Positions 1 to 64,000 of a stretch of 64,000 bases of DNA are shown one piece after another. Numbering within the stretch: position 1 is the stretch's first letter; every line of letters starts with the position of its first letter. The DNA lies in the NCBI RefSeq assembly GCF_003355515.1, contig NZ_CP031367.1, forward strand, positions 558,001 through 622,000, in the 5' to 3' direction. The notes under the pieces were generated by a model that was not told where the DNA came from, searched no databases, and was given only the letters and a program-made list of their open reading frames with translations. The DNA comes from Aliarcobacter trophiarum LMG 25534. GTDB lineage: Bacteria; Campylobacterota; Campylobacteria; Campylobacterales; Arcobacteraceae. The translations under genes were made by a program, and so were the position numbers.

Positions 1-594
1 GATAATATAAAAGATAATAAATATAATCCAAATGATTCTCAAAAATGGCATTTATACACGAGAGAAAGCCATTTGGAAAGAAACTATCCAAAAGTATTAA
101 TTCCCATGACAGCAAATGATGTCTATGCAAGTGTTACATTGAATGATTTTTATTATTGTGATAATTCTAATGTAAATTATACAGATATTCCTAATAAATC
201 TAAAGAAAATTTATATGCTGTTGCATCAATTTTTAATTCAACTATTTTTTCTGTATTAGCAAGAGCAATAGCAAATAAACAACAAAATGGTTACTATAAA
301 TTAAATAAACAATATATTGAACCTGTTTTATTTCCAGCATATATTTTTGAAAACAATCACCCATTTGTTAAAGAACTAGCTAGTGTTGGAATTAATATAG
401 AAGAAAAACAAAATGAATATATATATTCTCCACCTCTTAAGCAAAAAAAGATAAAACAAGAATTATCAAATCTATGGGATAAATTAGATAGTTTAACAGC
501 ACAAGCCTATAAATTAACAAAAGAACAAGAAGAATATTTTAATAGACTTGGTAGAAATATAAATCGTAATGATATTTTGGACAATATTTTATGA
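1..594 (+). CDS. C-terminal part of a DNA methyltransferase / type II R-M protein (5' end outside window)
   Basis: The frame is open from base 1, so this is the 3' end of a longer gene; the TTG at 73 is probably an internal codon. The segment LIPMTANDVYASV followed by an aromatic strand (NDFYYCDN) and then 'ASIFNSTIFSVLAR' resembles the C-terminal target-recognition region of Eco57I/TaqI-like N6-adenine methyltransferases. The tail is helical and charged (AYKLTKEQEEYFNRLGR). It overlaps the next methyltransferase gene by 4 bases (ATGA), so the two are translationally coupled. It lies in the cargo of the Tn7-like element. It could instead be the specificity half of a split type IIG enzyme; the catalytic part cannot be seen. 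Confidence 0.5.
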   Translation, partial: DNIKDNKYNPNDSQKWHLYTRESHLERNYPKVLIPMTANDVYASVTLNDFYYCDNSNVNYTDIPNKSKENLYAVASIFNSTIFSVLARAIANKQQNGYYKLNKQYIEPVLFPAYIFENNHPFVKELASVGINIEEKQNEYIYSPPLKQKKIKQELSNLWDKLDSLTAQAYKLTKEQEEYFNRLGRNINRNDILDNIL

Positions 595-2432
595 ATAAGC
601 AAATTAAAGAATATTTAAAAAATTATTCTAATGATTTAAATATAGTTAATAAATTGATTGTTTCAGCATATCTAGAATTTAATAACTTAAAAGCAATCAA
701 GAATAAACATATTCTCGAACTTTTAAGTGGTAATGATAAAAAAGAAATTGATAATTTTTTAAAGTTAATTTATAATCATTCTGAAATATTTAGTTTTGAG
801 GATGTAATAAATTTATTTGAAATAACAATTCCTTCAAGTGATATTGTAGTAAATGGTGCAATTTATACTCCAAAATATATTAGGGATTATATAATTAATA
901 ATTCAGTAAATAAGCTAGATATTAATGAAAGAATTAAAATTGCTGATATTGCATGTGGCTCTGGAGCATTTTTATATACAGTAGCTAAGTATTTAAAAGA
1001 AAAAACAAAATCTAGTTTGTTTGATATTTATAAAAAAAATATTTTTGGTTTAGATATAGCTGAATATGCTATTGAGAGAACAAAAATATTACTTACTTTA
1101 TATGCAATTACTTTGGGTGAAGATATAGAACAATTTGAATTTAATTTGTTTTCTGGAAATGCGTTAAGTTTCGATTGGAATGAAAAATATATAGGATTTA
1201 ATGGATTTGATTCAATAGTGGGAAATCCACCTTATGTTAGAACAAAAAACTTAGATAATGGGAGCAAAAGTCTTCTTAAAAATTGGAAGGTTGCAAACTC
1301 AGGTAATCCTGATTTATATATTCCTTTTTTTGAAATAGGTATAAAATATTTAAAAGAAAATGGTTATCTTGGATATATAACGATTAATACATTTAAAAAA
1401 AGTGTCAATGCAAGAGAGCTAAGAAAGTTTTTAAATAAAGAATCACTTAAATTAAGTATTTTAGATTTTGGAAGTTATCAAATATTTGATAATAAAATGA
1501 CATACACTTGTATAGTTTTAATTCAAAAGAATATATCAGAATACATTACTTATGCAAAAATATCACCTGATAGTATAAAGTTTTCTAGGAAGTTTAATTT
1601 TACAGAAATCGATTATAATATTTTAGATGACCATAAAGGTTGGTTACTTGCCGATGAAAATATTTTTAAGAATATTAATATTATTGAAAATACAGGTATT
1701 CCTCTAGGTAGAAAAAACTTAATAAAAAATGGTATAGCTACATTACAAAATAGCTTATATATTTTTAAACCTTATAAAGAGGATAAAAAGTATTTTTATA
1801 TGGAATATAATAACGAAGAATATAAGATTGAAAGAGCTATTTGTAGAGATATTATCAAGCCAAATAAGTTGAAAACTTCTGAAGAGATAGAAAAATTAAC
1901 TGAAAAGATAATTTTTCCATATAATGTTAAAAATAGGTTTGCTTCTGTTATAGATGAGTCTTTCTTAGAAAGTACATATCCATATACATATAAATATTTA
2001 TTAAAGCATAAAGATTTGCTTTTACAAAGAGATAAGAATAAAGATAAAAAATACAAATGGTTTGAATTCGGGAGAAGTCAATCTATAAATGATTACGGCA
2101 AAAAATTATTATTCCCATATATGTCAAATAAACCTTATTTTGTATATACAAACGACGAAAATTTAATGTTCTATGCTGGTTATGCAATATATGGAGAATC
2201 AGAAATAGAATTGAAGATTATTGAAAAGATTCTAAAATCTAAAGTTTTCTGGTACTATATTGAACACACAAGTAAACCATATTCATCTAAGTATTTTGCA
2301 TTAGCTAAAAATTATGTCAAAGACTTTGGAATTTGTGAACTTACTGATGATGAAAAAGTTTTTTTATTAAAACAAAATTCTAAAGATAAAATTGATAATT
2401 TTTTAATTTCAAAATATGGTATTTTAATATAG
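591..2432 (+). CDS. N6-adenine DNA methyltransferase, Eco57I-like
   Basis: This 613-residue protein has the order of a gamma-type adenine methylase. Motif X-like IYTPKYI is at about 91-97, the SAM-binding motif I (ADIACGSGAF) at 118-127, FGLDI at about 152-156, and the catalytic motif IV GNPPYV at 211-216. The remaining 400 residues would hold the target-recognition domain; AIYGESEIELKIIEKILKSK near residue 540 is typical of the TaqI/Eco57I C-terminal fold. No PD-(D/E)XK or helicase motif was seen, so it may only modify DNA. It starts at ATG 591 inside the stop of the previous gene. The role is probably restriction-modification carried as transposon cargo. Confidence 0.8.
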   Translation: MNKQIKEYLKNYSNDLNIVNKLIVSAYLEFNNLKAIKNKHILELLSGNDKKEIDNFLKLIYNHSEIFSFEDVINLFEITIPSSDIVVNGAIYTPKYIRDYIINNSVNKLDINERIKIADIACGSGAFLYTVAKYLKEKTKSSLFDIYKKNIFGLDIAEYAIERTKILLTLYAITLGEDIEQFEFNLFSGNALSFDWNEKYIGFNGFDSIVGNPPYVRTKNLDNGSKSLLKNWKVANSGNPDLYIPFFEIGIKYLKENGYLGYITINTFKKSVNARELRKFLNKESLKLSILDFGSYQIFDNKMTYTCIVLIQKNISEYITYAKISPDSIKFSRKFNFTEIDYNILDDHKGWLLADENIFKNINIIENTGIPLGRKNLIKNGIATLQNSLYIFKPYKEDKKYFYMEYNNEEYKIERAICRDIIKPNKLKTSEEIEKLTEKIIFPYNVKNRFASVIDESFLESTYPYTYKYLLKHKDLLLQRDKNKDKKYKWFEFGRSQSINDYGKKLLFPYMSNKPYFVYTNDENLMFYAGYAIYGESEIELKIIEKILKSKVFWYYIEHTSKPYSSKYFALAKNYVKDFGICELTDDEKVFLLKQNSKDKIDNFLISKYGILI

Positions 2433-2764
2433 ATAGATTAATTATAGTAATTTAAACTATTATAATTTTAATATAAAACTTACAAAAATTCTTTTTGAAC
2501 TCGATGTAAGAATTTTAAAAATTAATAATTTTACTTTAACAATTTAGTTAAATATATTTTAAACAAAGTTATTAATCTATGTTAATAATATTTATCAGCT
2601 TATATGATATACAATAATTAAAGATAATATATAGTATTTGATACTAATTTATGTAAAATTTAACACTAGTTTTATGTAGATATTATCAGAAATGTCATTT
2701 TTACTATAGGATAGCTTAAGTTTTTATGATAAAATTCTTCATACTAATTAATTAGGAATACAAT
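2433..2764. other. AT-rich non-coding stretch in transposon cargo
   Basis: This stretch has almost no G or C and no reading frame of useful length on either strand. The only readable signals are at its end: a possible -10 (TATGATAAA near 2727) and AGGA about 7 bases before the ATG at 2765. Together they suggest that the broken small gene that follows was once expressed from here. Confidence 0.4.
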
Positions 2765-3022
2765 ATGAATCACAAATATAAGATAGAAGTACCTACATAA
2801 CAAGGGTATAACCAAGTACTTATACTTAATCGTCAAAATATTATAAAATTAAAAGAACTTTTACTTAAAGGTGAAGGCACTCAATGTATAGGTTCGTATT
2901 CACTACGGGTAGAAAGTGATAGTTTAAGTTTGTATAAATATAAAAAGTTTGATGGTCCTTGTTATGTTATGAGTATAGAAGATACTTTGAAAGCAATTAA
3001 TGATATAGATTACAGTTTATGA
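2765..3022 (+). pseudogene. Small broken gene, 85 codons with one in-frame stop
   Basis: An ATG with an AGGA ribosome site begins a frame (MNHKYKIEVPT). TAA at 2798-2800 interrupts it, and the same frame then stays open to TGA at 3020-3022. The part after the stop reads as an ordinary soluble protein (QGYNQVLILNRQNIIKLKEL near the start, ending EDTLKAINDIDYSL). A single base change would restore it. I do not recognise the family. Either it is a decayed cargo gene, or the stop is a sequencing error; the lack of any good start codon after the stop makes an intact shorter gene unlikely. Confidence 0.4.
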
Positions 3023-3162
3023 ATATGAGCTATTTAATTAGGTATAATATATTCTATTGTTCACTTTCAATACTTTGTGATTTAATAATTGTAGTGCAAG
3101 AAGGTATTTATTGATTTTAAAATTATTTTTAGAATATGTAGATTTAAAAGGTTAATTAAGAT

Positions 3163-3708
3163 ATGAGAGTTTTAAAATATTTATTACTGTTCTTTGTACA
3201 ACTTGTAATAACATTCATATGTGTATTTTTTTCTATAATATTTATTGAAAATTATGTTGGGATAGCAACAACTATTAATCCTATGGATAGTGTTTCTTTA
3301 GCAAATACATTTATGGTATTTGTTACTTTTATCCTAGTTGGTGTTACTCTTGTAATAACACTTGCCAGTATTTGGTTTGCAAAAACTGTATCTGAAAAAA
3401 AGATAGATATAATAAGGGATAACATTAAGGAAATTGTTGAATCATTATTAACTAATAAGAATTTGCAAGATGGAGTATTTAAAGAAATAATAGAACAAGC
3501 AAACGTAAAAAAGACACTAGGAAAGCATATAGAAGAGCTGACAAAAGCACAAAGAGATGATTTTACTAATGAAATTGAAAATACAACTAAGAAATTGAAT
3601 GATGAAATTGAAAATATTCAAAAAAGTGTTATATCAATTATTGATAAAAAGATACAAGATTTACCAAAAGCAAATGAGTTAAATGAATTAATTGGAGGTA
3701 AAAAATAA
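3163..3708 (+). CDS. Two-pass membrane protein with cytoplasmic coiled coil
   Basis: Family not recognised. The 181-residue protein has two hydrophobic segments (about 4-28 and 48-73). A charged helical tail rich in E, K, I and N follows, with a likely coiled coil at about 125-165. The tail would point into the cytoplasm. TAA at 3706-3708 overlaps the ATG of the ImmA/IrrE gene (TAATG), and that gene overlaps the next, so three proteins are made from one message. A TATAAT-like box near 3042 may drive it. The layout (membrane anchor, metallopeptidase, nuclease-associated protein) suggests a defence or toxin-type cassette, but this is inference. Confidence 0.7.
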   Translation: MRVLKYLLLFFVQLVITFICVFFSIIFIENYVGIATTINPMDSVSLANTFMVFVTFILVGVTLVITLASIWFAKTVSEKKIDIIRDNIKEIVESLLTNKNLQDGVFKEIIEQANVKKTLGKHIEELTKAQRDDFTNEIENTTKKLNDEIENIQKSVISIIDKKIQDLPKANELNELIGGKK

Positions 3709-4280
3709 TGGAAAAGAAATATACTACTTTTTTAAATAAAACAACTTCAGCCTATGATTTATTAAAATATTTAGGAAGTCAATCAGATTTTAGTTTAAAA
3801 CTTCCAATAGATATTGAAGGAATTATAAAATATCTTAATATTAAATTAAGTAAAAATCCTAATTTTAAAAAAATAAAATTAGATGGAATGATAACTGTAA
3901 AAAATCAAGAACCAGAAATTTGGATAAATCCAATGAAAACACAATTTGAAGAAAGAATAAGATTTACTTTGGCTCATGAGTTAGGACATTTTATGTTGCA
4001 TATAGCCCCCGATAATAATTTAGGGAAAGATATAAGCATAGAAGATAATGAAGTAAGTTACAATAGAGATGATAACTGGAATCATATAGAAATGGAGGCA
4101 AATAACTTTGCATCACAATTACTTATGCCGTCATCTATGATTATAGAAGAAACAAAAAAAACATTACAAGAAAACCCTAATTTGAGTAAAGATGAAATTG
4201 TTGAAAAATTGGCATCAATCTTTGCTGTGTCTAATTTAGCTATGAAATATAGATTAAAAAAAATGGGAGTTAATATATGA
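3708..4280 (+). CDS. ImmA/IrrE family metallopeptidase
   Basis: The zinc-protease signature is clear: HELGH at 90-94 in the context RFTLAHELGHFMLH. A downstream EANNFASQLLMP block starts with the probable third ligand, E130. This is the standard ImmA/IrrE (DUF955) domain, and at 190 residues the protein is a stand-alone peptidase without an XRE domain. Known relatives cleave repressors or antitoxins (ImmA on ImmR, IrrE on DdrO) to release a response. It is coupled by overlaps to the membrane protein before it and the beta-like protein after it. Its likely substrate would be a partner in the same cassette, but none is evident, as no repressor is encoded nearby. Confidence 0.85.
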   Translation: MEKKYTTFLNKTTSAYDLLKYLGSQSDFSLKLPIDIEGIIKYLNIKLSKNPNFKKIKLDGMITVKNQEPEIWINPMKTQFEERIRFTLAHELGHFMLHIAPDNNLGKDISIEDNEVSYNRDDNWNHIEMEANNFASQLLMPSSMIIEETKKTLQENPNLSKDEIVEKLASIFAVSNLAMKYRLKKMGVNI

Positions 4281-5710
4281 GTTATATCGAGTTTAATTCA
4301 CCTACTATAGCTTTTGGGGAATCTAAAGTAATTATTATGTTAAATGGTGTGGGAATTGATTCTTTTGATATACCTGCACCAAATGTTGCAGAAAAAGCTA
4401 AAGAAAGCTTAGTGAGGGAAACTAATAGTTTTGAATATAATGATATTATTTATACTATAGAAATAAACTCATCAAATCTTGGAACATATGTTGTTATAGA
4501 AACAGAGTATGATACTGATGATATATACAATTTTGAGATATTTATTGATACTAAACAAGAATTTATCAATATGAAGCAAGAATTAGAAATATCATTGTAT
4601 GTTCCAGCACTTTCATATACTAATACCACATCTGCTGTTCTTTATGGGCAAATTAATAAAAATGTCATACCCTTAATAGATATAGAAACTGAGGATAAAT
4701 TTTTATCTTATTTAAATGACGAGCTTATTGTAGGATATAAACATTTATTAGATATTTCATCTATGAAAGAAATAACTAATAAAGAAGAGAGAGATAAAGC
4801 AAAATTAATTAGAAAACAAGAAAAAAAAGAATTTGGTAAAATGAATACACTTATTCCTAGTCCTATTGAAAAATTTATGCAACCTGAACATAAGACTAAT
4901 TACTTAAAAGAAATAATACACAAAGAAAATGTAATTCCAGTATTTAAATGGGATGAAAATAACGCTAATATAGATAAGTTGAAATCATTTGTTAGAGTTT
5001 TAATGAATGAATATGGTGAAATTGGGATTAGGGTCTCTGAAGTAACTAGTTTTTTTGAAAATATTGAAGAAATTTCAAAAATTCATGATATTAATTTAAT
5101 TTTAGATTTAAATACAAATTTTAATAGAACAGAAATAATAAATTATGTTAAAGAATCAATTAAATATTCTTTTATTAACATAATATACTTAGGTGCTCAA
5201 TTTAGTGCAGATGATATTTCTATATCAAAAAATGACACTAATAAAAACTTAATAAGTACAAACCAACCATTATTAGTTTTTAATTCTATAAAACAAGATG
5301 ATGGAATAAAAATAGATATAGGATTTGGTGATTATTGTGGATTTGACAAGAAAACTATAACTGAGTTGCCCTCAGGAGGAAGAGGAACAGCTCGTGTGGT
5401 ATTGAGTAGTATTGATAATTCTATGAAGTTCTTGGTAAGAAGAGGTTGGGATGAAAATGATATTTCACAAGATACAAAAACTGGTAAAACAAAAGTTGGA
5501 TATGGGCATTCTATGAGAAAATTATTAAAAGATATAGCTGAGGGTGAATTGGATGACCATTATGGTCAAAAATTTATGGATGAAAATCTATGTGATGCTG
5601 ATTTTTCATTAAAAAGTTATTATCCAGATATTACAACTCCAGGGATGATAAAAACTTTATGTTTTAGACATAATATTTTTTCTATTATTCATAATTTTAT
5701 GAAAAATTAA
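4277..5710 (+). CDS. Beta / sce7725-like protein
   Basis: The 477-residue protein has a beta-rich N-terminal part (1-130), a lysine- and glutamate-rich linker, and then a region (about 205-440) resembling the phage 'beta protein'/sce7725 family. That region shows VIPVFKWDENN, long alternating strands (INLILDLNT, INIIYLGAQ), a GFGDYCGF block and a glycine-rich turn (PSGGRGTARV). The biochemical function is unknown. It overlaps the ImmA/IrrE gene by 4 bases. Its stop overlaps by 3 bases the stop of the convergent sce7726-like gene, a pairing that fits known sce7725-sce7726 neighbours. The family call rests on pattern recognition only and is moderate. Confidence 0.5.
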   Translation: MSYIEFNSPTIAFGESKVIIMLNGVGIDSFDIPAPNVAEKAKESLVRETNSFEYNDIIYTIEINSSNLGTYVVIETEYDTDDIYNFEIFIDTKQEFINMKQELEISLYVPALSYTNTTSAVLYGQINKNVIPLIDIETEDKFLSYLNDELIVGYKHLLDISSMKEITNKEERDKAKLIRKQEKKEFGKMNTLIPSPIEKFMQPEHKTNYLKEIIHKENVIPVFKWDENNANIDKLKSFVRVLMNEYGEIGIRVSEVTSFFENIEEISKIHDINLILDLNTNFNRTEIINYVKESIKYSFINIIYLGAQFSADDISISKNDTNKNLISTNQPLLVFNSIKQDDGIKIDIGFGDYCGFDKKTITELPSGGRGTARVVLSSIDNSMKFLVRRGWDENDISQDTKTGKTKVGYGHSMRKLLKDIAEGELDDHYGQKFMDENLCDADFSLKSYYPDITTPGMIKTLCFRHNIFSIIHNFMKN

Positions 5711-6426
5711 TTAAAATCTTTAAAGATATAGGCTGGAAGATATTTTAGAGGGGTAATTCCCATATCTTCCAAATCTTTAAATCTTGAGAGTAAAGCTCTT
5801 TCATAATCTTTTTTTTCGATATAATCTTGTCTTTTTAAATGTTCTCTTATATACTTTTCTTTTAATCTAAATAAAGTTACTTTTCTAAGTTCATCTTCTG
5901 TTAGAACTTCTAAAATTTTGTTATATGCTTCATGACTTGAGTATTTATACCATTGCTCAAAATCTCTTAAACTTTCTCTTAATTCAATAGGACTCCAATA
6001 GGCTAAATAAAAATTTTTACCCACTTCAAATTTTCTACTATCTCTAATATGAGTAAGTCCATATCTACTGCTAACAGATATGACTCCAACTCCATCCATA
6101 AAATCTAAAGTATCAAGTTTGCTAATAAACTTTTCATCTGCAACTACTGTAACTTTATGTGCAAATTTTTTATAATCGCTTATCTGTTTTTCTAGCCTAA
6201 CTAAAGAATCAGCTTTTGATTTTATCTCATATATGTGAATATCTCCATTTGTTACTAATATATCTATAATACTATTTGGTAGTGATACCTCAGGTACAGC
6301 TATATATCTACCTTTTGTAGATTTATAAATATATTTCAATAAAGATATTTTAATTCTTTCTGCTTCTTTTAACTCATTTAATTTCATGGTTGGCATTGTA
6401 TCAAATTCATTCTTGTTTATATTCAT
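5707..6426 (-). CDS. sce7726 family protein, nuclease-like fold
   Basis: The core DILVTNGDIHIYEIKS, then DSLVRLEKQISDYKKF and KVTVVADEKF, matches the sce7726 family. The D...E-x-K arrangement is that of PD-(D/E)XK-type nucleases. The length from the ATG at 6426 is 239 residues. I prefer this ATG to the GTG at 6435 because GGAG lies 8 bases before it and overlaps the tnsF stop (TAG). The gene sits two bases after tnsF on a pure spacing basis, so it is transcribed with the transposition genes. It faces the beta/sce7725-like gene, which lies on the opposite strand. It may belong functionally to that protein rather than to transposition. Confidence 0.65.
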   Translation of the reverse strand: MNINKNEFDTMPTMKLNELKEAERIKISLLKYIYKSTKGRYIAVPEVSLPNSIIDILVTNGDIHIYEIKSKADSLVRLEKQISDYKKFAHKVTVVADEKFISKLDTLDFMDGVGVISVSSRYGLTHIRDSRKFEVGKNFYLAYWSPIELRESLRDFEQWYKYSSHEAYNKILEVLTEDELRKVTLFRLKEKYIREHLKRQDYIEKKDYERALLSRFKDLEDMGITPLKYLPAYIFKDFN

Positions 6427-6437
6427 TATAATCACTC

Positions 6438-7883
6438 CTATTCAATATAAATTTTATATTTATTAATTAAAATATATTTATTATTATGTTCATTACTTTT
6501 AATATTATTAATACTTATAAATAAATTTGTTGGAACTTTAATATCATGAAGATAGCCAATAAGTGTTCTATAATATAATTGTTCTTTGTTTTGTGGAATT
6601 TTTGGTAGCCTCATTAAATCTAGCAATCTCTGTTTTAGTATTGTTTTTGAAGTTGATGTTTTTTTGAATTTGAATGGCTTGATATTTATAAGTGAAACAT
6701 CTATCTTTTTTTCATTTCTTAAAAAATTTATAAATCCAGTTATTGCAGCTTTTTGACCAGAATAAAGCCATAAATAACCTTCGAGTAAAAAAGTTGATGG
6801 TCTATTGTTTTTAAAATTTTCACAATATTCTAAAAATTTAATAGCAGGAGTAAGAGATAACCTTATACTTCGTATTGTAGTTTTATTTTGCTCTAATTTC
6901 TCTAATAAATATTTATAATAGTCTTCTATTAAAATTCTATTTTTGCTACCCTTTGGGAAATTATCTAAATATTTATTAATCATATCAAGATTTGCCTGTT
7001 TTTCTTTCACTTCTAAATTTATATTTATAATATTTTGCTCATCTAAGAAAGAAGTTACTAATAGATATTCTCTAGTAGTTGCAACAGTAAAATTTGATAC
7101 AATTTCATCATAAGTTGGAACTCTTTTTAGGTTTAATGCTAATTCATCTAACATAAAAAAGTATTTAAAATAATGCTGTATTTTAAGAGATGCGAAATTA
7201 CTATCTCTTTTTTGAAGAAGCCACTTACTAAAACTTATAAAACTATCTTTGAAATAATTAGATAATGCTTTAGATAATTTATTAACTTTATTGTTTAAAG
7301 TTTTTAAATTATTGCAATTACGACAAATATTCCCATAACCTGCAGGTATTAAACTATTACATGTTTTGCATTCTTTAAAGCCTTGTTCATAGCAAATTTT
7401 ACATATAGCATTTTTGTTGTCATCATAACTATGTGCTTCTCTTCTATAGCTACAAGAACTACAAATAGGAAGAGTTTTATTGTAACAAGAAGTACATAAC
7501 ATTTTTATATGTCCATCTTTTAATTTACGATTTGAAACATTGATTTTTTCTTTATTACAATTACTGCAACATTTTAATTTACTATAATATTTCGCACATG
7601 ATTTACAAACAACGCCATTTTTAAGTATTTTTCCAATAGAAAAATCTTTTTTGTCACATCTACTACAGGGAAGATTAGCTACTTCACAAAACTTGCATAT
7701 ATGGTTTTCTGAGTATTTATGAATTTTTTTAGTTTTATTACACTTTATACATTTTTTACTAATAAAATATTTTTCATAACAGCTTCGGCAATAATGTTTT
7801 TCTTTATATCTATAATCCCAATTTGTTAAATTTTTGTTACAAAAGTCACAAGTTCTTGCAAAAATTCTAAATTTTACAGACAA
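6438..7883 (-). CDS. tnsF: TnsF-like target selector (zinc ribbons plus inactive tyrosine-recombinase-like domain)
   Basis: Residues 12-190 hold twelve CxxC pairs (12/15, 32/35, 45/48, 63/66, 73/76, 93/96, 106/109, 130/133, 141/144, 161/164, 172/175, 187/190), enough for about six zinc modules. From about 315 comes a helical region like the core-binding domain of tyrosine recombinases (LLEKLEQNKTTIRSIRLSL, KFLEYC, AAITGFINFLRNEKK). The protein ends before a full catalytic domain, and no R-H-R-Y set is present. Published Tn6022-like elements use TnsF, with an inactivated tyrosine recombinase domain, to insert in comM; position and target here agree. Start is TTG 7883, overlapping the end of tniQ, with GAGG 10 bases before it. 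Confidence 0.7.
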   Translation of the reverse strand: MSVKFRIFARTCDFCNKNLTNWDYRYKEKHYCRSCYEKYFISKKCIKCNKTKKIHKYSENHICKFCEVANLPCSRCDKKDFSIGKILKNGVVCKSCAKYYSKLKCCSNCNKEKINVSNRKLKDGHIKMLCTSCYNKTLPICSSCSYRREAHSYDDNKNAICKICYEQGFKECKTCNSLIPAGYGNICRNCNNLKTLNNKVNKLSKALSNYFKDSFISFSKWLLQKRDSNFASLKIQHYFKYFFMLDELALNLKRVPTYDEIVSNFTVATTREYLLVTSFLDEQNIININLEVKEKQANLDMINKYLDNFPKGSKNRILIEDYYKYLLEKLEQNKTTIRSIRLSLTPAIKFLEYCENFKNNRPSTFLLEGYLWLYSGQKAAITGFINFLRNEKKIDVSLINIKPFKFKKTSTSKTILKQRLLDLMRLPKIPQNKEQLYYRTLIGYLHDIKVPTNLFISINNIKSNEHNNKYILINKYKIYIE

Positions 7884-8950
7884 GATTTTAGTTCCTCTAA
7901 TAAAATTTTCACCTCTTCTTTACTTTTTGGAGTAATTTCTTTGGTACTAACTACATCTTTATTTTTTGAATTTACTTTAAGATTTTTAGTAATATAGTCT
8001 ATTGTTTTTGAAGATAGAGTACTTTGTTTAGCTACTAATTTATATGTAAAATCTAATTCTTCAAAAATCTTTTTTATATCTTCTATTTTTAGGCTGAATA
8101 GTCTTGAAACTAAAAGTAAGTAAAATTCTCTAGCTTTTAATTCCATATCTTCAAAATTATCTGAGGTTTTAATCTCTTCTAGTTGTTTTTTAAGATGTTC
8201 TAAATTTAGTTTTTTTAGAAAAGTTGTGCTTTTGTTTGTTTTCATCAAAGCTCTTAAAAAAGATAGTAAAATTCTTAAAGTTTTAAATAGTTCTTCTAGG
8301 TTTAACTCAATCAAGGGAAATTTTTTATCTATATTTTCGTTAAAAATGGCATTGTTTAATTTTTCTTGGAAAATATAGACCTCTTCATTTGCTCTTTTCA
8401 TATTAGATTCTCGCAAGTCATATTCACAATTAGTACATAAAAATGGTTTAGCTTCATCGAATGTAATTTTATATGGAGTAAAGTTTGTCTCACATTTTTG
8501 GCATTTTTGAAGTAGATTTATTTTATGAATTGAACAAGAAGTGTTCCATGCTAATCTAAATTCTCTTCTTAAGCTGAATTCTTTTTCATTTTTTAAGCAT
8601 AATGGGCAAAAATATGTTCCATTTCTTCTATAAGTACCTCGTTGCCCCGTACTAATTATAAAAGTCCAAGCCTTTTTATAATTTAGCTTATCATTACCAA
8701 TTATTTTTTTATAAAGAGGTTCTAGTGTCATATTTTTTAATTCTTGAAAAGATTTATTACAACCTTTTACAAGTTTATGAACCTCTTCATCTTCAATAAA
8801 TCTATCAGGGTCTTTACTCCAAAATTTATTATCATTAAAAATCATAGTAGCCCAACTGCTAGGTTCACTACCATTTATAATAGAGCTTCTAATAAGCCAA
8901 GAGCTTAAAATTTCATTATTGTAGATTTGAGGTTCAATTAGTATTTTCAT
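7874..8950 (-). CDS. tniQ: TniQ/TnsD-like transposition protein
   Basis: The 358-residue TniQ-type protein shows the family's usual opening (PQIYNNEILSSWLIRSS) and two zinc-finger sets. One is C115/C118 with C139/H142 and the other is C150/C153 with C172/C175; the SLRREFRLAW segment lies between. TniQ proteins connect the target selector with the TnsC ATPase. It lacks the long DNA-binding C-terminal part of Tn7 TnsD, so it would rely on a separate selector, here the TnsF-like protein. ATG 8950 overlaps the tnsC stop (ATGA), and its end overlaps the start of tnsF. Confidence 0.88.
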   Translation of the reverse strand: MKILIEPQIYNNEILSSWLIRSSIINGSEPSSWATMIFNDNKFWSKDPDRFIEDEEVHKLVKGCNKSFQELKNMTLEPLYKKIIGNDKLNYKKAWTFIISTGQRGTYRRNGTYFCPLCLKNEKEFSLRREFRLAWNTSCSIHKINLLQKCQKCETNFTPYKITFDEAKPFLCTNCEYDLRESNMKRANEEVYIFQEKLNNAIFNENIDKKFPLIELNLEELFKTLRILLSFLRALMKTNKSTTFLKKLNLEHLKKQLEEIKTSDNFEDMELKAREFYLLLVSRLFSLKIEDIKKIFEELDFTYKLVAKQSTLSSKTIDYITKNLKVNSKNKDVVSTKEITPKSKEEVKILLEELKSCL

Positions 8951-9858
8951 GATTTTAATTTAATCTCTCTAGGAACTAATCTACTTGTTGGTTTAAAATC
9001 TTTGAATTTTTTTATTATATCAATAGTAATTTCTTCAAAATTATGTTCTATTGCATATTTTGAACAAGCTACAATTAATTTATGTAAATCTCCTAAATTA
9101 CCTTGTGAAATATTATAAAGTAGTGTACATTTATCTTGTTCTGCCAAATTAGATGGTTTTTCCAATGGTAAATATTTTTCAAAAGCTTTTACAAGTCCCC
9201 TAAAAGAAGTGTCTAACTCCCATGAGTCTAGCCTTATAATATCAAATCTACTACTTAATTGAGGGTCTGTTCCTAAAATTAAAGCTGCATCTTTAATTCC
9301 TACACCTATAATTGGTATTTGAAGTTTTGTTCCAATATTCTTTAGAGCTTGAATAACATCTCTTTGTTGAGCTGGAGTACCATTTAAGAAATGATGAATT
9401 TCATCAATTATAAGTAAATTAACTTTACACTCATTCATTAGTGAAAACATCTGGTGTCTTAATTGTGCCAATGTATTATTAGGATTATGGTAGGTATAGA
9501 ATGCTTCTAATATAGCAATATATAAATCTTTTTCACTAGCTTTTGTATGAGCTGTTGCTAAAATAACTGGTCTATAAGGAATACTATAACCATTTTCATC
9601 TTCAAGTTCTTCAGAACTATATTTATTATAAAACTTATTTAAAATAGATGTTTTACCTATATTTGGTTCTCCAATTAATAATAAATTTGGCATTCTAGGT
9701 CTTTTTGGAGTTTTCATCATTTGTTCAAAAATTTGCATAAGTTCTTTTGTTCTAGGATAATCTATAAAAATTGGGCTTTCCAAATAAAATAATTTATCAT
9801 CTTTGCTTGAAAATAATATATCAATAGTCTCTTGATTTAGATGTTTATATTCTTTCAT
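8947..9858 (-). CDS. tnsC: TnsC AAA+ transposition regulator
   Basis: This AAA+ ATPase has Walker A GEPNIGKT at 63-70 and Walker B LLIIDE at 148-153, followed by HHFLNG. A later LSSRFDIIRL holds a sensor/arginine-finger region. At 303 residues it is closer to the short TniB/TnsC type than to Tn7 TnsC (555). TnsC polymerises on target DNA, receives the TniQ/selector signal and activates the TnsA-TnsB transposase. It sits nine bases after tnsB in a tight operon. Confidence 0.9.
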   Translation of the reverse strand: MKEYKHLNQETIDILFSSKDDKLFYLESPIFIDYPRTKELMQIFEQMMKTPKRPRMPNLLLIGEPNIGKTSILNKFYNKYSSEELEDENGYSIPYRPVILATAHTKASEKDLYIAILEAFYTYHNPNNTLAQLRHQMFSLMNECKVNLLIIDEIHHFLNGTPAQQRDVIQALKNIGTKLQIPIIGVGIKDAALILGTDPQLSSRFDIIRLDSWELDTSFRGLVKAFEKYLPLEKPSNLAEQDKCTLLYNISQGNLGDLHKLIVACSKYAIEHNFEEITIDIIKKFKDFKPTSRLVPREIKLKS

Positions 9859-9867
9859 TGCTTCTCC

Positions 9868-11763
9868 TTAGAAATCTGGAATATCATCTTCCCAAAAACT
9901 TTCATTTTTAGAAAAATTATTCTCTGTCTGTTTGATATTAATACTAGTATTCTGATTTATTCTTTGCTCTTGTTCTTTTAATTCAATATTTTTATTTTTT
10001 AATCTTTGACTATCTCTTCTTGCCTTTTTGCTACTTTTTACAGATTGTTCTATTTGTTTATGTAGCTCTTCTCTTGCTTCTAAAATTGCATCTTGATTTA
10101 CTCTTTTTAACCCTTTATTCTTTAATTCTGTTTTTATTAAATCAAATTCCCAAGCAGTCATAGATGGCATATTCTGATTTGCAACATTTATTTTAAAATA
10201 CTCTTGTGTAGTTTCTTCGTAAAACCAAATATAACTAATATCCCTAGGGTCTCTTTTAAATATAAATTGTTTTTTCTTACCATTTTCCATTTGATTTATC
10301 TTTGTTCTTAATACATGGTCATAATAATTTAAACCTTCAATATTAACACCATTTTTTTGTATAGTTCTTTCATAAATTGGTAAAAAATCTAAAATAATAC
10401 TACTATTATTGCTTGGTTTTTGAATAAATCCTATTCCAGACTCATCTGCAAATAGACCTTCTTCCCATTGTTGTTCTGGTGATAGAGAAAGGCTACTGTG
10501 AATTCTTTTGTGATATATTTTAGTTATAAATGTAAGTATCCATTTCTCAAATTCAGAAAATGTCATACTAGCATTTGCATCAGAATTGTATTCTCCTCTT
10601 TGTTTTATATTTGAGAAAGTAGTACCTGGTAAATTATGAATTTCATGCATTAAAGTTCCTATTACTCTTTCAATGTGTCCACCAAAATTTGCTCTTCCTA
10701 CAGGTCTAAATTCTATATTAATTCCATGTGCTAAACCAGCTCTTTTGACTGCATCTGCCCTAAAATCTGCACCATTATCAACATGAATTGTCTCTGGATA
10801 ACCCCAAACATTCCAATTTGAGTTAATATCAAATTTACTTAATAATAAATCTTTAGGTAAAATAGCATTTGATACACACATTCCAACAGATGTCACACTA
10901 GGTGCATTCATTGATAAATAATAACCAACTATCATTCTACTATAAATGTCAATTGCAAGAGTAATCCAAGGTCTTCCTATAGGTAGTCTATGTTCATCAT
11001 CAACTAAAATAATATCACAAGGAGTGTGGTCTATTTCAATAAGTTGTAAAGGGTAATCTGCTTCAAATTTATTTGGAGCAGGTTCATATTTAGTTTTAGC
11101 TAAACCTCTACTTCCATGTTTTAATAATTTTTCATATTCTGATACTTCATTTATTCTATTTCTAATAGTATTTGAATGAGGAGCTACAATATTTAATCTT
11201 TTACATTCTGATAAAACTTTATTTACAACTGATTGAATTGATGGTTTTTGGATTGTAAGATAGTAGTTTTCTATGATTTTTCTTATTATTATTTCAATTT
11301 CAGAATCTAATCTTTTAGAACCTTTTCTTACTCCAACTTTGTTTGAAATAAGACCTAGAATTGTTCCTGTTGATTTGTATTTCTCTTGCCACCTATATAA
11401 TGTTGTAAAATGTATGCCTAAGTTTTTTGAGTATTGAACAGCTTCTTGCCTTGATAGTTTTTTTTCCAAAAGAGGTAAGATTGCTTTATATCTTCTTTGA
11501 GCTTCTAAATATTCTTCATCTTCAATATTATTTATGTCTTTTGATATTGATTCAGCATTTATATTTTTATCTGATTCAATTGAGGATAAATCTTTAATTG
11601 GTAAAAGTTCAGCTTTTTTAGTCTTTGTATTTGTACCAACAACTTCGTCAAAATTTAGAATTTGAGTAATTTTATAAACAGACTTTTTATATTGAACATA
11701 AGAATTTGGTTTTATATCGATTCTGCTTCTGTCTAGTTTTATACTAGTTTCTTTATTTAACAT
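9868..11763 (-). CDS. tnsB: TnsB DDE transposase
   Basis: The 631-residue Mu/TnsB-type transposase has the DDE triad D245 (LIEIDHT), D329 (TIHVDNGADF) and E365 (GGHIERVIGT). N-terminal helix-turn-helix segments (about 105-130 and 170-205) would bind the end repeats, and a Mu-type C-terminal beta domain follows. It joins the transposon 3' ends to the target. It starts at ATG 11763, one base after the tnsA stop, with GGAG inside the end of tnsA. Its charged tail (residues 570-631) is where relatives contact TnsC. Confidence 0.93.
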   Translation of the reverse strand: MLNKETSIKLDRSRIDIKPNSYVQYKKSVYKITQILNFDEVVGTNTKTKKAELLPIKDLSSIESDKNINAESISKDINNIEDEEYLEAQRRYKAILPLLEKKLSRQEAVQYSKNLGIHFTTLYRWQEKYKSTGTILGLISNKVGVRKGSKRLDSEIEIIIRKIIENYYLTIQKPSIQSVVNKVLSECKRLNIVAPHSNTIRNRINEVSEYEKLLKHGSRGLAKTKYEPAPNKFEADYPLQLIEIDHTPCDIILVDDEHRLPIGRPWITLAIDIYSRMIVGYYLSMNAPSVTSVGMCVSNAILPKDLLLSKFDINSNWNVWGYPETIHVDNGADFRADAVKRAGLAHGINIEFRPVGRANFGGHIERVIGTLMHEIHNLPGTTFSNIKQRGEYNSDANASMTFSEFEKWILTFITKIYHKRIHSSLSLSPEQQWEEGLFADESGIGFIQKPSNNSSIILDFLPIYERTIQKNGVNIEGLNYYDHVLRTKINQMENGKKKQFIFKRDPRDISYIWFYEETTQEYFKINVANQNMPSMTAWEFDLIKTELKNKGLKRVNQDAILEAREELHKQIEQSVKSSKKARRDSQRLKNKNIELKEQEQRINQNTSINIKQTENNFSKNESFWEDDIPDF

Positions 11764-11764
11764 A

Positions 11765-12487
11765 TTATTTCTCCTCTAAAAAATTAATATAGCTAGGATG
11801 CTCATAATTAATCCATATTTTTGTCTGAAAATCTAATCTTTGACTTATATCAGCATTTAAAATTTTATTTGCAATCAAATGGTAGATTACTCCTGTTGCC
11901 AGTTTTCTATCTAGAACTCCACCTCTAAATTTAAATACTACCAATTCATCTATTGTTGAATGACCTCCTAGTGCTTCTAAACCAATAAAAACCCATTCTT
12001 TCCACCACCATTCAGTTTCCATATTTTTATATCTATTTAATAGCTGAATTCTTTTTAAATAAGGAGTTCTAATTCTAGTTTCATCAAATATTTTGAATTT
12101 CATATCATTTGATTTTGCATATTTTGTAGCAATTTGGAATTTAGGTTTTAAAATATTCCATTTCTTTATTAATATATCTCTAGGTTTTACTTCAATCAGC
12201 AAAGGCTTTCTGCTAACGCTTGTTATATTTGTAAGTTCATTTGGGTCATTAAATAGAACTAAAAAATCAGGTGTATATGTTACTTCTCTTGAATTTTTAT
12301 TTATATATTCTATAGTGATAGGTTGTTCTGTTACATCAAAAACACTAGAGTTGAATTCTAAAATAGTTAATAAATCTCTCTCTAGTGTAGATTCAAAAGC
12401 AATGCTTTTTTCTTTTCTAAAAGCATAATGACCAGATACACTACTGTATGTGTATCCAATTTTTCTATTTTTCATAGAAATTCTCAA
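11765..12487 (-). CDS. tnsA: TnsA endonuclease
   Basis: This restriction-enzyme-fold nuclease cuts the 5' ends of the element, so transposition is cut-and-paste. The active-site set is present: E36 (FESTLERD), D74 (YTPDFLV) and E99-x-K101 (LLIEVKPRD). The C-terminal winged-helix part is seen at about 150-230. The 240-residue length is slightly below Tn7 TnsA (273). The start is TTG 12487, because AAGGAG lies 6 bases before it; the ATG at 12475 is 18 bases away from that site. The gene begins about 150 bases from the transposon end, so its promoter overlaps the putative TnsB sites. Confidence 0.9.
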   Translation of the reverse strand: MRISMKNRKIGYTYSSVSGHYAFRKEKSIAFESTLERDLLTILEFNSSVFDVTEQPITIEYINKNSREVTYTPDFLVLFNDPNELTNITSVSRKPLLIEVKPRDILIKKWNILKPKFQIATKYAKSNDMKFKIFDETRIRTPYLKRIQLLNRYKNMETEWWWKEWVFIGLEALGGHSTIDELVVFKFRGGVLDRKLATGVIYHLIANKILNADISQRLDFQTKIWINYEHPSYINFLEEK

Positions 12488-12499
12488 TTCTATCTCCTT

Positions 12500-12628
12500 A
12501 ATAAGTTTGTACTATCATTTAATATAAATTAGTAGTATTGTAGCATAAATTAATGTAAATAGTACTATTAAATATTATAAAATATTGCTCAAAATATCGA
12601 TTATATCATGCGAATAGTAGCATTATTT
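12500..12628 (-). repeat. Four putative TnsB-binding repeats at the right end
   Basis: Four 21-base direct repeats at 12500-12520, 12531-12551, 12553-12573 and 12608-12628 share the plus-strand core TNGTASYATNANNT; R1 and R2 match at about 15 of 21 places. In Tn7 the right end likewise carries four TnsB sites. The inner repeats lie just before tnsA and could allow TnsB to repress its own operon. The outermost one supplies the ATG at 12608 of the comM remnant. Confidence 0.6.
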
Positions 12629-13282
12629 ACTAGTAATGTCAGTGGAAGCTCAAATGCAAAAATGGGTGAAGTGGCTTTAAGTAATCATGGAGTTCTATTC
12701 TTTGATGAGTTGCCACACTTTCCTAGCAATATTTTAGAAGCTTTAAGAGAGCCACTTGAAGATAATAAAATATTAATTTCAAGAGTAAATAGTAAGATTT
12801 TGTATGAGACAAAATTTATTTTTGTAAGTGCTATGAATCCATGCCCTTGTGGAAATAAACTGTCAAGTATGAAAGAGTGTAGATGTAGCGATTTTGAAAT
12901 CCAAAGATATAAAAATCGACTTAGTGAGCCATTTTTAGACAGGATTGACTTATATGTTGTTATGAATGATAGTTTTAGTGATAATAAAAATGTTGTAGGC
13001 TCACAAGAACTTCATGAAAGTGTAATAAAAGCATTTCAAAGACAAAAAAATAGAGGTCAAAAGGAGTTAAATGGGAAATTAAGTGATAAGGATATAAAAA
13101 AATATTGTATTTTAGATGATGAGAGCCATGAAATACTTGAAAAAGCTAGAGTAAACTATGCATTATCATTTAGAAGTATAAATAAAGTTTTAAAAGTAGC
13201 AAGAACAATAGCAGATATAAATGAACATGAAATTATTCAAAAAGGTGATTTACTAAAAAGTTTAAATTTTAGAAAAAGATAG
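12608..13282 (+). pseudogene. comM: comM 3' fragment (transposon-interrupted Mg-chelatase-like ATPase)
   Basis: This is the C-terminal part of the YifB/ComM AAA+ family. It has the Walker B region NHGVLFFDELPHF, NSKILYETKFIFVSAMNPCPCG with its CPCG zinc motif, and FLDRIDLYV. The Walker A part is missing, lying beyond the left end of the transposon. Codons before about 12642 (MRIVALFTSNV) come from the transposon end, not from comM. ComM is a helicase used for branch migration in natural transformation, so the host should be impaired in that step unless a second copy exists. The C-terminal Mg_chelatase_C helices (SFRSINKVLKVARTIAD) are intact. Confidence 0.9.
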
Positions 13283-13359
13283 AAATTTTATAAGTTTGTT
13301 TAATAATTATTAATTAACTTTATATAAAATCGGAGAAATTTGCTTTTAAGGATAAAAAT

Positions 13360-14619
13360 ATGTCAGCATCAACACTGCAAATTATCGCAGTTACTATTTT
13401 TGTAATAGCAATTATTCACATTTTTTCAGTTAAATATTTTGAACATTTAGCACATAGAAGTGAGAAGCACTCTGGGCTTTTACATCTTCTAGGAGAGATT
13501 GAGGTTGTATTTGGTATTTGGGCTATGGTTTTAGTTATATTTATGTTTATATTTTTGGGAAAAGATGAGACCATGGAGTATGTAAATAATAGAAATTATG
13601 TAGAGACAATGTTTGTATTTGTAATTATGGTTATTGCAGCAACAAGACCTATTTTAAATACAGTATTATCCTTGGTAAAGAAAGTATCAAATATTTTACC
13701 ACTCAAAGGAGCTACTGCCTTTTATTTTGTTGTAATGTTTTTAGTTCCTCTTTTGGGTTCTTTAATCACAGAACCAGCTGCTATGACACTTGCAGCTCTT
13801 ATTTTAAGTGATAAACTTTTTTCTCAAGGTATTTCAAATAAGTTAAAATATGTAACATTAGGAACTTTATTTATAAATATCTCTGTAGGTGGAACCTTGA
13901 CAAATTTTGCAGCACCTCCTATACTTATGGTTGCAAAAACTTGGGAGTGGGATACTCTTTTTATGTTTACAACTTTTGGTTGGAAGGCTATGATTATTAC
14001 ATTTATTAATACAATATTGATTATAGTTCTATTTTATAAAGAGCTTTCAAGTATAAATATAAGAACAACAGTTAGTGATAGAGAGAGAATACCATATATT
14101 ATAGTATTGGTTCACTTTGTATTCCTTTTCTTAGTAGTATATTTTGGGCACTATCCAGCATTTTTTATGAGTATATTTTTGTTGTTTTTAGGAGTTACTT
14201 ACGCTTATCAACAATATCAAGATAGATTGATGCTTCGAGAGGGTCTTTTAGTTGCATTTTTCTTAGGTGGTTTGGTAATATTAGGTGGTCAGCAAGAGTG
14301 GTGGCTAAAAGATATTATCTCAAATATGAGTAACACAGAAGCATTTTTAGGAGCTGTAACATTAGGAGCATTTACAGATAATGCTGCTATTACATATTTA
14401 GGTTCTTTGGTTTTAGGTTTGAGTGAAGAGTTTAAGTATTATTTGGTTGCCGGAGCAGTTACTGGCGGGGGATTGACTATTATTGCAAATGCACCAAATC
14501 CAGCTGGTGCTGCTATTCTTAAAAGTCATTTTCCAGATAATTCAATAGACCCTAGGTTTTTAGCATTAGGAGCAATAGTTCCTACACTTATTGCTAGTTT
14601 ATGTTTTATATATTTATAA
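13360..14619 (+). CDS. Putative Na+/H+ antiporter (PF07399 type)
   Basis: The polytopic inner-membrane protein has about eleven hydrophobic segments over 419 residues. The pattern matches the 'putative Na+/H+ antiporter' family: a conserved SLITEPAAMTLAALIL loop, a glycine-rich INISVGGTLTNFAAPP segment and a second repeat with FTDNAAITYLGSL, ending in NAPNPAGAAIL. The paired acidic/asparagine re-entrant loops resemble those of ArsB/NhaD-type transporters. Substrate is not proven. A TATATAAAAT box just before 13331 and AAGGA 9 bases before ATG give it its own promoter, separate from the broken comM. Confidence 0.75.
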   Translation: MSASTLQIIAVTIFVIAIIHIFSVKYFEHLAHRSEKHSGLLHLLGEIEVVFGIWAMVLVIFMFIFLGKDETMEYVNNRNYVETMFVFVIMVIAATRPILNTVLSLVKKVSNILPLKGATAFYFVVMFLVPLLGSLITEPAAMTLAALILSDKLFSQGISNKLKYVTLGTLFINISVGGTLTNFAAPPILMVAKTWEWDTLFMFTTFGWKAMIITFINTILIIVLFYKELSSINIRTTVSDRERIPYIIVLVHFVFLFLVVYFGHYPAFFMSIFLLFLGVTYAYQQYQDRLMLREGLLVAFFLGGLVILGGQQEWWLKDIISNMSNTEAFLGAVTLGAFTDNAAITYLGSLVLGLSEEFKYYLVAGAVTGGGLTIIANAPNPAGAAILKSHFPDNSIDPRFLALGAIVPTLIASLCFIYL

Positions 14620-14631
14620 GGATAAAGAGAG

Positions 14632-15120
14632 ATGGTTTGTAATTTTGCAAAATTTGCAAGGACAAATAAGAGTTTGATAGTTTTTTCAAACTCTTTTGAT
14701 CATATTGAGGTTTTTAAAAAATTTTATAAAGAGCAGGTAAAACCAAATGAGTTTGGTTTTATAAAAATAAATGGTGATAGAATTTGTCTTTTGCATGAAG
14801 ATTTGAAATGCGATTTAATACAAGGTAAAACTACAGAAGAACTAAGAGAAAAACTTTTGGACTCTTTTGTTACAGAGTCTAGGTATATTATTACCTCTTC
14901 CAAGTTTATTATTTTTCCAAAAAAATTTAGTTTTAGAAGAGTTGCAAATAGAATTTTTACAGATTATATTATTCAAGGAGCTGGTGAGATTACACTAGAA
15001 AAAAGGGATAATGAGATTTTTGTTAAATGTTTTGGAGAGTCAAAGAAACTAAAAATAAAATCGAGGCAGATAGATGCTTTGATTATAAAAGATGAGCTTG
15101 AAGCTGAGTTTAACTCTTAA
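14632..15120 (+). CDS. Conserved hypothetical protein, 162 residues
   Basis: Family not recognised. It is a soluble, basic protein with alternating strands and helices; KFIIFPKKFSFRRVANRIF in the middle is strongly basic and could bind nucleic acid or an acidic partner. It starts 12 bases after the antiporter, with GGATAAAGAGAG before the ATG, so the two are probably co-transcribed. Its stop overlaps by 4 bases the stop of a small convergent gene. Confidence 0.6.
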   Translation: MVCNFAKFARTNKSLIVFSNSFDHIEVFKKFYKEQVKPNEFGFIKINGDRICLLHEDLKCDLIQGKTTEELREKLLDSFVTESRYIITSSKFIIFPKKFSFRRVANRIFTDYIIQGAGEITLEKRDNEIFVKCFGESKKLKIKSRQIDALIIKDELEAEFNS

Positions 15121-15374
15121 AACTCATCTTCATCATCGCTTTCGCTATCAAAACAGTAGATACACTCTTCATCAAAAAATGAGTATTCATCATAACAATA
15201 AAACTTTTCACAACTGTCACATTTAAAACAGTCATACTCTTTTGCTAATTTTTGTTCTAGCTCTTCAGCACTAAAATTTGAATTTCCTACAAAATCATCA
15301 AAGATTTTATATACATTTTTATTCTCATCATTTTTTAGCTCTTTTGCTAGATCTTCCAAAGTGTCTATAGACAT
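15117..15374 (-). CDS. Small acidic protein with CxxC zinc-binding motifs
   Basis: The 85-residue protein is very acidic. The N-terminal half is helical. The C-terminal half has CFKCDSC, a further cysteine (FYC) and ECIYC, enough ligands for one zinc ion, and ends in SESDDEDEF. It is too small to be an enzyme. Function unknown; an adaptor or antitoxin-like role is only a guess. It is divergent from thiI, sharing the 86-base gap that holds the thiI promoter. Confidence 0.55.
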   Translation of the reverse strand: MSIDTLEDLAKELKNDENKNVYKIFDDFVGNSNFSAEELEQKLAKEYDCFKCDSCEKFYCYDEYSFFDEECIYCFDSESDDEDEF

Positions 15375-15423
15375 AAATTCGCCTTTTTAAATAAAGTAAA
15401 AGCTATATTATCTCAAAAAATGG

Positions 15424-15429
15424 TATAAT
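15424..15429 (+). promoter_or_regulatory. -10 box of thiI promoter
   Basis: TATAAT preceded by TGG, 32 bases before the thiI ATG, with AT-rich sequence upstream as usual for sigma-70 promoters of Campylobacterota. Confidence 0.5.
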
Positions 15430-15460
15430 CCCAACTTAAAAAAACATAGGCAAGCAGTTA

Positions 15461-16918
15461 ATGATAGAAAAAGAGATAGAAACACAAAAATTTATAGTTA
15501 AATATTTTACAGAAATTATGATTAAAGGGGATAGAGCAAAAAAACAGATGCTTAATCAACTTCTAATGAATTTACAAAAAATTTCAAAAGAGATTTCAGA
15601 TGAGATAGTTTTAAAAAAGTTTTTTGATAAAATTGAGCTAGTTACACCTTTAAAGTATGCAGCAAGTTTAAAAGAGAAGCTTTTACAAACTTCTGGAATA
15701 GATCAAGTTTTAGAAGCTATACAGATAAATGAAATGGATAGTTTAGATAAGATAAAAGTTGAAGTAAACAGATATATGGCTAATACAATAATAGACAAAA
15801 CATTTGTTGTACGGGCAAAAAGAGTGGGAACTCAAGATTTTAAATCTATTGATATTGAGCAAACTGTTGGTGGCTATATGTTAGCACACAACAATACAAG
15901 AGGTGTTGATTTAAGGAATGCTGAAGTTACTATAAAACTTGAATTAGAACACAATAAATTAAATATTATTACGGAAAAATATAAAGGATTAGGTGGGTTT
16001 CCTTTAGGAGCTCAAGGTGAAATTTTATCTTTGATGTCAGGTGGATTTGACTCAACTGTTGCTTCATATTTATCTATTAAAAGAGGATTGAAAACACACT
16101 TTGTATTTTTTAATCTAGGTGGAATTGCTCATGAAATAGGAGTTAAGCAAGTATCATGGTATCTTTGGAATAAATTTGCTTCTTCTCACAGAGTCTCATT
16201 TATTACTATTCCTTTTGAAGATGTTGTAGGGCAAATTTTTAAAGATATAAGTCCTTCATATATGGGAGTTATGCTAAAAAGACTTATGATAAAAGCTGCA
16301 CAAGAAGTAGCAAAAAATATGAGTATAGATGCAATAATAACAGGTGAGAGTGTAGCTCAAGTTTCAAGCCAAACCTTAAGAAACCTAAGTTTAATAGATA
16401 GTGCTAGTGATATGTTGATTTTAAGACCTTTAGCATTTATGAGTAAACCAGAGATTATAGATATTGCAACAAAAATTGGTACAAAGAAATTTGCAGAAGC
16501 AATGCCTGAGTATTGTGGAGTAATATCTCAAAATCCAGTAACTCATGGTAGTTTTGATAGGGTAGAAAAAGAGGCAAAGAAGTTTGATTATACGGTTTTG
16601 GATATTGCTATAAAAAATGCAAAAATCAAAAATATCGATGAGGTCTTAGATGATGTTTGTGAAGTTGGAAGTTTGGAAGTTGTATCTAGTGTTGGTGAAA
16701 ATGAGATAATAATTGATATAAGACAGAGTGAAGATAGTTTTAATCATCAAACAAATGTACTTAAAATACCATTTTATAATCTAAAAAAAGAGTTTAAAAA
16801 ACTTGATAATTCAAAAACATATCTTTTATATTGTGATAAAGGAGTTTTAAGCCAACTTCATGGACAATATTTAAAAGATGAAGAGAAATATACAAATATT
16901 AAGGTTTTTAGACCTTAA
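15461..16918 (+). CDS. thiI: tRNA 4-thiouridine sulfurtransferase ThiI
   Basis: The full-length ThiI (485 residues) has an N-terminal ferredoxin-like and THUMP region (about 60-170), then the PP-loop ATP site SGGFDS at 193-198. The PEYCGVISQNP block carries the disulfide cysteine, and a C-terminal rhodanese domain has C458 in YLLYCDKG. With rhodanese present it is the long type, able to make s4U8 in tRNA and to pass sulfur to thiamine thiazole synthesis, as in E. coli. It stands alone with its own promoter and faces xth, with only 13 bases between the stops. Confidence 0.95.
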   Translation: MIEKEIETQKFIVKYFTEIMIKGDRAKKQMLNQLLMNLQKISKEISDEIVLKKFFDKIELVTPLKYAASLKEKLLQTSGIDQVLEAIQINEMDSLDKIKVEVNRYMANTIIDKTFVVRAKRVGTQDFKSIDIEQTVGGYMLAHNNTRGVDLRNAEVTIKLELEHNKLNIITEKYKGLGGFPLGAQGEILSLMSGGFDSTVASYLSIKRGLKTHFVFFNLGGIAHEIGVKQVSWYLWNKFASSHRVSFITIPFEDVVGQIFKDISPSYMGVMLKRLMIKAAQEVAKNMSIDAIITGESVAQVSSQTLRNLSLIDSASDMLILRPLAFMSKPEIIDIATKIGTKKFAEAMPEYCGVISQNPVTHGSFDRVEKEAKKFDYTVLDIAIKNAKIKNIDEVLDDVCEVGSLEVVSSVGENEIIIDIRQSEDSFNHQTNVLKIPFYNLKKEFKKLDNSKTYLLYCDKGVLSQLHGQYLKDEEKYTNIKVFRP

Positions 16919-16931
16919 TATTTATAAAATT

Positions 16932-17720
16932 TTAAATCTCAATCTCAAGAGCAATAGGGCAGTGGTCACTTCCCATAATATCATCTAAAATATAGGCATC
17001 TTTTACAAAATCTTTTAAATCAGAACTCACATAAAAGTAGTCAATTCTCCAGCCAACATTATTTTGCCTAGCATTTGCCCTATAACTCCACCAAGAGTAT
17101 TTATCTTTTAAGTCACCATTTACTAATCTAAAAGTATCAATATATCCATGGTTTAAAAATTTTGTTATCCAATCTCTCTCTATTTTTAAAAAACCACTTG
17201 TATTTTCATTTGCTTTTGGTCTTGCTATATCAATTTCTTCGTGAGCTGTGTTTACATCGCCACAAACAATTATTGATTTTCCATCTTTTTTTAACTTTTC
17301 ACAATGCTCTAAAAATCTATCGTAAAACTCCATTTTATAATCAAGTCGCTCTTGGCTACTTTGGCCATTTGGAAAATAGACATTAAAAAAAGCTATATTT
17401 TTATCTTTTAAGCTAAAATGAATTTCATTTATTCGACCTTCATCTAAAATATCTACACTAGGACAGTTGCACTCAAAATCGACTACAATATCAGAAAATA
17501 GTGCTGTTCCACTTCTCCCTTTTATAGCTGATTGACTAGCCATTTTAAAGCTAAACTCTTTTTCAAATATAGATTTAGGTATTTGGTCTTTTTGTGATTT
17601 TGTTTCTTGAATTCCTAGTAAATCAATATCTATGTTATCTATCCATTTTAGAGCCTCTTTTTTATCAACTGCTCTTATTCCATTTACATTCCATGAGATA
17701 AATTTATATCTTTTTGTCAT
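16932..17720 (-). CDS. xth: Exodeoxyribonuclease III
   Basis: The 262-residue EEP-family nuclease has all the usual blocks: SWNVNGIRA with the metal-site Asn, GIQETK with the catalytic Glu, NVYFPNG, VCGDVNTAHEEID with the Asp/Asn pair, WRIDYFYVS and GSDHCPI with the Asp/His dyad. It is an AP endonuclease and 3'-5' exonuclease of base excision repair, acting in the cytoplasm. Its ATG overlaps the stop of the small secreted-protein gene (TAATG). Confidence 0.95.
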   Translation of the reverse strand: MTKRYKFISWNVNGIRAVDKKEALKWIDNIDIDLLGIQETKSQKDQIPKSIFEKEFSFKMASQSAIKGRSGTALFSDIVVDFECNCPSVDILDEGRINEIHFSLKDKNIAFFNVYFPNGQSSQERLDYKMEFYDRFLEHCEKLKKDGKSIIVCGDVNTAHEEIDIARPKANENTSGFLKIERDWITKFLNHGYIDTFRLVNGDLKDKYSWWSYRANARQNNVGWRIDYFYVSSDLKDFVKDAYILDDIMGSDHCPIALEIEI

Positions 17721-17965
17721 TATCTATTATCTTCCTTTCTCTCTTTTTTTATTAAATTGTCTGGCTCTTTAGGTTTATTTGGTAAAGCAGGTTTTATAAC
17801 TCCTATTTTGTTTAAGTCTTTATTTGATAGGCTATTTTTCTCATCTAAAAGTTTTTGCTCTTTTCCACCATGCATATCTATTTTGCCACTATTGTTTTGA
17901 TTATATATAGAGTTTGCAAACAAAAAATTTGATAAAAAAATTGTAGTAATAAGTAAAAATTTCAT
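17720..17965 (-). CDS. Small exported protein of unknown function
   Basis: From the ATG at 17965 (AGGAAAG just before it) the protein has 81 residues; the longer frame to 18007 has no ribosome site. A signal peptide is clear (MKFLLITTIFLSNFLFANS). The mature part is hydrophilic, with lysine, asparagine and proline (NKIGVIKPALPNKPKEP). It is translationally coupled to xth. Function unknown. Confidence 0.6.
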   Translation of the reverse strand: MKFLLITTIFLSNFLFANSIYNQNNSGKIDMHGGKEQKLLDEKNSLSNKDLNKIGVIKPALPNKPKEPDNLIKKERKEDNR

Positions 17966-18059
17966 ATTCTTTCCTTTATTTAAAGCTAAAGTATAACTAT
18001 ATTTCAATAATAAAGCGATAATTTGATATTTTACACAATCTTTTTATTTGAGGAAATAT

Positions 18060-18821
18060 ATGTCAGAATTAATTGCTATTTTCACTTCAACAGAGCTTGT
18101 TTTGGGGATTATTACTTTTTTAACTTCAGTTGTTGCAGCTATTGTAGGAGTTGGTGGAGGAATGATTTTAATTACTATTTTGCCATCATTTTTACCTTTA
18201 AATGCACTTATTCCAGTGCATGGTCTCACTCAAGTAAGTAGCAATTTAAGTCGTGCTTTTTTTGGCTATAAAGATATACAATATAAAGTAATACCAAAAT
18301 TCCTAATAGGTTCAATTTTAGGAATAGCTCTTTTTGCAGGAGTTTTGAGTTTTATCTCTCTATCATATGTGCCACTTTTTATTGGTGTGTATATTTTACT
18401 TTCTCTTTGGAGTGAGAAGTTTAATGAAAAGATTAAAAGATATGAAAATTACTATTTAGCTGGATTTTTCCAAACAGGATTATCTATGGTTGTAGGAGCA
18501 ACAGGACCACTTACTATGACACTATTACTTAAAGATTATCAGGACAAAGATAAAGTTGTGGCAACAGGAGCTATTTTAATGAGTTTAACTCACTTTTTAA
18601 AAGTTGTTGTATTTATCTATTTTGGATTTGTTTTTTTTGATTATATTTTGATAATAGTAGCTATGATTTTTGGAGCAGTTTTTGGAAGTTTTGTAGGAAC
18701 AAAATCTAGAAATCTAATAGATGGGAAAAAGTTTACACTAATACTTAAAGTTTTATTGTCAATACTAGCTATAAAGTTGATTATAGATATTTTATTAAAA
18801 AATATTTACCTCTTATTTTAA
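18060..18821 (+). CDS. TauE/SafE family sulfite/organosulfonate exporter-like permease
   Basis: The inner-membrane protein has about eight segments and the family's repeated glycine-rich loops: VAAIVGVGGGMILITILP near the start, and ATGPLTMTLLLKDY in the second half. Members carry sulfite, sulfoacetate or similar anions; the substrate here is unknown. I chose ATG 18060 because GAGGA lies 6 bases before it; an earlier TTG at 18048 would overlap that site. 253 residues is typical. Confidence 0.8.
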   Translation: MSELIAIFTSTELVLGIITFLTSVVAAIVGVGGGMILITILPSFLPLNALIPVHGLTQVSSNLSRAFFGYKDIQYKVIPKFLIGSILGIALFAGVLSFISLSYVPLFIGVYILLSLWSEKFNEKIKRYENYYLAGFFQTGLSMVVGATGPLTMTLLLKDYQDKDKVVATGAILMSLTHFLKVVVFIYFGFVFFDYILIIVAMIFGAVFGSFVGTKSRNLIDGKKFTLILKVLLSILAIKLIIDILLKNIYLLF

Positions 18822-18876
18822 ATAAATCATAAATAATTAAAAAATTTCTCAAAATTATTAAAATAAAGTAATAAAA

Positions 18877-18933
18877 TCACCCCAATAGGTGATGTGTTAT
18901 TTTTTTTATTCTGTTAGAATGTAAAAAAATAAC
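18877..18933 (+). promoter_or_regulatory. Leader of the adhesin gene: hairpins and -10 box
   Basis: ATCACC-N6-GGTGAT at about 18876-18893, followed by a T run, could end the upstream transcript. A second inverted repeat pairs GTTATTTTTTT (from 18896) with AAAAAAATAAC (to 18933) and encloses a possible -10 box, TAGAAT at 18915-18920. The ribosome site GGAG follows directly after it. Confidence 0.35.
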
Positions 18934-18950
18934 ATTTAATGGAGATAATT

Positions 18951-21900
18951 ATGGCAAATTTGGCAAAAATACAATCAATTGCACAGGGGCAATTTTTTGT
19001 AAAAGATTCTCTAGGAAATTTTGTTGAGTTAAAGATTGGTGATACTATATCATTAAATGATATAGTAGTAGCTGCAAATTCAAATACAGATTTATCAAAA
19101 ATTGAAATACTTTTTGATACAAACGAACTTGTAGTATTAAATCAAGGTGAAACTCTACTAGATGAAACATTACTTGCAAGTACTTTTGGAAATGAAGAGT
19201 TGGCATTTGAGAAAAATGGATTAGATGAAACTCTAAACGCTTGGAATAATACAGATGGTAATATAGATGATATGGAAACAGCAGCAGGTGATGTAACAGA
19301 ACAAGCAACAAATGCTGGAAATGAAGAAGCTGCAGATGGTGGAGCTTTAAGAAGTAAGTTTAACTCAAGAGATGGTGACTCTGCTGATATTGTGAGTGAT
19401 TTAAGAGATACTTCTTTTGGTGGTACTACTACACAAGAACCACAAGAGCAAATTCCAACTGAGCTTTTAAATCCAACTGCCACTACACCAGTAGCTCCTA
19501 CAACTCCAATTATACCAGTAGATACAACAGCAACACCAGCACCAACAGTAGTAATAACTGAAGATGTAAATAATGATGGACTAATCTCAAAAGCTGAATT
19601 AGATGGAAAAGTAGATGTAACAATTACAGTTCCAACAGAAGCAAATGTAGGTGATACATTAAATGTTACAAACCCAGATGGAACAATTACAACTGTAGAA
19701 ATTACAGCTGATATAAAAACAAATGGATATAAAACATCATATGATGCACCAGCAGAAGGTGGAACAATCACTGTAAGTGCAACAATTACAGATAAAGCAG
19801 GAAATACTTCAGCAGAAGGTAAAGATAGTGCAGTATTAGATACAACAACAGACTATACATTAACATCGACAGCAAGTGGAGATGAAGAAAATGCATCTAT
19901 TACGTATACAGTAACATTTACAAATCCAACAACACAAGCAGAAACAGTAACATTCAAAGTTGGAAATGAGACAATAACAATTGATGTACCAGCAAATAGT
20001 ACAGGAGCTTCAAAAACAGTTTCTTATGCAGATGCAGCAAAAGATTATTATCAAGATGTAACAAATGTTCCAGCACCAACAGATTTAAGTTCAACAAATA
20101 ATTCAAAATTTGAAGATTTAAATCCAGTAAATAATGCGGAAGAAAAATTGTTTGAAGATCATAAAGATACAACAACAGTAACAATAGAGGCTGTAAAAGT
20201 AACAGATAAAGTAATTACAAAAGATAATCTTGAAAATAATCAAGGATTTACTGTAAAAGCAAAAGATCCATATGGAAATGATGCAAAAATTTCTACACAT
20301 ACTGGACCTTCAGGATTTGGAGTTGAAAGTCTTGCTGAGACAACTTCAGGTAAATTAGGTCAAACTGATAAGGTATATAGTGGACATACAAGTGAAATTG
20401 GAGTAGTAAAAGATGGAAGCACATATAAAAGTGAAAGTATAGAGGTTGAGTTTAAAAATCCTATTCAAACTTTAGATGTTGCATTTGCTTGGAGACATAA
20501 TGGAGAGACTGCTAGAGTAGATTTCTATAATGGAAATGAGAAAGTGGGATATGCAATAGTTAGTGGTGGAGGAAATGATGTAGATGCAATAATTAAATAC
20601 TACGATAAAAATGGAAAACTTAAAGAAACAGTAAAAGCACAAGGTGGTACGGATAATGTAGATTTAGTTTATACATTTAAGCCAGCAGGAGATAAAACAT
20701 TTACAAAAGCAGTATTTAGTGCAGAAGGGGCAGGAAGCGATTATTTAATCCACTCTATAAGCTATAAAGAGGTAAGCGATGGAGATAATACAACTATTGT
20801 AGGAAGTGATGAAGTAGCATTTAAAATATCTACATCAAATATACCAGATCCTTCTAAATATGATTTTAAAACAACTTTCCCAACAGCAGATGTAAAAATT
20901 GTAGATGATAGTGGAAAAGTAGTATTTGAAGGTACTGTAAATTTAGATAAAAATGGTAATGCAATAGTAACGGTAAGAACAGATGGAACAAAAGATTTAA
21001 AAGCGGAAGTTTCAAATGTACAAGGTAACTTTGAAGCAGTAGATTATGAAAATGCTAAAATAGAAGTAGAATCTTCAATAAAAGCAACAGCTTCAAATGA
21101 TAGTTTTACTACTTTAGAAGATACTAACTATATTTTAAAAACTACAGACTTTGGAGATAATAGTAAAAATGTTGCAAAAATCAAGTTTGATAGTGTTCCA
21201 GAAAATGGAAAAGTTTATGTACTAAAATCTGAATATACAGGTTCTATGAATGATAGAGCAGAATATACAAGTAGTGAAAATAAAGTGTATATTGAAGTAA
21301 AAGCAGGAGATATTGTAGATATTTCAAAAATAGAAAATGGTAATGTAGTTTTTGTACCAAATAAAGATACAGATGAAGATGGAAGCTTTAATTTTAGTGT
21401 AAGTAATGGAAATGGAAATTTTAGTGAAAGTTATGAAACAAAAGTAAATGTTACAGCTGTTGCTGATGCACCAGAAGTAAGTATTAATATAACAAAAGTT
21501 GGGATAGTTACTGAAGGAGAAAATGAGCCTTCATCAAATGGAATAAAAGTAGACTATGGTGATGTTACTTTGGATTCGAAAAATACTACAATTACGCATG
21601 GTATTGACACAAGTGTTGATGTAAGTTCAGGTAAGTTTGGTGGTTCTTTGACAACAAGTAATAGTAGTGATACTATAAAAGTTGGTCATATGACAGGTTC
21701 TATAAATGGTGGTTTAGGGCAAGATACTTTAATCTTGGGTGGAAATAAAGCAGATTATCTTATTACTATTCAAAGTAGTAAAGAAGTTATATCATATGAT
21801 CAATGGAAAGAGTACAATGATAAAAATCCAGATAATGGAATATCATATGAATTTAAAAATTCTAAAACAGGGGAAGATTTTACTGTTGCAAATATTGAGA

Positions 21901-23825
21901 AAATAAATTTTGCAGATAGTGGAAAATCTTTTGATGTTTACAATGTAGATATTAGTGCATCTTTAAATGATAAAGATGGAAGTGAAACATTAACTGTAGT
22001 TATTAAAGGAGTACCAGATGGAGCTAAACTATATGATTTAAATGGGGAACAGGTTTTCACTATTAATGGAGAATATAATGTAACAGTTCCAAATGGAGCA
22101 AAAGATATTTTAGGCTCTCTTACTATGAAAGTTCCAGAAAGTTATAAAGGTGAGATAAATCTTCAAATAGAAGCAACTGCAACAGAGAAAAATGATAATA
22201 CTGATGGTAAGAATTTTGCAACTGCAGAAGATACGTCTCATATTGATACTCCAACAATAAAAGTAGATCCAAATACTCCAAACAGTATAAATGGTGGAAG
22301 TGGAGATGACATTTTAATAGGTGATACAGGAGGGGCTTCTAAAAATATAATTGCAGGTAAAAATTATAATATTGCTTTAGTTGTAGATACTTCAGGAAGT
22401 ATGGTAGAATCTTCTGGTTCTAAAACAGCTTGGGGAACAACAATTAGTAGATTAGATTTACTAAAAGATTCTCTTAAAAATCTAGCTAATAGTTTAAAAG
22501 GACATGATGGAAAAGTAAATGTTTCGATTATAGGCTTTAGTGCAAAGGCTGATGAACCTATCACATTTAATGATTTAACGTCAGAAAATATTAGTGATTT
22601 AATAGCAAAAATAGATGCACTAAAAGCAGAAGGTGGTACAAACTATGAAGATGCATTCTTAAAAACTACAAGTTGGTTTAATACTCAAAATGTAACTTAT
22701 GGAAAAGCACAAGGTTATGAGAATTTAACATATTTCCTAACAGATGGAGATCCAACTGTTAGTAATAGTGATAATTCAAAAGGAGCAACAACAGAATATG
22801 GTGATATGAAAAATGCTGTTGATGCATTTAAAACATTAAGTGGTCAAAGTACTGTTCATGCAATAGGTATAGGTAATGGTATAAATGAGAATTATTTAAG
22901 ATTTTTTGATAATACAGATATTATAGGAAAAGGAGATGTGAGTTTTGGTTCTTGGTTCTGGCAACAAACAGTGTCTGGTAATATTGGAAAACCTGATATT
23001 GTAAATACTGCAGAGGATTTAAAAGCAGCTTTACAAGGTGGTTCTGTATCTGAAGATATATTAGATGTTGGTTCAGATATTACAAATGGTGGTGCTGGTG
23101 ATGATATAATCTTTGGTGACAGTATAAATACAGATAATCTTTTATGGAATGGAAGATTTACAGAAGGTCACAAAGATTATATGATAAAAGGACAAGGAAT
23201 AAATGCACTTGATAAATTCCTAAGCCTTACAAAAGATGGTTATTCATCTATGAGTGAAGCTGATAAAAATATGGCAAAATATGACTATATTAAAGAACAT
23301 CATAAAGAGTTAAATGTTGATGGTGATACAAGAGGTGGAGATGATATTTTAAGTGGTGGTGAAGGAAGAGACATCATATATGGTCAAGGTGGAGATGACA
23401 CTATTATTACAGATATTAATACTAATAATGGCAAAGCAGATGGTGATATTTTAATTGATGGTGGAGCTGGTTTTGATACGGTTAAACTAGAAGGAAATAG
23501 CAATATAGATTTCTCAAAATTAGAAGATTTAAGTATCACAAATATAGAAGCTATAGATCTTAGAGATGGAGATCATAGTCTTACAAATATTAGATTAGAA
23601 GATGTACTAAAAATGACTGACAATAATAATGAACTTATTATTTTAGGAGATGATAAAGATAGTATATTATTTAAAGATACTATTGGAGAAAATGGAGAAA
23701 AACAAACTTGGTCTAAAACAGCTGGAGAAGGTGAAGATAAAGGGTTTGATATTTATGTAAATAGTGGAGATCCAACAGTTCAAGTTAAGGTTGAACAACC
23801 AATTTCAGATGGGATTACAAACTAA
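18951..23825 (+). CDS. Large RTX-type adhesin with retention module and VWA domain
   Basis: The 1,624-residue acidic protein is without cysteine-rich parts and fits a type I secreted surface adhesin (LapA/BapA/FrhA-like). About 1-90 is a retention module (AKIQSIAQGQFFVKDS, then IGDTISLNDIVVAA). A Thr/Pro linker and Ig-like beta domains follow (about 195-400), then a VEFKNPIQTLDVAFAWRHNG domain (about 430-610), a cadherin-like block (700-840) and a VWA domain (about 1140-1330, MIDAS DTSGS). Calcium-binding GGxGxD repeats lie around 1114, 1378 and 1461-1487. The C-terminus should carry the secretion signal. No TolC/LapB/LapC homologue is in the window. ATG 18951 is chosen because of GGAG 6 bases upstream. 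Confidence 0.85.
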   Translation: MANLAKIQSIAQGQFFVKDSLGNFVELKIGDTISLNDIVVAANSNTDLSKIEILFDTNELVVLNQGETLLDETLLASTFGNEELAFEKNGLDETLNAWNNTDGNIDDMETAAGDVTEQATNAGNEEAADGGALRSKFNSRDGDSADIVSDLRDTSFGGTTTQEPQEQIPTELLNPTATTPVAPTTPIIPVDTTATPAPTVVITEDVNNDGLISKAELDGKVDVTITVPTEANVGDTLNVTNPDGTITTVEITADIKTNGYKTSYDAPAEGGTITVSATITDKAGNTSAEGKDSAVLDTTTDYTLTSTASGDEENASITYTVTFTNPTTQAETVTFKVGNETITIDVPANSTGASKTVSYADAAKDYYQDVTNVPAPTDLSSTNNSKFEDLNPVNNAEEKLFEDHKDTTTVTIEAVKVTDKVITKDNLENNQGFTVKAKDPYGNDAKISTHTGPSGFGVESLAETTSGKLGQTDKVYSGHTSEIGVVKDGSTYKSESIEVEFKNPIQTLDVAFAWRHNGETARVDFYNGNEKVGYAIVSGGGNDVDAIIKYYDKNGKLKETVKAQGGTDNVDLVYTFKPAGDKTFTKAVFSAEGAGSDYLIHSISYKEVSDGDNTTIVGSDEVAFKISTSNIPDPSKYDFKTTFPTADVKIVDDSGKVVFEGTVNLDKNGNAIVTVRTDGTKDLKAEVSNVQGNFEAVDYENAKIEVESSIKATASNDSFTTLEDTNYILKTTDFGDNSKNVAKIKFDSVPENGKVYVLKSEYTGSMNDRAEYTSSENKVYIEVKAGDIVDISKIENGNVVFVPNKDTDEDGSFNFSVSNGNGNFSESYETKVNVTAVADAPEVSINITKVGIVTEGENEPSSNGIKVDYGDVTLDSKNTTITHGIDTSVDVSSGKFGGSLTTSNSSDTIKVGHMTGSINGGLGQDTLILGGNKADYLITIQSSKEVISYDQWKEYNDKNPDNGISYEFKNSKTGEDFTVANIEKINFADSGKSFDVYNVDISASLNDKDGSETLTVVIKGVPDGAKLYDLNGEQVFTINGEYNVTVPNGAKDILGSLTMKVPESYKGEINLQIEATATEKNDNTDGKNFATAEDTSHIDTPTIKVDPNTPNSINGGSGDDILIGDTGGASKNIIAGKNYNIALVVDTSGSMVESSGSKTAWGTTISRLDLLKDSLKNLANSLKGHDGKVNVSIIGFSAKADEPITFNDLTSENISDLIAKIDALKAEGGTNYEDAFLKTTSWFNTQNVTYGKAQGYENLTYFLTDGDPTVSNSDNSKGATTEYGDMKNAVDAFKTLSGQSTVHAIGIGNGINENYLRFFDNTDIIGKGDVSFGSWFWQQTVSGNIGKPDIVNTAEDLKAALQGGSVSEDILDVGSDITNGGAGDDIIFGDSINTDNLLWNGRFTEGHKDYMIKGQGINALDKFLSLTKDGYSSMSEADKNMAKYDYIKEHHKELNVDGDTRGGDDILSGGEGRDIIYGQGGDDTIITDINTNNGKADGDILIDGGAGFDTVKLEGNSNIDFSKLEDLSITNIEAIDLRDGDHSLTNIRLEDVLKMTDNNNELIILGDDKDSILFKDTIGENGEKQTWSKTAGEGEDKGFDIYVNSGDPTVQVKVEQPISDGITN

Positions 23826-23837
23826 TCCATTCTGATA

Positions 23838-23859
23838 AACTGAGGCTTAAGCCTCAGTT
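23838..23859. terminator. Terminator after adhesin gene
   Basis: A perfect 22-base inverted repeat (AACTGAGGC-TTAA-type centre) lies 13 bases after the adhesin stop and is followed by CTTATATAA. The T run is short, but the location between convergent genes (adhesin and murG) supports a terminator for both. Confidence 0.7.
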
Positions 23860-23903
23860 CTTATATAAAACAACAAGAATATACTTTTAAATTTTTAATT
23901 AGA

Positions 23904-24929
23904 TTAATCTTTCAAAATATCATCTACTATTTGTTTAGCCCCATTTGGTTTAATAAACTCTTTAAGTCCAATACTAATAGCTTCCAAATTTGGCTCTTTT
24001 AAAATATCAAAAAATAGTTCAATATCTAAATCATCTTCATTTTGTAAATAACATAAATCTTTATCAAAAAGGGCTTTTGCATTATAGTATTGGTGATTTT
24101 GTGCTGCATATTTAAAAGGTATAAAAAATGTAGGCAAACAATTTGCACAAAGTTCAAAAAGTGTTGAAGCACCAGAACGGCTTACACAAAAATCTGCCTC
24201 TTTCATTTTTTCCAAAATATCTTTTGAAAAATCAAAAACATCTGCATTTATGCCTAGTTTAAGATACTCATTTTTAACTCTTAAAAAGTCATTTTTACCA
24301 GTTTGATGAACTATTTTTATCCCCATTTCATTTAGTTTTGGAGCAACTTTTAAAGCAAAATTATTTATAGCTAAAGCTCCTTGAGAACCACCAAAAAATG
24401 CTATAGTTTTTAACTCACTTCTTACTCTTTGCTTATTAAAGAACTTAACATCAACTGGATAATCTTTTATTGGTGAAAAGTCATGAAAAGATGAGTATGC
24501 TTTTTTTGTATATTTTAGAGTTTTAGCATTTAAAGCACCAATTTTGGAGTTTTGTTCATGTAGAAATAGCTCACAATCTTTTTTAAATATTGAGGCAAAA
24601 GAAGCACTAGCAGCACTAAAACCACCCACACTTATTACTTTTTTTATATTATATTTTTTTAAAATTTTTAAACAAAAAAGGGCTTTATAAAAGATATTTA
24701 AAAGAGAAAAAATCTTTGCAAAACCTTTTTTATTTACAACACCGCTTGTATTTAAAAAATACTTCTCTTTTAATCTATCATCATTTTCAAACCAAAATCT
24801 ATCTTGACCATATGTTGAGCCAATATATATTACTTCAAACCCTCTATTTTTTAACTCATCTATAAAAACATCAGCAATTTTTAAATGCCCACCAGTGCCA
24901 CCACCAGTTATTACAACTATTTTACTCAT
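23904..24929 (-). CDS. murG: MurG, lipid II-forming GlcNAc transferase
   Basis: Transfers GlcNAc to lipid I on the inner face of the membrane. The sequence shows the glycine-rich GGGTGGHLKIAD motif at the start, a second FFGGSQGALAINNF loop near 180, and the donor-site block SRSGASTLFELC, with PTFFIPFKYAAQNHQ following. The length (341) is typical. Its ATG overlaps the end of ftsW (ATGA), forming a two-gene cell-wall operon. Confidence 0.95.
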   Translation of the reverse strand: MSKIVVITGGGTGGHLKIADVFIDELKNRGFEVIYIGSTYGQDRFWFENDDRLKEKYFLNTSGVVNKKGFAKIFSLLNIFYKALFCLKILKKYNIKKVISVGGFSAASASFASIFKKDCELFLHEQNSKIGALNAKTLKYTKKAYSSFHDFSPIKDYPVDVKFFNKQRVRSELKTIAFFGGSQGALAINNFALKVAPKLNEMGIKIVHQTGKNDFLRVKNEYLKLGINADVFDFSKDILEKMKEADFCVSRSGASTLFELCANCLPTFFIPFKYAAQNHQYYNAKALFDKDLCYLQNEDDLDIELFFDILKEPNLEAISIGLKEFIKPNGAKQIVDDILKD

Positions 24930-26194
24930 CTAATAACTATTCTTTTTGGGTTTGGTTTTACAACACTTTTTTGTGGCTCATACTTTTTAATAGTTCTACT
25001 AATAGAAAGAACTAAACCTATGGCAAAGGAGCTTGTAATCAAAGATGAACCTCCATAAGATAAAAATGGTACAGCAATACCCTTTATAGGGATAATTCCT
25101 GAAATTCCAGCACCATTTATTAAAAAGGCAACAATAATCATAAGAGCAATACCAGTTGTAAAAAGGTGAAAAATTTTACTATCAACTTTTCTACTAATTG
25201 CAAATATTCTTAAAATAATTAGCATTAAAATTGTAGTTATAAGAAATGTTCCAAACCAACCAATCTCTTCTGTTATACCAGCCAAAACAAAGTCGGTATG
25301 AACTTCACTTAAAAAGCCAACCTTTAAATCGCCAAAAGAGATACCTTGCCCAAAAAAGCCACCATTATGTATAGCATTTAAAGAGTGAGATACTTGATAT
25401 GGTTCGGGTAAGTTTTTTATTCTTAAATATTGTTCAAAAGTTCCAGGAAGAACTGACAAAATACCATCTTGAACCATAGACCACCAAGAGTGAATTCTAT
25501 TTATTCTATGTGGAGCTGCTGCTATTAAAATTATCATACCAAGAATTGCCATAAAAATTAGAGCAAAGATTATTTTTAATGATCTATTTGCAAAGATAAT
25601 CAAAGTAAGCATAATCAAAGTAAGTAGTGCAACTTGTCCTAAATCTTTTTGTAAAACAGCAATTAAAAAAACAATAAAAATAAAGACCAAAAAGTATGGA
25701 GAAAGTAGTAATAGATCTCCAAAAAGTCCTTTTTTAGGTTGATGAATAACCTTTCTGAAAAAAGACCAAGATAGAAAATAGATAAAACCTATTTTAAATA
25801 TTTCAACAGGAGACAAAGAGATACCAGGAAGTCTAATCCATCTATTCGCACCACCAGAAGCAGTAACTAAAGAAGCTGGTAAAAAAGGCATAATAATCAT
25901 TAAAAAAAGTCCAACTCCAAATAGAAACATACCTGTTTTGTGCATTATTTTATTTGGGTTTAACCTTGCCATCCACCACATTAAGAATATGCAAAATATT
26001 CCAACTAATCCTTGTCTTAAAATATAGTGAAATTGTCCATATCCTAAAAACTCAACAGTGTAAATAGTAAGTGAATATGAAAAAACGATACTAATGATAA
26101 TTAGCATAGAGACTAATATAAATAAAAAATAGTCTGGTTCTCTTAGGTTTTCACCTGTAGTTAATAATTTAATCTTATTTTTGATATAATCCAT
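24926..26194 (-). CDS. ftsW: FtsW, septal peptidoglycan polymerase (SEDS family)
   Basis: The polytopic SEDS protein of 422 residues has about ten membrane segments and the family hallmarks GGANRWIRLPGISLSPVE and, near the end, GIAVPFLSYGGSSL. SEDS proteins polymerise lipid II together with a class B PBP. Coupling to murG and the divergent class B PBP gene 18 bases away favours FtsW over RodA. Confidence 0.92.
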   Translation of the reverse strand: MDYIKNKIKLLTTGENLREPDYFLFILVSMLIIISIVFSYSLTIYTVEFLGYGQFHYILRQGLVGIFCIFLMWWMARLNPNKIMHKTGMFLFGVGLFLMIIMPFLPASLVTASGGANRWIRLPGISLSPVEIFKIGFIYFLSWSFFRKVIHQPKKGLFGDLLLLSPYFLVFIFIVFLIAVLQKDLGQVALLTLIMLTLIIFANRSLKIIFALIFMAILGMIILIAAAPHRINRIHSWWSMVQDGILSVLPGTFEQYLRIKNLPEPYQVSHSLNAIHNGGFFGQGISFGDLKVGFLSEVHTDFVLAGITEEIGWFGTFLITTILMLIILRIFAISRKVDSKIFHLFTTGIALMIIVAFLINGAGISGIIPIKGIAVPFLSYGGSSLITSSFAIGLVLSISRTIKKYEPQKSVVKPNPKRIVIR

Positions 26195-26212
26195 GCCTTA
26201 TTATATAATATT

Positions 26213-28090
26213 ATGGATAAAGATGTCTTCAAAAAAATGCAAATAGATTATAAACTTTTAGAAATTAGACAAAAAACAAAAAAAATTCTAGTTCTACTTT
26301 TGTTACTTTTTTTTGGAATTTTTATTGTACTTTTTTCTATATATAGAACTGTTCAAGAGAAGAGAACACTTCCTACTTTAACAGGTGAAAAGAGTGAATT
26401 AGCAGTTAGAGGAAATATAATTAGTGAAGATGGCTTTAATTTAGTTAGTTCTAAAAAAATATATAAAGCTTCGATTGATACAAGATATTTAAATCCTGAT
26501 AAAAAAGAGCTTTTTATGATACTTTTCTCTATTTATAGTGGAATAGATTATAAAACTTTGAGTGAAAAATTTAAAGAAGTAGATAAAAATCCTGGACTTT
26601 TGGTACTTTCATATAATATAGATTCAAGGGCTGCAAAGAATTTAAGAGAGCTAGATATAAAACTAAATCAACTAAATGTTTTTATTCCACGAAAAGGTGG
26701 GAGTTTAAGTTTAATTAGAAGATTAGAAGTTAGTGAAAGTGGTGAAAAAAGAACATTTTCCTATGATGATACTTTAACTCCTGTTTTAGGTTATATAAAA
26801 AAGATAGAATCAGATAGTGGAAAAACAAGAGTTGAAGGGGTAAAAGGTCTTGAGAGGTCATATAATCAAAAACTAAATGATGTAAAAGATGGAATATTAA
26901 AAGGGTATAGAGATGTAATATCTTATATATATTTTGATAAGAATTCTATAATGGAGCATAGAATAGATGGATATAGTTTAAATCTAAATATCCCTTTAAA
27001 GCTTCAAAAAAACAATGAAACGACACTAGATAATCATAAAATTAGAACAAAAGCTGATGAGATCTTACTTACAATTATGGAGAGTAGAACTGGAAAAATA
27101 ATCTCTATGGCTAGTTCAAATAGATTTAATCCTGAAAATATAAAACAAAGTGATATTCCATATTTAAATGTAAATGCTATAGAGTACCAGTTTGAACCAG
27201 GTTCAGTTGTAAAACCTTTATCTATCTCTTTAGCATTAGATAAAGGTGTTGTAAGAAAAAATGAGTATTTTTCAGCATATAACCAATCAAATGTAAAAGG
27301 TGCTTATCCTTTTGGAAAATTTACAATAAAAGATGACCACGCTTTTCCAAAAGGAAACCTCTCTATAGATGATATTGTAATATTTTCATCAAATATAGGA
27401 ACTCTTCAAATTGCTCAAAGATTGACAGGTCCTGAGTTTTATGAGGGTATGAAAAAGTTTGGTTTTACAAGAAAAACAGGAATAGATTTACCTTATGAAA
27501 AAAGGGGTGTTATGCCAAAACTTTGGCAGTTTTCTGTTGGAGATAAACAAAAAAGACCAAATATTTATAAAGCAACAGTATCTTTTGGTCAAGGTATGAC
27601 TTCAACTTTTATTCAACTAATAAAAGCATATAGTGTATTTAATAATGATGGAGCTATGGTTACTCCTCAAATAGTCTCTTATTTAAGTAGAAATAGTACA
27701 AAATATCAATCTCCATTTTTCCACGAACCAGAGCAGGTTATTTCAAAAGAGACAGCAGCTGAGATGAAAAGGATGCTTATAAAAACTGTTCAAGAAGGAA
27801 CAGGAAGAAGTGCTAAAATAGAAGGACTTGAAATTGGTGGAAAAACAGGAACAGCACAAATTGCAGGTGGAAGTGGATATTTAAAGAAATATATCTCATC
27901 TTTTGTTGGTTTTGTAAATGATGAGAAAGGGAATTCATATACTATTGGAGTTACAGTAATAAACCCAAATCCAATAAGACCGCACTATTACGCTGCACAA
28001 TCAGCAGTTCCAGTTTTTAAAGAGATTATTCAAAATCTTATAAAACTGAACTACTTATCCCCAAAAGAGGATATAACTTTAGAAAATTAA
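26213..28090 (+). CDS. ftsI: FtsI/PBP3-type class B penicillin-binding protein
   Basis: The 625-residue protein has one N-terminal membrane anchor (about 27-47), a pedestal region and a transpeptidase domain with S331-V-V-K (EPGSVVKP), SSN near 391 and KTGTA near 544. It cross-links septal peptidoglycan and partners FtsW, encoded divergently just upstream. The two genes share an 18-base gap, so each promoter must lie within the other's 5' region. The C-terminus ends soon after the transpeptidase fold, without PASTA domains. Confidence 0.9.
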   Translation: MDKDVFKKMQIDYKLLEIRQKTKKILVLLLLLFFGIFIVLFSIYRTVQEKRTLPTLTGEKSELAVRGNIISEDGFNLVSSKKIYKASIDTRYLNPDKKELFMILFSIYSGIDYKTLSEKFKEVDKNPGLLVLSYNIDSRAAKNLRELDIKLNQLNVFIPRKGGSLSLIRRLEVSESGEKRTFSYDDTLTPVLGYIKKIESDSGKTRVEGVKGLERSYNQKLNDVKDGILKGYRDVISYIYFDKNSIMEHRIDGYSLNLNIPLKLQKNNETTLDNHKIRTKADEILLTIMESRTGKIISMASSNRFNPENIKQSDIPYLNVNAIEYQFEPGSVVKPLSISLALDKGVVRKNEYFSAYNQSNVKGAYPFGKFTIKDDHAFPKGNLSIDDIVIFSSNIGTLQIAQRLTGPEFYEGMKKFGFTRKTGIDLPYEKRGVMPKLWQFSVGDKQKRPNIYKATVSFGQGMTSTFIQLIKAYSVFNNDGAMVTPQIVSYLSRNSTKYQSPFFHEPEQVISKETAAEMKRMLIKTVQEGTGRSAKIEGLEIGGKTGTAQIAGGSGYLKKYISSFVGFVNDEKGNSYTIGVTVINPNPIRPHYYAAQSAVPVFKEIIQNLIKLNYLSPKEDITLEN

Positions 28091-28104
28091 AAAAAAGGAT
28101 ATTT

Positions 28105-28617
28105 ATGAGTACAAATAGATTTGGACAAGAGTTAAAAGAGTATAACTATACAAAAGAGGAACTTGCAAAATTTAATTATGCAAAAATCAGCACAAAAAAT
28201 GGAGAGGTTTTAATAAAACTTTTCAACCAAGAGACACCAAATACAGTTGCAAACTTTGTAACTTTGGCAAATGATGGATTTTATGATGGATTAAACTTTC
28301 ATAGAGTAATTGCTGGATTTATGGCTCAAGGTGGATGTCCAGAGAGATCAGGTATGGGTGGTCCAGATTGGGCTATAAAGTGTGAAGTAGATGCTTCTAA
28401 ACAAAAGCATAAAAGAGGAAGCTTATCAATGGCACATGCAGGACGAGATACAGGTGGAAGCCAATTTTTTATCTGTTTTGTTCCATGCCCTCATTTAGAT
28501 GGTAACCATACTGTTTTTGGAGAGATTGAAGAAACACAAGAAGATAGTTTTAAAGCTTTAGATGCTATAAAACAAGGTGATGAGATAATCAAAATTGAGA
28601 TTTTAGAAACTATATAA
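28105..28617 (+). CDS. Cyclophilin-type peptidyl-prolyl isomerase
   Basis: The cyclophilin fold is clear over residues 25-168: NFVTLANDGFYDGLNFHRVI with the catalytic Arg, MAQGGCPERSGMGGP, SLSMAHAGRDTGGSQFFI and HLDGNHTVFGEI. There is no signal peptide, so the protein is cytoplasmic (PpiB-like). It starts 14 bases after ftsI and is probably co-transcribed with it. Confidence 0.92.
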   Translation: MSTNRFGQELKEYNYTKEELAKFNYAKISTKNGEVLIKLFNQETPNTVANFVTLANDGFYDGLNFHRVIAGFMAQGGCPERSGMGGPDWAIKCEVDASKQKHKRGSLSMAHAGRDTGGSQFFICFVPCPHLDGNHTVFGEIEETQEDSFKALDAIKQGDEIIKIEILETI

Positions 28618-28626
28618 TATAAAAAG

Positions 28627-28651
28627 GTGAGTTTTTAAACTCACTTTTTTT
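28627..28651. terminator. Bidirectional terminator between cyclophilin and peroxidase genes
   Basis: Stem GTGAGTTT / AAACTCAC with a 2-base loop, then seven T; five A precede the stem, so it works on both strands. It overlaps the stop codon of the convergent peroxidase gene. Confidence 0.9.
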
Positions 28652-29765
28652 AATCTTTGATTAGATGTTCATATCTTTTATCTGTTAAAAGTTTCATAAA
28701 AGCTACTAAAGCGTCAATTTTTCTATCACTTTGAGCATTTGCTTTTAACTCTTTTAGAGAAATAGTATCTTTAAACTCAGGTTCATCCCAAGGTTCGTTT
28801 GTCTCTGGATTAATATTATTTTCTTTATTGTTATATTTATCATAAAATAAAACTACCGTTTTTAAATCTTTAAATACACCATTGTGCATATATGGAGATG
28901 TAACTGCGACATTTCTTAGAGTAGGGGTTTTATATTTTCCTAAATTTTCATCTTTATTTTTAATATTTGGGTTTGCTGCTAATCCTAAATCTTTCTCTTT
29001 TATACCATTTTTTGCTCTTAATTGATTATTTATAGGAACTCCAATATTATGAAACTCATAGTTTGTAAAAGTTTCACCCTCTTTATCTTCACCTTTTAAA
29101 ACATGACAAGTAGCACAAGAGTTATTATTGTTTGAGAAGAATATTGACATTCCTAAATCTTCAAGTGGAGTTAAATCATACTCACCTTTTAAATATCTAT
29201 CATATTTTGAATCAAATGTTGAAAATTCATCTGTTTTCTCAAAACTAGCAATTACTTGACTTAAAGCCTCAAATGCTTTTTTGTCATTATCAAAAATATC
29301 TTTTCCAAACAAAGCTTTAAAGCTCTCTATATAAAAACTATTCTCTTTTAATCTTGCTACAACTTGGCTTTCATCTTTTAATCCCATCTCAATTGGATTT
29401 AATGGTGGACCACCAGCTTGTTCTTCTAAAGTGTTAGCTCTTCCATCCCAAAACTGACCACCTTTATATAATTTTTTCTTCTCATCATAATGAAATTTTG
29501 GAGAAAATTTTGCATAAGAAGCAGTTGGAGCTTGTCTATCACCTAAAGATTTTAAATCATCTCCTAAAGACGCCATTTTTGAGATACCATTATCTCTATC
29601 ATCAATAAAACCAACTTGTGGATTATGACAAGTTGCACAGCTTTGAGTTCTATTTTGTGATAAATTGATATCAAAAAATAGTATTTTCCCCAAATCTTCT
29701 TTTGAAATACTATTTGCTAGTAAGTTTGTTCCTAAAAATATTGTTATTAAAACTAATTTTTTCAT
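28650..29765 (-). CDS. Di-heme cytochrome c peroxidase family protein
   Basis: A signal peptide (MKKLVLITIFLGTNLLA) and two heme c sites (SCATCHNPQ with C43-H47, and SCATCHVLKG near 220) mark a periplasmic CcpA/MauG-type enzyme of 371 residues. TPTLRNVAVTSPYMHNGVF is the usual distal block. It may remove peroxide or, as a MauG relative, oxidise a partner protein. It is the last gene of the Fur-box operon, and its start overlaps the end of the desaturase-like gene by 56 bases, which is a long overlap. Confidence 0.9.
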   Translation of the reverse strand: MKKLVLITIFLGTNLLANSISKEDLGKILFFDINLSQNRTQSCATCHNPQVGFIDDRDNGISKMASLGDDLKSLGDRQAPTASYAKFSPKFHYDEKKKLYKGGQFWDGRANTLEEQAGGPPLNPIEMGLKDESQVVARLKENSFYIESFKALFGKDIFDNDKKAFEALSQVIASFEKTDEFSTFDSKYDRYLKGEYDLTPLEDLGMSIFFSNNNNSCATCHVLKGEDKEGETFTNYEFHNIGVPINNQLRAKNGIKEKDLGLAANPNIKNKDENLGKYKTPTLRNVAVTSPYMHNGVFKDLKTVVLFYDKYNNKENNINPETNEPWDEPEFKDTISLKELKANAQSDRKIDALVAFMKLLTDKRYEHLIKD

Positions 29766-30666
29766 AAACTCTTCCTTTCTTTAATAAATTAATAAATGGT
29801 CTTAGATATAAATCTTTTATACTTTTATACTCACTCATTTGGTTTTTTCTTAGTCCAAATTTAAGTATTTTTACATCTTTTGATAAAGCTAAAGTCCCAA
29901 AAACTCTATCCCAAATAGCTATATATCCACCATAGTTTTTATTAAAATGTTTTTTATCATGATGGATTTGATGCTGTTTTGGAGATAAGAGCCATTTTTC
30001 TATAACTGAGAAATATGAGAATGGAACATGAGAGTGTCTTAAATTTGAGCCAAAAATTGAAGAGATAAATACTAAAGCATTTACTCCAAAAATCATATAG
30101 ATATTTATTTTTGCTCCAAACAAATAGATAAAAACTCCTGTTATAAAACCAACACTTAAGGCGTATCTTAAGGCAAATAAAAAGTTTTCTACAAAATGAA
30201 CTCTATAAAAGGTAATAGGAGTTAATACTTTTGCACTATGATGAACTTTGTGAAATTCCCATAAAATAGGAATAGTGTGTAGAAATCTATGAAGCCAATA
30301 TCTTGTGAAATCACTAAAAATAAAAATAGCTAAGGTATAAAAAATAGTAATTTGAAGATAAGAGAAAGATAAATTCTCAAAAAAACCAAAATTCTCATAT
30401 AAAAACTTATTTGTAAAAAGTGCTACACTCTTTGCACTTAATACCAAAGGAATAAGTAAAAATATATTTACTAAATTTGCTAAAAAAAAGTAGATATAAT
30501 CTAATTTTGCACTAGGATGAAGCCAAAGTTTACTAGAAAGAATTACTTTTGGGCTTTTTTTTGTAAAATAAAAAAAGAGTATAGCTAAAATAAAACTTGA
30601 TATTAAATATAACCAATATACTCTTTTAGAAGGGTTACTTAGAAAATCTAGTGCAAAATAGTCCAA
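29710..30666 (-). CDS. Sterol desaturase / fatty acid hydroxylase family membrane protein
   Basis: The 318-residue membrane protein contains the three histidine clusters of the diiron hydroxylase family, HRFLH, HKVHH and HQIHH, in the order and spacing expected, plus about five hydrophobic segments. Bacterial members hydroxylate lipids or carotenoids; the substrate is unknown. Its place between an imelysin gene and a di-heme peroxidase gene in an iron-regulated operon is unusual. Its iron centre may explain the regulation. Confidence 0.85.
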   Translation of the reverse strand: MDYFALDFLSNPSKRVYWLYLISSFILAILFFYFTKKSPKVILSSKLWLHPSAKLDYIYFFLANLVNIFLLIPLVLSAKSVALFTNKFLYENFGFFENLSFSYLQITIFYTLAIFIFSDFTRYWLHRFLHTIPILWEFHKVHHSAKVLTPITFYRVHFVENFLFALRYALSVGFITGVFIYLFGAKINIYMIFGVNALVFISSIFGSNLRHSHVPFSYFSVIEKWLLSPKQHQIHHDKKHFNKNYGGYIAIWDRVFGTLALSKDVKILKFGLRKNQMSEYKSIKDLYLRPFINLLKKGRVYEKISFNNNIFRNKLTSK

Positions 30667-30669
30667 ATT

Positions 30670-31611
30670 TTAATCTCCATCTGCATCTAAGATTTCAGGT
30701 TTAAGGCCTAATTTTTCAATGATTGTAATATAGTATAAATCATGAATTTCTGAAACTAAATCAAAAAGTTTTTTTGCATTTGTAAAATCATCTTTAGGAA
30801 GAGAGTTTAACTCTTTTTTTGCTTCATCTATTTTAGAAACTACTGCTTCTAAGTCGTTTGTAGCCTTTTTCTCTTTTGCTAAATTAAGAAGGTTTATATA
30901 GTTCTCATTTGAAATCATCTCTTTTTGAGCATCTAAAATTGCATTTATTGAAGCAAAAGAGTTTTGGCTTAAAAAGTATTCTGCTCTACTATTTTTAAAA
31001 TCATTTTTATATTTTGCAGATAATCCAGAAGGGTTTCCAACTCTCCACTCTTTTAATCTATATGAAGATGCAACCAATGCATTTAATAGCTTTGCATTGT
31101 CATCTTCTTTTACTACTGGGTTTTTTAAATAGTTTTCATAAACAGCTTTAACCTCTTCAAGATTTTTTATAATTGAACTTAAAATCTCTTTTGAGATCTC
31201 CTTTTTTCTATCATTTAAATCATTACTAGAGAAAATCACATATTCTAAAGCATTTATAGTTTTAAATGAGTTTTTAAATAGAGCCTTTTTAATATCTGAA
31301 TCTCCATCTACAACTCTTTTCATTTGAGAGTTTAAATCCTCTTTTAGATTGTTAAAAACATCAATATATCGAGGTGTATCTAAATAATCACTATTTATTT
31401 CACCAGCAAGATAGTTTGTCTCAACTCTTTTCCAATCTTTTAAAAACTTTGTAAAGTTTTCACTATTAATCTCTTTTTGAAGATTTTTTGCACTCTCTAT
31501 AGCACTTTTTGTATCTTTTAGTGCTATATTCTTTATAACACTTTGAAAAATTGTCTCATTTGCAAAAACAGATGAAAACAAAAATAAAAACATTAAAAAT
31601 ATTTTTTTCAT
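30670..31611 (-). CDS. Imelysin family periplasmic protein (second copy, COG3489 type)
   Basis: A signal peptide (MKKIFLMFLFLFSSVFANE) is followed by an all-helical imelysin domain. The RVETNYLAGEI and INALEYVIFSS segments correspond to the conserved helices of the family. It lacks the complete GxHxxE motif seen in the first imelysin of this operon. Such proteins commonly follow a di-heme oxidoreductase gene in iron-uptake clusters. Its ATG overlaps the end of that gene by one base. Confidence 0.75.
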   Translation of the reverse strand: MKKIFLMFLFLFSSVFANETIFQSVIKNIALKDTKSAIESAKNLQKEINSENFTKFLKDWKRVETNYLAGEINSDYLDTPRYIDVFNNLKEDLNSQMKRVVDGDSDIKKALFKNSFKTINALEYVIFSSNDLNDRKKEISKEILSSIIKNLEEVKAVYENYLKNPVVKEDDNAKLLNALVASSYRLKEWRVGNPSGLSAKYKNDFKNSRAEYFLSQNSFASINAILDAQKEMISNENYINLLNLAKEKKATNDLEAVVSKIDEAKKELNSLPKDDFTNAKKLFDLVSEIHDLYYITIIEKLGLKPEILDADGD

Positions 31612-32981
31612 TATAACTCCTCTAAAAATTTAATTAGTTTTTCTCTTTTGGCTTTTTCCAAGCTCATATAAGCTTCACGACTTTGTGTAGCTTCTCCTCC
31701 ATGCCATAAAATAGCCTCTTCAAAATTTTTAGCTCTTCCATCGTGAAGAAGCCTAGCTCTGTTCTTAGTTATTTTTTCATGTAGAGTTAAACCCCAAAGA
31801 GGAGCAGTTCGCCACTCTTTCTCATTTGCACTAAACTCAACTCTTCCATCTGATAAATCTTCACCCATATCATGAAGTAAAAAATCAGAAAATGGAGAAA
31901 TTTCAAAACCTAATTTTGTCTTAAAACTACTTATATGGCACTTTGAACAGCTAAGTTCTTCAAAAATAGAAAACCCATCTTTATACTCTTTTGTATTTTT
32001 ATTTGCACTATATGTTTTTAAATTTTTTAAATAGTAAGTTATTGCTTCTAGTCTATCATCTGGAAGATCTATTTTATCTTTTGCTTTTGGAGCTTCTAAA
32101 CACTCTTTTTGGAAACTTGTGCATTTTTTGTTTGGTTCAATTGCTGTTGTAAGTCCTATATCATTTGATGCAGCAAAAGCAACTTGCTCTTTTAGTTTTG
32201 CAACACTAGCTTTCCAAGTATATTTTCCAAGCTCATATTTTTCTGAAATAGGGGAATATACAAAGTTTGCTTTCCCTTTTATGCCATCATTATTTGTATC
32301 ATTAATATCTTGATTTTTTAAAATCTCTTCATTCTCTATTAAATCTATCAAAGCCATACCATTTAAAGATTGAGCTATTCTATATGAAACTACACTATTT
32401 TTATGAAGTTTTCCATAATTTAGATTTTCTAAACTATATTTTGGTTTTTGTAAAATTATAGTTTCACCATCTGGGAATTTAACTTCAATATCTTCAAAAT
32501 CTATTTTAATATTTCCTTCAAAAGGAACTCCAAAATTTCCATTTATAGCCAACTGTTCCCCATAAACTGGTTCTGGAATAAATCCCTTTTTCTTTAAAAT
32601 CTCTTTGTTTTCAAAGCTATTATCTGAGTTTATAGATAATCTTGCAATTAAAGCTCTTGAAGTTAAATTTTCTTTAGTAAAAAGCTCTCCACGCCCATTG
32701 TTTGGATGACATGAAATACAACTATTTGCATTAAAAAGTGGTCCTAAACCATCTCGTGCTGTTGTAACACTAGGAGCTTTTACCCATGGAATATTGAAAA
32801 AACTTCTTCCTAATATAAAAATATCAGTTTGATTATTGCTTAAGCCATCAATAGGTTTTAAAAGAAGTTTGCTATTTTTCTCATTTGATATATAGGTACT
32901 TTCAAGATTAGATGCAAAAAGCCCTGTGCAAAATATTGCAGCAAGGCTTTTAAAAAGTATAATCTTTTTAATAAATTTCAT
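31611..32981 (-). CDS. Di-heme oxidoreductase, putative peroxidase (DHOR/DUF1111)
   Basis: The exported protein (456 residues) has two heme c motifs, SCISCHPNNGRGE and SCSKCHISSF, and the family's end block TAPLWGLTLHEK followed by LHDGRAKNFEEAILWHGGEA. That is the COG3488 'thiol oxidoreductase-like' family. In proteobacteria it lies next to imelysin genes, as here on both sides, and is thought to serve periplasmic iron handling. The start codon follows the stop of the imelysin gene directly. Confidence 0.88.
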   Translation of the reverse strand: MKFIKKIILFKSLAAIFCTGLFASNLESTYISNEKNSKLLLKPIDGLSNNQTDIFILGRSFFNIPWVKAPSVTTARDGLGPLFNANSCISCHPNNGRGELFTKENLTSRALIARLSINSDNSFENKEILKKKGFIPEPVYGEQLAINGNFGVPFEGNIKIDFEDIEVKFPDGETIILQKPKYSLENLNYGKLHKNSVVSYRIAQSLNGMALIDLIENEEILKNQDINDTNNDGIKGKANFVYSPISEKYELGKYTWKASVAKLKEQVAFAASNDIGLTTAIEPNKKCTSFQKECLEAPKAKDKIDLPDDRLEAITYYLKNLKTYSANKNTKEYKDGFSIFEELSCSKCHISSFKTKLGFEISPFSDFLLHDMGEDLSDGRVEFSANEKEWRTAPLWGLTLHEKITKNRARLLHDGRAKNFEEAILWHGGEATQSREAYMSLEKAKREKLIKFLEEL

Positions 32982-34331
32982 TTATAGCTTTGTCTCTTCT
33001 GGGTCTGTAACATCATCAGTTGTTAGTTTAATATTATTTGATTTTGCAACAGTTATCATCTCATCACCTAATTTTCTCAGTTCATTTTTTAGTTTTACTA
33101 AAACTTTTGATTGAGGATGTTCTGGTCTTATTTGATAATCAAAGTGAGCTTCAGTTTTTGCAATTTTATCTACACTCTCTATTTTTTCTTCAATATCAAT
33201 CATAAGTTTTAAAATTCTATCTTTATCCTCTTTTTTTAAGCTATCAAGTAAAGATTCTCCATATTTTTTACCATTGTATGTAGAAGTTAAAATATTTTTA
33301 AAACCTTCATAGTTTTTTACTAAATCTCTATGAGTATTATCCGAGAAGCAAGAGTGTTCGTCCTCTTCACTAGGAGTTAAAACAGCAACAGCAACTCTTT
33401 CATTTGCTAATTCAGATTTTATAAATACTCCCATTCCAGCAATAATTTGTTGCATAGCCTCTTTTTTTGTAATATTTCTATTTTTATTTTTACCTTTTAT
33501 TTTTCCTAAAAGAGCAGCTCTATAAAGTCCAGTATCACCTTTAATCTCTTTTTGCCAAGCACTTGTTACAATAGCTAAATCTTCAACTAATTTTTGTGTT
33601 ACAATACTTAAATACTCTAATCTTCTTTTTGCATCTTTATCTGTAGTGAAGTCTGAAAGTGGTCTTAAACCAGCAACCATTGCACCATTTGTAATTTTAT
33701 CTTCTAAGAAGTTATTATAATCTTGATCTTGTCCCCAAAGTAAAAATTCAATAGCATGATAACCAGTTGAAACATTTGCTTCTCCACCATTTTCATTTAA
33801 ATCAGTTAATGCTTGAACTGTAATTTTTGTAACATCAACTTCTTTCCCTTCTTCTCCACCTGGATTAAACTTTCCAATAGTGTCAATAATATTTCCAGAT
33901 GTTCTTTTCCCATCTGCATCAATAGTATAATCTATCATATTTTCATCAAGTGGCCAAGCATTAATTTGCCCCTCTAAAGCACCATAAGTTTCTAATACCC
34001 AACCATCACCAGCATCAATTGGACCACTTGCAAGTCTAAAAATCTCTGTGCTTCCATAAGACTCTCTTGATTGTAACCAAGCATTTTTTGCATTAGTAAG
34101 ATTTTCTTCTGTTGGATTTAGAACAAATTTATCAATAGCAATTTTTAACTTTTTTGCATCATTTAATGTATCTGTATAGTTATCAAGTGCTATATTTGCA
34201 TAGCTTTCAAGAAAGGGTAAGTTTTTTGAAATAGTAGAGCTTGTTTCATTTTTTTGTGTAACTGCACCTGAACTAATAGCTAAGGTAGCGGCAAATGATA
34301 AAGAAACTAAAAGTTTATTTGTAAATCTCAT
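32982..34331 (-). CDS. Imelysin family iron-regulated protein (IrpA-like)
   Basis: From ATG 34331 (AAGGA 7 bases upstream) the protein has 449 residues with a signal peptide (LLVSLSFAATLAISSGAV). The imelysin GxHxxE motif is present (STGYHAIEFLLWGQD), together with GPIDAGDGWVLETYGALEG and the repeat-like second half. It is a periplasmic or surface protein of iron metabolism. It is the first gene of the operon, with a Fur box 67 bases before its start. The longer frame to 34385 runs through the untranslated leader and lacks a ribosome site. Confidence 0.88.
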   Translation of the reverse strand: MRFTNKLLVSLSFAATLAISSGAVTQKNETSSTISKNLPFLESYANIALDNYTDTLNDAKKLKIAIDKFVLNPTEENLTNAKNAWLQSRESYGSTEIFRLASGPIDAGDGWVLETYGALEGQINAWPLDENMIDYTIDADGKRTSGNIIDTIGKFNPGGEEGKEVDVTKITVQALTDLNENGGEANVSTGYHAIEFLLWGQDQDYNNFLEDKITNGAMVAGLRPLSDFTTDKDAKRRLEYLSIVTQKLVEDLAIVTSAWQKEIKGDTGLYRAALLGKIKGKNKNRNITKKEAMQQIIAGMGVFIKSELANERVAVAVLTPSEEDEHSCFSDNTHRDLVKNYEGFKNILTSTYNGKKYGESLLDSLKKEDKDRILKLMIDIEEKIESVDKIAKTEAHFDYQIRPEHPQSKVLVKLKNELRKLGDEMITVAKSNNIKLTTDDVTDPEETKL

Positions 34332-34397
34332 TTTAAAATCCTTGTTATATAAAATTTTTAAAATTAAATCAAAAAAAAACTTCAAGTTTACTTAAAA

Positions 34398-34412
34398 TGA
34401 TAATAATTATCA
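34398..34412 (-). promoter_or_regulatory. Fur box upstream of imelysin operon
   Basis: A perfect 7-1-7 inverted repeat, TGATAAT-A-ATTATCA, identical to the core of the Fur consensus. It lies 67 bases before the imelysin ATG and just after the stop of the AsmA-like gene, so it should repress the five-gene operon when iron is plentiful. Confidence 0.85.
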
Positions 34413-34417
34413 AGATA

Positions 34418-35932
34418 TTAAAAAAGAGATTTTATTCCTTTTAAAAGCTCCTTTTTATCACTATTTTCTTCTTTATTTAGGTATTTATCCAATTTTTTTT
34501 CTAAAATATTTTTTAATAATTCTTCCACATTTACTACTATAATAGGTTTATTTAAATCATCTTCAAGTTTTACAGAAAACCTATTTTTATTTAGATTTAT
34601 ATCGAGCTTTGTATCAATAATATTTTTTTCTAAATCTATGAAAGCCTCTTTTGATTTAATATCACTTTTTTTAGAGTTTAAATTTAAATTAGAGTATATT
34701 TTTTTATTATCAATGTTACTTGCTACATTTCCTGTTTCAAATATCTCCTTGCTTAAATCTATTTTTGTAAGCTCCTCAACTTTTTGTATAAAACTATTTT
34801 TTACAAAGTTCCCATTTTTAATATCAAGATTTAGCTTACCGATTTTTGAAATAAGATTATAATTTAAATCTAAAGATAAGTTTGAGTTGAAAAATTCATC
34901 TTTGTTTAAAAGATGTAAAAGTTTCAAAGAGTTTGCATTGTTTACCTTTAAATCCAAATTATTATCCAAAAGTGCAAAGTTTGCAGTACCACCAGCAATA
35001 TTTGAATTCCCATCCACTTTTAGAGTTTTTTGATTTTTATCTATATTTCCTACTACTTTTAGATTTCCATTTAGTGCGATATTTATAAACTCTTCAATCT
35101 GTCTTAAATTTAAAATATCCAAAATATAGTTTGAGTTTATCTCTTTTGTTGTTAAATTAATAATTAAATTATTCATCTCCAAGTTTGCTAAACTAGAAGC
35201 TACTTTTATATCACTTGAAATCTTTGTATCTTCTAGTTTATTTGAGCTATTTATATTGTATGATATAGTCTGTTTTATAGGAAAGTTAAACTCTTTTTCA
35301 ACTACTTTATTGTTTATTTTTCCACTATTAATATTAGCCAAAATGTCACCATTAAAAGAGTTATCACTATTTTTTAAGATTTGTGCCTTTAAATTTAGCT
35401 TTCCAGAACTATATATAGGCTCATTTATAAGAGCAAAAATCTCATCTATGTTTGCATCTTTTACATCAAGATTTAAACTATTTAAATTGGACTTATTTAA
35501 ATTTATCTCATATCTTGAAGAGCTATTTGCTAGGTTTGTTATTCCTATTATTGTACTTATCCCATCTTTTGTAAGAAAATCACCATTTGCAATTAAAGAA
35601 CCTTTTAACTCTCTTTGTGCAAGATTATTAAAAATTGATAAATCATTTATATCTATTTTATAAGTAAACTCTCCTTTTAAGTCAAGTATAGAGTTTATCT
35701 TACCAATAATCTTTATTTTAGAACTCTCATTTATATTTGCAACTAGATTTACATCATTTGGACTTATAAGAAAAGTATCAAATTTTAGTTTGAAATCATT
35801 TTGTTTGTTGTTAAAACTATTTTCAATATAGTTTGCAATAGCTTTATTCCCAATATTTGTAAATAAAAGCATATAAAATAGTCCCAAAATAAATAGAACT
35901 AAAAAGAGTAGAAAAAAGAGAAATTTTTTCAT
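34418..35932 (-). CDS. AsmA-like periplasmic protein
   Basis: One N-terminal membrane anchor (about 4-26, FLFFLLFLVLFILGLFYMLL) is followed by about 470 residues of repeating asparagine- and lysine-rich beta strands (such as LNLKAQILKN, NSNIAGGTANFALLDNN). This is the pattern of AsmA/TamB-related proteins that span the periplasm and aid lipid transport. It sits alone; the Fur box next to its stop belongs to the following operon. Confidence 0.6.
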   Translation of the reverse strand: MKKFLFFLLFLVLFILGLFYMLLFTNIGNKAIANYIENSFNNKQNDFKLKFDTFLISPNDVNLVANINESSKIKIIGKINSILDLKGEFTYKIDINDLSIFNNLAQRELKGSLIANGDFLTKDGISTIIGITNLANSSSRYEINLNKSNLNSLNLDVKDANIDEIFALINEPIYSSGKLNLKAQILKNSDNSFNGDILANINSGKINNKVVEKEFNFPIKQTISYNINSSNKLEDTKISSDIKVASSLANLEMNNLIINLTTKEINSNYILDILNLRQIEEFINIALNGNLKVVGNIDKNQKTLKVDGNSNIAGGTANFALLDNNLDLKVNNANSLKLLHLLNKDEFFNSNLSLDLNYNLISKIGKLNLDIKNGNFVKNSFIQKVEELTKIDLSKEIFETGNVASNIDNKKIYSNLNLNSKKSDIKSKEAFIDLEKNIIDTKLDINLNKNRFSVKLEDDLNKPIIVVNVEELLKNILEKKLDKYLNKEENSDKKELLKGIKSLF

Positions 35933-35985
35933 AAATCACTTCCAAAATATTAAATTCCTTTATCTTACTTTTAGTTTACTTAAAA

Positions 35986-36041
35986 TATAATCACAGCCAT
36001 CAAAGTTCTTTGTAGGGATACGCAAGCCGAACAGACTTTGA
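35986..36041 (+). promoter_or_regulatory. atpE promoter and structured leader
   Basis: TATAAT at 35986-35991 would start the transcript near 35998. The first transcribed bases form a hairpin: TCAAAGT (36000-36006) pairs with ACTTTGA (36035-36041). The loop, GGGATACGCAAGCCGAAC, is much richer in G and C than the surroundings, which suggests constraint. No riboswitch class was matched. Confidence 0.4.
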
Positions 36042-36062
36042 AATATTTTTAAGGATTTTAAA

Positions 36063-36377
36063 ATGAAAAAAATCGTTCTTTTAGTACTAGCTTTCGCTGG
36101 TTTTGCATTTGCTGCAGATGCTGCAGTTGCAAATGAGACTTTAAAAGCATACTCTGTAGTTGCTGCTGGAATTGGTCTTGGACTTGCTGCTCTTGGTGGA
36201 GCTATTGGTATGGGTAATACTGCTGCTGCTACAATTGCTGGAACTGCAAGAAACCCAGGTCTAGGTGGAAAACTTATGACTACAATGTTTATTGCTCTAG
36301 CTATGATTGAGGCTCAAGTTATTTATGCACTTGTAATTGCTATGATTGCATTATATGCAAATCCATTTTTAGGGTAA
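36063..36377 (+). CDS. atpE: ATP synthase subunit c
   Basis: The 104-residue protein has a short leader, two membrane helices and the glycine-rich loop GLGLAALGGAIGMGNTAAATIAGTARNPG. The ion-binding acidic residue sits in helix 2 (FIALAMIEAQVIYALVIAM). MIEAQVIYAL gives E as the carrier, as in proton-type rings. As in other Campylobacterota it lies apart from the main atp operon. GC content is higher than that of its neighbours, as expected for a highly expressed gene. A strong terminator follows. Confidence 0.95.
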   Translation: MKKIVLLVLAFAGFAFAADAAVANETLKAYSVVAAGIGLGLAALGGAIGMGNTAAATIAGTARNPGLGGKLMTTMFIALAMIEAQVIYALVIAMIALYANPFLG

Positions 36378-36407
36378 GCTTTTAAATCTAACCAGATTTA
36401 ATAAAAC

Positions 36408-36441
36408 AAAAAAAGGCTCAAGTTTATCTTGAGCCTTTTTT
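36408..36441. terminator. Terminator between atpE and binding-protein gene
   Basis: A13-base stem (AAAAAGGCTCAAG / CTTGAGCCTTTTT) with a TTTAT loop and T/A runs on both sides; it serves both convergent transcripts. Confidence 0.95.
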
Positions 36442-37411
36442 ATTTGTAGTAAAAACCGCTATTTGGCAGTTTCCCACCAATTATTTTTTTATCATTTTCA
36501 AGAAGAACTTCAAAGAAAAACTCTAAATCATTTTTACTATTTTGTGCAGTTATATTTTTTAAAATTACATGTTCTATAGAATCAACTAAACCACTCTCTT
36601 CTAGCATAGGAATAGTTTTTATTACCATTTTAGTAGCCTCTTCTTTATTGTTTTTGTACCAAGTTATAGCTTTTTCATATTCAGTTAAAAACTTCTCAAT
36701 AAGCTCTTTATTTGCTTTAGTTTTTCCTACAACTGCAATTCCAGCTTGAGGTATTTCACTTTTTACTTTAAATAATCTTCCCCACTCATCTTGTAAATTT
36801 ACACTTCTATAAATATCAGGAGCGATTAATTTTACAGGGAAAGAGCCTGTTTTTCTTAATGCTATAGATGTAGCTGGTTCAGCTAAAAGTACATTGTCTG
36901 CTCTTCTTAAGATTAACATCTGCATAGCATCTATTGGAGTTGCTACATATTTTATTTTAAAATCTTTTTTTATATCAAGATTTGCCTTTTTTATTAAAGC
37001 TTGAAGTACAATATCTGGCATATCTGCACGAAATGGTACAATTATCTCTTTGTTTTTAAAATCTTCTATAGTTTTTAAATCTTTATCACGGCTAAGAAGA
37101 CCTAAAATTCCCCATGTCGCTACATTTATTAGTTGTAAATCTACATCTTTATTATATAAATTTGCAGCTACATTTGTAGGAAGTGCTATAAAATCAACCT
37201 TTTTTTTTAAAATTAATGCCCTTAGCTCATCTGGATTATTCCATAGTTTAAACTCTATTTTTAAGCCTAAATCTTTTAAAGCATCATTATGTTGCATATA
37301 AATTAGTGGGTGAGAAATAGTTGCTATTGGACCAGCAACTACAATCATTTTTTCATCTTTTGCAAATAAAAAGCTAGAGAGTAGCACTAAAAGTAGTATT
37401 GTATTTTTCAT
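36440..37411 (-). CDS. ABC transporter substrate-binding protein, NitT/TauT (SsuA-like) type
   Basis: A signal peptide (MKNTILLLVLLSSFLFAKD) and an NMT1/SsuA-type fold (323 residues) are seen: VDFIALPTNVAANLY, KEIIVPFRADMPDIVLQ, LILRRADNVLLAEPATS. This is the periplasmic partner of the permease and ATPase encoded upstream in the same operon. The substrate is unknown; sulfonate, thiamine-precursor or other small molecules are typical for the family, but the Fur-like box in front of the operon suggests a metal- or heme-related compound. Confidence 0.8.
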   Translation of the reverse strand: MKNTILLLVLLSSFLFAKDEKMIVVAGPIATISHPLIYMQHNDALKDLGLKIEFKLWNNPDELRALILKKKVDFIALPTNVAANLYNKDVDLQLINVATWGILGLLSRDKDLKTIEDFKNKEIIVPFRADMPDIVLQALIKKANLDIKKDFKIKYVATPIDAMQMLILRRADNVLLAEPATSIALRKTGSFPVKLIAPDIYRSVNLQDEWGRLFKVKSEIPQAGIAVVGKTKANKELIEKFLTEYEKAITWYKNNKEEATKMVIKTIPMLEESGLVDSIEHVILKNITAQNSKNDLEFFFEVLLENDKKIIGGKLPNSGFYYK

Positions 37412-37430
37412 TTTTTATCCTTATTTAAAT

Positions 37431-38663
37431 TTATCCCTTTATTCCATCTTCTCTTTTATCTAATAAAAATGGGAAAAATATCTTCATATATATAATAAAT
37501 GGAATAGCCCAAATAATTGAAGATAAGATATATAATTCCATGCTATACTCTAAGAAATAGGGAATAAAAGCTCTCATAAATGTTGCAAGAATTATTAATA
37601 TTAATCCCAAAGTCAAAGCCAAATTTGTAAAAATCTCTCTTCCTGTATGAATTGTTGAAACAATTATAAGAATTACATAAAAAACAAGTCCAAAACTTCC
37701 AGTTGTAATAAAATGTCTAAAGTGATTTGTAAGATGTAACTCAAGTAAATAGTTAAATCCTAAAAAGAAAAATCCAATAGAAGTAAGCACAATAATGCTT
37801 ACAATATATAACACAAAAGGTCTATTTAAAATAAAATTATCTTTTAGTTTAAAATCATTTAGAACTCCTAAAATAGCAGAACCTACTGCAAAACAGATAT
37901 ATGCTAAAGTAGAATTTTCTGGGAAAAAGAACTCTACAAAACCATATAAAAGCAGACAAAATATTACAAGATTGTATCTAAATGATTTTGCTAAAAAAGT
38001 TTCATCTATTTTTTCTTGCTCTAAAAGTTCATTTATAGACTCCATACTAACTCTTCTTAAAGCAAGTAATATTAAAACTAAGATTAAAGATATTGAAAGA
38101 AGTAGGATTTTAAATGAGTCTATTTCTATAATATTAGCAACACTAAGAAAAAATAGTATTTGAATAATTACAATAGAGACCATAGAGTATGCCAAAGATA
38201 CATGTTTTTTATTTCTATCTTTAAAAGATGGAATGGCTGCTAAATATCCAATATAAGCTGTAAGGCTAATGTTGATAATAGCAGTAAAATAGATAGTTAA
38301 ATAATCCATAAACCAAAAACTAACTCTTCCTAAAACCCACCAAATAACAATAACTGCAAGATGTCTTCCAATTATTGGAACAACTCCTGGAAAAAGCTCA
38401 GGCAAACCTGTAAGAAAAAAAGCCACAATCATGGCAGTTCCAACTCCAAAAACCATCTCATAAATATGCCAGTTTAGAGTGTTTTCTATAGGAAGATTAA
38501 TATATCCAGCAAATACAAAAGCCCATAAAATAATACTTAAAACAATATATGGAGCTAAAAGTAAAAATATTGGTCTAAAACCATAGGCTAAATATATTGG
38601 GAAATCACCTTTTGGATAATAAGCATAGTGATTTGTTGCATACTGTTTCTCAAACTCTATCAT
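37431..38663 (-). CDS. NnrS family membrane protein
   Basis: The 410-residue protein has about twelve membrane segments and NnrS hallmarks: YGFRPIFLLLAPYIVLS at the start, NWHIYEMVFGVGTAMIVAFFLTGLPEL and LTNHFRHFITTGSFGLVFYVI. NnrS proteins contain heme and copper and protect against nitrosative stress or serve denitrification. This fits the nir-nor cluster 10 kb away, but its place inside an ABC operon is odd. It overlaps the ATPase gene by 4 bases. Confidence 0.88.
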   Translation of the reverse strand: MIEFEKQYATNHYAYYPKGDFPIYLAYGFRPIFLLLAPYIVLSIILWAFVFAGYINLPIENTLNWHIYEMVFGVGTAMIVAFFLTGLPELFPGVVPIIGRHLAVIVIWWVLGRVSFWFMDYLTIYFTAIINISLTAYIGYLAAIPSFKDRNKKHVSLAYSMVSIVIIQILFFLSVANIIEIDSFKILLLSISLILVLILLALRRVSMESINELLEQEKIDETFLAKSFRYNLVIFCLLLYGFVEFFFPENSTLAYICFAVGSAILGVLNDFKLKDNFILNRPFVLYIVSIIVLTSIGFFFLGFNYLLELHLTNHFRHFITTGSFGLVFYVILIIVSTIHTGREIFTNLALTLGLILIILATFMRAFIPYFLEYSMELYILSSIIWAIPFIIYMKIFFPFLLDKREDGIKG

Positions 38664-39400
38664 TTTAACTCCAATTCAAAACTCTCTATAATATCTCTAT
38701 CTTGTAATATTTCAGCTGTTTTACTATATACAAACTCATCATCTCTTTGTTTTTTTGGTAAATCTATACTGAATATTTTTTTAATATGCCCTACTGGTTC
38801 AGCTTTTAAAACTATTATCTCATCACTTAGTTTTATAGCTTCCATCAAATCGTGAGTTATAAAAAGTACACTTAAGTTTTTATCTTCAATCTCATCTATT
38901 AGGTGTTTTTGTAACTCTTTTTTAAGACCAATATCTAAAGCAGAAAATGGCTCATCCAAAAATAGTAAACTAGGATTTACAACTAAAGCTCTAGCAAAAG
39001 AGACTCTTTGCTTCATTCCTCCACTTAAATCTTTGGGAAACTTTTCTAAATCATACTCTTCTAAACCAAATAGAAGTGCAATCTCTTTTGCTTTTTTTAT
39101 AGCAATATCATTTTTCTCTTTTTTTGCTCTTAATCCTAAAGCAATATTATCTATAACATTTTTCCATGGAAGAAGCCTTGGCTCTTGAAAAGCAAAAGAG
39201 CTAGAGTTAAAACTATTTTTTATCTCTCCCTCATCATATTTTAAAAGTTTTGAGCAAAGATGAAGAAGTGTAGTTTTCCCTCCACCACTAGGTCCAACTA
39301 TAGATATTACTTTTCCCTTTTCAAGTGTAAAGCTAATATCTTTTAAAATCTCTTTAAAACCAAAAGAGAAACTAAGATTTTTTACTACTAATCTCTCCAT
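38660..39400 (-). CDS. ABC transporter ATP-binding protein, NitT/TauT (SsuB-like) type
   Basis: The nucleotide-binding domain of 246 residues has Walker A GPSGGGKTT, Q-loop SFAFQEPRLLPW, signature LSGGMKQR, Walker B LLFLDEP and the switch histidine in FITHD. It energises the permease whose gene overlaps it by 13 bases. The LPW after the Q-loop is typical of the nitrate/sulfonate subclass. Confidence 0.92.
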   Translation of the reverse strand: MERLVVKNLSFSFGFKEILKDISFTLEKGKVISIVGPSGGGKTTLLHLCSKLLKYDEGEIKNSFNSSSFAFQEPRLLPWKNVIDNIALGLRAKKEKNDIAIKKAKEIALLFGLEEYDLEKFPKDLSGGMKQRVSFARALVVNPSLLFLDEPFSALDIGLKKELQKHLIDEIEDKNLSVLFITHDLMEAIKLSDEIIVLKAEPVGHIKKIFSIDLPKKQRDDEFVYSKTAEILQDRDIIESFELELK

Positions 39401-40170
39401 GCTTCAAGCTCCTTTTTAATTGGTTCTAAAACTACATATTCAATTATTAGTAAACTAGCAATCATAATTGTAACTATTGCTAAAGCTGTTGATGTTTCAA
39501 GCTGACTTCTAGCAACCGCAAGAGCAGCTCCTAAACCATCACTAGTTGCCAAGAGTTCAGCCATAATAACTATTTTCCATGACATTCCAAGAGCTGAAAT
39601 ATAAGCAGGAAAAATATATGAAAAAATATGAGGAAGATATAAATCAAAAAGTTTCATTGAAAATGGAAGATGAAAACTATCTGCCATCTCTTTTAAATCT
39701 CCTTCTAAGGTTCTAGTTCCTTGTAAAGCTCCCACAAAAACTATAGGGAAAGAGGCTATAAATACTGTAAAAATTACAGTAGTATCTCCCATACCAAACC
39801 AAATCATAGCTAATACTATCCAAGCAATTGGAGGCATTCCAAATAAAATTGTAACTATTGGACGACTCATAATTGAAGCTGTTATAAATAGTCCAGCAAA
39901 TAGTCCCAAAATTGAACCAACTAATATAGCTAAACCAAAACCAATCATAGCTCTATTTAGTGTTATCATAATCTCACTTTGCATAGTTTCATCTTTTAAT
40001 AATTCAAATAGTGCCACAAAAGTCTCATTTGGACTAGGTAAGATTAGGTTTCCATATATTTGATTTCCAAAATCCCATAAAGCAAGGAAAAGAAATATTG
40101 AAGCAATAGATCCCCAACCACTCCAAAGATAGCTAGGAAAATCTTTTAAAATTTTTATAAAAAAGTTCAT
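39388..40170 (-). CDS. ABC transporter permease, NitT/TauT (SsuC-like) type
   Basis: Six membrane segments over 260 residues and the coupling-loop motif LFDLYLPHIFSYIFPAYISALGMSWK, written here in pieces as EMADS ... LPHIFSYIFPA, place it in the BPD_transp_1 family. It is the first gene of the operon (permease, ATPase, NnrS, binding protein). A Fur-like box lies 40-54 bases before its ATG, overlapping the promoter region. Confidence 0.9.
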   Translation of the reverse strand: MNFFIKILKDFPSYLWSGWGSIASIFLFLALWDFGNQIYGNLILPSPNETFVALFELLKDETMQSEIMITLNRAMIGFGLAILVGSILGLFAGLFITASIMSRPIVTILFGMPPIAWIVLAMIWFGMGDTTVIFTVFIASFPIVFVGALQGTRTLEGDLKEMADSFHLPFSMKLFDLYLPHIFSYIFPAYISALGMSWKIVIMAELLATSDGLGAALAVARSQLETSTALAIVTIMIASLLIIEYVVLEPIKKELEAWRD

Positions 40171-40209
40171 TTAAATATCCACTGTTTAGATTTTTCATTT
40201 TATTAAATT

Positions 40210-40224
40210 TGATACTAATTATCA
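40210..40224. promoter_or_regulatory. Fur-like box between divergent operons
   Basis: TGATACTAATTATCA matches the 7-1-7 Fur consensus except near its centre. It is 40 bases before the permease ATG on one side and about 107 bases before the ATPase-hemH start on the other, so it could act on both. Confidence 0.65.
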
Positions 40225-40292
40225 TTGAGGTAAGTCAAGAAATTATTTATCTTGTTAAATATATTTTTTACATAAAAAAAGCTTACAACTAG

Positions 40293-40298
40293 TATAAT
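40293..40298 (+). promoter_or_regulatory. -10 box for ATPase-hemH
   Basis: TATAAT preceded by TTTACA about 20 bases upstream (40267-40272) and 33 bases before the TTG start. Confidence 0.4.
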
Positions 40299-40330
40299 AA
40301 TTTCTAAATATTAAAAATTTGAGGTTTAAT

Positions 40331-40915
40331 TTGGTATTAGAGATAAAAAGTTTGACATTTGGATATAGAAAAAATAGTTTGATATTTGAAAACTTTGATT
40401 TAGAGCTTAAAAAAGGTGAATTAAAAACAATTTTTGGAAAAAGTGGAAGCGGAAAAACTACACTTTTTGAGCTTATTTTGGGAAACTTAAAACCACTAAA
40501 AGGAGAGATTAAAAAAAGTAAAACAGCCATGATTTTTCAAGATCCATTCTCTTCATTTCACCCAACATATACTATATATGAACAGATAAAAGATGTATTA
40601 AAACAAGATTTTAAAGCCAAACTAGATACTATTTTGCCAAAATTAAGCCTCGATATAGAACTTCTTTATAAAAAACCGTATGAATTAAGTGGTGGACAAC
40701 TTCAAAGATGTTCTATTTTAAGGGCTATTTTACTAAAACCAGATTTACTTCTAATTGATGAACCAACATCTGCACTAGATAATATAATTGCTTATGAGAC
40801 TATGAAACTGATAGTTAGTTTGCTTGAAAATTGTGCAATTTTGCTAGTAACTCACGATATAGATATGGCTTCTTGGTGTAGTAATGAGATAATAAGGTTG
40901 GAAAATGGAAAATAA
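40331..40915 (+). CDS. ABC transporter ATP-binding protein, solitary (DppF/NikE-like)
   Basis: The 194-residue nucleotide-binding domain has Walker A GKSGSGKTT, Q-loop MIFQDPFSSFHPTYTI, signature LSGGQLQR, Walker B LLLIDEPTSALD and HD switch. The DPF-S-HP after the Q-loop is typical of peptide/nickel importers. No permease is encoded beside it. The best start is TTG 40331, with GAGG 6 bases upstream (40321-40324). Its end overlaps hemH by 11 bases, so the two are made together; partners must be encoded elsewhere. Confidence 0.85.
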   Translation: MVLEIKSLTFGYRKNSLIFENFDLELKKGELKTIFGKSGSGKTTLFELILGNLKPLKGEIKKSKTAMIFQDPFSSFHPTYTIYEQIKDVLKQDFKAKLDTILPKLSLDIELLYKKPYELSGGQLQRCSILRAILLKPDLLLIDEPTSALDNIIAYETMKLIVSLLENCAILLVTHDIDMASWCSNEIIRLENGK

Positions 40916-41849
40916 GAAAAAAGCTTTGATACTTCTAAATATGGGTGGAGCTAGAGACAAAAACGAGTTAAAAATGTTTTTAACTAATATGTTTAATGAT
41001 GAAAATATTTTGACTATAAAAAGCTCATTTTTAAGAAAAATTATAGCTTTTATGATTACAAAAAAAAGATTAGATGATGCTTGGAAAAACTATGAACTAA
41101 TAGGTAACTGCTCTCCTATAAACCCTTTGAGTGAAAAATTAGTAGAAAAGTGTAACCAAAAAATAGATGAGTATAAAACCTATCAAGTTATGAGATACAC
41201 TCCACCTTTTGCAAAAGATGTTATAGATTTGATTTTAAAAGATAAAATAGAGGAGATTGTACTTCTTCCTTTGTATCCACAATACTCTACAACTACCACA
41301 AAATCTTCTGTGGAAGATTTTATAGATTTTTTACCATATAGTTTTGGAAGTAATATTAGATATATTGAAAACTTTTATAAAAATGACAAGTTTAATGAGT
41401 GTATTGTAAGTGAAATAGAGAAGAATATAATGAATGAAGATGATTTTAATCTAATATTTTCAGCTCACGGATTACCCCAAAAGATAGTAACAAATGGTGA
41501 CCCGTATGAAAAACAGATGAAAGAACATATTGAGATTTTAACTAAAAAATTAGAAGAAAAAAATATAAATTTTAAATCAATAAATCTAGCATATCAATCA
41601 AAAGTAGGTCCGATGAAGTGGCTTGAACCATCACTTGAAGAGATGTTGAAAAATTTTAAAGAGCAAAAAGTTATTATCTATCCACTTTCTTTTATTGTTG
41701 ATAACTCTGAAACAGTCTTTGAACTTGATATTGAGTATAGACATATTGCTCTTAATTTGGGAATAAAAGAGTACAAAGTTTGTCCTTGTGTAAATGATAG
41801 TGATGAGTTTGTTGAAGCAATTACTAATATAATCGAACAAAGAGACTGA
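40905..41849 (+). CDS. hemH: Ferrochelatase HemH
   Basis: Inserts Fe2+ into protoporphyrin IX, the last step of heme b synthesis. Seen are LLNMGGARDK at the start, MRYTPPF, LPLYPQYSTTTT, the catalytic histidine in LIFSAHGLPQK, and YQSKVGPMKWLEPSLEE. The conserved glutamate follows in DNSETVFELDIEYR. 314 residues is typical of the epsilon type. Placement behind a Fur-like box agrees with iron control of heme synthesis. Confidence 0.95.
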   Translation: MENKKKALILLNMGGARDKNELKMFLTNMFNDENILTIKSSFLRKIIAFMITKKRLDDAWKNYELIGNCSPINPLSEKLVEKCNQKIDEYKTYQVMRYTPPFAKDVIDLILKDKIEEIVLLPLYPQYSTTTTKSSVEDFIDFLPYSFGSNIRYIENFYKNDKFNECIVSEIEKNIMNEDDFNLIFSAHGLPQKIVTNGDPYEKQMKEHIEILTKKLEEKNINFKSINLAYQSKVGPMKWLEPSLEEMLKNFKEQKVIIYPLSFIVDNSETVFELDIEYRHIALNLGIKEYKVCPCVNDSDEFVEAITNIIEQRD

Positions 41850-41895
41850 TCTTAATATTTATATAGGATAGGAATGGTTAGTGGTAAAAACTAGA

Positions 41896-42357
41896 CTATT
41901 TTATAAACTTTAAGGTAAAATCTTTGTAGTTTTTTAAAGTATTTTCCAAATTTTCCAAAAATATCTCGGGGGCATATACTAATAAATCATTTATATTGTT
42001 AAATCTATCTTTTTCAATAGTTATTTTTTGATTTTCTTCTGGACATATTTTTGATTTTATTAACTCTTTCTCTTCATTTGAAATATCTTTTAATAGGTGC
42101 TTTAAAAATATTTTTCTAGCTCTTTGGCTATCATCAAATAAGAACTGTTCAGGTATCTCTAAAACTTCTGCTATATACGGGATTAGTTCTATTTTCAATG
42201 CAATATCTCCACTCAAATAGCCATAAATCGCTTTAACTGTTGGAATTTCTCCAGTACTTTTTAATTTTGGTTCTAGTTCTATTAGTTTTAAAGCAAAATT
42301 TTTTTTATTTAGATTTTTTTCTTTTAATAGTATATTTATTTTTTCATATATTTCCAT
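41896..42357 (-). CDS. XRE-like helix-turn-helix regulator
   Basis: The 153-residue protein begins with a helical DNA-binding domain. KNFALKLIELEPKLKS, then IPTVKAIYGYLSG and ELIPYIAEVLEIPEQFLF, resembles XRE/Cro-type domains ending in the usual 'xxxLxIPxxxLF' helix. The C-terminal half is helical and charged. It is divergent from the wzz unit, and the 154-base gap holds a 14-base palindrome and three copies of GGAAATT, candidate operators for it. Confidence 0.7.
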   Translation of the reverse strand: MEIYEKINILLKEKNLNKKNFALKLIELEPKLKSTGEIPTVKAIYGYLSGDIALKIELIPYIAEVLEIPEQFLFDDSQRARKIFLKHLLKDISNEEKELIKSKICPEENQKITIEKDRFNNINDLLVYAPEIFLENLENTLKNYKDFTLKFIK

Positions 42358-42433
42358 TTTTCTACCTTTTTGGAAATTTTATAGATTAATAATTCATAAA
42401 ATAGGAAATTTTTTATATTTAGTTCTTTATAAG

Positions 42434-42447
42434 ATAGAATATTCTAT
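42434..42447. promoter_or_regulatory. Candidate operator: ATAGAATATTCTAT palindrome
   Basis: A perfect 14-base palindrome between the XRE-type gene and the wzz unit. The direct repeat GGAAATT also occurs three times in this gap (42372, 42404, 42454). Any protein bound here could control both directions. Confidence 0.4.
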
Positions 42448-42511
42448 ACTATTGGAAATTTAAACTAGAAAACATAAAGAAATTCTAGATAACAAAAAAA
42501 TAGGGAATTAT

Positions 42512-42607
42512 ATGTACAAAAAACAGAAACTTTATTTTTATGCTTCATTTGTAACTTTTATAATATTTATATCATCTTTTTATATCTTATTTACGGTTGT
42601 TAAATAG
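42512..42607 (+). CDS. 31-residue single-pass membrane peptide
   Basis: ATG with GGGA 7 bases upstream begins a frame coding a basic start (MYKKQKLYFYASF) and one hydrophobic helix (about 13-28). It ends at TAG 42605-42607, and the next base starts the wzz-like ATG, so the two are translated together. It is too short for family assignment; the location suggests a helper or regulator of the Wzz-like protein. Confidence 0.5.
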   Translation: MYKKQKLYFYASFVTFIIFISSFYILFTVVK

Positions 42608-43394
42608 ATGCAAGGAAATAGATATTTAGAAGAAGATGAGATAGATTTAAGAGAGTTATTTAAAATTATTTGGGAAAAAAAAGTTTTTATTATTGTATTT
42701 ACTTTTATTATTACAGTTATAGCAGCGATTTATGCATATAGCAAAACACCAATTTATGAAGTAAAATCTATTGTTAGAATTGGTTATATTGGAGAACAAC
42801 TTCTTGAGAATAGCAATATTATTGAGCGAAAGTTAAAAGTAATATTCAATGTTGATAATCCTCAAGATTTTGATGAGGGCTTGGTTACTAAAATTTCAGC
42901 TATTAAAAATGTTCAGAATTTTTTAGAACTTACAACAGAAGCAATATCAAATGAAGAAGCACTTAAAAAAAATAAAGAAGTTCTTGAATTTTTACAAAAT
43001 GAATATAAATACAAAATTGATGAATTTATTTTAAAAACTAATATTAATATAAAAAATATTGAAGATAAAATTAAATATGCTTTAGAAGTTGAAAAAAGTA
43101 ATTTAGAAAAAGATATATCAAAAATAAAAAACCAGCAAATACCAAGAATAGATAAAGAAATAGATTTGCTAAAAAATGTTGAGTTAAAATCAATTAACAA
43201 AAAAATAGAGTTTAATCAACAAAAATTAAAAGAGTATCAAAATGATGCAAATAAAATTTCAAATCAAACATCAAGTGATAACAGTCAAAATATGCTTATG
43301 GCTATTCAGCTTTTAAATACTCAGAATTTAATATTAAATATTCAAAATACTGTTGAAAATTTAATAAAAGAAAAAGAGAATTTAATTAACTTAA

Positions 43395-44873
43395 CTCAAC
43401 TTTCGCACATAAAACCTAACTGTTTTTTAGTGTAAACTCTGAGCATATGGATGATTTGCTCTAAATCTTTATTTCTCTTGACAATTTCTTGGGATTCTAT
43501 TATTTGTTCTAAGATTTTTAGAAATAGTTCCATTGAAATTGCTAGAGTTTCAAGTTGACATTCTAAATCTCTAAAAAGATTACCTAAGGTTTTGGGTTCA
43601 TTATTTATGCGATTTATATAACTTGTGAGATTATAAGCTAAAAATGAAAGTGTAATACGAGCTATTAAAGCTTCAAAGATACGATTTTCTTCTTTACCAA
43701 ATTGAAAGTATTCTCTTAAATCTTTATATCCTTGTTCAATATTCCATCGTTTTTTATATGTATTGATTATTTCAATATCAGATAAATTTGTATTTGTTGA
43801 TATTATTGGAATTAGATTATCTTTGGTTTTAATAAATACAATTTTTAATCTACCAAGTGTTTTATGTGTAGTTGTAGTTGAAACATAATTGTATTTTATA
43901 GAGTTATAGTTTCCAAGTCTTGAAGCTTTATTTTGTTTTGCATAATTGTAAAGTGTTTCAAGTGTTTTAAATTTACCTGTAAATTGCCAGATTTTAGGAT
44001 TGTTTGCAATTCTTGTAATTACATCAAGACCATTTTCTTTTACTTCATTTATAAAATTTGGTTTAGCATACCAGCTATCAACAAGAAGATAATCTGAATA
44101 TATTCCAGATTTTAAAACACGTTTCAACATATCAAGAGCTAAAATATTTTTACCATCATTACCTTCAACTCTTCTTTTATAAGCATTGCTTTTATGATGA
44201 AAACTATTTTCATCAACATTTACAATTTGATTTTTATTATAATTTATAGAAAAATCCAACATCATATCCGTATAACAATCGCTATAATTAAGTGATACAA
44301 TATTCAAACCTTTTACAGTTCTATGTTCTTTATTGCTCCAAAGGTTTTTACAACTACCTTCTATAAATTTACCTCTTTTAATTTCAACAGTATCATCTAT
44401 AATCAATACTTTTGTATCAGTAGTTTTTTGAAGTTTATGCAATTTGCTAATAAGTTTTATAGATGTCAGTAATAGTAATTTTCTCCAATTGTACTTACTA
44501 CTTTTTAGTAATCTGTAGTAAACATCTTTTTTATAACTATCATTGCTATATTTCATAAATGTAGATATTTTTTTATTGATAATAAACATATATAAAAAAT
44601 GTAAAATTATCATATATGGAGATTTGCCAATATCTTTTTTTATGAAATTGCTTTGTTTTAGAATAGAACTAAAATTTATATCTCTTAAAATAGAAAGAAT
44701 AGGATTTTTTAATACATTGTTCATAGCAGTTTGGATAAAATTGTCAATACCCATAAAAATACCTTTTATAATTGATTTGTGGTGATGAAATTATATCAAA
44801 AAGTGTCTATTTATGGGCTTTAGAAAGCTTTTATACATGAGAAATTGATGATTTTTTATGTGCGAAAGTTGAG
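43395..44873. mobile_element. IS4-family insertion sequence, 1,479 bp
   Basis: Perfect 20-base terminal inverted repeats (outer end CTCAACTTTCGCACATAAAA) at 43395-43414 and 44854-44873, flanked by the direct repeat TAACTTAA at 43387-43394 and 44874-44881. One transposase gene is on the minus strand. Ends and duplication are intact, which points to a recent insertion. Confidence 0.93.
43396..44754 (-). CDS. IS4-family DDE transposase
   Basis: The 452-residue transposase has the DDE parts LIIDDTVEIKRG (first Asp), YLLVDSWYAKP (second Asp) and the Y-(2)-R-(3)-E signature YKKRWNIEQGYKDLR, with the catalytic Glu in a long insertion-type beta region. The frame is whole. Its TGA stop lies inside the terminal inverted repeat (43396-43398), an economical arrangement common in IS elements. 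It is probably active. Confidence 0.92.
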   Translation of the reverse strand: MGIDNFIQTAMNNVLKNPILSILRDINFSSILKQSNFIKKDIGKSPYMIILHFLYMFIINKKISTFMKYSNDSYKKDVYYRLLKSSKYNWRKLLLLTSIKLISKLHKLQKTTDTKVLIIDDTVEIKRGKFIEGSCKNLWSNKEHRTVKGLNIVSLNYSDCYTDMMLDFSINYNKNQIVNVDENSFHHKSNAYKRRVEGNDGKNILALDMLKRVLKSGIYSDYLLVDSWYAKPNFINEVKENGLDVITRIANNPKIWQFTGKFKTLETLYNYAKQNKASRLGNYNSIKYNYVSTTTTHKTLGRLKIVFIKTKDNLIPIISTNTNLSDIEIINTYKKRWNIEQGYKDLREYFQFGKEENRIFEALIARITLSFLAYNLTSYINRINNEPKTLGNLFRDLECQLETLAISMELFLKILEQIIESQEIVKRNKDLEQIIHMLRVYTKKQLGFMCES

Positions 44874-45438
44874 TAACTTAAAACTAAAAGATTTGGAAAA
44901 AGAGAAAGAAAACATAACTAATGATAAGCTAAAAAATGCTGAAGTTGAGTTAAATATTAATTTTGAAAAAAGATTAGAAGAATTAGAAAATAGTTTAGTT
45001 CTTGAAAAATTAAAACTTACAGAGGATAGAATAAAAAATAGTGATATTGTAGGAGAAATTATGACAAATATTTTTCCAGTAAAACCAAAAAAATCTCTTA
45101 TAGTTGTAGTTGCATTTTTGACAGGATTTATTATCTCAATATTTTTAGTTTTTTTATTTAATTTTATAAAACAAAGTAGAAGTAAAATAAATTAGTATAT
45201 TTTTGTTTATAAATACTATTTCTTAAAGTTCAAAAATATTTAATACCTAATATTCCTATAATAATTAGCCCTATGAATAAACATTTAAATTTTAGGGTTA
45301 ATTCTTTAAAATAACAAAGTATCAAACTCCAAATAAATTATTTAAAAATATATTTTAAGATGCTTCTAAAATTTTAATTCTTTATGTTTATTTTTGATAC
45401 TATTCGCAAAAAATTTGCAACTACTTAAAAGGTCAAAG

Positions 45439-45930
45439 ATGGAAGAAAAAGAGAAGAAGAGTTTTATTGAGAAAGTTTTTTTAAAAGTAAATAGTATAGA
45501 TAAAGTTTTAGAAAGTAGAGTAGATACGATACTTTTAAGAGTTATAAATATGCTTAAATATATATTTATTGTAATAATGATTACATATTTAGCAGTTTGT
45601 TTATTGAGTTTGGGATATAAACTTATATCTTTTACTATAGAGCAAGGAGCATTGGATTTTGCATCTATTAAAACTATATTAACTGATGGGCTTTTTACAT
45701 TGATTGTAATTGCAATTGTAAAAACACTTTTTATTAAAAGTGGATTTGATTACTCTTTGACATTTTTGGAAATAGCTTTTGTTGTAATTATTAGAAAGCT
45801 TATTTTACTTGATACAATACCTAGTGAGACTAGTTTACTTATAGCTTTGGGAATAACATCATCTATATTTTTTATTCTAATAATATATATTCATAATCTA
45901 AAAAGAAAATGGCAAAAAGAGCTTAATTGA
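45439..45930 (+). CDS. PsiE-family membrane protein
   Basis: From ATG 45439 (AAAAGG 6 bases upstream) the protein has 163 residues and four membrane helices. Charged, helical ends flank them, and RKLILLD lies in the third-to-fourth helix loop, as in the phosphate-starvation-inducible PsiE family. Its function is not established. The frame to 45394 is not used because it has no ribosome site. Confidence 0.7.
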   Translation: MEEKEKKSFIEKVFLKVNSIDKVLESRVDTILLRVINMLKYIFIVIMITYLAVCLLSLGYKLISFTIEQGALDFASIKTILTDGLFTLIVIAIVKTLFIKSGFDYSLTFLEIAFVVIIRKLILLDTIPSETSLLIALGITSSIFFILIIYIHNLKRKWQKELN

Positions 45931-45939
45931 GATTTGGTT

Positions 45940-45984
45940 TAGCTACAAAAGCAATTTAATTGCTTATTGTAGCTATTGTTTTTT
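45940..45984. terminator. Terminator between PsiE-like gene and minus-strand gene
   Basis: The stem TAGCTACAA...AAGCAATT pairs with AATTGCTT...TTGTAGCTA, with a single bulge and almost no loop, followed by TTGTTTTTT. It overlaps the stop of the convergent gene. Confidence 0.8.
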
Positions 45985-46359
45985 CATATTTTCAAGCATC
46001 TTTACACATCTAGCACTATGAAAACCTTTGAAATATTCTGGATTAGAAAAGACATTATCTTTTAAATCCCATCCTAAATTATCATTTATCATAATTGATT
46101 TTGAGAACTCTTTTTTTGTTCTATTTTCACAAAGTACAGTCTCTCCATTTAAAAAAGCTTTTTCAACCTCAAACATTCTTGAAGTTGTAACCTTAAAATG
46201 GGCAAAAATTGCAATAGTTAAAAATATAAAAACTAGAGGAAAAATCCTTTTAAAACTATTTGGTGGAGAGAACTTTCTAGTTGTTGCAATAGTTGTAACA
46301 ATCAAAAAAAACACTCCAATTAAAATATATGCAATCTCTAACTCAAAAAATAGCTTCAT
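45973..46359 (-). CDS. Hypothetical membrane protein next to denitrification genes
   Basis: The 128-residue protein has two N-terminal membrane helices (about 5-25 and 38-58). A soluble part with two cysteines (VLCENRTKK and SARCVKML) follows and probably lies in the periplasm. It is encoded 10 bases after the NirDL-type gene in the same direction, so it may be part of the same unit. Family not recognised. Confidence 0.55.
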   Translation of the reverse strand: MKLFFELEIAYILIGVFFLIVTTIATTRKFSPPNSFKRIFPLVFIFLTIAIFAHFKVTTSRMFEVEKAFLNGETVLCENRTKKEFSKSIMINDNLGWDLKDNVFSNPEYFKGFHSARCVKMLENMKKQ

Positions 46360-46369
46360 CTAAAATCCT

Positions 46370-47392
46370 TTAATTTTTATTTGTTTCTTCCCACTTAATA
46401 AATTCATCACTAAAGTATACTATTCTTACTTTTTTAAACTCTCTACTTGAGTATAGAGCCATTTTATTTTTGTACTCTATAACCTTTGAGATATCATCTA
46501 TTGTTCTATTTGTCTCTTCTGTTGTTTTACCGTGAATCATTGTAAATAGATTATATTTCCAGTTTGGATATTGAGGTCGTAAATAACAGTGACTAACAGC
46601 ACTAAAAGAGGCCGCTTTTTCTCCTATACTTTGAGCATCTTTTTCTTCTATCTCCCAAACAACCATAGCATTTGCACTAAAACCTGCTTTTCTATGGTTT
46701 AGTATTGAAGCAAATCTTCTCATAACTCCTGAGTTTAAAAACTCTTGAACTACACCAAAAAGCTCTTCATAGCTAATATTTAACTCATCAATAATAAATT
46801 TAAATGGCTCACTTGTAAACTCTATATCTTTCTGTAAAAGCTTAATAAATCTATAGTGATACTCTTGTAACTCAAGAGATGTAAAGCTTTTTTTCACAAG
46901 CTCTTCTTGTTTTTCCTCTTTAGACGTAGTATCAAGTTTTACAGCAATTTTAAATAGTTTTAAAGTAGGAAGAACTATAAAATCTTTTGCTTTTGTCTTT
47001 TTTGCTAAAATCTCAATGCTTTTTTCTAAACCTAAAATTGAGTTTGGAGCAACAGCAATTGTAAACCAAATATTAAAAGAGTGGTTTCTCTCATAGTTGT
47101 GTGAGATACCAGGATGAGCATTTAATATTTTAACTGCTTCTTCTATATTTTCATTTGCTATTTCAAAAGCAACTAAAGAGGATTTATATCCTAATTTTTT
47201 TGTATCAAAAATAGCAGATGTTTGTCTTATAACTCCCTCTCTTTTTGCTTCATTTAAAATATCTAAAACTCTCTCTTCAGTTGTATGAAGCTCATTTGCA
47301 ATATCCAAAAAAGGCTTTTTTGTAAGAGGGAAGTTTTTTTGAATTCTTAGTAAAACCTCATTCTTAAGCTCTAATTGTACAGTTTGTGTCAT
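46370..47392 (-). CDS. Fused siroheme decarboxylase (NirDL/NirGH type)
   Basis: The 340-residue protein consists of two AsnC/Lrp-like halves. Half one is about 10-165 (helix-turn-helix ERVLDILNEAKREGVIRQTSAIFDTKKLGYK, split here as ERVLDILNEA / VIRQTSAIFD, then HNYERNHSFNIWF). Half two is about 175-335 (VMRRFASILNHRKAGF, HCYLRPQYPNWKYNLFTMIHG). The histidine-containing HNYER and HCYLRP blocks are those of siroheme decarboxylases, which make 12,18-didecarboxysiroheme for heme d1. In pseudomonads this activity needs separate NirD, L, G and H; here the two halves are one chain. Confidence 0.85.
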   Translation of the reverse strand: MTQTVQLELKNEVLLRIQKNFPLTKKPFLDIANELHTTEERVLDILNEAKREGVIRQTSAIFDTKKLGYKSSLVAFEIANENIEEAVKILNAHPGISHNYERNHSFNIWFTIAVAPNSILGLEKSIEILAKKTKAKDFIVLPTLKLFKIAVKLDTTSKEEKQEELVKKSFTSLELQEYHYRFIKLLQKDIEFTSEPFKFIIDELNISYEELFGVVQEFLNSGVMRRFASILNHRKAGFSANAMVVWEIEEKDAQSIGEKAASFSAVSHCYLRPQYPNWKYNLFTMIHGKTTEETNRTIDDISKVIEYKNKMALYSSREFKKVRIVYFSDEFIKWEETNKN

Positions 47393-47516
47393 CTATTTCT
47401 CTCCTGTTTGAAATTGGAAAAATTTTAACTTAATAATATTTTTTATAAATTGACTTAAATTAAGATAGAATGGTTTAAAATTTGCTAAAATAAACTATAT
47501 AAATAAAGGATTCTTT

Positions 47517-48092
47517 GTGACTTACTTTCCAGCTTTTTTGAAATTTGATGATAAAACTATTTTGATTGTTGGTGGTGGAAATATCGCTTTAGAAAAACTG
47601 GAACATCTTTTGAATTTTTCTTCAAATATTACTTTAATTGCAAAAAGTTTTAATGATAAAATTAAACTACTAATAGATGAAAAAAACCTTAAAGTTTTTC
47701 AAAAAGAGTATGAAAAAGGTGATGCAAAAGGTTACGATGTAGTTATTGCAGCAGTTGATGATTTCTCTTTGCAAGAGGAGATATATTTTGAAACAAGAGA
47801 GTATAAAACTCTTTGTAACTGTGTCGATTTACAACAATATTGTGATTTTATTTTCCCTTCATATATAAAAAGAGGGGATTTAACTATTGCAATTTCTACA
47901 AGTGGTAGCTCCCCTGCATTTGCAAAGAACTTTAAAATCTTTTTATCAAATTTAATTCCAGTAGGAGTTGAAGATTTCTTAAAAGAGTTAAGAGAGCTTA
48001 GAGATACGATGCCAAAAGGAAAACAAAGAATGCAATTTTTTGATAAGAAAGTGAAAGATTATATAAATTTATGGGAGAAAAAAGGTGAATAA
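47517..48092 (+). CDS. Precorrin-2 dehydrogenase / sirohydrochlorin ferrochelatase (Met8/CysG-N type)
   Basis: The 191-residue protein shows the NAD-binding VGGGNIALEKLEHLL, the catalytic-Asp region VIAAVDDFSLQEE and the family block DLTIAISTSGSSPAFAKNF. It converts precorrin-2 to sirohydrochlorin and probably inserts iron, giving siroheme for heme d1. The GTG start at 47517 has AAAGGA 6 bases upstream. It is divergent from the NirDL-type gene and overlaps the next gene by 8 bases. Confidence 0.9.
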   Translation: MTYFPAFLKFDDKTILIVGGGNIALEKLEHLLNFSSNITLIAKSFNDKIKLLIDEKNLKVFQKEYEKGDAKGYDVVIAAVDDFSLQEEIYFETREYKTLCNCVDLQQYCDFIFPSYIKRGDLTIAISTSGSSPAFAKNFKIFLSNLIPVGVEDFLKELRELRDTMPKGKQRMQFFDKKVKDYINLWEKKGE

Positions 48093-48456
48093 AAATATAT
48101 TAATGTTGGTATTGGTTGCCATCTTTTTTGTAGTTGGTTTTTTTGGATTTAAAAGTTCCTTACCAGAAGATAAAAATAAAAGAGTTTATTCTATTTTAGA
48201 AGAGTTTCTCCCTTATACTATAGAGAAAAGAACAGGTGGTTTAGCAATAGTTTATAAAGATGGAAGAGAGAAAGAGAAGCCAAAAAACTCTGAGATTTTT
48301 CATATAACTGATAGGCTTGATAAAGAGTGGGGGAAAGAGAGTTTAAGAGTAGATGGAAATACTTTAATAATTTTAGATAAAGATAAACAAGAGCTAAAAA
48401 GAGTAGAGTTAGATACTAAAGAACTCTCTTGGGTTAAAGAGTTTTTCGGGATTTAA
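48085..48456 (+). CDS. Hypothetical anchored periplasmic protein
   Basis: An N-terminal helix (about 4-22) is followed by 100 charged residues, likely in the periplasm. The GTG start overlaps the Met8-type gene by 8 bases (AAAAAAGGTG), so the gene is coupled to tetrapyrrole synthesis. Family not recognised. Confidence 0.6.
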   Translation: MNKNILMLVLVAIFFVVGFFGFKSSLPEDKNKRVYSILEEFLPYTIEKRTGGLAIVYKDGREKEKPKNSEIFHITDRLDKEWGKESLRVDGNTLIILDKDKQELKRVELDTKELSWVKEFFGI

Positions 48457-48470
48457 AATTAAAAGTCTTA

Positions 48471-48491
48471 AAGAGTAGGGTTCCTACTCTT
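48471..48491. terminator. Hairpin between convergent genes
   Basis: The stem AAGAGTAGG / CCTACTCTT with a 3-base loop overlaps the 3' end of cobA. On the minus strand it is followed by T-rich sequence, so it probably ends the long nor-nir-cobA transcript; on the plus strand the T run is missing. Confidence 0.7.
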
Positions 48492-49218
48492 CAAACCATT
48501 TTAAATCTTCTCTTAATTTTACAACTTCACCAACAACAATTATTGCGGGAGTTGGAATATCTTTTGCTTTTTCAACTATATCTTCTAAAGTCCCAACAAC
48601 AACTTTTTGCTCTTTTGTAGTTCCTCTTGATATAACAGCACATGGTGTAGAGCTAGGTTTACCAATTTTTATTAATTTTTTTGAGATTAATTTAATATTA
48701 TGAATTCCCATTAAAAAAACAATAGTTTCATCTGCTATAAAGCTCTCCCAATTTATTTGGCTATCTTTTTTATTTGGAGCTTCATGACCAGTTACTACTC
48801 TAAAAGAGCAAGTATATCCTCTATTTGTTACAGGAATTCCAGCATATGCTGGAACACTAATACTTGAAGTAATTCCTGGGATTATCTCAAATTTTATACC
48901 TCTATCTTTTAAGTAAAGAGCCTCTTCTCCTCCTCTTCCAAATACAAAAGGATCACCACCTTTTAATCGTACAACATTTTCATGTTTTAAAGCAGCTTGA
49001 TAGATAATCTCATTTATCTCATCTTGAGGAATTAAATGTTTTCCAAACTCTTTACCTACAAATTTAAAGACACAACTCTCTTTTGCCATTTTAAGAATTT
49101 CTGGGTTTGCTAATTTATCATAAATTATAATATCAGCCTCTTTTATAACTCTTACTGATTTTAAAGTCATAAGCTCTAAATCACCAGGTCCTGCTCCTGT
49201 TAAATATACTTTACTCAT
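48484..49218 (-). CDS. cobA: Uroporphyrinogen-III C-methyltransferase (SUMT)
   Basis: The 244-residue SAM-dependent methylase has VYLTGAGPGDLELMTLK, the VRLKGGDPFVFGRGGEE block and GITSSISVPAYAGIPVTNRG, all diagnostic of SUMT. It makes precorrin-2, the entry compound for siroheme and heme d1. It is the last gene of the nir run, 3 bases after nirF, and works with the Met8-type enzyme encoded nearby. Confidence 0.95.
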   Translation of the reverse strand: MSKVYLTGAGPGDLELMTLKSVRVIKEADIIIYDKLANPEILKMAKESCVFKFVGKEFGKHLIPQDEINEIIYQAALKHENVVRLKGGDPFVFGRGGEEALYLKDRGIKFEIIPGITSSISVPAYAGIPVTNRGYTCSFRVVTGHEAPNKKDSQINWESFIADETIVFLMGIHNIKLISKKLIKIGKPSSTPCAVISRGTTKEQKVVVGTLEDIVEKAKDIPTPAIIVVGEVVKLREDLKWFEE

Positions 49219-49221
49219 AAT

Positions 49222-50307
49222 TTATCTCTCCTCAAAAATAAATAAGCCAGATGGTTTTTTTATATCATTTATAGTTTTAATATTTTCCCACGATTTTGTA
49301 TCTAAGACTTCAACTTTATTTGAATCATTTACACTTACATATAGCTCATCTTTTTCATTTGACCATCTTACATGTAAAACTTTTCCATCAAATTTATACT
49401 CTTTTAGTTTTTTGTAAGTTTTAGTATCAAATATTTGTAAATATGGAAAATCTTCTCCAGAAAAAGTAACTGCTATAAAATCTTTATTTGGACTAAGGCT
49501 TGTAAAAACAGGCATTCCTTTTGTCTCAATAGTCTTTAAGAATTTAAAACTTTTATCATATACAAAAACTTTATTATCTCCAACAGCTGGAATAAAAGTC
49601 TCATTTTTACTTAAGCTCCAAAAACCAAAGTGAGGAACTTTTAAAACCTGTTTTTTATTATCCCCCAAAAAAACATCAATTTTTTTGTACTCCATTTTAT
49701 TTAAATCAACAACTCCAAAGTGTGGAGAGTTGAAAAAGCCCATAATATAAGTTTCATCTTGAATCATTGCATCAAAAGGAACTTCTCCTACATCTTTAAA
49801 CTCTTTTTCTAATACAAAGTTAGGCTCTTTTAAGCCACTATTTAAATCTTTATAAACACTAATTATATCACTATCCATTTGAGAAAAAATCATCTGGTTT
49901 TTGTATAGTTTAATTCCTACATTTCTTGAGTTTGTAATAATCTTTTTAATAGGTTTTAAATCTTTTGTTAAAACATCAACACTTTTATCATCATAGTTTG
50001 CAACAGCTACAAAATGTTCAGCTATCTCAAATCCTATTGCACTTTTACTTGTTTTATATTCAGCCAAGATTTTTTCACTTCTTGGATCGAATTTAATTAC
50101 ATATCCATCTCTTGAAATTGCATAGCCTTCATCTTTATAAAATTTTACAACGCCATGGTTCATATTTCTAAAGTTAAGAATTCTACTTTTAAACTTATCA
50201 TTTTCAATCACAGCTAAACTAGAACTTTCTCTCTCAACTACAAAAAGCTTTTCACTAGCAAATAGACTACTTGCAAGTGTAATACTTAAAACTATTTTTT
50301 TAAACAT
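49222..50307 (-). CDS. nirF: NirF, heme d1 biosynthesis protein
   Basis: From ATG 50307 (GGGG 6 bases upstream) the protein has 361 residues with a signal peptide (MFKKIVLSITLASSLFASEK). A d1-type eight-bladed beta-propeller follows, with no heme c site. VPHFGFWSLS and EVPFDAMIQDETYIMGFF match NirF, which holds a heme d1 precursor in the periplasm. The frame to 50361 overlaps nirJ and has no ribosome site. Confidence 0.9.
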   Translation of the reverse strand: MFKKIVLSITLASSLFASEKLFVVERESSSLAVIENDKFKSRILNFRNMNHGVVKFYKDEGYAISRDGYVIKFDPRSEKILAEYKTSKSAIGFEIAEHFVAVANYDDKSVDVLTKDLKPIKKIITNSRNVGIKLYKNQMIFSQMDSDIISVYKDLNSGLKEPNFVLEKEFKDVGEVPFDAMIQDETYIMGFFNSPHFGVVDLNKMEYKKIDVFLGDNKKQVLKVPHFGFWSLSKNETFIPAVGDNKVFVYDKSFKFLKTIETKGMPVFTSLSPNKDFIAVTFSGEDFPYLQIFDTKTYKKLKEYKFDGKVLHVRWSNEKDELYVSVNDSNKVEVLDTKSWENIKTINDIKKPSGLFIFEER

Positions 50308-50309
50308 TT

Positions 50310-51431
50310 TTACCCCTTTATCTCTTCTAAAGTCAAATAACAAGAGGGATCCTCTTCCCATAAATCACCACTTATTGCATAAGCTCTACTTCTTGAGCCA
50401 CCATTACAAATATCAAGATATTTGCAATCTTCGCACTTTCCTTTTAACTTTCTTGGAAACTCTCTAAGTTTTACTAGAAGTTCATTACTCTTATCTAACC
50501 AAACTTTATCAAAATCTTTTTCTAAATAGTTTCCAATAATTTTAGGAAAGAATGGATCAGGTTTTACAAAACCATTCCAATCCATATTTCCTAATCTTTT
50601 TCCAGCACTATTCCCACCCCATGATTTAAGTCTTTGTTTAAGTGGTTCTACAAAATCTGGATATTTTTCTTCAAACTCTTTTAGAAGCATTATTGCATCC
50701 ATCTCCATATTTCCAGTTACTATATCTATATCTTTTTTGTTTTCGTAGTAGTAAAATGCTTTTTTTATCATAAAATCTACATACTCTTTTCTTTTTTCTT
50801 TGCTAATATCAATCTTAAGGTTCTCTTCTCCTCGTCCTGAATATACAAGATGAGAAATATAAATTTTATTTACATTTAACTCTTCTGATAGTTTGAAAAT
50901 ATCATAAAAACTACTTTCAGTCTCTTTTGTAATTGTAAATCTAATACCAGCATTTCCACCCATATTCTGAATGATTTTTATTGCATTTATACTTCTATCA
51001 TAAGAGCCTTTTTGTCCTCTAAAATAGTCGTGAACTTCTCCTATTCCATCTATTGAAATTCCAATATAATTAAATGTATCAATAATTTTTTGTGCATTCT
51101 TTTCTGTAATATATGTACCATTTGTAGATAGATAAGTCATGATTTTGTTATCTTTCATAGCTTGTGCTATTTCAAATATATCTTTTCTTAAAAGAGGCTC
51201 ACCTCCACTAAATATTACAAAATTCACACCTGCAGTTTTAAGTTTTGGAATAGTATCTAAGATATCTTTCAATGCTAAAGTCTCTTTTTCATTTGCACTA
51301 GCTTTACTATAGCAGTGATGACAAAGAAGATTACATCTATTTGTCATATTCCAAATAATAATACTTCCATCTAAACTTCTACTTTTTTGATTCTCTAAAG
51401 TTGATTTTATTAAGTTTGATAATCTAAACAC
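50310..51431 (-). CDS. nirJ: NirJ, radical SAM enzyme of heme d1 synthesis
   Basis: The radical SAM protein of 373 residues has the CxxxCxxC motif CNLLCHHC near 33-40, FSGGEPLL, and a C-terminal SPASM-like cysteine set (CEDCKYLDICNGG ... C). NirJ installs the two keto groups on didecarboxysiroheme. It overlaps the cytochrome c gene by one base (TAATG) and ends 2 bases before the nirF start. Confidence 0.92.
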   Translation of the reverse strand: MFRLSNLIKSTLENQKSRSLDGSIIIWNMTNRCNLLCHHCYSKASANEKETLALKDILDTIPKLKTAGVNFVIFSGGEPLLRKDIFEIAQAMKDNKIMTYLSTNGTYITEKNAQKIIDTFNYIGISIDGIGEVHDYFRGQKGSYDRSINAIKIIQNMGGNAGIRFTITKETESSFYDIFKLSEELNVNKIYISHLVYSGRGEENLKIDISKEKRKEYVDFMIKKAFYYYENKKDIDIVTGNMEMDAIMLLKEFEEKYPDFVEPLKQRLKSWGGNSAGKRLGNMDWNGFVKPDPFFPKIIGNYLEKDFDKVWLDKSNELLVKLREFPRKLKGKCEDCKYLDICNGGSRSRAYAISGDLWEEDPSCYLTLEEIKG

Positions 51432-51739
51432 TATTTATCCTTAAAACTTAAAATAAAATCTGTTAACTCTTGAAGTTCTTTTGCATTTAGTTGAGGAAAC
51501 GGAGGCATTATACTTCTTTTGTAACCCAAAGCTTCATAATTACTTTTTGGATTTACTATGTGAGCAATTATTTGCCCACTATCTCTTTTGTTAGCAATTT
51601 CACTAAATGATGGACCAAATGCTAATGAAGTTTCATGATGACAACCCCAACAATATTTCTTAAAAAGCTTCTCTCCATCTTTTTGTGAAGCTTGTAGATT
51701 TATACCAATTAATATAATTAATACAAATAGATATCTCAC
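51431..51739 (-). CDS. Small periplasmic cytochrome c
   Basis: A signal peptide (MRYLFVLIILIGINLQAS) and one heme c site (YCWGCHHE), with a methionine ligand likely in KRSIMPPFPQL, make a 102-residue class I cytochrome. Its position in the nir run suggests NirC or the electron donor of NirS. Confidence 0.88.
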   Translation of the reverse strand: MRYLFVLIILIGINLQASQKDGEKLFKKYCWGCHHETSLAFGPSFSEIANKRDSGQIIAHIVNPKSNYEALGYKRSIMPPFPQLNAKELQELTDFILSFKDK

Positions 51740-51763
51740 AATAAACCCCCTTTTAAAGCAAAA

Positions 51764-52561
51764 CTATTTAATAATAATATTTGCTTGTTGTTTTATACTT
51801 TTTATTCTTTCATCAATTATAGTTTGGAACTTATCCATTCTAATTTGATTTTCAATATTACTATAAACTTGTTCCAATTTAATTGTTAAAGGCTCTTGAA
51901 TTTCATCTAAAAAAATGATATGGTAACCAAACATTGATTTTACTGGTTCTTTTGTAAATTCTTGAGGGCTTAAATTATTTGATGCCTCCCAAAATTCATT
52001 TATCATATCGCCTTCTTTAAACCAACCAATATCTCCACCACTATCTCTTGAACCATCAATAGAGTTTTTACTAGCAAGTTCTACAAATGTAAGCTCTTTA
52101 TTTTTAGATTTTTCAAGCTCTTTTATAATGTTTGAAGCTGTTTTTATATCTTCTACCAAAATATGTCTAGCTTTTAATTTTTTATCTTGTTTAAACTCAT
52201 ATAGATGTGAATTATAGTAGTTTTCAACTTCATTTTTTGGAACTTTTATTTTAGAAAACTCACTTTTCATAAGAAATTCTACCATTAGTGAATTTTTTAG
52301 CTCTTCTAAAGTATTTTTAAACTCTTTTGAACTATCAATCTTCTCTTTTTGTGCCTCTTGAATTAGAAGAGTCTTTTCTACTGTTTGATGAAGAGCTAAA
52401 TTTTGCGCTTTACTATCTAATTGCATATAGTCTTTATCTTGATTTGTTGCTTTTAAAAAGTTGTTAACATCTTCCATACTAATCTCTTGTTTGTTTACTG
52501 TTGCTAAAATTTGAGCATTTAAGCTAAGAGCTAAAACAAATATCGTTATTAAAAATTTCAT
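51764..52561 (-). CDS. Parvulin-type periplasmic PPIase (SurA/PEB4-like)
   Basis: A signal peptide (MKFLITIFVLALSLNAQ) is followed by an N-terminal helical chaperone part (20-120) and a parvulin domain (about 130-225) with KARHILVEDI, GGDIGWFKEGDM and FGYHIIFLDE. It is similar in layout to Campylobacter PEB4. A PPIase inside the nir run may help fold the large cd1 proteins; this is inferred from context. Confidence 0.85.
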   Translation of the reverse strand: MKFLITIFVLALSLNAQILATVNKQEISMEDVNNFLKATNQDKDYMQLDSKAQNLALHQTVEKTLLIQEAQKEKIDSSKEFKNTLEELKNSLMVEFLMKSEFSKIKVPKNEVENYYNSHLYEFKQDKKLKARHILVEDIKTASNIIKELEKSKNKELTFVELASKNSIDGSRDSGGDIGWFKEGDMINEFWEASNNLSPQEFTKEPVKSMFGYHIIFLDEIQEPLTIKLEQVYSNIENQIRMDKFQTIIDERIKSIKQQANIIIK

Positions 52562-52569
52562 ATTTTTCC

Positions 52570-54144
52570 TTATTTTATAGTTTTTTCAAAATCTTCAAAA
52601 CTTTTCTTCTCATAAGAGTTAAATTTTGATGTATCACAAGGAAGTTTGCTATTGCACTTTTCTTTAAAAATATCCATACCAAAAAGTCTTGGATAAAACT
52701 CTCTATTTTTGTTTATAAAATTATATTTTCCAACAGGTACATTTGCAGGATAAGATGCTAATTCTTTAAAGCTATCTGTGTCAATAACAATAATCTCACC
52801 ATCATTTTCATAGATACTTAAATATGCATATTTTCCATCACCACTATACTCTGTATGAATATATTTTTTACCAACTCTTGGAGTTATTATCTTTTGACTA
52901 TAATCTTTTTTATCTACTAAAAAGAGTTTGTCAGTTCCATTATCAGCCCATAAATATGGTGTATAAGGATGGGTTTTTACAAAAAAACCATCTCCTCCAA
53001 TTTCAACTTTTTTTACAAATTCCCAATCATACATCTTCCAAACTGTAATATATGGTTTTTTAATATGTGGAGTTGCAAAGTAGAAATTTCCATCTTTATA
53101 CCAATATGTTGCAGAGAAAAGGTGTGGCATCCCTTTCATCTCATGTTCAAAAACAACATTTAAAGTATCAATTTCATAGACTCTTAAAACATCTCCACCT
53201 CTTGCTGTTGCAATTATAAACTTATCAAAAGGGTCTATAAAAAAATCTTCTATAGGCTCTTTTATATCTGTATATGTTATTTTAAATGTTTTTGTATCAA
53301 CTTTTCCTATTTTTGCTTTATCTCTAAAAGTAAATATTGCCTCGTCTTTTGTATAAAACTCATATAAAGCTGAAACTTTCCCATCTAAATTTATTATCTC
53401 TTTTGCCTCCATTGTTTTTGGATTCATAACCACCATTTGTTCAGGTAAAAGACAAGTTGCAAAGAGATTTTGCTCATCACGACTCAAAGAGATATTTCGT
53501 AAATTTATACAGGCTCTTGTTTTGTTCATTCTTTGCCCAGATTCAAGTGAGTAGTTTTGAACCCAACCATCTCTTGTTGGAACATAAATATTTTTTGCAT
53601 CCATTGTAAATTTTATTCCACCGTGGATATTATTTAGTGGAAATTTACTTAATATTCTTGTATCTTCCATAATCCAAGTTTGATTACCTTCTCTTTCTAC
53701 AACAGGTAAAATCTGCTCTTTATCTTTTATTTTAAGAGGATTTACTGGATCCTTAAAAGATGTTATTGATTTGTTTATATCATTTAAATCCCAAGAAAAA
53801 TTATCTTCCACAGGAGATTGTATATATCTTGCTATTTGATGCAGTTCATAAAGAGATAAAAAATCATATTTTGGCATAAGAGTTTGAGGAAATCCATCTT
53901 TTATCTTTTGTGCCAAATCTTTTTCTATATATTTTTTAGTATTAGCTGGAAGTAGTGGAGGTCCATCTATTCCAACTCTTTTTTCGTGGTGACAAGATGC
54001 ACAATATTTATTATACAGCTCTTTCCCTATCTCTTTTTTAGGCAATGCCTCAACCATATGCCCTGCGGCTCCATCTATCGCAGCATTAGCATTACTTAAA
54101 AAAAAGATTGCACAGATTATTGATATTTTGTTTATTAGTTTCAT
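52570..54144 (-). CDS. nirN: NirN-like cytochrome c / d1-propeller protein
   Basis: The 524-residue exported protein has a single heme c site (YCASCHHEK) at about 48-52 and a d1-type propeller from about 130. It is related to NirS but shorter and lacks NirS's MTAANARDM block. It fits NirN, which performs the last step of heme d1 synthesis (dihydro-d1 to d1) and delivers it to NirS. It follows nirS directly, 67 bases away. Confidence 0.8.
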   Translation of the reverse strand: MKLINKISIICAIFFLSNANAAIDGAAGHMVEALPKKEIGKELYNKYCASCHHEKRVGIDGPPLLPANTKKYIEKDLAQKIKDGFPQTLMPKYDFLSLYELHQIARYIQSPVEDNFSWDLNDINKSITSFKDPVNPLKIKDKEQILPVVEREGNQTWIMEDTRILSKFPLNNIHGGIKFTMDAKNIYVPTRDGWVQNYSLESGQRMNKTRACINLRNISLSRDEQNLFATCLLPEQMVVMNPKTMEAKEIINLDGKVSALYEFYTKDEAIFTFRDKAKIGKVDTKTFKITYTDIKEPIEDFFIDPFDKFIIATARGGDVLRVYEIDTLNVVFEHEMKGMPHLFSATYWYKDGNFYFATPHIKKPYITVWKMYDWEFVKKVEIGGDGFFVKTHPYTPYLWADNGTDKLFLVDKKDYSQKIITPRVGKKYIHTEYSGDGKYAYLSIYENDGEIIVIDTDSFKELASYPANVPVGKYNFINKNREFYPRLFGMDIFKEKCNSKLPCDTSKFNSYEKKSFEDFEKTIK

Positions 54145-54211
54145 AAAAAAGCCCCTGAATTATTGAATAAAGAAAATAGAAATATCAAGCCCTAAGGCTT
54201 GATATAGTTTT

Positions 54212-55864
54212 TTAATAAACGTCTTTCATTGTATTTGTAACGTTAAATTTACCAGTTGGAGTTTTAAGTCTAGGATCTTCTATTACAGATTTAAGTTCTA
54301 ATGTTTTTGCATCATAAACTAAAATTGCAGTAGCAACCTCTTTATTTCCCCAAATACTTGTCCAAACTTCTGTACCATCAGCATTAAATTCAAAATGAAC
54401 AGGTCCTCTTGATTCAATTGTTTTATCTCCTACTTTTACAGTTGGTAGATATTTTTCAGGTATCTCGATAGTTTTTACAACTTCTAGTTTGTTTTTATCA
54501 ATTGCATAGAATGATGTTTGTAATTTTCTATCTGGATTAACTGGTCTATCAGCTAAGATATATGGTGAATTTGGATGTCCTTTTACAAAAAGATTTCCTC
54601 CACCCTCTCCAGGTAGTTGAATTTTTTTAACAACTTTCCAAGCATTTTTTGGATGTTTTTTAGGATCCGTTCCAATGAAGATTATATCATTTGAACCAAT
54701 GTGTCCAGATGCCCAAAGTGGTCCATATGTTGGGTGATCAACATTTGCTCCTCTTCCTGGATGTGGTTTGTTACCTTGAGATGGAATATTAGCAACTAAT
54801 TTTCCTTCTTTTGTATCAATAACAGAAATCATATCTCTAGCATTTGCAGCAGTCATAAAATATCTTTTTGATAAATCCCAACCACCATCGTGTAAGAATC
54901 TTTCAGCTTCAACCATTGTAACTTTTGGATTTTTAACATTTGAGTAGTCATATAACCAAACTTGACCAGTCTCTTTAATATTAATAATCCACTCAGGTTT
55001 ATCGTGTGATGCAATAATAGCAGCAACTCTAGCTTCTCTTGTATACTCATTTGTATCATAAGTATAGCTTCCTGTTGAAACTATTTTTAATGGATCAAGA
55101 GTATCAGCTTCTAGTGTTACAATTGAAGGTGGCCAGTAACAACCAACAACCGCATATTTATCAAGATAATCTTTATGTTTTGATGTATCAATTGCTCTAG
55201 CATCGTTACAAACTTGAATTTCAGCAACGTTTTTAGGCTCTTTCATCCACATATCAATCATAGATGCTTTTCCATCTCTACCAATAACATACATATATCT
55301 TCCACTAGCACCTGTTCTTGTGATATGTGTAGCAAATCCAGATGGAACAACAGATTTAATCTCTTTTGTTTTACCATCAATAATAGCAATTTGTCCAACA
55401 TCTCTCAAGATTACTGAGAAATAATCTTTCCAGTTTTCAGCACCAGCTTCTGGTTTTTTTGGTCTATCCTTTACAGGAATTAAAACTTTATGAGATTTTT
55501 TCATATCAGCAATAGATTTTTCAGGTGGAGTTTGAGCCTCTACTTGAATATATTTTGCCATAAGTTCTGTTTGAGCCTCTGTTAATTCACCAGATTTTCC
55601 CCAGTCAGGCATTCCACCTGGAGTTCCTTCATGAATTATTGTTTTTAGAAACTCTGTACCTCTAGTTTTCATCTCTTTTGCTTCAAGAGTTGGTCCTAGT
55701 GCACCTTTTCTAAGCATTCCATGACAACCAGCACATCTATCAAAATATACTTGGTTTGCATCTTTCATTTGAGCTTCAGAAAGAGTAATCTCTTCAGCCA
55801 TAGAAACACTTGACATACCTAAGCTAGCAATTGCTACCATACTTAAAACTTTTGTTAATTTCAT
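54212..55864 (-). CDS. nirS: Cytochrome cd1 nitrite reductase NirS
   Basis: From ATG 55864 (GGGAGA 6 bases upstream) the 550-residue protein has a signal peptide (SMVAIASLGMSSVSMAEE). A heme c domain (RCAGCHGMLRKG, with MPDWGKSGELTEAQ) and the eight-bladed d1 propeller follow. The active-site histidine regions are NKPHPGRGANVDHPTYG and FVKGHPNSPYILADRPV. It reduces nitrite to nitric oxide in the periplasm; NorBC, encoded upstream, removes the NO. The longer frame to 55897 has no ribosome site. Confidence 0.96.
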   Translation of the reverse strand: MKLTKVLSMVAIASLGMSSVSMAEEITLSEAQMKDANQVYFDRCAGCHGMLRKGALGPTLEAKEMKTRGTEFLKTIIHEGTPGGMPDWGKSGELTEAQTELMAKYIQVEAQTPPEKSIADMKKSHKVLIPVKDRPKKPEAGAENWKDYFSVILRDVGQIAIIDGKTKEIKSVVPSGFATHITRTGASGRYMYVIGRDGKASMIDMWMKEPKNVAEIQVCNDARAIDTSKHKDYLDKYAVVGCYWPPSIVTLEADTLDPLKIVSTGSYTYDTNEYTREARVAAIIASHDKPEWIINIKETGQVWLYDYSNVKNPKVTMVEAERFLHDGGWDLSKRYFMTAANARDMISVIDTKEGKLVANIPSQGNKPHPGRGANVDHPTYGPLWASGHIGSNDIIFIGTDPKKHPKNAWKVVKKIQLPGEGGGNLFVKGHPNSPYILADRPVNPDRKLQTSFYAIDKNKLEVVKTIEIPEKYLPTVKVGDKTIESRGPVHFEFNADGTEVWTSIWGNKEVATAILVYDAKTLELKSVIEDPRLKTPTGKFNVTNTMKDVY

Positions 55865-55953
55865 CTTTTTCTCCCTTTTAATAAAATAGATATACAACCA
55901 AACAAATGTTTAGCAAGTTTTATAGTGCTTTACCACTATAAAACTTTGCTTAC

Positions 55954-56106
55954 TTATTTCTCACTCTCTAACCTTTTCTTCTCTTGTTTATATATAAAAA
56001 ACATTGGAAGAACTATAGCACCGTGTAAAAATAGTGTCAAAGTCATAGGACCTTGATTTAACCATCCAAAGAAACTAGGCACAATGTCCGTAAATTCTGA
56101 AAACAT
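55954..56106 (-). CDS. 50-residue single-pass membrane protein between norB and nirS
   Basis: A very strong ribosome site (AAGGAGG, 6 bases before ATG 56106) begins this short frame. It codes MFSEFTDIVPSFFGWLNQG, a membrane helix (about 20-38, MTLTLFLHGAIVLPMFFIY) and a charged tail ending KRLESEK. It is encoded 15 bases after norB and 90 before nirS in the same run. It could be a small subunit or assembly factor for the NO reductase. Family not recognised. Confidence 0.7.
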   Translation of the reverse strand: MFSEFTDIVPSFFGWLNQGPMTLTLFLHGAIVLPMFFIYKQEKKRLESEK

Positions 56107-56120
56107 AATCAACCTCCTTT

Positions 56121-57536
56121 TTATGATTCTTGATTAATTTTTGCATTTTTTATTGTTAGTAAATCTATTACTAAACATAAGAAACCAACAAAAGTAACAA
56201 GACCCATAGCTAATCTCCAACCCATAGCTTGTTTAAACCAAATACTGCTTTGACCGATAAAGTATGCTTCCCAAGTAGCACCAAATTGTGCTCTTTCAAT
56301 CATAACTTGACCATACCCAGCAATAGTTAGAGCTACAGTCATTCCTACAACACCAACTGTAATAAATGTAAAACCGTATTTTGTAAGTTTTGTCATTTTT
56401 AACTCTTTTTTATTACCTTGAACTCCCATATAGAACATTGCAATCATTGCCATTGCAAATGCACCAAAGAATGCTAGGTGACCGTGAGCTGATGTAAATT
56501 GTGTACCATGTGTATAGATATTCATTTGTGGTAGAGTGTGGAAGAATCCCCAAATACCTGCACCAATGAAGTTACCAAATGCACTAGCAACAAACCATAA
56601 AAACGCTGGAGTATTGTTCATTTGAGCTTTTCCACCAGCACCTTTTTGTAATCCTTGCTCTTTTCCCCAGTCATACATAACATGTACAAACATTGCAACT
56701 AATGGAACTGGTTCTAAAGCTGAGAATAGTGCTCCAATTTCCCACCAGTATTCAGGTGTTCCAATCCAGAAATAGTGGTGTCCAATACCTAATATACCTG
56801 AACCAAATAGCATTGCTACTTCAATCCATAGCCACATTTCAACAATTTGTCTATTTGCACCAATTACTTTAATTAATGCCCAACCAATTACAGCTGCAAC
56901 AAAAACTTCCCAAGTAGCTTCAACCCATAGGTGAATTACCCACCACCACCAGTATTGATCTATAGAGATATTATTTGTGTAGAACATTCCAGCTAGGTAT
57001 AATCCAGCAAGAGCAAGTAAATCTGCCATTAAAACTGTAATAATTCCTGTTCTTTCACCTTTCATAGCTGTTAAATAAACATTAGCTAAGAAGATTAAAA
57101 CAACAACAACAATTCCAATATCAGCCCATCTAGGAGCTTCAATATACTCTCTACCTTCATGAATTAGCCAAATAGACATCTCATTTGCAGGTCCAACTTG
57201 AACTAATATATATACTAAAACAACAATAGTAACTGCTAAAGTTAATACATAAAATCCTAGTTTTCCTAAACCAATACCAACTGTTTCAACTTTTGTTTCA
57301 TCAGGAAGTAAGTAGTAAACTGAACCAATCATTGCATATAAAAGCCAAACAACAAGTGCATTAATATGTACCATTCTAGCAACATTAAAATCTAAAATTT
57401 CAAATAAGAAACCACTAAATACAAACTGAGTACCAGCTATAAGTCCAAATAGTATTTGAGCACCAAATAAAATTGCTGCAACTGTAAAATACATTTTTCC
57501 TAATTGCTTAGATTGAGATTGCATATTATCTACCAT
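56121..57536 (-). CDS. norB: Nitric oxide reductase subunit B
   Basis: The 471-residue heme-copper oxidase-family protein has twelve membrane helices. Its histidine sets are MVHINALVVW, WWVIHLWVEATWEVF (with the conserved Glu), GIGHHYFWIG and TSAHGHLAFFGAF. Together with NorC it reduces 2 NO to N2O. It overlaps norC by 11 bases, with GGAGG 5 bases before ATG 57536. Confidence 0.96.
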   Translation of the reverse strand: MVDNMQSQSKQLGKMYFTVAAILFGAQILFGLIAGTQFVFSGFLFEILDFNVARMVHINALVVWLLYAMIGSVYYLLPDETKVETVGIGLGKLGFYVLTLAVTIVVLVYILVQVGPANEMSIWLIHEGREYIEAPRWADIGIVVVVLIFLANVYLTAMKGERTGIITVLMADLLALAGLYLAGMFYTNNISIDQYWWWWVIHLWVEATWEVFVAAVIGWALIKVIGANRQIVEMWLWIEVAMLFGSGILGIGHHYFWIGTPEYWWEIGALFSALEPVPLVAMFVHVMYDWGKEQGLQKGAGGKAQMNNTPAFLWFVASAFGNFIGAGIWGFFHTLPQMNIYTHGTQFTSAHGHLAFFGAFAMAMIAMFYMGVQGNKKELKMTKLTKYGFTFITVGVVGMTVALTIAGYGQVMIERAQFGATWEAYFIGQSSIWFKQAMGWRLAMGLVTFVGFLCLVIDLLTIKNAKINQES

Positions 57537-58173
57537 GGATTCCTCCTTCTATTTTCCCAAAGTTTCTAGGGAAACCGTTTGTATCAATTGATGACATATG
57601 TTTTAAAAATGCTACTAAACCTTTAGCTTCTTCAGCTGTAACACCAAGATTAGGCATCATTCTTTCGTTTGATGGATTATCAGATGGGTGTTGTAAAAAT
57701 TCAGCAATAGCTTCCTCTTTTGTCTCTTTACCCATTCTAAGCATATATGATTCCCAATTAGGATCTAACCAAGCTTTTGTTAAATCAGGAGCATAGTATG
57801 CACCATTTCCAAGTAAAGTATGGCAATTCATACAGTTTTTAGTTTGAGAAGCTAATTTACCTAAGTTTAATAAAGCCATTGCTTCTTCTTCACTGTAATC
57901 ATCTCGTCCAAAAAATTTCTCTTTTTCACCAATTACAGGTGTTTCATGACCTCTTTTGTCATTCATTTCATAAGTAATTTTATGGTTTATAACAGTTGGA
58001 GATGGAACTCTTTTTGTTATACCTTGATCTAGCTCCGCTTTTGTTCCCATTTGGATTTGACCCATAGTGTCAAAAGTAAGCCAAATAAGAAGCATAGCAG
58101 CTACACCTGTTACCCAAGCAGCTGATCTTTGCCAAAAACGACCATCTGCCCATACAGAGACTTTTTTAGACAT
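57526..58173 (-). CDS. norC: Nitric oxide reductase subunit C
   Basis: A single N-terminal membrane anchor (about 15-30) and one heme c site (NCMNCHTLLGNGAYYAPDLTKAW) with a methionine ligand in NERMMPNLGV fit the cNor small subunit. At 215 residues it is longer than the Pseudomonas protein (146); the extra part lies between the anchor and the heme domain (about 35-100). Confidence 0.95.
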   Translation of the reverse strand: MSKKVSVWADGRFWQRSAAWVTGVAAMLLIWLTFDTMGQIQMGTKAELDQGITKRVPSPTVINHKITYEMNDKRGHETPVIGEKEKFFGRDDYSEEEAMALLNLGKLASQTKNCMNCHTLLGNGAYYAPDLTKAWLDPNWESYMLRMGKETKEEAIAEFLQHPSDNPSNERMMPNLGVTAEEAKGLVAFLKHMSSIDTNGFPRNFGKIEGGIHGR

Positions 58174-58196
58174 TGCTACTTTCCCCCTTTATTTAT

Positions 58197-58526
58197 TTAA
58201 TTTTCATACTCTTCTTCGGCTTTGTTATTCAAGTAGTAATAAAGATGAGGTAAAGTAAGATAAGCTATCATAGTGATAAACAAAATCTTACCAACAAAAT
58301 CTCCTACATGAAGCCTTGTAGCCATAAAATACATGCAGTAAGCTTGAAATCCCCAAAAAAGATAAGCCAACGGCATATAAATCTTTTTTAAATAACCCAT
58401 TTTTACCAAAGTATAAATACCTACAAATAAAGCACCAAAGACAAGTATTAAAGACGATGATAAAAATATAGGTAAAAAATCATCCAAGGCAATTTCAGGT
58501 CTATTCCTTATAACTTCGCCCAACAT
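58197..58526 (-). CDS. Small membrane protein preceding norC
   Basis: The 109-residue protein has about three membrane helices (15-40, 50-70, 78-97) and an acidic C-terminus (NKAEEEYEN). It is the first gene of the nor-nir run, directly after the FNR/DNR-controlled promoter. Family not recognised; a role in NO reductase assembly is plausible from position. Confidence 0.6.
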   Translation of the reverse strand: MLGEVIRNRPEIALDDFLPIFLSSSLILVFGALFVGIYTLVKMGYLKKIYMPLAYLFWGFQAYCMYFMATRLHVGDFVGKILFITMIAYLTLPHLYYYLNNKAEEEYEN

Positions 58527-58565
58527 TTCTGACTCCTATTTCTTAAAATATTTTTATCTGAAAGC

Positions 58566-58607
58566 ATTATATATGAGAAAAAATATTGCAATGTTGATTA
58601 TAATCAA
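58566..58607 (-). promoter_or_regulatory. FNR/DNR-type promoter of the nor-nir run
   Basis: TTGAT-TATA-ATCAA at 58594-58607 is a perfect FNR/CRP-family site. On the minus strand TATAAT follows at 58571-58566, which puts the centre of the site about 41.5 bases before the expected start of transcription, the class II activator position. NO- or oxygen-responsive control is therefore likely. Confidence 0.8.
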
Positions 58608-58656
58608 TAATATTTATACTAAAATTATAATAGTACTATTAAAAAATGGAGATAAA

Positions 58657-59199
58657 ATGAAAAGAGATATATTAATGGATATAGTTAAAAAATCTATTGA
58701 AAAAGAGTTTAATAGTGATATAAATATTGATAAATCGGAGCTTATAAAAAATAATAACTTTTTAAATGAGAAGAGAGCAACTTTTATAACTCTTACATTA
58801 AATAATGAGCTAAGAGGTTGTATAGGAAGTTTAGAAGCAGATAAAACTCTATTTGATGATTTGGTAAATAACTCATATATGGCAGCCTTTCAAGATCCTA
58901 GATTTTTAGAGTTGAGTTTAGAGGAGTTTAAGAAAGTAGAGATTGAGATATCTATTTTAACACCACCTACAATAGTAGAGTACAAAGATTTTGAAGATTT
59001 AAGGTCAAAAATAAAACCAAACATAGATGGAGTTATTATTGAACAAGAGGGTAAAAGAAGTACTTTCTTACCTCAAGTTTGGAAGATGCTTCCAACCTTC
59101 GATGAGTTTTTTGCACATTTATGCTATAAAGGAGGATTTGAAGTTGATGATAGTTTTAATCCAAAAGTATATAAATATGAGGTAGAAAAGATAAAATGA
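58657..59199 (+). CDS. amrA: AmmeMemoRadiSam system protein A (AMMECR1 domain)
   Basis: From ATG 58657 (GGAG 5 bases upstream) the 180-residue protein is one AMMECR1 domain: RGCIGSLEA, AAFQDPRFLELSLEE and GVIIEQEGKRSTFLPQVW. The biochemical role is unknown. The usual partners are a MEMO-like protein (next gene) and a radical SAM protein, not seen here. Its promoter region overlaps that of the nor run on the other strand. Confidence 0.9.
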   Translation: MKRDILMDIVKKSIEKEFNSDINIDKSELIKNNNFLNEKRATFITLTLNNELRGCIGSLEADKTLFDDLVNNSYMAAFQDPRFLELSLEEFKKVEIEISILTPPTIVEYKDFEDLRSKIKPNIDGVIIEQEGKRSTFLPQVWKMLPTFDEFFAHLCYKGGFEVDDSFNPKVYKYEVEKIK

Positions 59200-59981
59200 G
59201 TATAAGAAAAACAGTTGTAAGTGGTAGTTTTTATCCAGATAATAAAAAAGAGTTATTGGAGTATTTTGAAAAGTTTAATAAAATAGAAGATGATAGAAAT
59301 AGCTTTAAAAAAATATATTCAATTATTGTTCCACATGCTGGATATATTTATAGTGGATTTACAGCAAATAAAGCTTATAAAATGGCTAGTTTAAACAAAT
59401 ATAAAAGGGTTATAGTTGTAGGACCTTCACATAAACTTTGGTTTAGTGGAGCTAGTGTTTGTTTATATAGTGAGTATGAAACTCCTTTTGGAAATCTAAA
59501 AATTGATTTAGAGTATTCAAATAAGTTGATAAAAGAGTTTGATTTCTTAGGTTTTGAAGATGAGTGTAGTTTTGAACACTCAACAGAAGTTCAAGCCCCT
59601 TTTGTGAAATATTATTTTGGAAATATTGACTTCGTAGAGATTGTTTATGGTGATATAGATTATTTAAATTTAGAGAAAGTTTTTGAATATATTTTAAAAA
59701 ATAGTGAAAACCTTTTAATAATTAGTTCTGATTTAAGCCATTTTTATTCACAAAAAGATGCTATGAAACTAGATTTAAACTGTTTAACTGCTATTTCAAA
59801 TAAAGATTTAGCTTCACTTGAGGCTTGTGAAGCTTGTGGTAAAACTGGTATAAAAAGTATAATTGATTACTCAATAAAAAATAGTCTTAAAACAAAGCTT
59901 CTACACTACTGTACAAGTGCTGATATTTCAAATGATTTTTCAAGAGTTGTTGGATATACAAGTGCTTTAATTGGAGAATAA
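59196..59981 (+). CDS. amrB: AmmeMemoRadiSam system protein B (MEMO1 family)
   Basis: The 261-residue MEMO-like protein shows VVSGSFYPDN, VPHAGYIYSG (metal-site histidine), VVGPSHKLWFSG, EHSTEVQAPF and ISSDLSHF, the histidine pattern of the extradiol-dioxygenase-like fold. It overlaps amrA by 4 bases (ATGA). Confidence 0.92.
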   Translation: MSIRKTVVSGSFYPDNKKELLEYFEKFNKIEDDRNSFKKIYSIIVPHAGYIYSGFTANKAYKMASLNKYKRVIVVGPSHKLWFSGASVCLYSEYETPFGNLKIDLEYSNKLIKEFDFLGFEDECSFEHSTEVQAPFVKYYFGNIDFVEIVYGDIDYLNLEKVFEYILKNSENLLIISSDLSHFYSQKDAMKLDLNCLTAISNKDLASLEACEACGKTGIKSIIDYSIKNSLKTKLLHYCTSADISNDFSRVVGYTSALIGE

Positions 59982-59982
59982 G

Positions 59983-60753
59983 ATGTTCTTTATAAAAAAA
60001 TTAATTGCTGCTTTTTTAATGCCAGTTCCTTTGGGTCTTTTTTTACTTCTTTTTGCCTTAATATTTTTATTAAAGAGCTCATATAAAAAAGCAAAGCTTT
60101 TTCTGATTTTAGGCTTTTTATGGTTTGCTCTTTTATCAAATCAAACTATCTCAAATATGATTATATCTCCTTTGGAAAATTCACATAAAGCTTTAATAGA
60201 AACTCCAAAAGAGATAGAGTATATTTTGGTTTTAGGAAATGGACATAAGACAAATGAAGATTTTGCAATTACTTCTATGCTTAACACAACAGCTATAAAT
60301 AGATTAGTTGAGGGAATAAGACACTATAAAAATATAAAAAATTCTGGAAACAATTCAAAACTAATAGTAAGTGGTTATGCCTTTGATGATCCAAATACTC
60401 ATGCCAAAATGCAAAAAAAAATGGCGATAATTTTGGGAGTTTTAGAGGAAGATATTATAACTCTTGATACTCCAAAGGATACAAAAGAGGAAGCATTTGA
60501 GGCAAAGAAAATAGTAGAAAATCAAAAGTTAATTTTAGTAACAAGTGCTTCACATATGAAAAGAGCTGCTATGATATTTGAAAAAGAGGGTCTAAATATT
60601 GTTGCAAGCCCTACAAATCATAAATATTTTACAAGCTCCTATCCAGCTTCATACTTTAGTGCTACAAATATACAAAAAGTGGAACTAGCTTGGCATGAGT
60701 ATTTAGGAATATTATATTCATATCTAAGAGATGGAATGACCCCAAAAAAGTAG
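59983..60753 (+). CDS. YdcF/ElyC-like DUF218 membrane protein, 3' end altered by IS
   Basis: From ATG 59983 (GGAG 6 bases upstream) the protein has two N-terminal helices and a DUF218 domain (LVLGNGHKTNEDF, LIVSGYAFDDPNTHA, LVTSASHMKRA). DUF218 proteins act in envelope polymer metabolism. The last six residues (GMTPKK) and the stop codon come from the IS3-family end at 60732. Joining across the AGA duplication restores SYLRDEI as the original end (252 residues), so the enzyme part is whole. Confidence 0.85.
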   Translation: MFFIKKLIAAFLMPVPLGLFLLLFALIFLLKSSYKKAKLFLILGFLWFALLSNQTISNMIISPLENSHKALIETPKEIEYILVLGNGHKTNEDFAITSMLNTTAINRLVEGIRHYKNIKNSGNNSKLIVSGYAFDDPNTHAKMQKKMAIILGVLEEDIITLDTPKDTKEEAFEAKKIVENQKLILVTSASHMKRAAMIFEKEGLNIVASPTNHKYFTSSYPASYFSATNIQKVELAWHEYLGILYSYLRDGMTPKK

Positions 60754-60806
60754 ACAGAAATTTATTCAGTTAATTAAAATAACAATTTAGAGAAAATTGT
60801 AAACAA

Positions 60807-61106
60807 TTGAAGGAATTAAAAATGGCAAGAAGAGAATATAGTGAAGAGTTTAGAAGAGATGCTGTAAAACAAGTTATAGAAAATGGATATGGGGTTGTTG
60901 AAACAGCTGAGAGGTTAGGTGTCCATTATGATTCTTTGAGAAACTGGATAAAAAAATACAAATCACCAGAAGCTGAAGTAGAAATAAAAAAAACTCAAGA
61001 TACAACAGCTGAAATAAAAAGATTGCAAAAAGAATTAAAGAGAGTTACAGAAGAGAGGGATATTTTAAAAAAGGCCGCAGCGTACTTTGCAAACAACCCA
61101 AATTAA
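60807..61106 (+). CDS. IS3-family OrfA (helix-turn-helix protein)
   Basis: The 99-residue protein has a helix-turn-helix (FRRDAVKQVIENGYGVVETA, RLGVHYDSLRNWIKKY) and a leucine zipper (EIKRLQKELKRVTEERDILKK, a heptad run). The heptamer A-AAA-AAG at 61067-61073, in the zero frame, is the classic -1 frameshift site that yields the OrfAB transposase. Confidence 0.93.
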   Translation: MKELKMARREYSEEFRRDAVKQVIENGYGVVETAERLGVHYDSLRNWIKKYKSPEAEVEIKKTQDTTAEIKRLQKELKRVTEERDILKKAAAYFANNPN

Positions 61107-61153
61107 AGTACGCATTTATAAAGGAGTATCAAATACAGTACACAATCAGAAGA

Positions 61154-61990
61154 ATGTGTACTGTATTGAAAGTTCATCCTAGTGGGTATTATAAATGGTT
61201 AAAACAACCTATTTCAAATTTAGAGATTGAAAATCAACAAATTTTACAAGAGATAAAAAAAGCATATAGAGAGTCAAATGGGATATATGGATATAGAAAT
61301 ATTCATAAAGATTTAAAGGCTTCAAATATACATGTAAATAAGAAAAGAGTTGCAAGATTAATGAAAGAAGCAAAACTTTGTGGAATAGGAAATTATAAAA
61401 GAAAACCAAAGCATAAGGCTGGTTCAATTCATAAAGCACATCCAAATCATTTAAAACAATGTTTTTTAACATATAAACCAAATGAATCTTGGGTTAGTGA
61501 TATCACATATATCAGAACTTATGAAGGATGGTTATATTTAGCTACAGTTATAGATCTTTATTCAAGAAAAATAATTGGTTGGGCAACAGGACATAGACAA
61601 TCAACATCTTTAATTATTAAAGCTTTGAAAAAAACAACTCACAGAATTAAAAATCATAAAGTAATTCTTCATTCAGGTCAAGGTAGCCAATATAGTTCTT
61701 ATGAATACCAAACATTTTTAAAGCATCATAATATTATCCCAAGTATGAGCCGTAGAGGTAATTGTTATGATAATGCAGTAGCAGAGAGTTTTTTTAAGAC
61801 ATTAAAAAAAGAATTAGTTAGAAAAACTATATTTCATACAAGAGCAGAAGCTAGAGATAAAATATTTGAATATATAGAAATGTTTTATAACGCAAAAAGA
61901 CGACATAGTTTTTTAGATTTTATAAGTCCAAATGAATTTGAGAAAAGATACAATGATAGTGTTACTCAACCCAAGGTGTTAACTGATTAA
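61154..61990 (+). CDS. IS3-family OrfB (transposase), catalytic Asp changed to Gly
   Basis: The frame is open from the shift site at 61073, so OrfB is mainly expressed as an OrfAB fusion; ATG 61154 is an internal start. The rve domain has the first Asp in WVSDITYI and the Glu in NCYDNAVAESFFKTLK. The second Asp motif, normally HSDQGSQY, reads HSGQGSQY (codon GGT at about 61675). That single change should abolish strand transfer, so this copy is probably dead. Confidence 0.9.
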   Translation: MCTVLKVHPSGYYKWLKQPISNLEIENQQILQEIKKAYRESNGIYGYRNIHKDLKASNIHVNKKRVARLMKEAKLCGIGNYKRKPKHKAGSIHKAHPNHLKQCFLTYKPNESWVSDITYIRTYEGWLYLATVIDLYSRKIIGWATGHRQSTSLIIKALKKTTHRIKNHKVILHSGQGSQYSSYEYQTFLKHHNIIPSMSRRGNCYDNAVAESFFKTLKKELVRKTIFHTRAEARDKIFEYIEMFYNAKRRHSFLDFISPNEFEKRYNDSVTQPKVLTD

Positions 61991-62039
61991 AAAAGTGTCT
62001 ACTAACTTGGGGTCATTCCAAGATGAGATTTAGATATAT

Positions 62040-63332
62040 TTATTTTATTTGACTATAAATATTTATTTTATAGCTTCCTAGTTCTCTTTTTATAGTATCA
62101 TTTAAAGAGTTGCTAAAGATAGCTGGGAGATTTTCACTTAAAATAACTCCACTTAAAAGCTCTTTTTTTAGAAGGGAATAAAATATTAAGATACCAGCTC
62201 CAATTCCTGTTGGATAAGATACATAAGTGCTTCCACTATATGGTGTTTTTATAAGGTCTGTATATTTACTAAATGATAAACCAATAGACTCAATACTTTT
62301 TATCTTTTTTTTGTTTTTTGGATAAGAAATCTCTATATAAATATCTGCAATGGCACTAAATTCTGCATATTTTATAGTCTTCTTTTTTATATAATCCTCT
62401 ATTATTTCTGGGCTTTTCATTTTTGGAATTATATTTTTTATAATACTATTTATAGATATTTTTTCACTCTCATTTTCTATGCAATATCTATTTGAGAAAA
62501 GATTTAACTGATATAGGTTTTTCATAAGTTCAAGCTCATTTCCTCCAATATTTAGTCTAATGTTTTCAACATTTGGAAAGCTCTGTTTTAGTGAGATTAG
62601 CTCCTCTTGAAAAACTGGATAAACATCTATAATGTTTCTAAAATATGGAAATTTATATAGCTTTGATTTTGAAAAAGGTTCTATAGTCTTTAGTTGATTG
62701 TTTTTGAAAAATATTGGAGAAAATGCTAGTTCATCAATAGCTACTTTTGGGGACCAAGAGAATATTAATTTTTTTGATTGTATCTCTTCTAATAAATTTA
62801 ACTCAATCTTTGTAATTTTAACTTCATATGGAAGGTTTTTTAAAGAGTTTATTCTTTCACCTATTAAAAAATTTGTAATTCCAGGTGAGACTCCTAGATT
62901 TATCAAAGCAAAAAGGTCTCTTTTTTTGAACTCATTTTCTAAGCTTTGTTGTTCAAATTTTAAACTAGTTAGAATATCATTTTTATAGATATCACTTGCC
63001 AAATCAGCATAGTTTGAATTAAACTCTAAAGCTAATTTCATAATATCTAAGTTATAACTAGGAGTTGAAGAGTTTATAAAAATATCAAAATCTTGTAGCT
63101 CTTTTGTATATTTTTTTGGGTTTTTAAAAATATTCTCAAAATTATCTACTTCCAAGAAGTTTGAAGATTCAAGAAGTTCGCTATTTTTATAAAAATGCAT
63201 TTTAGCCTTTTTTATATCTCTAACTACAAATAAAAATTCAATACAATCTTTTAAATTCTTATTAGATTGTTCACATAAAAGTGTGGAAATAACGCTACAA
63301 ACTGCACCAACACCAAAAAATACTACTCTCAT
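62040..63332 (-). CDS. Saccharopine dehydrogenase-like oxidoreductase
   Basis: The 430-residue protein opens with a Rossmann motif (VVFFGVGAVCSVIST) and then has FINSSTPSYNLDIMKLALEFN and NYADLASDIY, and the LINLGVSPGITNFLIGE block of saccharopine dehydrogenase-like proteins. Bacterial members act in lysine or polyamine (carboxynorspermidine) metabolism; which one applies here is not clear. It has its own promoter region, divergent from the ABC transporter gene. Confidence 0.75.
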   Translation of the reverse strand: MRVVFFGVGAVCSVISTLLCEQSNKNLKDCIEFLFVVRDIKKAKMHFYKNSELLESSNFLEVDNFENIFKNPKKYTKELQDFDIFINSSTPSYNLDIMKLALEFNSNYADLASDIYKNDILTSLKFEQQSLENEFKKRDLFALINLGVSPGITNFLIGERINSLKNLPYEVKITKIELNLLEEIQSKKLIFSWSPKVAIDELAFSPIFFKNNQLKTIEPFSKSKLYKFPYFRNIIDVYPVFQEELISLKQSFPNVENIRLNIGGNELELMKNLYQLNLFSNRYCIENESEKISINSIIKNIIPKMKSPEIIEDYIKKKTIKYAEFSAIADIYIEISYPKNKKKIKSIESIGLSFSKYTDLIKTPYSGSTYVSYPTGIGAGILIFYSLLKKELLSGVILSENLPAIFSNSLNDTIKRELGSYKINIYSQIK

Positions 63333-63451
63333 AAAAATCCCTAATTTTTTATTTTTACAATAATGATATCTTAATATTTTAGTCTATTGAGACTTGAACT
63401 ATTATTTAAATAGATATAAATAAATAAAAATTAATATTTATTTAGCTATTA

Positions 63452-63468
63452 TTGCAACCTAGTTGCAA
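63452..63468. promoter_or_regulatory. Candidate operator: TTGCAAC-N3-GTTGCAA
   Basis: A perfect inverted repeat with a 3-base spacer, 13 bases before the ABC ATPase ATG and overlapping its leader. The size and symmetry fit a Fur-family (possibly Zur) or other metal-sensor site; no family is proven. Confidence 0.5.
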
Positions 63469-63481
63469 ATAAAAGGGTAGT

Positions 63482-64000
63482 ATGAATTTAATACAAATAG
63501 AGAACCTATCACACTCTTATTCAAATACAAAAGCTTTGGAAGAGGTAAGTATAAATATAAAGGAAGATGATTTTTTAGCAATCATTGGTCCAAATGGTGG
63601 TGGAAAATCTACACTTCTAAAACTGATTTTAGGTTTACTTCCTATTCAAAATGGGAAAATATTAAAAAATATCAAAAATAGTGAAGTTGGTTATGTTCCA
63701 CAAAATACAAATTTAAATATTGATTTCCCAATTACTGCTTTGGAAGTTGTTTTAATGGGACATATAAAAAGGAAAAGAAAAATTTTTGGATATGCAAAAG
63801 AGGATATTTTTTGTGCAATGAACTCTTTAAAACAAGTTGGTATGGAAAAATTTGCAGATAAAAAAATAGGTGATTTAAGTGGTGGACAAAGACAAAGAGT
63901 CTTTATCGCTCGTGCTTTATGCTCAAACCCAAAAATTTTAATGTTAGATGAACCAACTGCTAGTATTGATGTAAAAGGGCAACAAGAGATTTATGAGCTA
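63482..64000 (+). CDS. Metal-type ABC transporter ATP-binding protein (ZnuC/MntB-like), 3' end outside window
   Basis: The first 173 codons are seen and the frame runs off the end. The protein has Walker A GPNGGGKST, Q-loop GYVPQNTNLN, signature LSGGQRQR and Walker B LMLDEPTASID. The PQ-N-x-DFPITALEVVLMG segment is typical of Zn/Mn/Fe cluster-9 importers. AAGGG lies 6 bases before ATG 63482. Confidence 0.88.
   Translation, partial: MNLIQIENLSHSYSNTKALEEVSINIKEDDFLAIIGPNGGGKSTLLKLILGLLPIQNGKILKNIKNSEVGYVPQNTNLNIDFPITALEVVLMGHIKRKRKIFGYAKEDIFCAMNSLKQVGMEKFADKKIGDLSGGQRQRVFIARALCSNPKILMLDEPTASIDVKGQQEIYEL

Follow-up and report, generated by a model that had tools for sequence, protein, structure and literature searches.

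The closest described relatives of the protein studied here are the TnsF proteins of Tn6022-type transposons. AjTnsF, the TnsF of the Acinetobacter johnsonii element AjTn6022, is a protein of 498 aa that carries zinc fingers in its first 199 residues, followed by CB1, CB2 and pCAT, the last of which comprises only the final ~70 aa and is without a catalytic chamber (Faure et al. 2023, PMC10293859). That AjTnsF is needed for transposition and binds comM DNA has been demonstrated with transposition and gel-shift assays and by pull-down (PMC10293859). The same study describes a TnsF-like protein of Tsy elements, which has a zinc array, core-binding domains and insertion in comM in common with TnsF. 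The gene content and the comM target published for Tn6022 match those of the element analysed here (PMC10293859).

The window analysed is a stretch of 64,000 nucleotides from Aliarcobacter trophiarum LMG 25534 (NZ_CP031367.1, positions 558,001 to 622,000). A complete Tn6022-like (Tn7-like) transposon sits in the comM gene of this Arcobacteraceae chromosome. The element is 22,119 bp long and extends from C1:548523 in the genome to window position 12641. Its operon is complete and has the order tnsA-tnsB-tnsC-tniQ-tnsF, with all five genes on the minus strand: the tnsA endonuclease gene (11765..12487; Pfam Tn7_TnsA-like_N, E 3.1e-18), tnsB for a DDE transposase with rve and Mu-transpos_C domains (9868..11763), tnsC for a TniB-type AAA ATPase (8947..9858; Pfam TniB, E 2.4e-56), a short tniQ (7874..8950; 358 aa, Pfam TniQ, E 9.5e-21) and tnsF (6438..7883). 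The right end with its terminal inverted repeat lies at 12488..12641, the outermost base being 12641, and 22/26 positions of the repeat are identical between the left and the right ends. The 3' part of comM (12642..13282, plus strand) starts from ComM codon 291/292, and its first bases are the target-site duplication GTGGA (12642..12646, plus strand), the second copy of which is found at C1:548518-548522, to the left of the window. The 5' part of comM is about 22 kb away; it lies beyond the window, as do the left end and tnsE. Joining the two flanks restores the comM reading frame (...IFGGG/SSNAKMGEVALSNHGVLFFDELP...). The Walker B core follows 56 bp after the insertion at codon 291/292. A TnsE-like gene is present in the cargo on the opposite strand (L008:7035-8831), with a match to PF18623 (TnsE_C, E 2.3e-5) which we regard as real although its 24.7 bits fall just below the curated Pfam gathering cut-off of 26.7.

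The cargo half of the element within the window (1..6435) contains restriction-modification/methylase, ImmA/IrrE-type peptidase and sce7726-family genes and one for an unassigned protein of 477 aa. Window positions 1-2432 together with L008 8985-13933 encode a Type IIG restriction-modification enzyme of 1036 aa and, after it, a second Eco57I-like methylase of 613 aa. The sce7726-family gene (5707-6435) lies 2 nt downstream of tnsF, and opposite to it, at 3163-5710, lie genes for a membrane protein, the ImmA/IrrE-type peptidase (capP-like according to PADLOC) and the 477-aa protein, which belongs to no family. The sce7726 gene and the genes facing it (3163-6435) are possibly an unassigned defence-like cargo set. 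In the left part of the element (L008 4140-5323) a lookalike of an IS3-type two-frame transposase was recognised by eye. Outside the transposon, at window positions 18939-23825, there is a repetitive protein of 1,628 aa, which on visual inspection looks like a large VWA-domain surface adhesin.

The tnsF gene starts with TTG, overlaps the end of tniQ by 10 nt and codes for a protein of 481 aa. Twenty-four of its 26 cysteines fall within twelve CxxC pairs in the first 190 residues, at positions 12, 32, 45, 63, 73, 93, 106, 130, 141, 161, 172 and 187. The initial annotation had called the protein a divergent TnsF with twelve such pairs, and both this count and the coordinates were correct. When the first 200 residues, a stretch which is itself rich in cysteine, were shuffled 20,000 times, the mean number of pairs was 2.6 and the maximum 8. 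Grouped by the spacing of the pairs, residues 12-190 form six LIM-like zinc modules, M1-M6, which are followed by a putative CB1 (about 212-306), by CB2 (about 304-405) and by a putative pCAT (about 405-481). The shortness of the C-terminus, earlier put at about 80 residues, holds as well, since about 76-80 residues are left after the core-binding domain ends at about 405. No model of Pfam or NCBIfam matched the protein, and phmmer against PDB sequences returned chance matches only.

Homology searches placed the protein among known TnsFs. By tblastn it matched Acinetobacter TnsF with 28-29% identity over 91-94% of its length (E 3e-43 for A. baumannii, 91%), and overall the identity to Acinetobacter TnsF is 24-29% over >90% of the length. 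When genome contigs were scanned with A1, an alignment of five TnsFs, 20 loci were obtained. Searches of genomes of the phylum added six campylobacterotal genomes with a long TnsF (G026, G055, G242, G342, G401 and G464), besides G125, in which TnsF is cut by the contig end, and G117, which carries a remnant of 196 aa; the two sets overlap, G026 being the Arcobacter caeni locus L017 and G342 the SZUA-451 locus L016. Every full-length TnsF found carries twelve pairs, spaced almost identically; the sources include, among others, Acinetobacter, Alcaligenaceae, Mariprofundaceae and Sulfurovum. The relatives which bear the twelve pairs show 24-43% identity. In L016 and L053 the count is thirteen, the additional pair being located before the likely start codon. 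Across the rows of alignment A3 that have the array, the CxxC columns show no or almost no variation. The idea that twelve pairs are an unusual feature was therefore rejected. Since the layout is that of AjTnsF and the full-length homologues have the same twelve pairs, the architecture of the 481-aa protein is ordinary, neither extreme nor divergent. With it, a target selector already published is now seen in an Arcobacteraceae element as well; the finding itself is ordinary.

The AlphaFold2 model of TnsF, built on alignment A3, had a pLDDT of 88.8, and a separate model of residues 300-481 (CB2 and pCAT) had one of 90.8. The leading Foldseek matches of the zinc array were LIM domains (7d2t, E 3.8e-3), and the integron integrase 2a3v was also on the list (E 0.086). 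VIA-align of the whole model gave Z 7.0 to IntI4 2a3v (residues 314-405) and Z 6.2 to XerH (309-399), and with the CB2 and pCAT model Z was 8.0 for XerD, 7.5 for XerA, 7.3 for IntI4 and 6.6 for XerH, all over residues of about 304-401; these are moderate scores, the tool's own caution line being 8. Tyrosine recombinases took up almost all of the 27 top-ranking rows of the latter search. The initial annotation had expected a comparison with XerC/XerD-type recombinases to return a core-binding domain, and the XerD, XerA, IntI4 and XerH matches over residues 304-401 are of this kind. LIM, IntI4 and XerH are also the families that published work names for TnsF (PMC10293859). Two helical domains are visible in the whole model, and the recombinase matches of both searches came from CB2 only, which as modelled takes the recombinase core-binding fold. 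The pCAT stretch was modelled as helices and then three strands; neither VIA run returned a recombinase catalytic-domain match for it, a null result which is not evidence of absence. As only about 76 residues follow CB2, the protein has no complete catalytic domain.

Taken together, the protein is almost certainly TnsF, the target selector of a complete Tn6022-like transposon, and an ordinary member of its family. The sequences and models show the architecture, the operon, the ends, the duplication and the split of comM, together with the fold of CB2 and a conserved helix in TniQ, and the name TnsF given earlier is borne out by gene order, insertion in comM, homology to Acinetobacter TnsF and the core-binding fold matches. 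The further suggestion that this is an extreme form with a decayed recombinase part, the zinc array having taken over target reading, is improbable. Speaking for it, the twelve pairs and the catalytic remnant of about 80 residues are truly present, and among full-length relatives M1-M3 are conserved at least as well as the remainder (without Cys, 25-42% identity in most rows, the lowest being 15). However, the same pairs and the same short C-terminus are present in all full-length TnsFs and likewise in AjTnsF, CB2 belongs to the best conserved stretches of the protein (31-52%) and takes the core-binding fold, and relatives without M1-M3 are still inserted in comM.

Two further readings bring in other protein families. 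The zinc array, the core-binding domains and the insertion in comM are common to the Tsy proteins, so that a Tsy-type protein acting as an active tyrosine recombinase for a non-Tn7 element could be imagined; but the roughly 76 residues past CB2 leave no space for a catalytic domain, the tnsABC-tniQ operon is complete, the ends are of Tn7 type with a 5-bp duplication and no YRec gene was seen in the operon, which makes this reading exceedingly unlikely. There is equally little to recommend a LIM- or RING-like zinc protein unrelated to TnsF and adjoining tniQ by chance. Eukaryotic LIM domains are indeed the best Foldseek matches of the array; however, similarity to LIM is a published property of the TnsF array, detected via HHpred (PMC10293859), and full-length TnsF homology is found in the same operon slot in several proteobacterial and campylobacterotal lineages.

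For the ordinary TnsF that we favour, DNA binding, docking with TniQ and the requirement for the protein are carried over from the published Acinetobacter element. By analogy with AjTnsF, this catalytically dead relative of tyrosine recombinases would bind comM around the conserved Walker B. As in AjTn6022, it would pass the site to TniQ via pCAT, on which the C-terminal helix of TniQ is expected to dock; a helix of the PKSKEEV type is kept at the C-terminus of TniQ in most relatives. TniQ would then recruit TnsC and TnsAB, and the element could be inserted at ComM codon 291/292, duplicating 5 bp.

Codon 291/292 is the site of every full-length element with a readable junction, namely this element, three other Campylobacterota, Acinetobacter and Alcaligenaceae. 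In this element and the three other Campylobacterota the duplications are GTGGA, GGGGA, GTGGA and GCGGC. Elements with shorter arrays are found elsewhere in the gene. G055 (L010/L035) has M4-M6 only and is inserted at ComM codon 359/360 with CCTTG on both sides, and G464 (L056/L059) has M3-M6 and is inserted at 370/371 with CAGAT. In Arcobacter caeni G026 (L009/L036), which has M4-M6, the left half of comM ends at codon 360 with CCTTG, the right half starts at 371 with GCAGA, and codons 361-370 are absent from the halves. A second tnsA and a truncated tnsB lie at L009 16740-18445, beside the intact operon. As the duplications differ and the additional genes lie at the right half, this locus is two tandem comM elements that have merged. 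In G117 (L057 7462-9197, L060) the insertion is at codon 370/371 (GCAGA), and the TnsF of 196 aa resembles CB2 and pCAT and lacks both zinc modules and CB1. Since it has lost the conserved CB2 motifs and may be the product of a decaying gene, it was left out of the evidence on array and site.

The shifted insertions are about 200-235 bp downstream of the canonical comM site, on the far side of Walker B at a distance of about 140 bp or more. In G055, G026 and G464 the canonical site is present without interruption, and in G117 it has a small in-frame gap. It was considered whether the short arrays are annotation errors, and this was rejected, as in G026, G055 and G464 the start of tnsF overlaps the stop of tniQ by 4 nt (ATGA) and tniQ is of normal length. 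A second Walker-B-like motif was not found near the shifted comM sites, the sole strong match being that to Walker B itself, which lies about 140 bp before one of these sites. Short-array TnsFs and shifted comM sites go unmentioned in the main text of PMC10293859, and the pairing of array shortening with site shift in Campylobacterota may be new.

In the TnsB tree this element is sister to G464 plus the pair of G117 and the G026 remnant (support 100/99), and the intact operon of G026 and G055 form another clade (100/100). For the shared TnsF part, the AU test rejected a single clade of the short-array proteins (p 0.003), and the tree of this part gave a count of two changes of array length. 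Array shortening arose at least twice, and in two lineages it coincides with a change of site. Two coinciding events are too few to prove a cause. The site shift could come from changes in TniQ, TnsC or the CB domains, and array shortening could follow the shift. It is tentatively proposed, with somewhat less than even confidence, that the number of zinc modules in TnsF helps to set the landing site in comM, six modules leading to codon 291/292 and loss of M1-M3 or M1-M2 leading, in Campylobacterota, to 359/360 or 370/371. As relatives with half an array are still in comM, at other positions, the array may influence the exact site and is not the sole source of comM specificity. If the proposal is true, the zinc array would be a module that sets the register of insertion and not the only reader of comM. 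By the TnsB tree, the element described here is the closest relative with full array and canonical site of a lineage with shortened array and moved insertion. The role of the array can thus be tested directly by swapping natural parts, and it bears on the re-aiming of Tn7-type insertion tools.

Compared with known systems, the protein is like the TnsF of Tn6022 (orf3/tniE; AjTn6022 of A. johnsonii and homologues in A. baumannii) in having the zinc array and CB2 and, putatively, CB1 and a pCAT of ~70-80 aa, and the A. baumannii Tn6022-type homologues share the twelve CxxC pairs. The overlap with tniQ, the order tnsABC-tniQ-tnsF, the tnsE on the other strand and the comM codon are also those of the Acinetobacter Tn6022 elements. 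The differences from the latter lie in the low protein identity (24-29%), the host phylum, Campylobacterota, and the cargo. Within the phylum, the TnsFs of Sulfurovum sp. SZUA-1512 (L015), G242, G342 (SZUA-451) and G401 have the full array of twelve pairs as here; those of SZUA-1512 and SZUA-451 (L016) show 36-43% identity to this TnsF, and ComM codon 291/292 is the site in G242, G342 and G401, whose junctions are readable, the contig of L015 being too short to show comM. The short-array TnsFs of A. caeni G026, G055 and G464 resemble this one in operon, overlap with tniQ, putative CB1-CB2-pCAT architecture and insertion in comM but have 6 or 8 CxxC pairs only and lie at ComM codon 359/360 or 370/371. 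The TnsF-like protein of Tsy (ZooTsy) has the zinc array, the core-binding domains and the comM target in common with this TnsF; unlike it, the Tsy protein has an active catalytic domain and works with YRec, without Tn7 genes.

Follow-up and report, generated by a model that had tools for sequence, protein, structure and literature searches.

A candidate Fur-controlled imelysin operon in Aliarcobacter trophiarum that carries a membrane hydroxylase-family protein and a MauG-like di-haem enzyme

Five minus-strand genes of Aliarcobacter trophiarum LMG 25534 appear to make up a Fur-controlled envelope iron module, a reading well supported by the anatomy of the locus and its conservation, and we interpret the set as a new form of imelysin operon under Fur control. 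In the DNA analyzed (a stretch of 64,000 nucleotides, called the window here), two imelysin genes flank a DHOR gene and are followed by genes for a membrane protein of the FA_hydroxylase/sterol-desaturase superfamily (SD) and a MauG-like di-haem enzyme. Imelysin function was left open in passages of the 2011 paper on the first structures (PMC3143127). Two oxidizing enzymes recur next to imelysins, namely MauG-like enzymes (Campylobacterota, Gammaproteobacteria, and Azospirillum) and the membrane hydroxylase (four phyla), and the missing imelysin chemistry may therefore be an oxidation. The operon suggests an uncharacterized oxidation step in bacterial iron acquisition and gives close relatives of MauG a context outside methylamine metabolism.

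Operon layout, Fur box, and distribution

34398..34412: Fur box TGATAATAATTATCA, a perfect 7-1-7 palindrome before imelysin 1
34385..34413, minus strand: promoter-like site TTGATA-17-TAAACT, overlapped by the Fur box; weak, such sites occurring at chance level
32982..34331, minus strand: imelysin 1 (PF09375, E 8.3e-64), 449 aa from an ATG, with GYHAIE (GxHxxE)
31611..32981, minus strand: DHOR (PF06537, E 2.4e-65), with two CxxCH motifs, at residues 88 and 345
30670..31611, minus strand: imelysin 2 (PF09375, E 1.4e-19), without the GxHxxE histidine
29710..30666, minus strand: SD (PF04116, E 5.3e-25), with a TTG start
28650..29765, minus strand: MauG-like di-haem enzyme (PF03150, CCP_MauG, E 1.9e-47), with CxxCH at residues 43 and 217
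28627..28644, minus strand: terminator-like hairpin with a T run, directly after the MauG-like gene, at the end of the operon

The original prediction of five genes at these positions agreed with Pfam assignments and gene spacing. Because successive genes are spaced by 0, -1, 3, and -56 nt, the five almost certainly form one transcript, and the abutting and overlapping ends support the earlier proposal that the last two genes are transcribed with the others. On the opposite strand, a terminator-like hairpin is also present (28621-28650). The N-terminus of imelysin 1 resembles a signal peptide as judged by eye. A GxHxxE imelysin, DHOR, and a second imelysin without the histidine are all present, and the description of this trio as iron linked is borne out by passages of Xu 2011 (PMC3143127).

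The predicted Fur box was confirmed as the only perfect 7-1-7 palindrome in the genome of 1,915,613 bases. Genome sites with ≤1 mismatch number 7, against 4 for the reversed pattern, and are therefore uninformative by themselves. The box overlaps the -35-like hexamer of the promoter-like site; a sigma-70 scan of the region returned 31 sites versus 32.9 expected, overall no better than chance. Conservation is the main evidence for this candidate Fur site, and it is strong. In all 19 other Campylobacterota operon loci, a Fur box with ≤2 mismatches precedes imelysin 1 (best match with 0 mismatches in 6, 1 in 10, and 2 in 3); among background windows of those loci, 0/965 matched at ≤1 mismatch and 4/965 at ≤2. 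In a second set of named loci, which shares some genomes with the first, a Fur box with ≤2 mismatches was found in 12 of the 16 scanned (the window included and L058 left out), the exceptions being L051, L056, L059, and L060.

The five-gene arrangement is fixed and widespread and is no peculiarity of one genome. Of 298 Campylobacterota genomes, 20 have SD, all of them among the 21 with DHOR, and the gene-order comparison that had been proposed gave imelysin 1, DHOR, imelysin 2, SD, and the MauG-like gene on one strand in 20/20 SD-bearing genomes. Regions were fetched from the 19 SD genomes other than our own; in three (L234-L236), the stretch ends inside the last gene, and SD is separated from the MauG-like gene by an additional gene, with a beta-barrel match under the Pfam cut-off in the one scanned. 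The remaining DHOR genome (G196), which lacks SD, carries a different system composed of an imelysin, a long DHOR, a porin-like gene, and FTR1. Among the named loci L045-L060, the complete five-gene set is present in 15/16, counting L058 (first gene truncated) and L049 (DHOR split); the exception, L056, has no MauG-like gene. The genome itself is close to Arcobacter cryaerophilus, and its SD is 86-87% identical to that of L057.

The gene order also bears on how this operon differs from the form with DUF1513. Imelysin 2 is followed by SD, in keeping with the suggestion of a distinct variant. The original prediction had assigned the DUF1513 place to SD and the haem enzyme together; this stood for SD and failed for the haem enzyme. 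We surveyed 39 regions with DHOR hits and one additional stretch (L208); they come from genomes in the same class as Ca. Thioglobus and represent chiefly the stronger hits among the 56 genomes with a DHOR-family hit in a sample of 369. DUF1513 (identity Pfam-checked in eight regions) occurs in 15 regions, SD in 6, and both in 1 (L186), and a MauG-like gene accompanies DUF1513 in 5 and SD in 3, giving 8 regions in all. With DUF1513, the MauG-like gene lies in the operon (L184, L187, and L199), divergently (L180), or nearby on the opposite strand (L202). On an Azospirillum brasilense plasmid (L214), the annotated order is MauG-like gene, imelysin, DHOR, imelysin, DUF1513; in A. oryzae, the MauG-like relative stands by itself. 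Joint replacement of DUF1513 was rejected on the basis of the five gammaproteobacterial regions and A. brasilense, and L186 likewise carries SD alongside DUF1513. Since the MauG-like enzyme and DUF1513 co-occur in both groups, the enzyme is no DUF1513 substitute, and the DUF1513 place is occupied by SD alone. A PF07433 search found a match in 0/296 Campylobacterota genomes and likewise in none of its control genomes. This model does match the DUF1513 proteins of gammaproteobacterial regions.

The two oxidizing enzymes

MauG is a protein-modifying haem enzyme of methylamine metabolism. The last gene of the operon had been called a cytochrome c peroxidase; its sequence places the product instead as MauG-like and not as an ordinary peroxidase. 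In a PDB search, it matched Paracoccus denitrificans MauG with an E value of 7e-109 (51% identity over 341 residues; 48% over 366 with the full record), another di-haem enzyme (6nx0) with 5e-39, and bacterial cytochrome c peroxidases with about 1e-27 or worse. The protein has two CxxCH motifs and a tyrosine at the Tyr294 position, and all 16 operon enzymes compared keep the haem Cys/His, Gln103, Pro107, Glu113, and Tyr294 positions of MauG, while Trp93 is kept in 13/16 and surface Trp199 in 0/16. Trp199 is presumably the electron-transfer route to preMADH; for the kept positions other than Tyr294, we assume the functional roles generally ascribed to them. Position 199 varies among PDB entries. 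Tyr294 is named as a ligand typical of MauG in a passage of PMC7567364. Tyr at 294 and Trp at 93 are likewise present in the three more distant paralogues (36-39% identical) that served as controls, so these residues alone do not define the group. The operon enzyme scores 102 bits with the NCBIfam MauG model TIGR03791, below its cut-off of 443.85, but this model does not separate it from MauG, since the P. denitrificans chain scores 92.2. In plasmid records, close MauG relatives carry the annotation "cytochrome c peroxidase".

No mau cluster gene was found among the operon's own genes. In the best tree, in which Paracoccus is the sole source of mau-cluster enzymes, these are nested among imelysin-linked enzymes with support of 99/97; a tree with the mau enzymes outside this group was not rejected by the AU test (p 0.198). 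The MauG-like gene is not needed everywhere, as L056 and L191 lack it and have a multicopper oxidase after SD. A multicopper oxidase takes the MauG-like position in L194 as well, where imelysin 2 and SD are missing, and a different oxidase at this position fits an oxidation step. Comparison of Trp and Tyr positions in imelysins and DHOR between 21-23 proteins from loci with a MauG-like gene (mostly Campylobacterota) and 10-16 from loci without one yielded no candidate MauG target beyond phylogenetic signal.

Membership of the last gene in the di-haem peroxidase superfamily would also suit an operon for peroxide defense and membrane repair, in which DHOR and the di-haem enzyme clear peroxide produced during iron starvation, SD remodels lipids, and the imelysins merely scavenge loosened iron. 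Passages of PMC7567364 describe a Leptospira operon with imelysin and DHOR that is responsive to both peroxide and iron. However, the enzyme is far nearer to MauG than to bacterial cytochrome c peroxidases, the tyrosine ligand of MauG is kept, and the neighbors in other genomes are genes for iron transport (see below); we thus regard peroxide defense as unlikely and favor a MauG-like role in iron acquisition.

SD matches PF04116 above its cut-off and contains HxxxH, HxxHH, and HxxHH motifs (HRFLH, HKVHH, and HQIHH), with every histidine kept across 61 aligned proteins. Its predicted model (pLDDT 89.7) has its best structural match in the Scs7p hydroxylase domain (4zr0 and 4zr1; 180 residues aligned at a Z of 5.3, a modest score), followed by an unrelated match at Z 2.7; a Foldseek search of the model against the PDB gave no significant match, and a PDB sequence search with SD gave none.

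The link between SD and imelysins reaches far beyond the five-gene operon. An imelysin lies within five ORFs in 59 of 80 SD loci from named genomes; 19 have none in that range (6 of these lie where a contig ends), and for the other 2 the ORF caller found no SD. Imelysin-linked SD was found in four phyla, including, beyond the Campylobacterota/SUP05 set, Gammaproteobacteria, Bacteroidota, and Myxococcota. Across the 64 loci outside that set (L061-L124), 44 have DUF4856 and 43 have a TonB receptor, as checked by Pfam on representatives. Even in loci that lack DHOR and the MauG-like gene, therefore, SD accompanies imelysins.

In DUF4856 loci, SD has an imelysin and a TonB receptor as neighbors, so its substrate may arrive with an imported iron complex. 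This would suit the suggestion that SD oxidizes a lipid-like or amphiphilic iron ligand whose iron is then released by the haem enzymes. Against this, the analysis brought to light neither siderophore genes nor a ligand, and enzymes of the FA_hydroxylase type generally work on the cytoplasmic side of the membrane, away from periplasmic partners; we consider oxidation of such a ligand by SD improbable. Less probable still is that SD is an OlsE-like ornithine-lipid hydroxylase adjusting the membrane at low iron. Although OlsE (NF052566) is the sole NCBIfam match of SD, its 55.9 bits compare with a cut-off of 475, and 4 of 15 SD-bearing genomes (our own G000, along with G008, G261, and G298) have no match to PF13444 (OlsB-type), which weakens this reading of the sequence. 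Equally slight is the chance that the MauG-like enzyme belongs to an MbnH-type copper system and modifies a tryptophan of a copper-binding partner: the MbnH family (TIGR04039) is its best NCBIfam hit, but 150.9 bits fall under the cut-off of 362.85, the operon stands behind a Fur box, and neither Pfam nor NCBIfam assigned any operon gene to an MbnP-type family.

Iron transport and a proposed model

Neighboring genes and genome content point to a route for the iron. In Ca. Thioglobus (L059), a FeoB gene and Fbp-type genes, including one for an FbpA-like protein, come after the operon, along with a 73-aa gene taken for FeoA by eye. Fbp-type genes are also found close by in L050, L056, L071, L078, L191, and L204. 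Within the family to which the window belongs, 17/17 genomes with SD have an FbpA homologue. The link between SD and an FbpA transporter is not strict, however, as FbpA was not found in three more distant SD Campylobacterota (G239, G266, and G282) and also occurs in some relatives without SD. FTR1 was detected in 0/15 SD-bearing genomes tested, our own included, with positive controls, and was seen only in the SD-less G196. Membership in EfeUOB was rejected on these grounds, EfeU being the FTR1-type permease. The operon thus probably feeds a transporter of the ferric ABC type and not FTR1.

Overall, we lean toward a Fur-repressed iron-starvation operon for iron acquisition in the envelope, a variant of imelysin-DHOR-imelysin(-DUF1513). 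Iron scarcity would release Fur from the box over the promoter, leading to one transcript and five proteins. Both imelysins may bind iron or an iron complex in the periplasm, and DHOR and the MauG-like enzyme, from their families and N-termini, are predicted to be exported di-haem oxidoreductases. Using its tyrosine-ligated haem and peroxide, the latter would most likely oxidize an imelysin or its bound ligand at a distance. SD may act as a membrane di-metal hydroxylase on a lipid-like or membrane compound required by the imelysin step, and the freed iron, given genome content, would enter through an FbpABC-type ferric ABC transporter rather than FTR1/EfeU. It is tempting, but doubtful, to go further and propose that imelysin-based iron acquisition generally uses MauG-type remote oxidation of an imelysin residue or iron ligand, that methylamine metabolism took its MauG from this iron system, and that SD is a second, membrane-side oxidation common to the imelysin systems of four phyla.

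Among open-licence PMC papers, we found no publication linking SD or MauG to imelysins, none pairing Arcobacter with imelysin, and none joining Arcobacter, Fur, iron, and fatty acid hydroxylase. Two Leptospira papers (PMC7567364 and PMC13066512) name both MauG and imelysin in passages that draw no link between them; passages of the latter report that dipyridyl induces the lruB, DHOR, and imelysin genes.

Comparison with known systems

The operon shares a GxHxxE imelysin, DHOR, a second imelysin without the histidine, and predicted Fur control with the Fur-regulated imelysin-DHOR-imelysin operon. It differs from the form ending in DUF1513 by having SD in that place and a MauG-like enzyme last, whereas the A. 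brasilense arrangement has the MauG-like gene first and DUF1513 last. With the EfeUOB/EfeUOB-M ferrous iron transporter, it has in common an imelysin, a haem redox enzyme, and predicted iron regulation, but the FTR1 permease was detected in none of the 15 SD-bearing genomes tested. MauG of P. denitrificans is encoded in a mau cluster (L215) and has surface Trp199; the operon enzyme is instead encoded within an imelysin operon, and its group lacks this tryptophan. The best structural match of SD, a modest one, is the Scs7p ceramide fatty-acid hydroxylase, which we take to be of the FA_hydroxylase type, but SD has no detectable sequence similarity to PDB entries. Finally, in the DUF4856-imelysin-TonB receptor-SD loci of Colwellia, Pseudoalteromonas, and Shewanella, a related SD (~37-44% identical) adjoins an imelysin, as here; unlike this operon, those loci have neither DHOR nor a MauG-like gene, and their imelysins, unlike imelysin 1, are lipoprotein-like in most cases and have no GxHxxE.

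Surroundings of the operon

Immediately upstream of the imelysin operon lies a 504-aa gene that had no match in a Pfam search, and a gene of similar size occupies this position in many related loci. Near the operon, two divergent gene sets (window 36440-41849) are separated by a Fur-like site with one mismatch, a class whose genome-wide number scarcely exceeds chance in A. trophiarum. One side encodes an ABC permease, an ABC ATPase, NnrS, and an NMT1-like binding protein; the other encodes an ABC ATPase and ferrochelatase.

34418-35932, minus strand (as the operon), 504-aa gene
40210-40224, Fur-like site, one mismatch

Imelysin and sterol-desaturase-like genes elsewhere

A campylobacterotal genome lacking the sterol-desaturase-like gene (G196) carries a different imelysin system:

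L237 (G196 C85:5000-16000), imelysin, long DHOR, porin-like protein, FTR1 permease

In cyanobacteria (L114, L117, L118, L121, and L123), relatives of the sterol-desaturase-like gene adjoin a very long reading frame (about 2070-2190 aa), and imelysin is absent beside them.

MauG-like gene and its counterparts

The NCBIfam TTQ MauG model misses the best-studied MauG, because the P. denitrificans chain scores 92 bits against a cut-off of 444. In three SUP05-type relatives, a multicopper oxidase gene occupies the place expected for the MauG-like gene and is followed by Fbp-type ferric ABC transporter genes.

L056 7963-9660, multicopper oxidase gene
L191 9144-10871, multicopper oxidase gene
L194 4099-5796, multicopper oxidase gene
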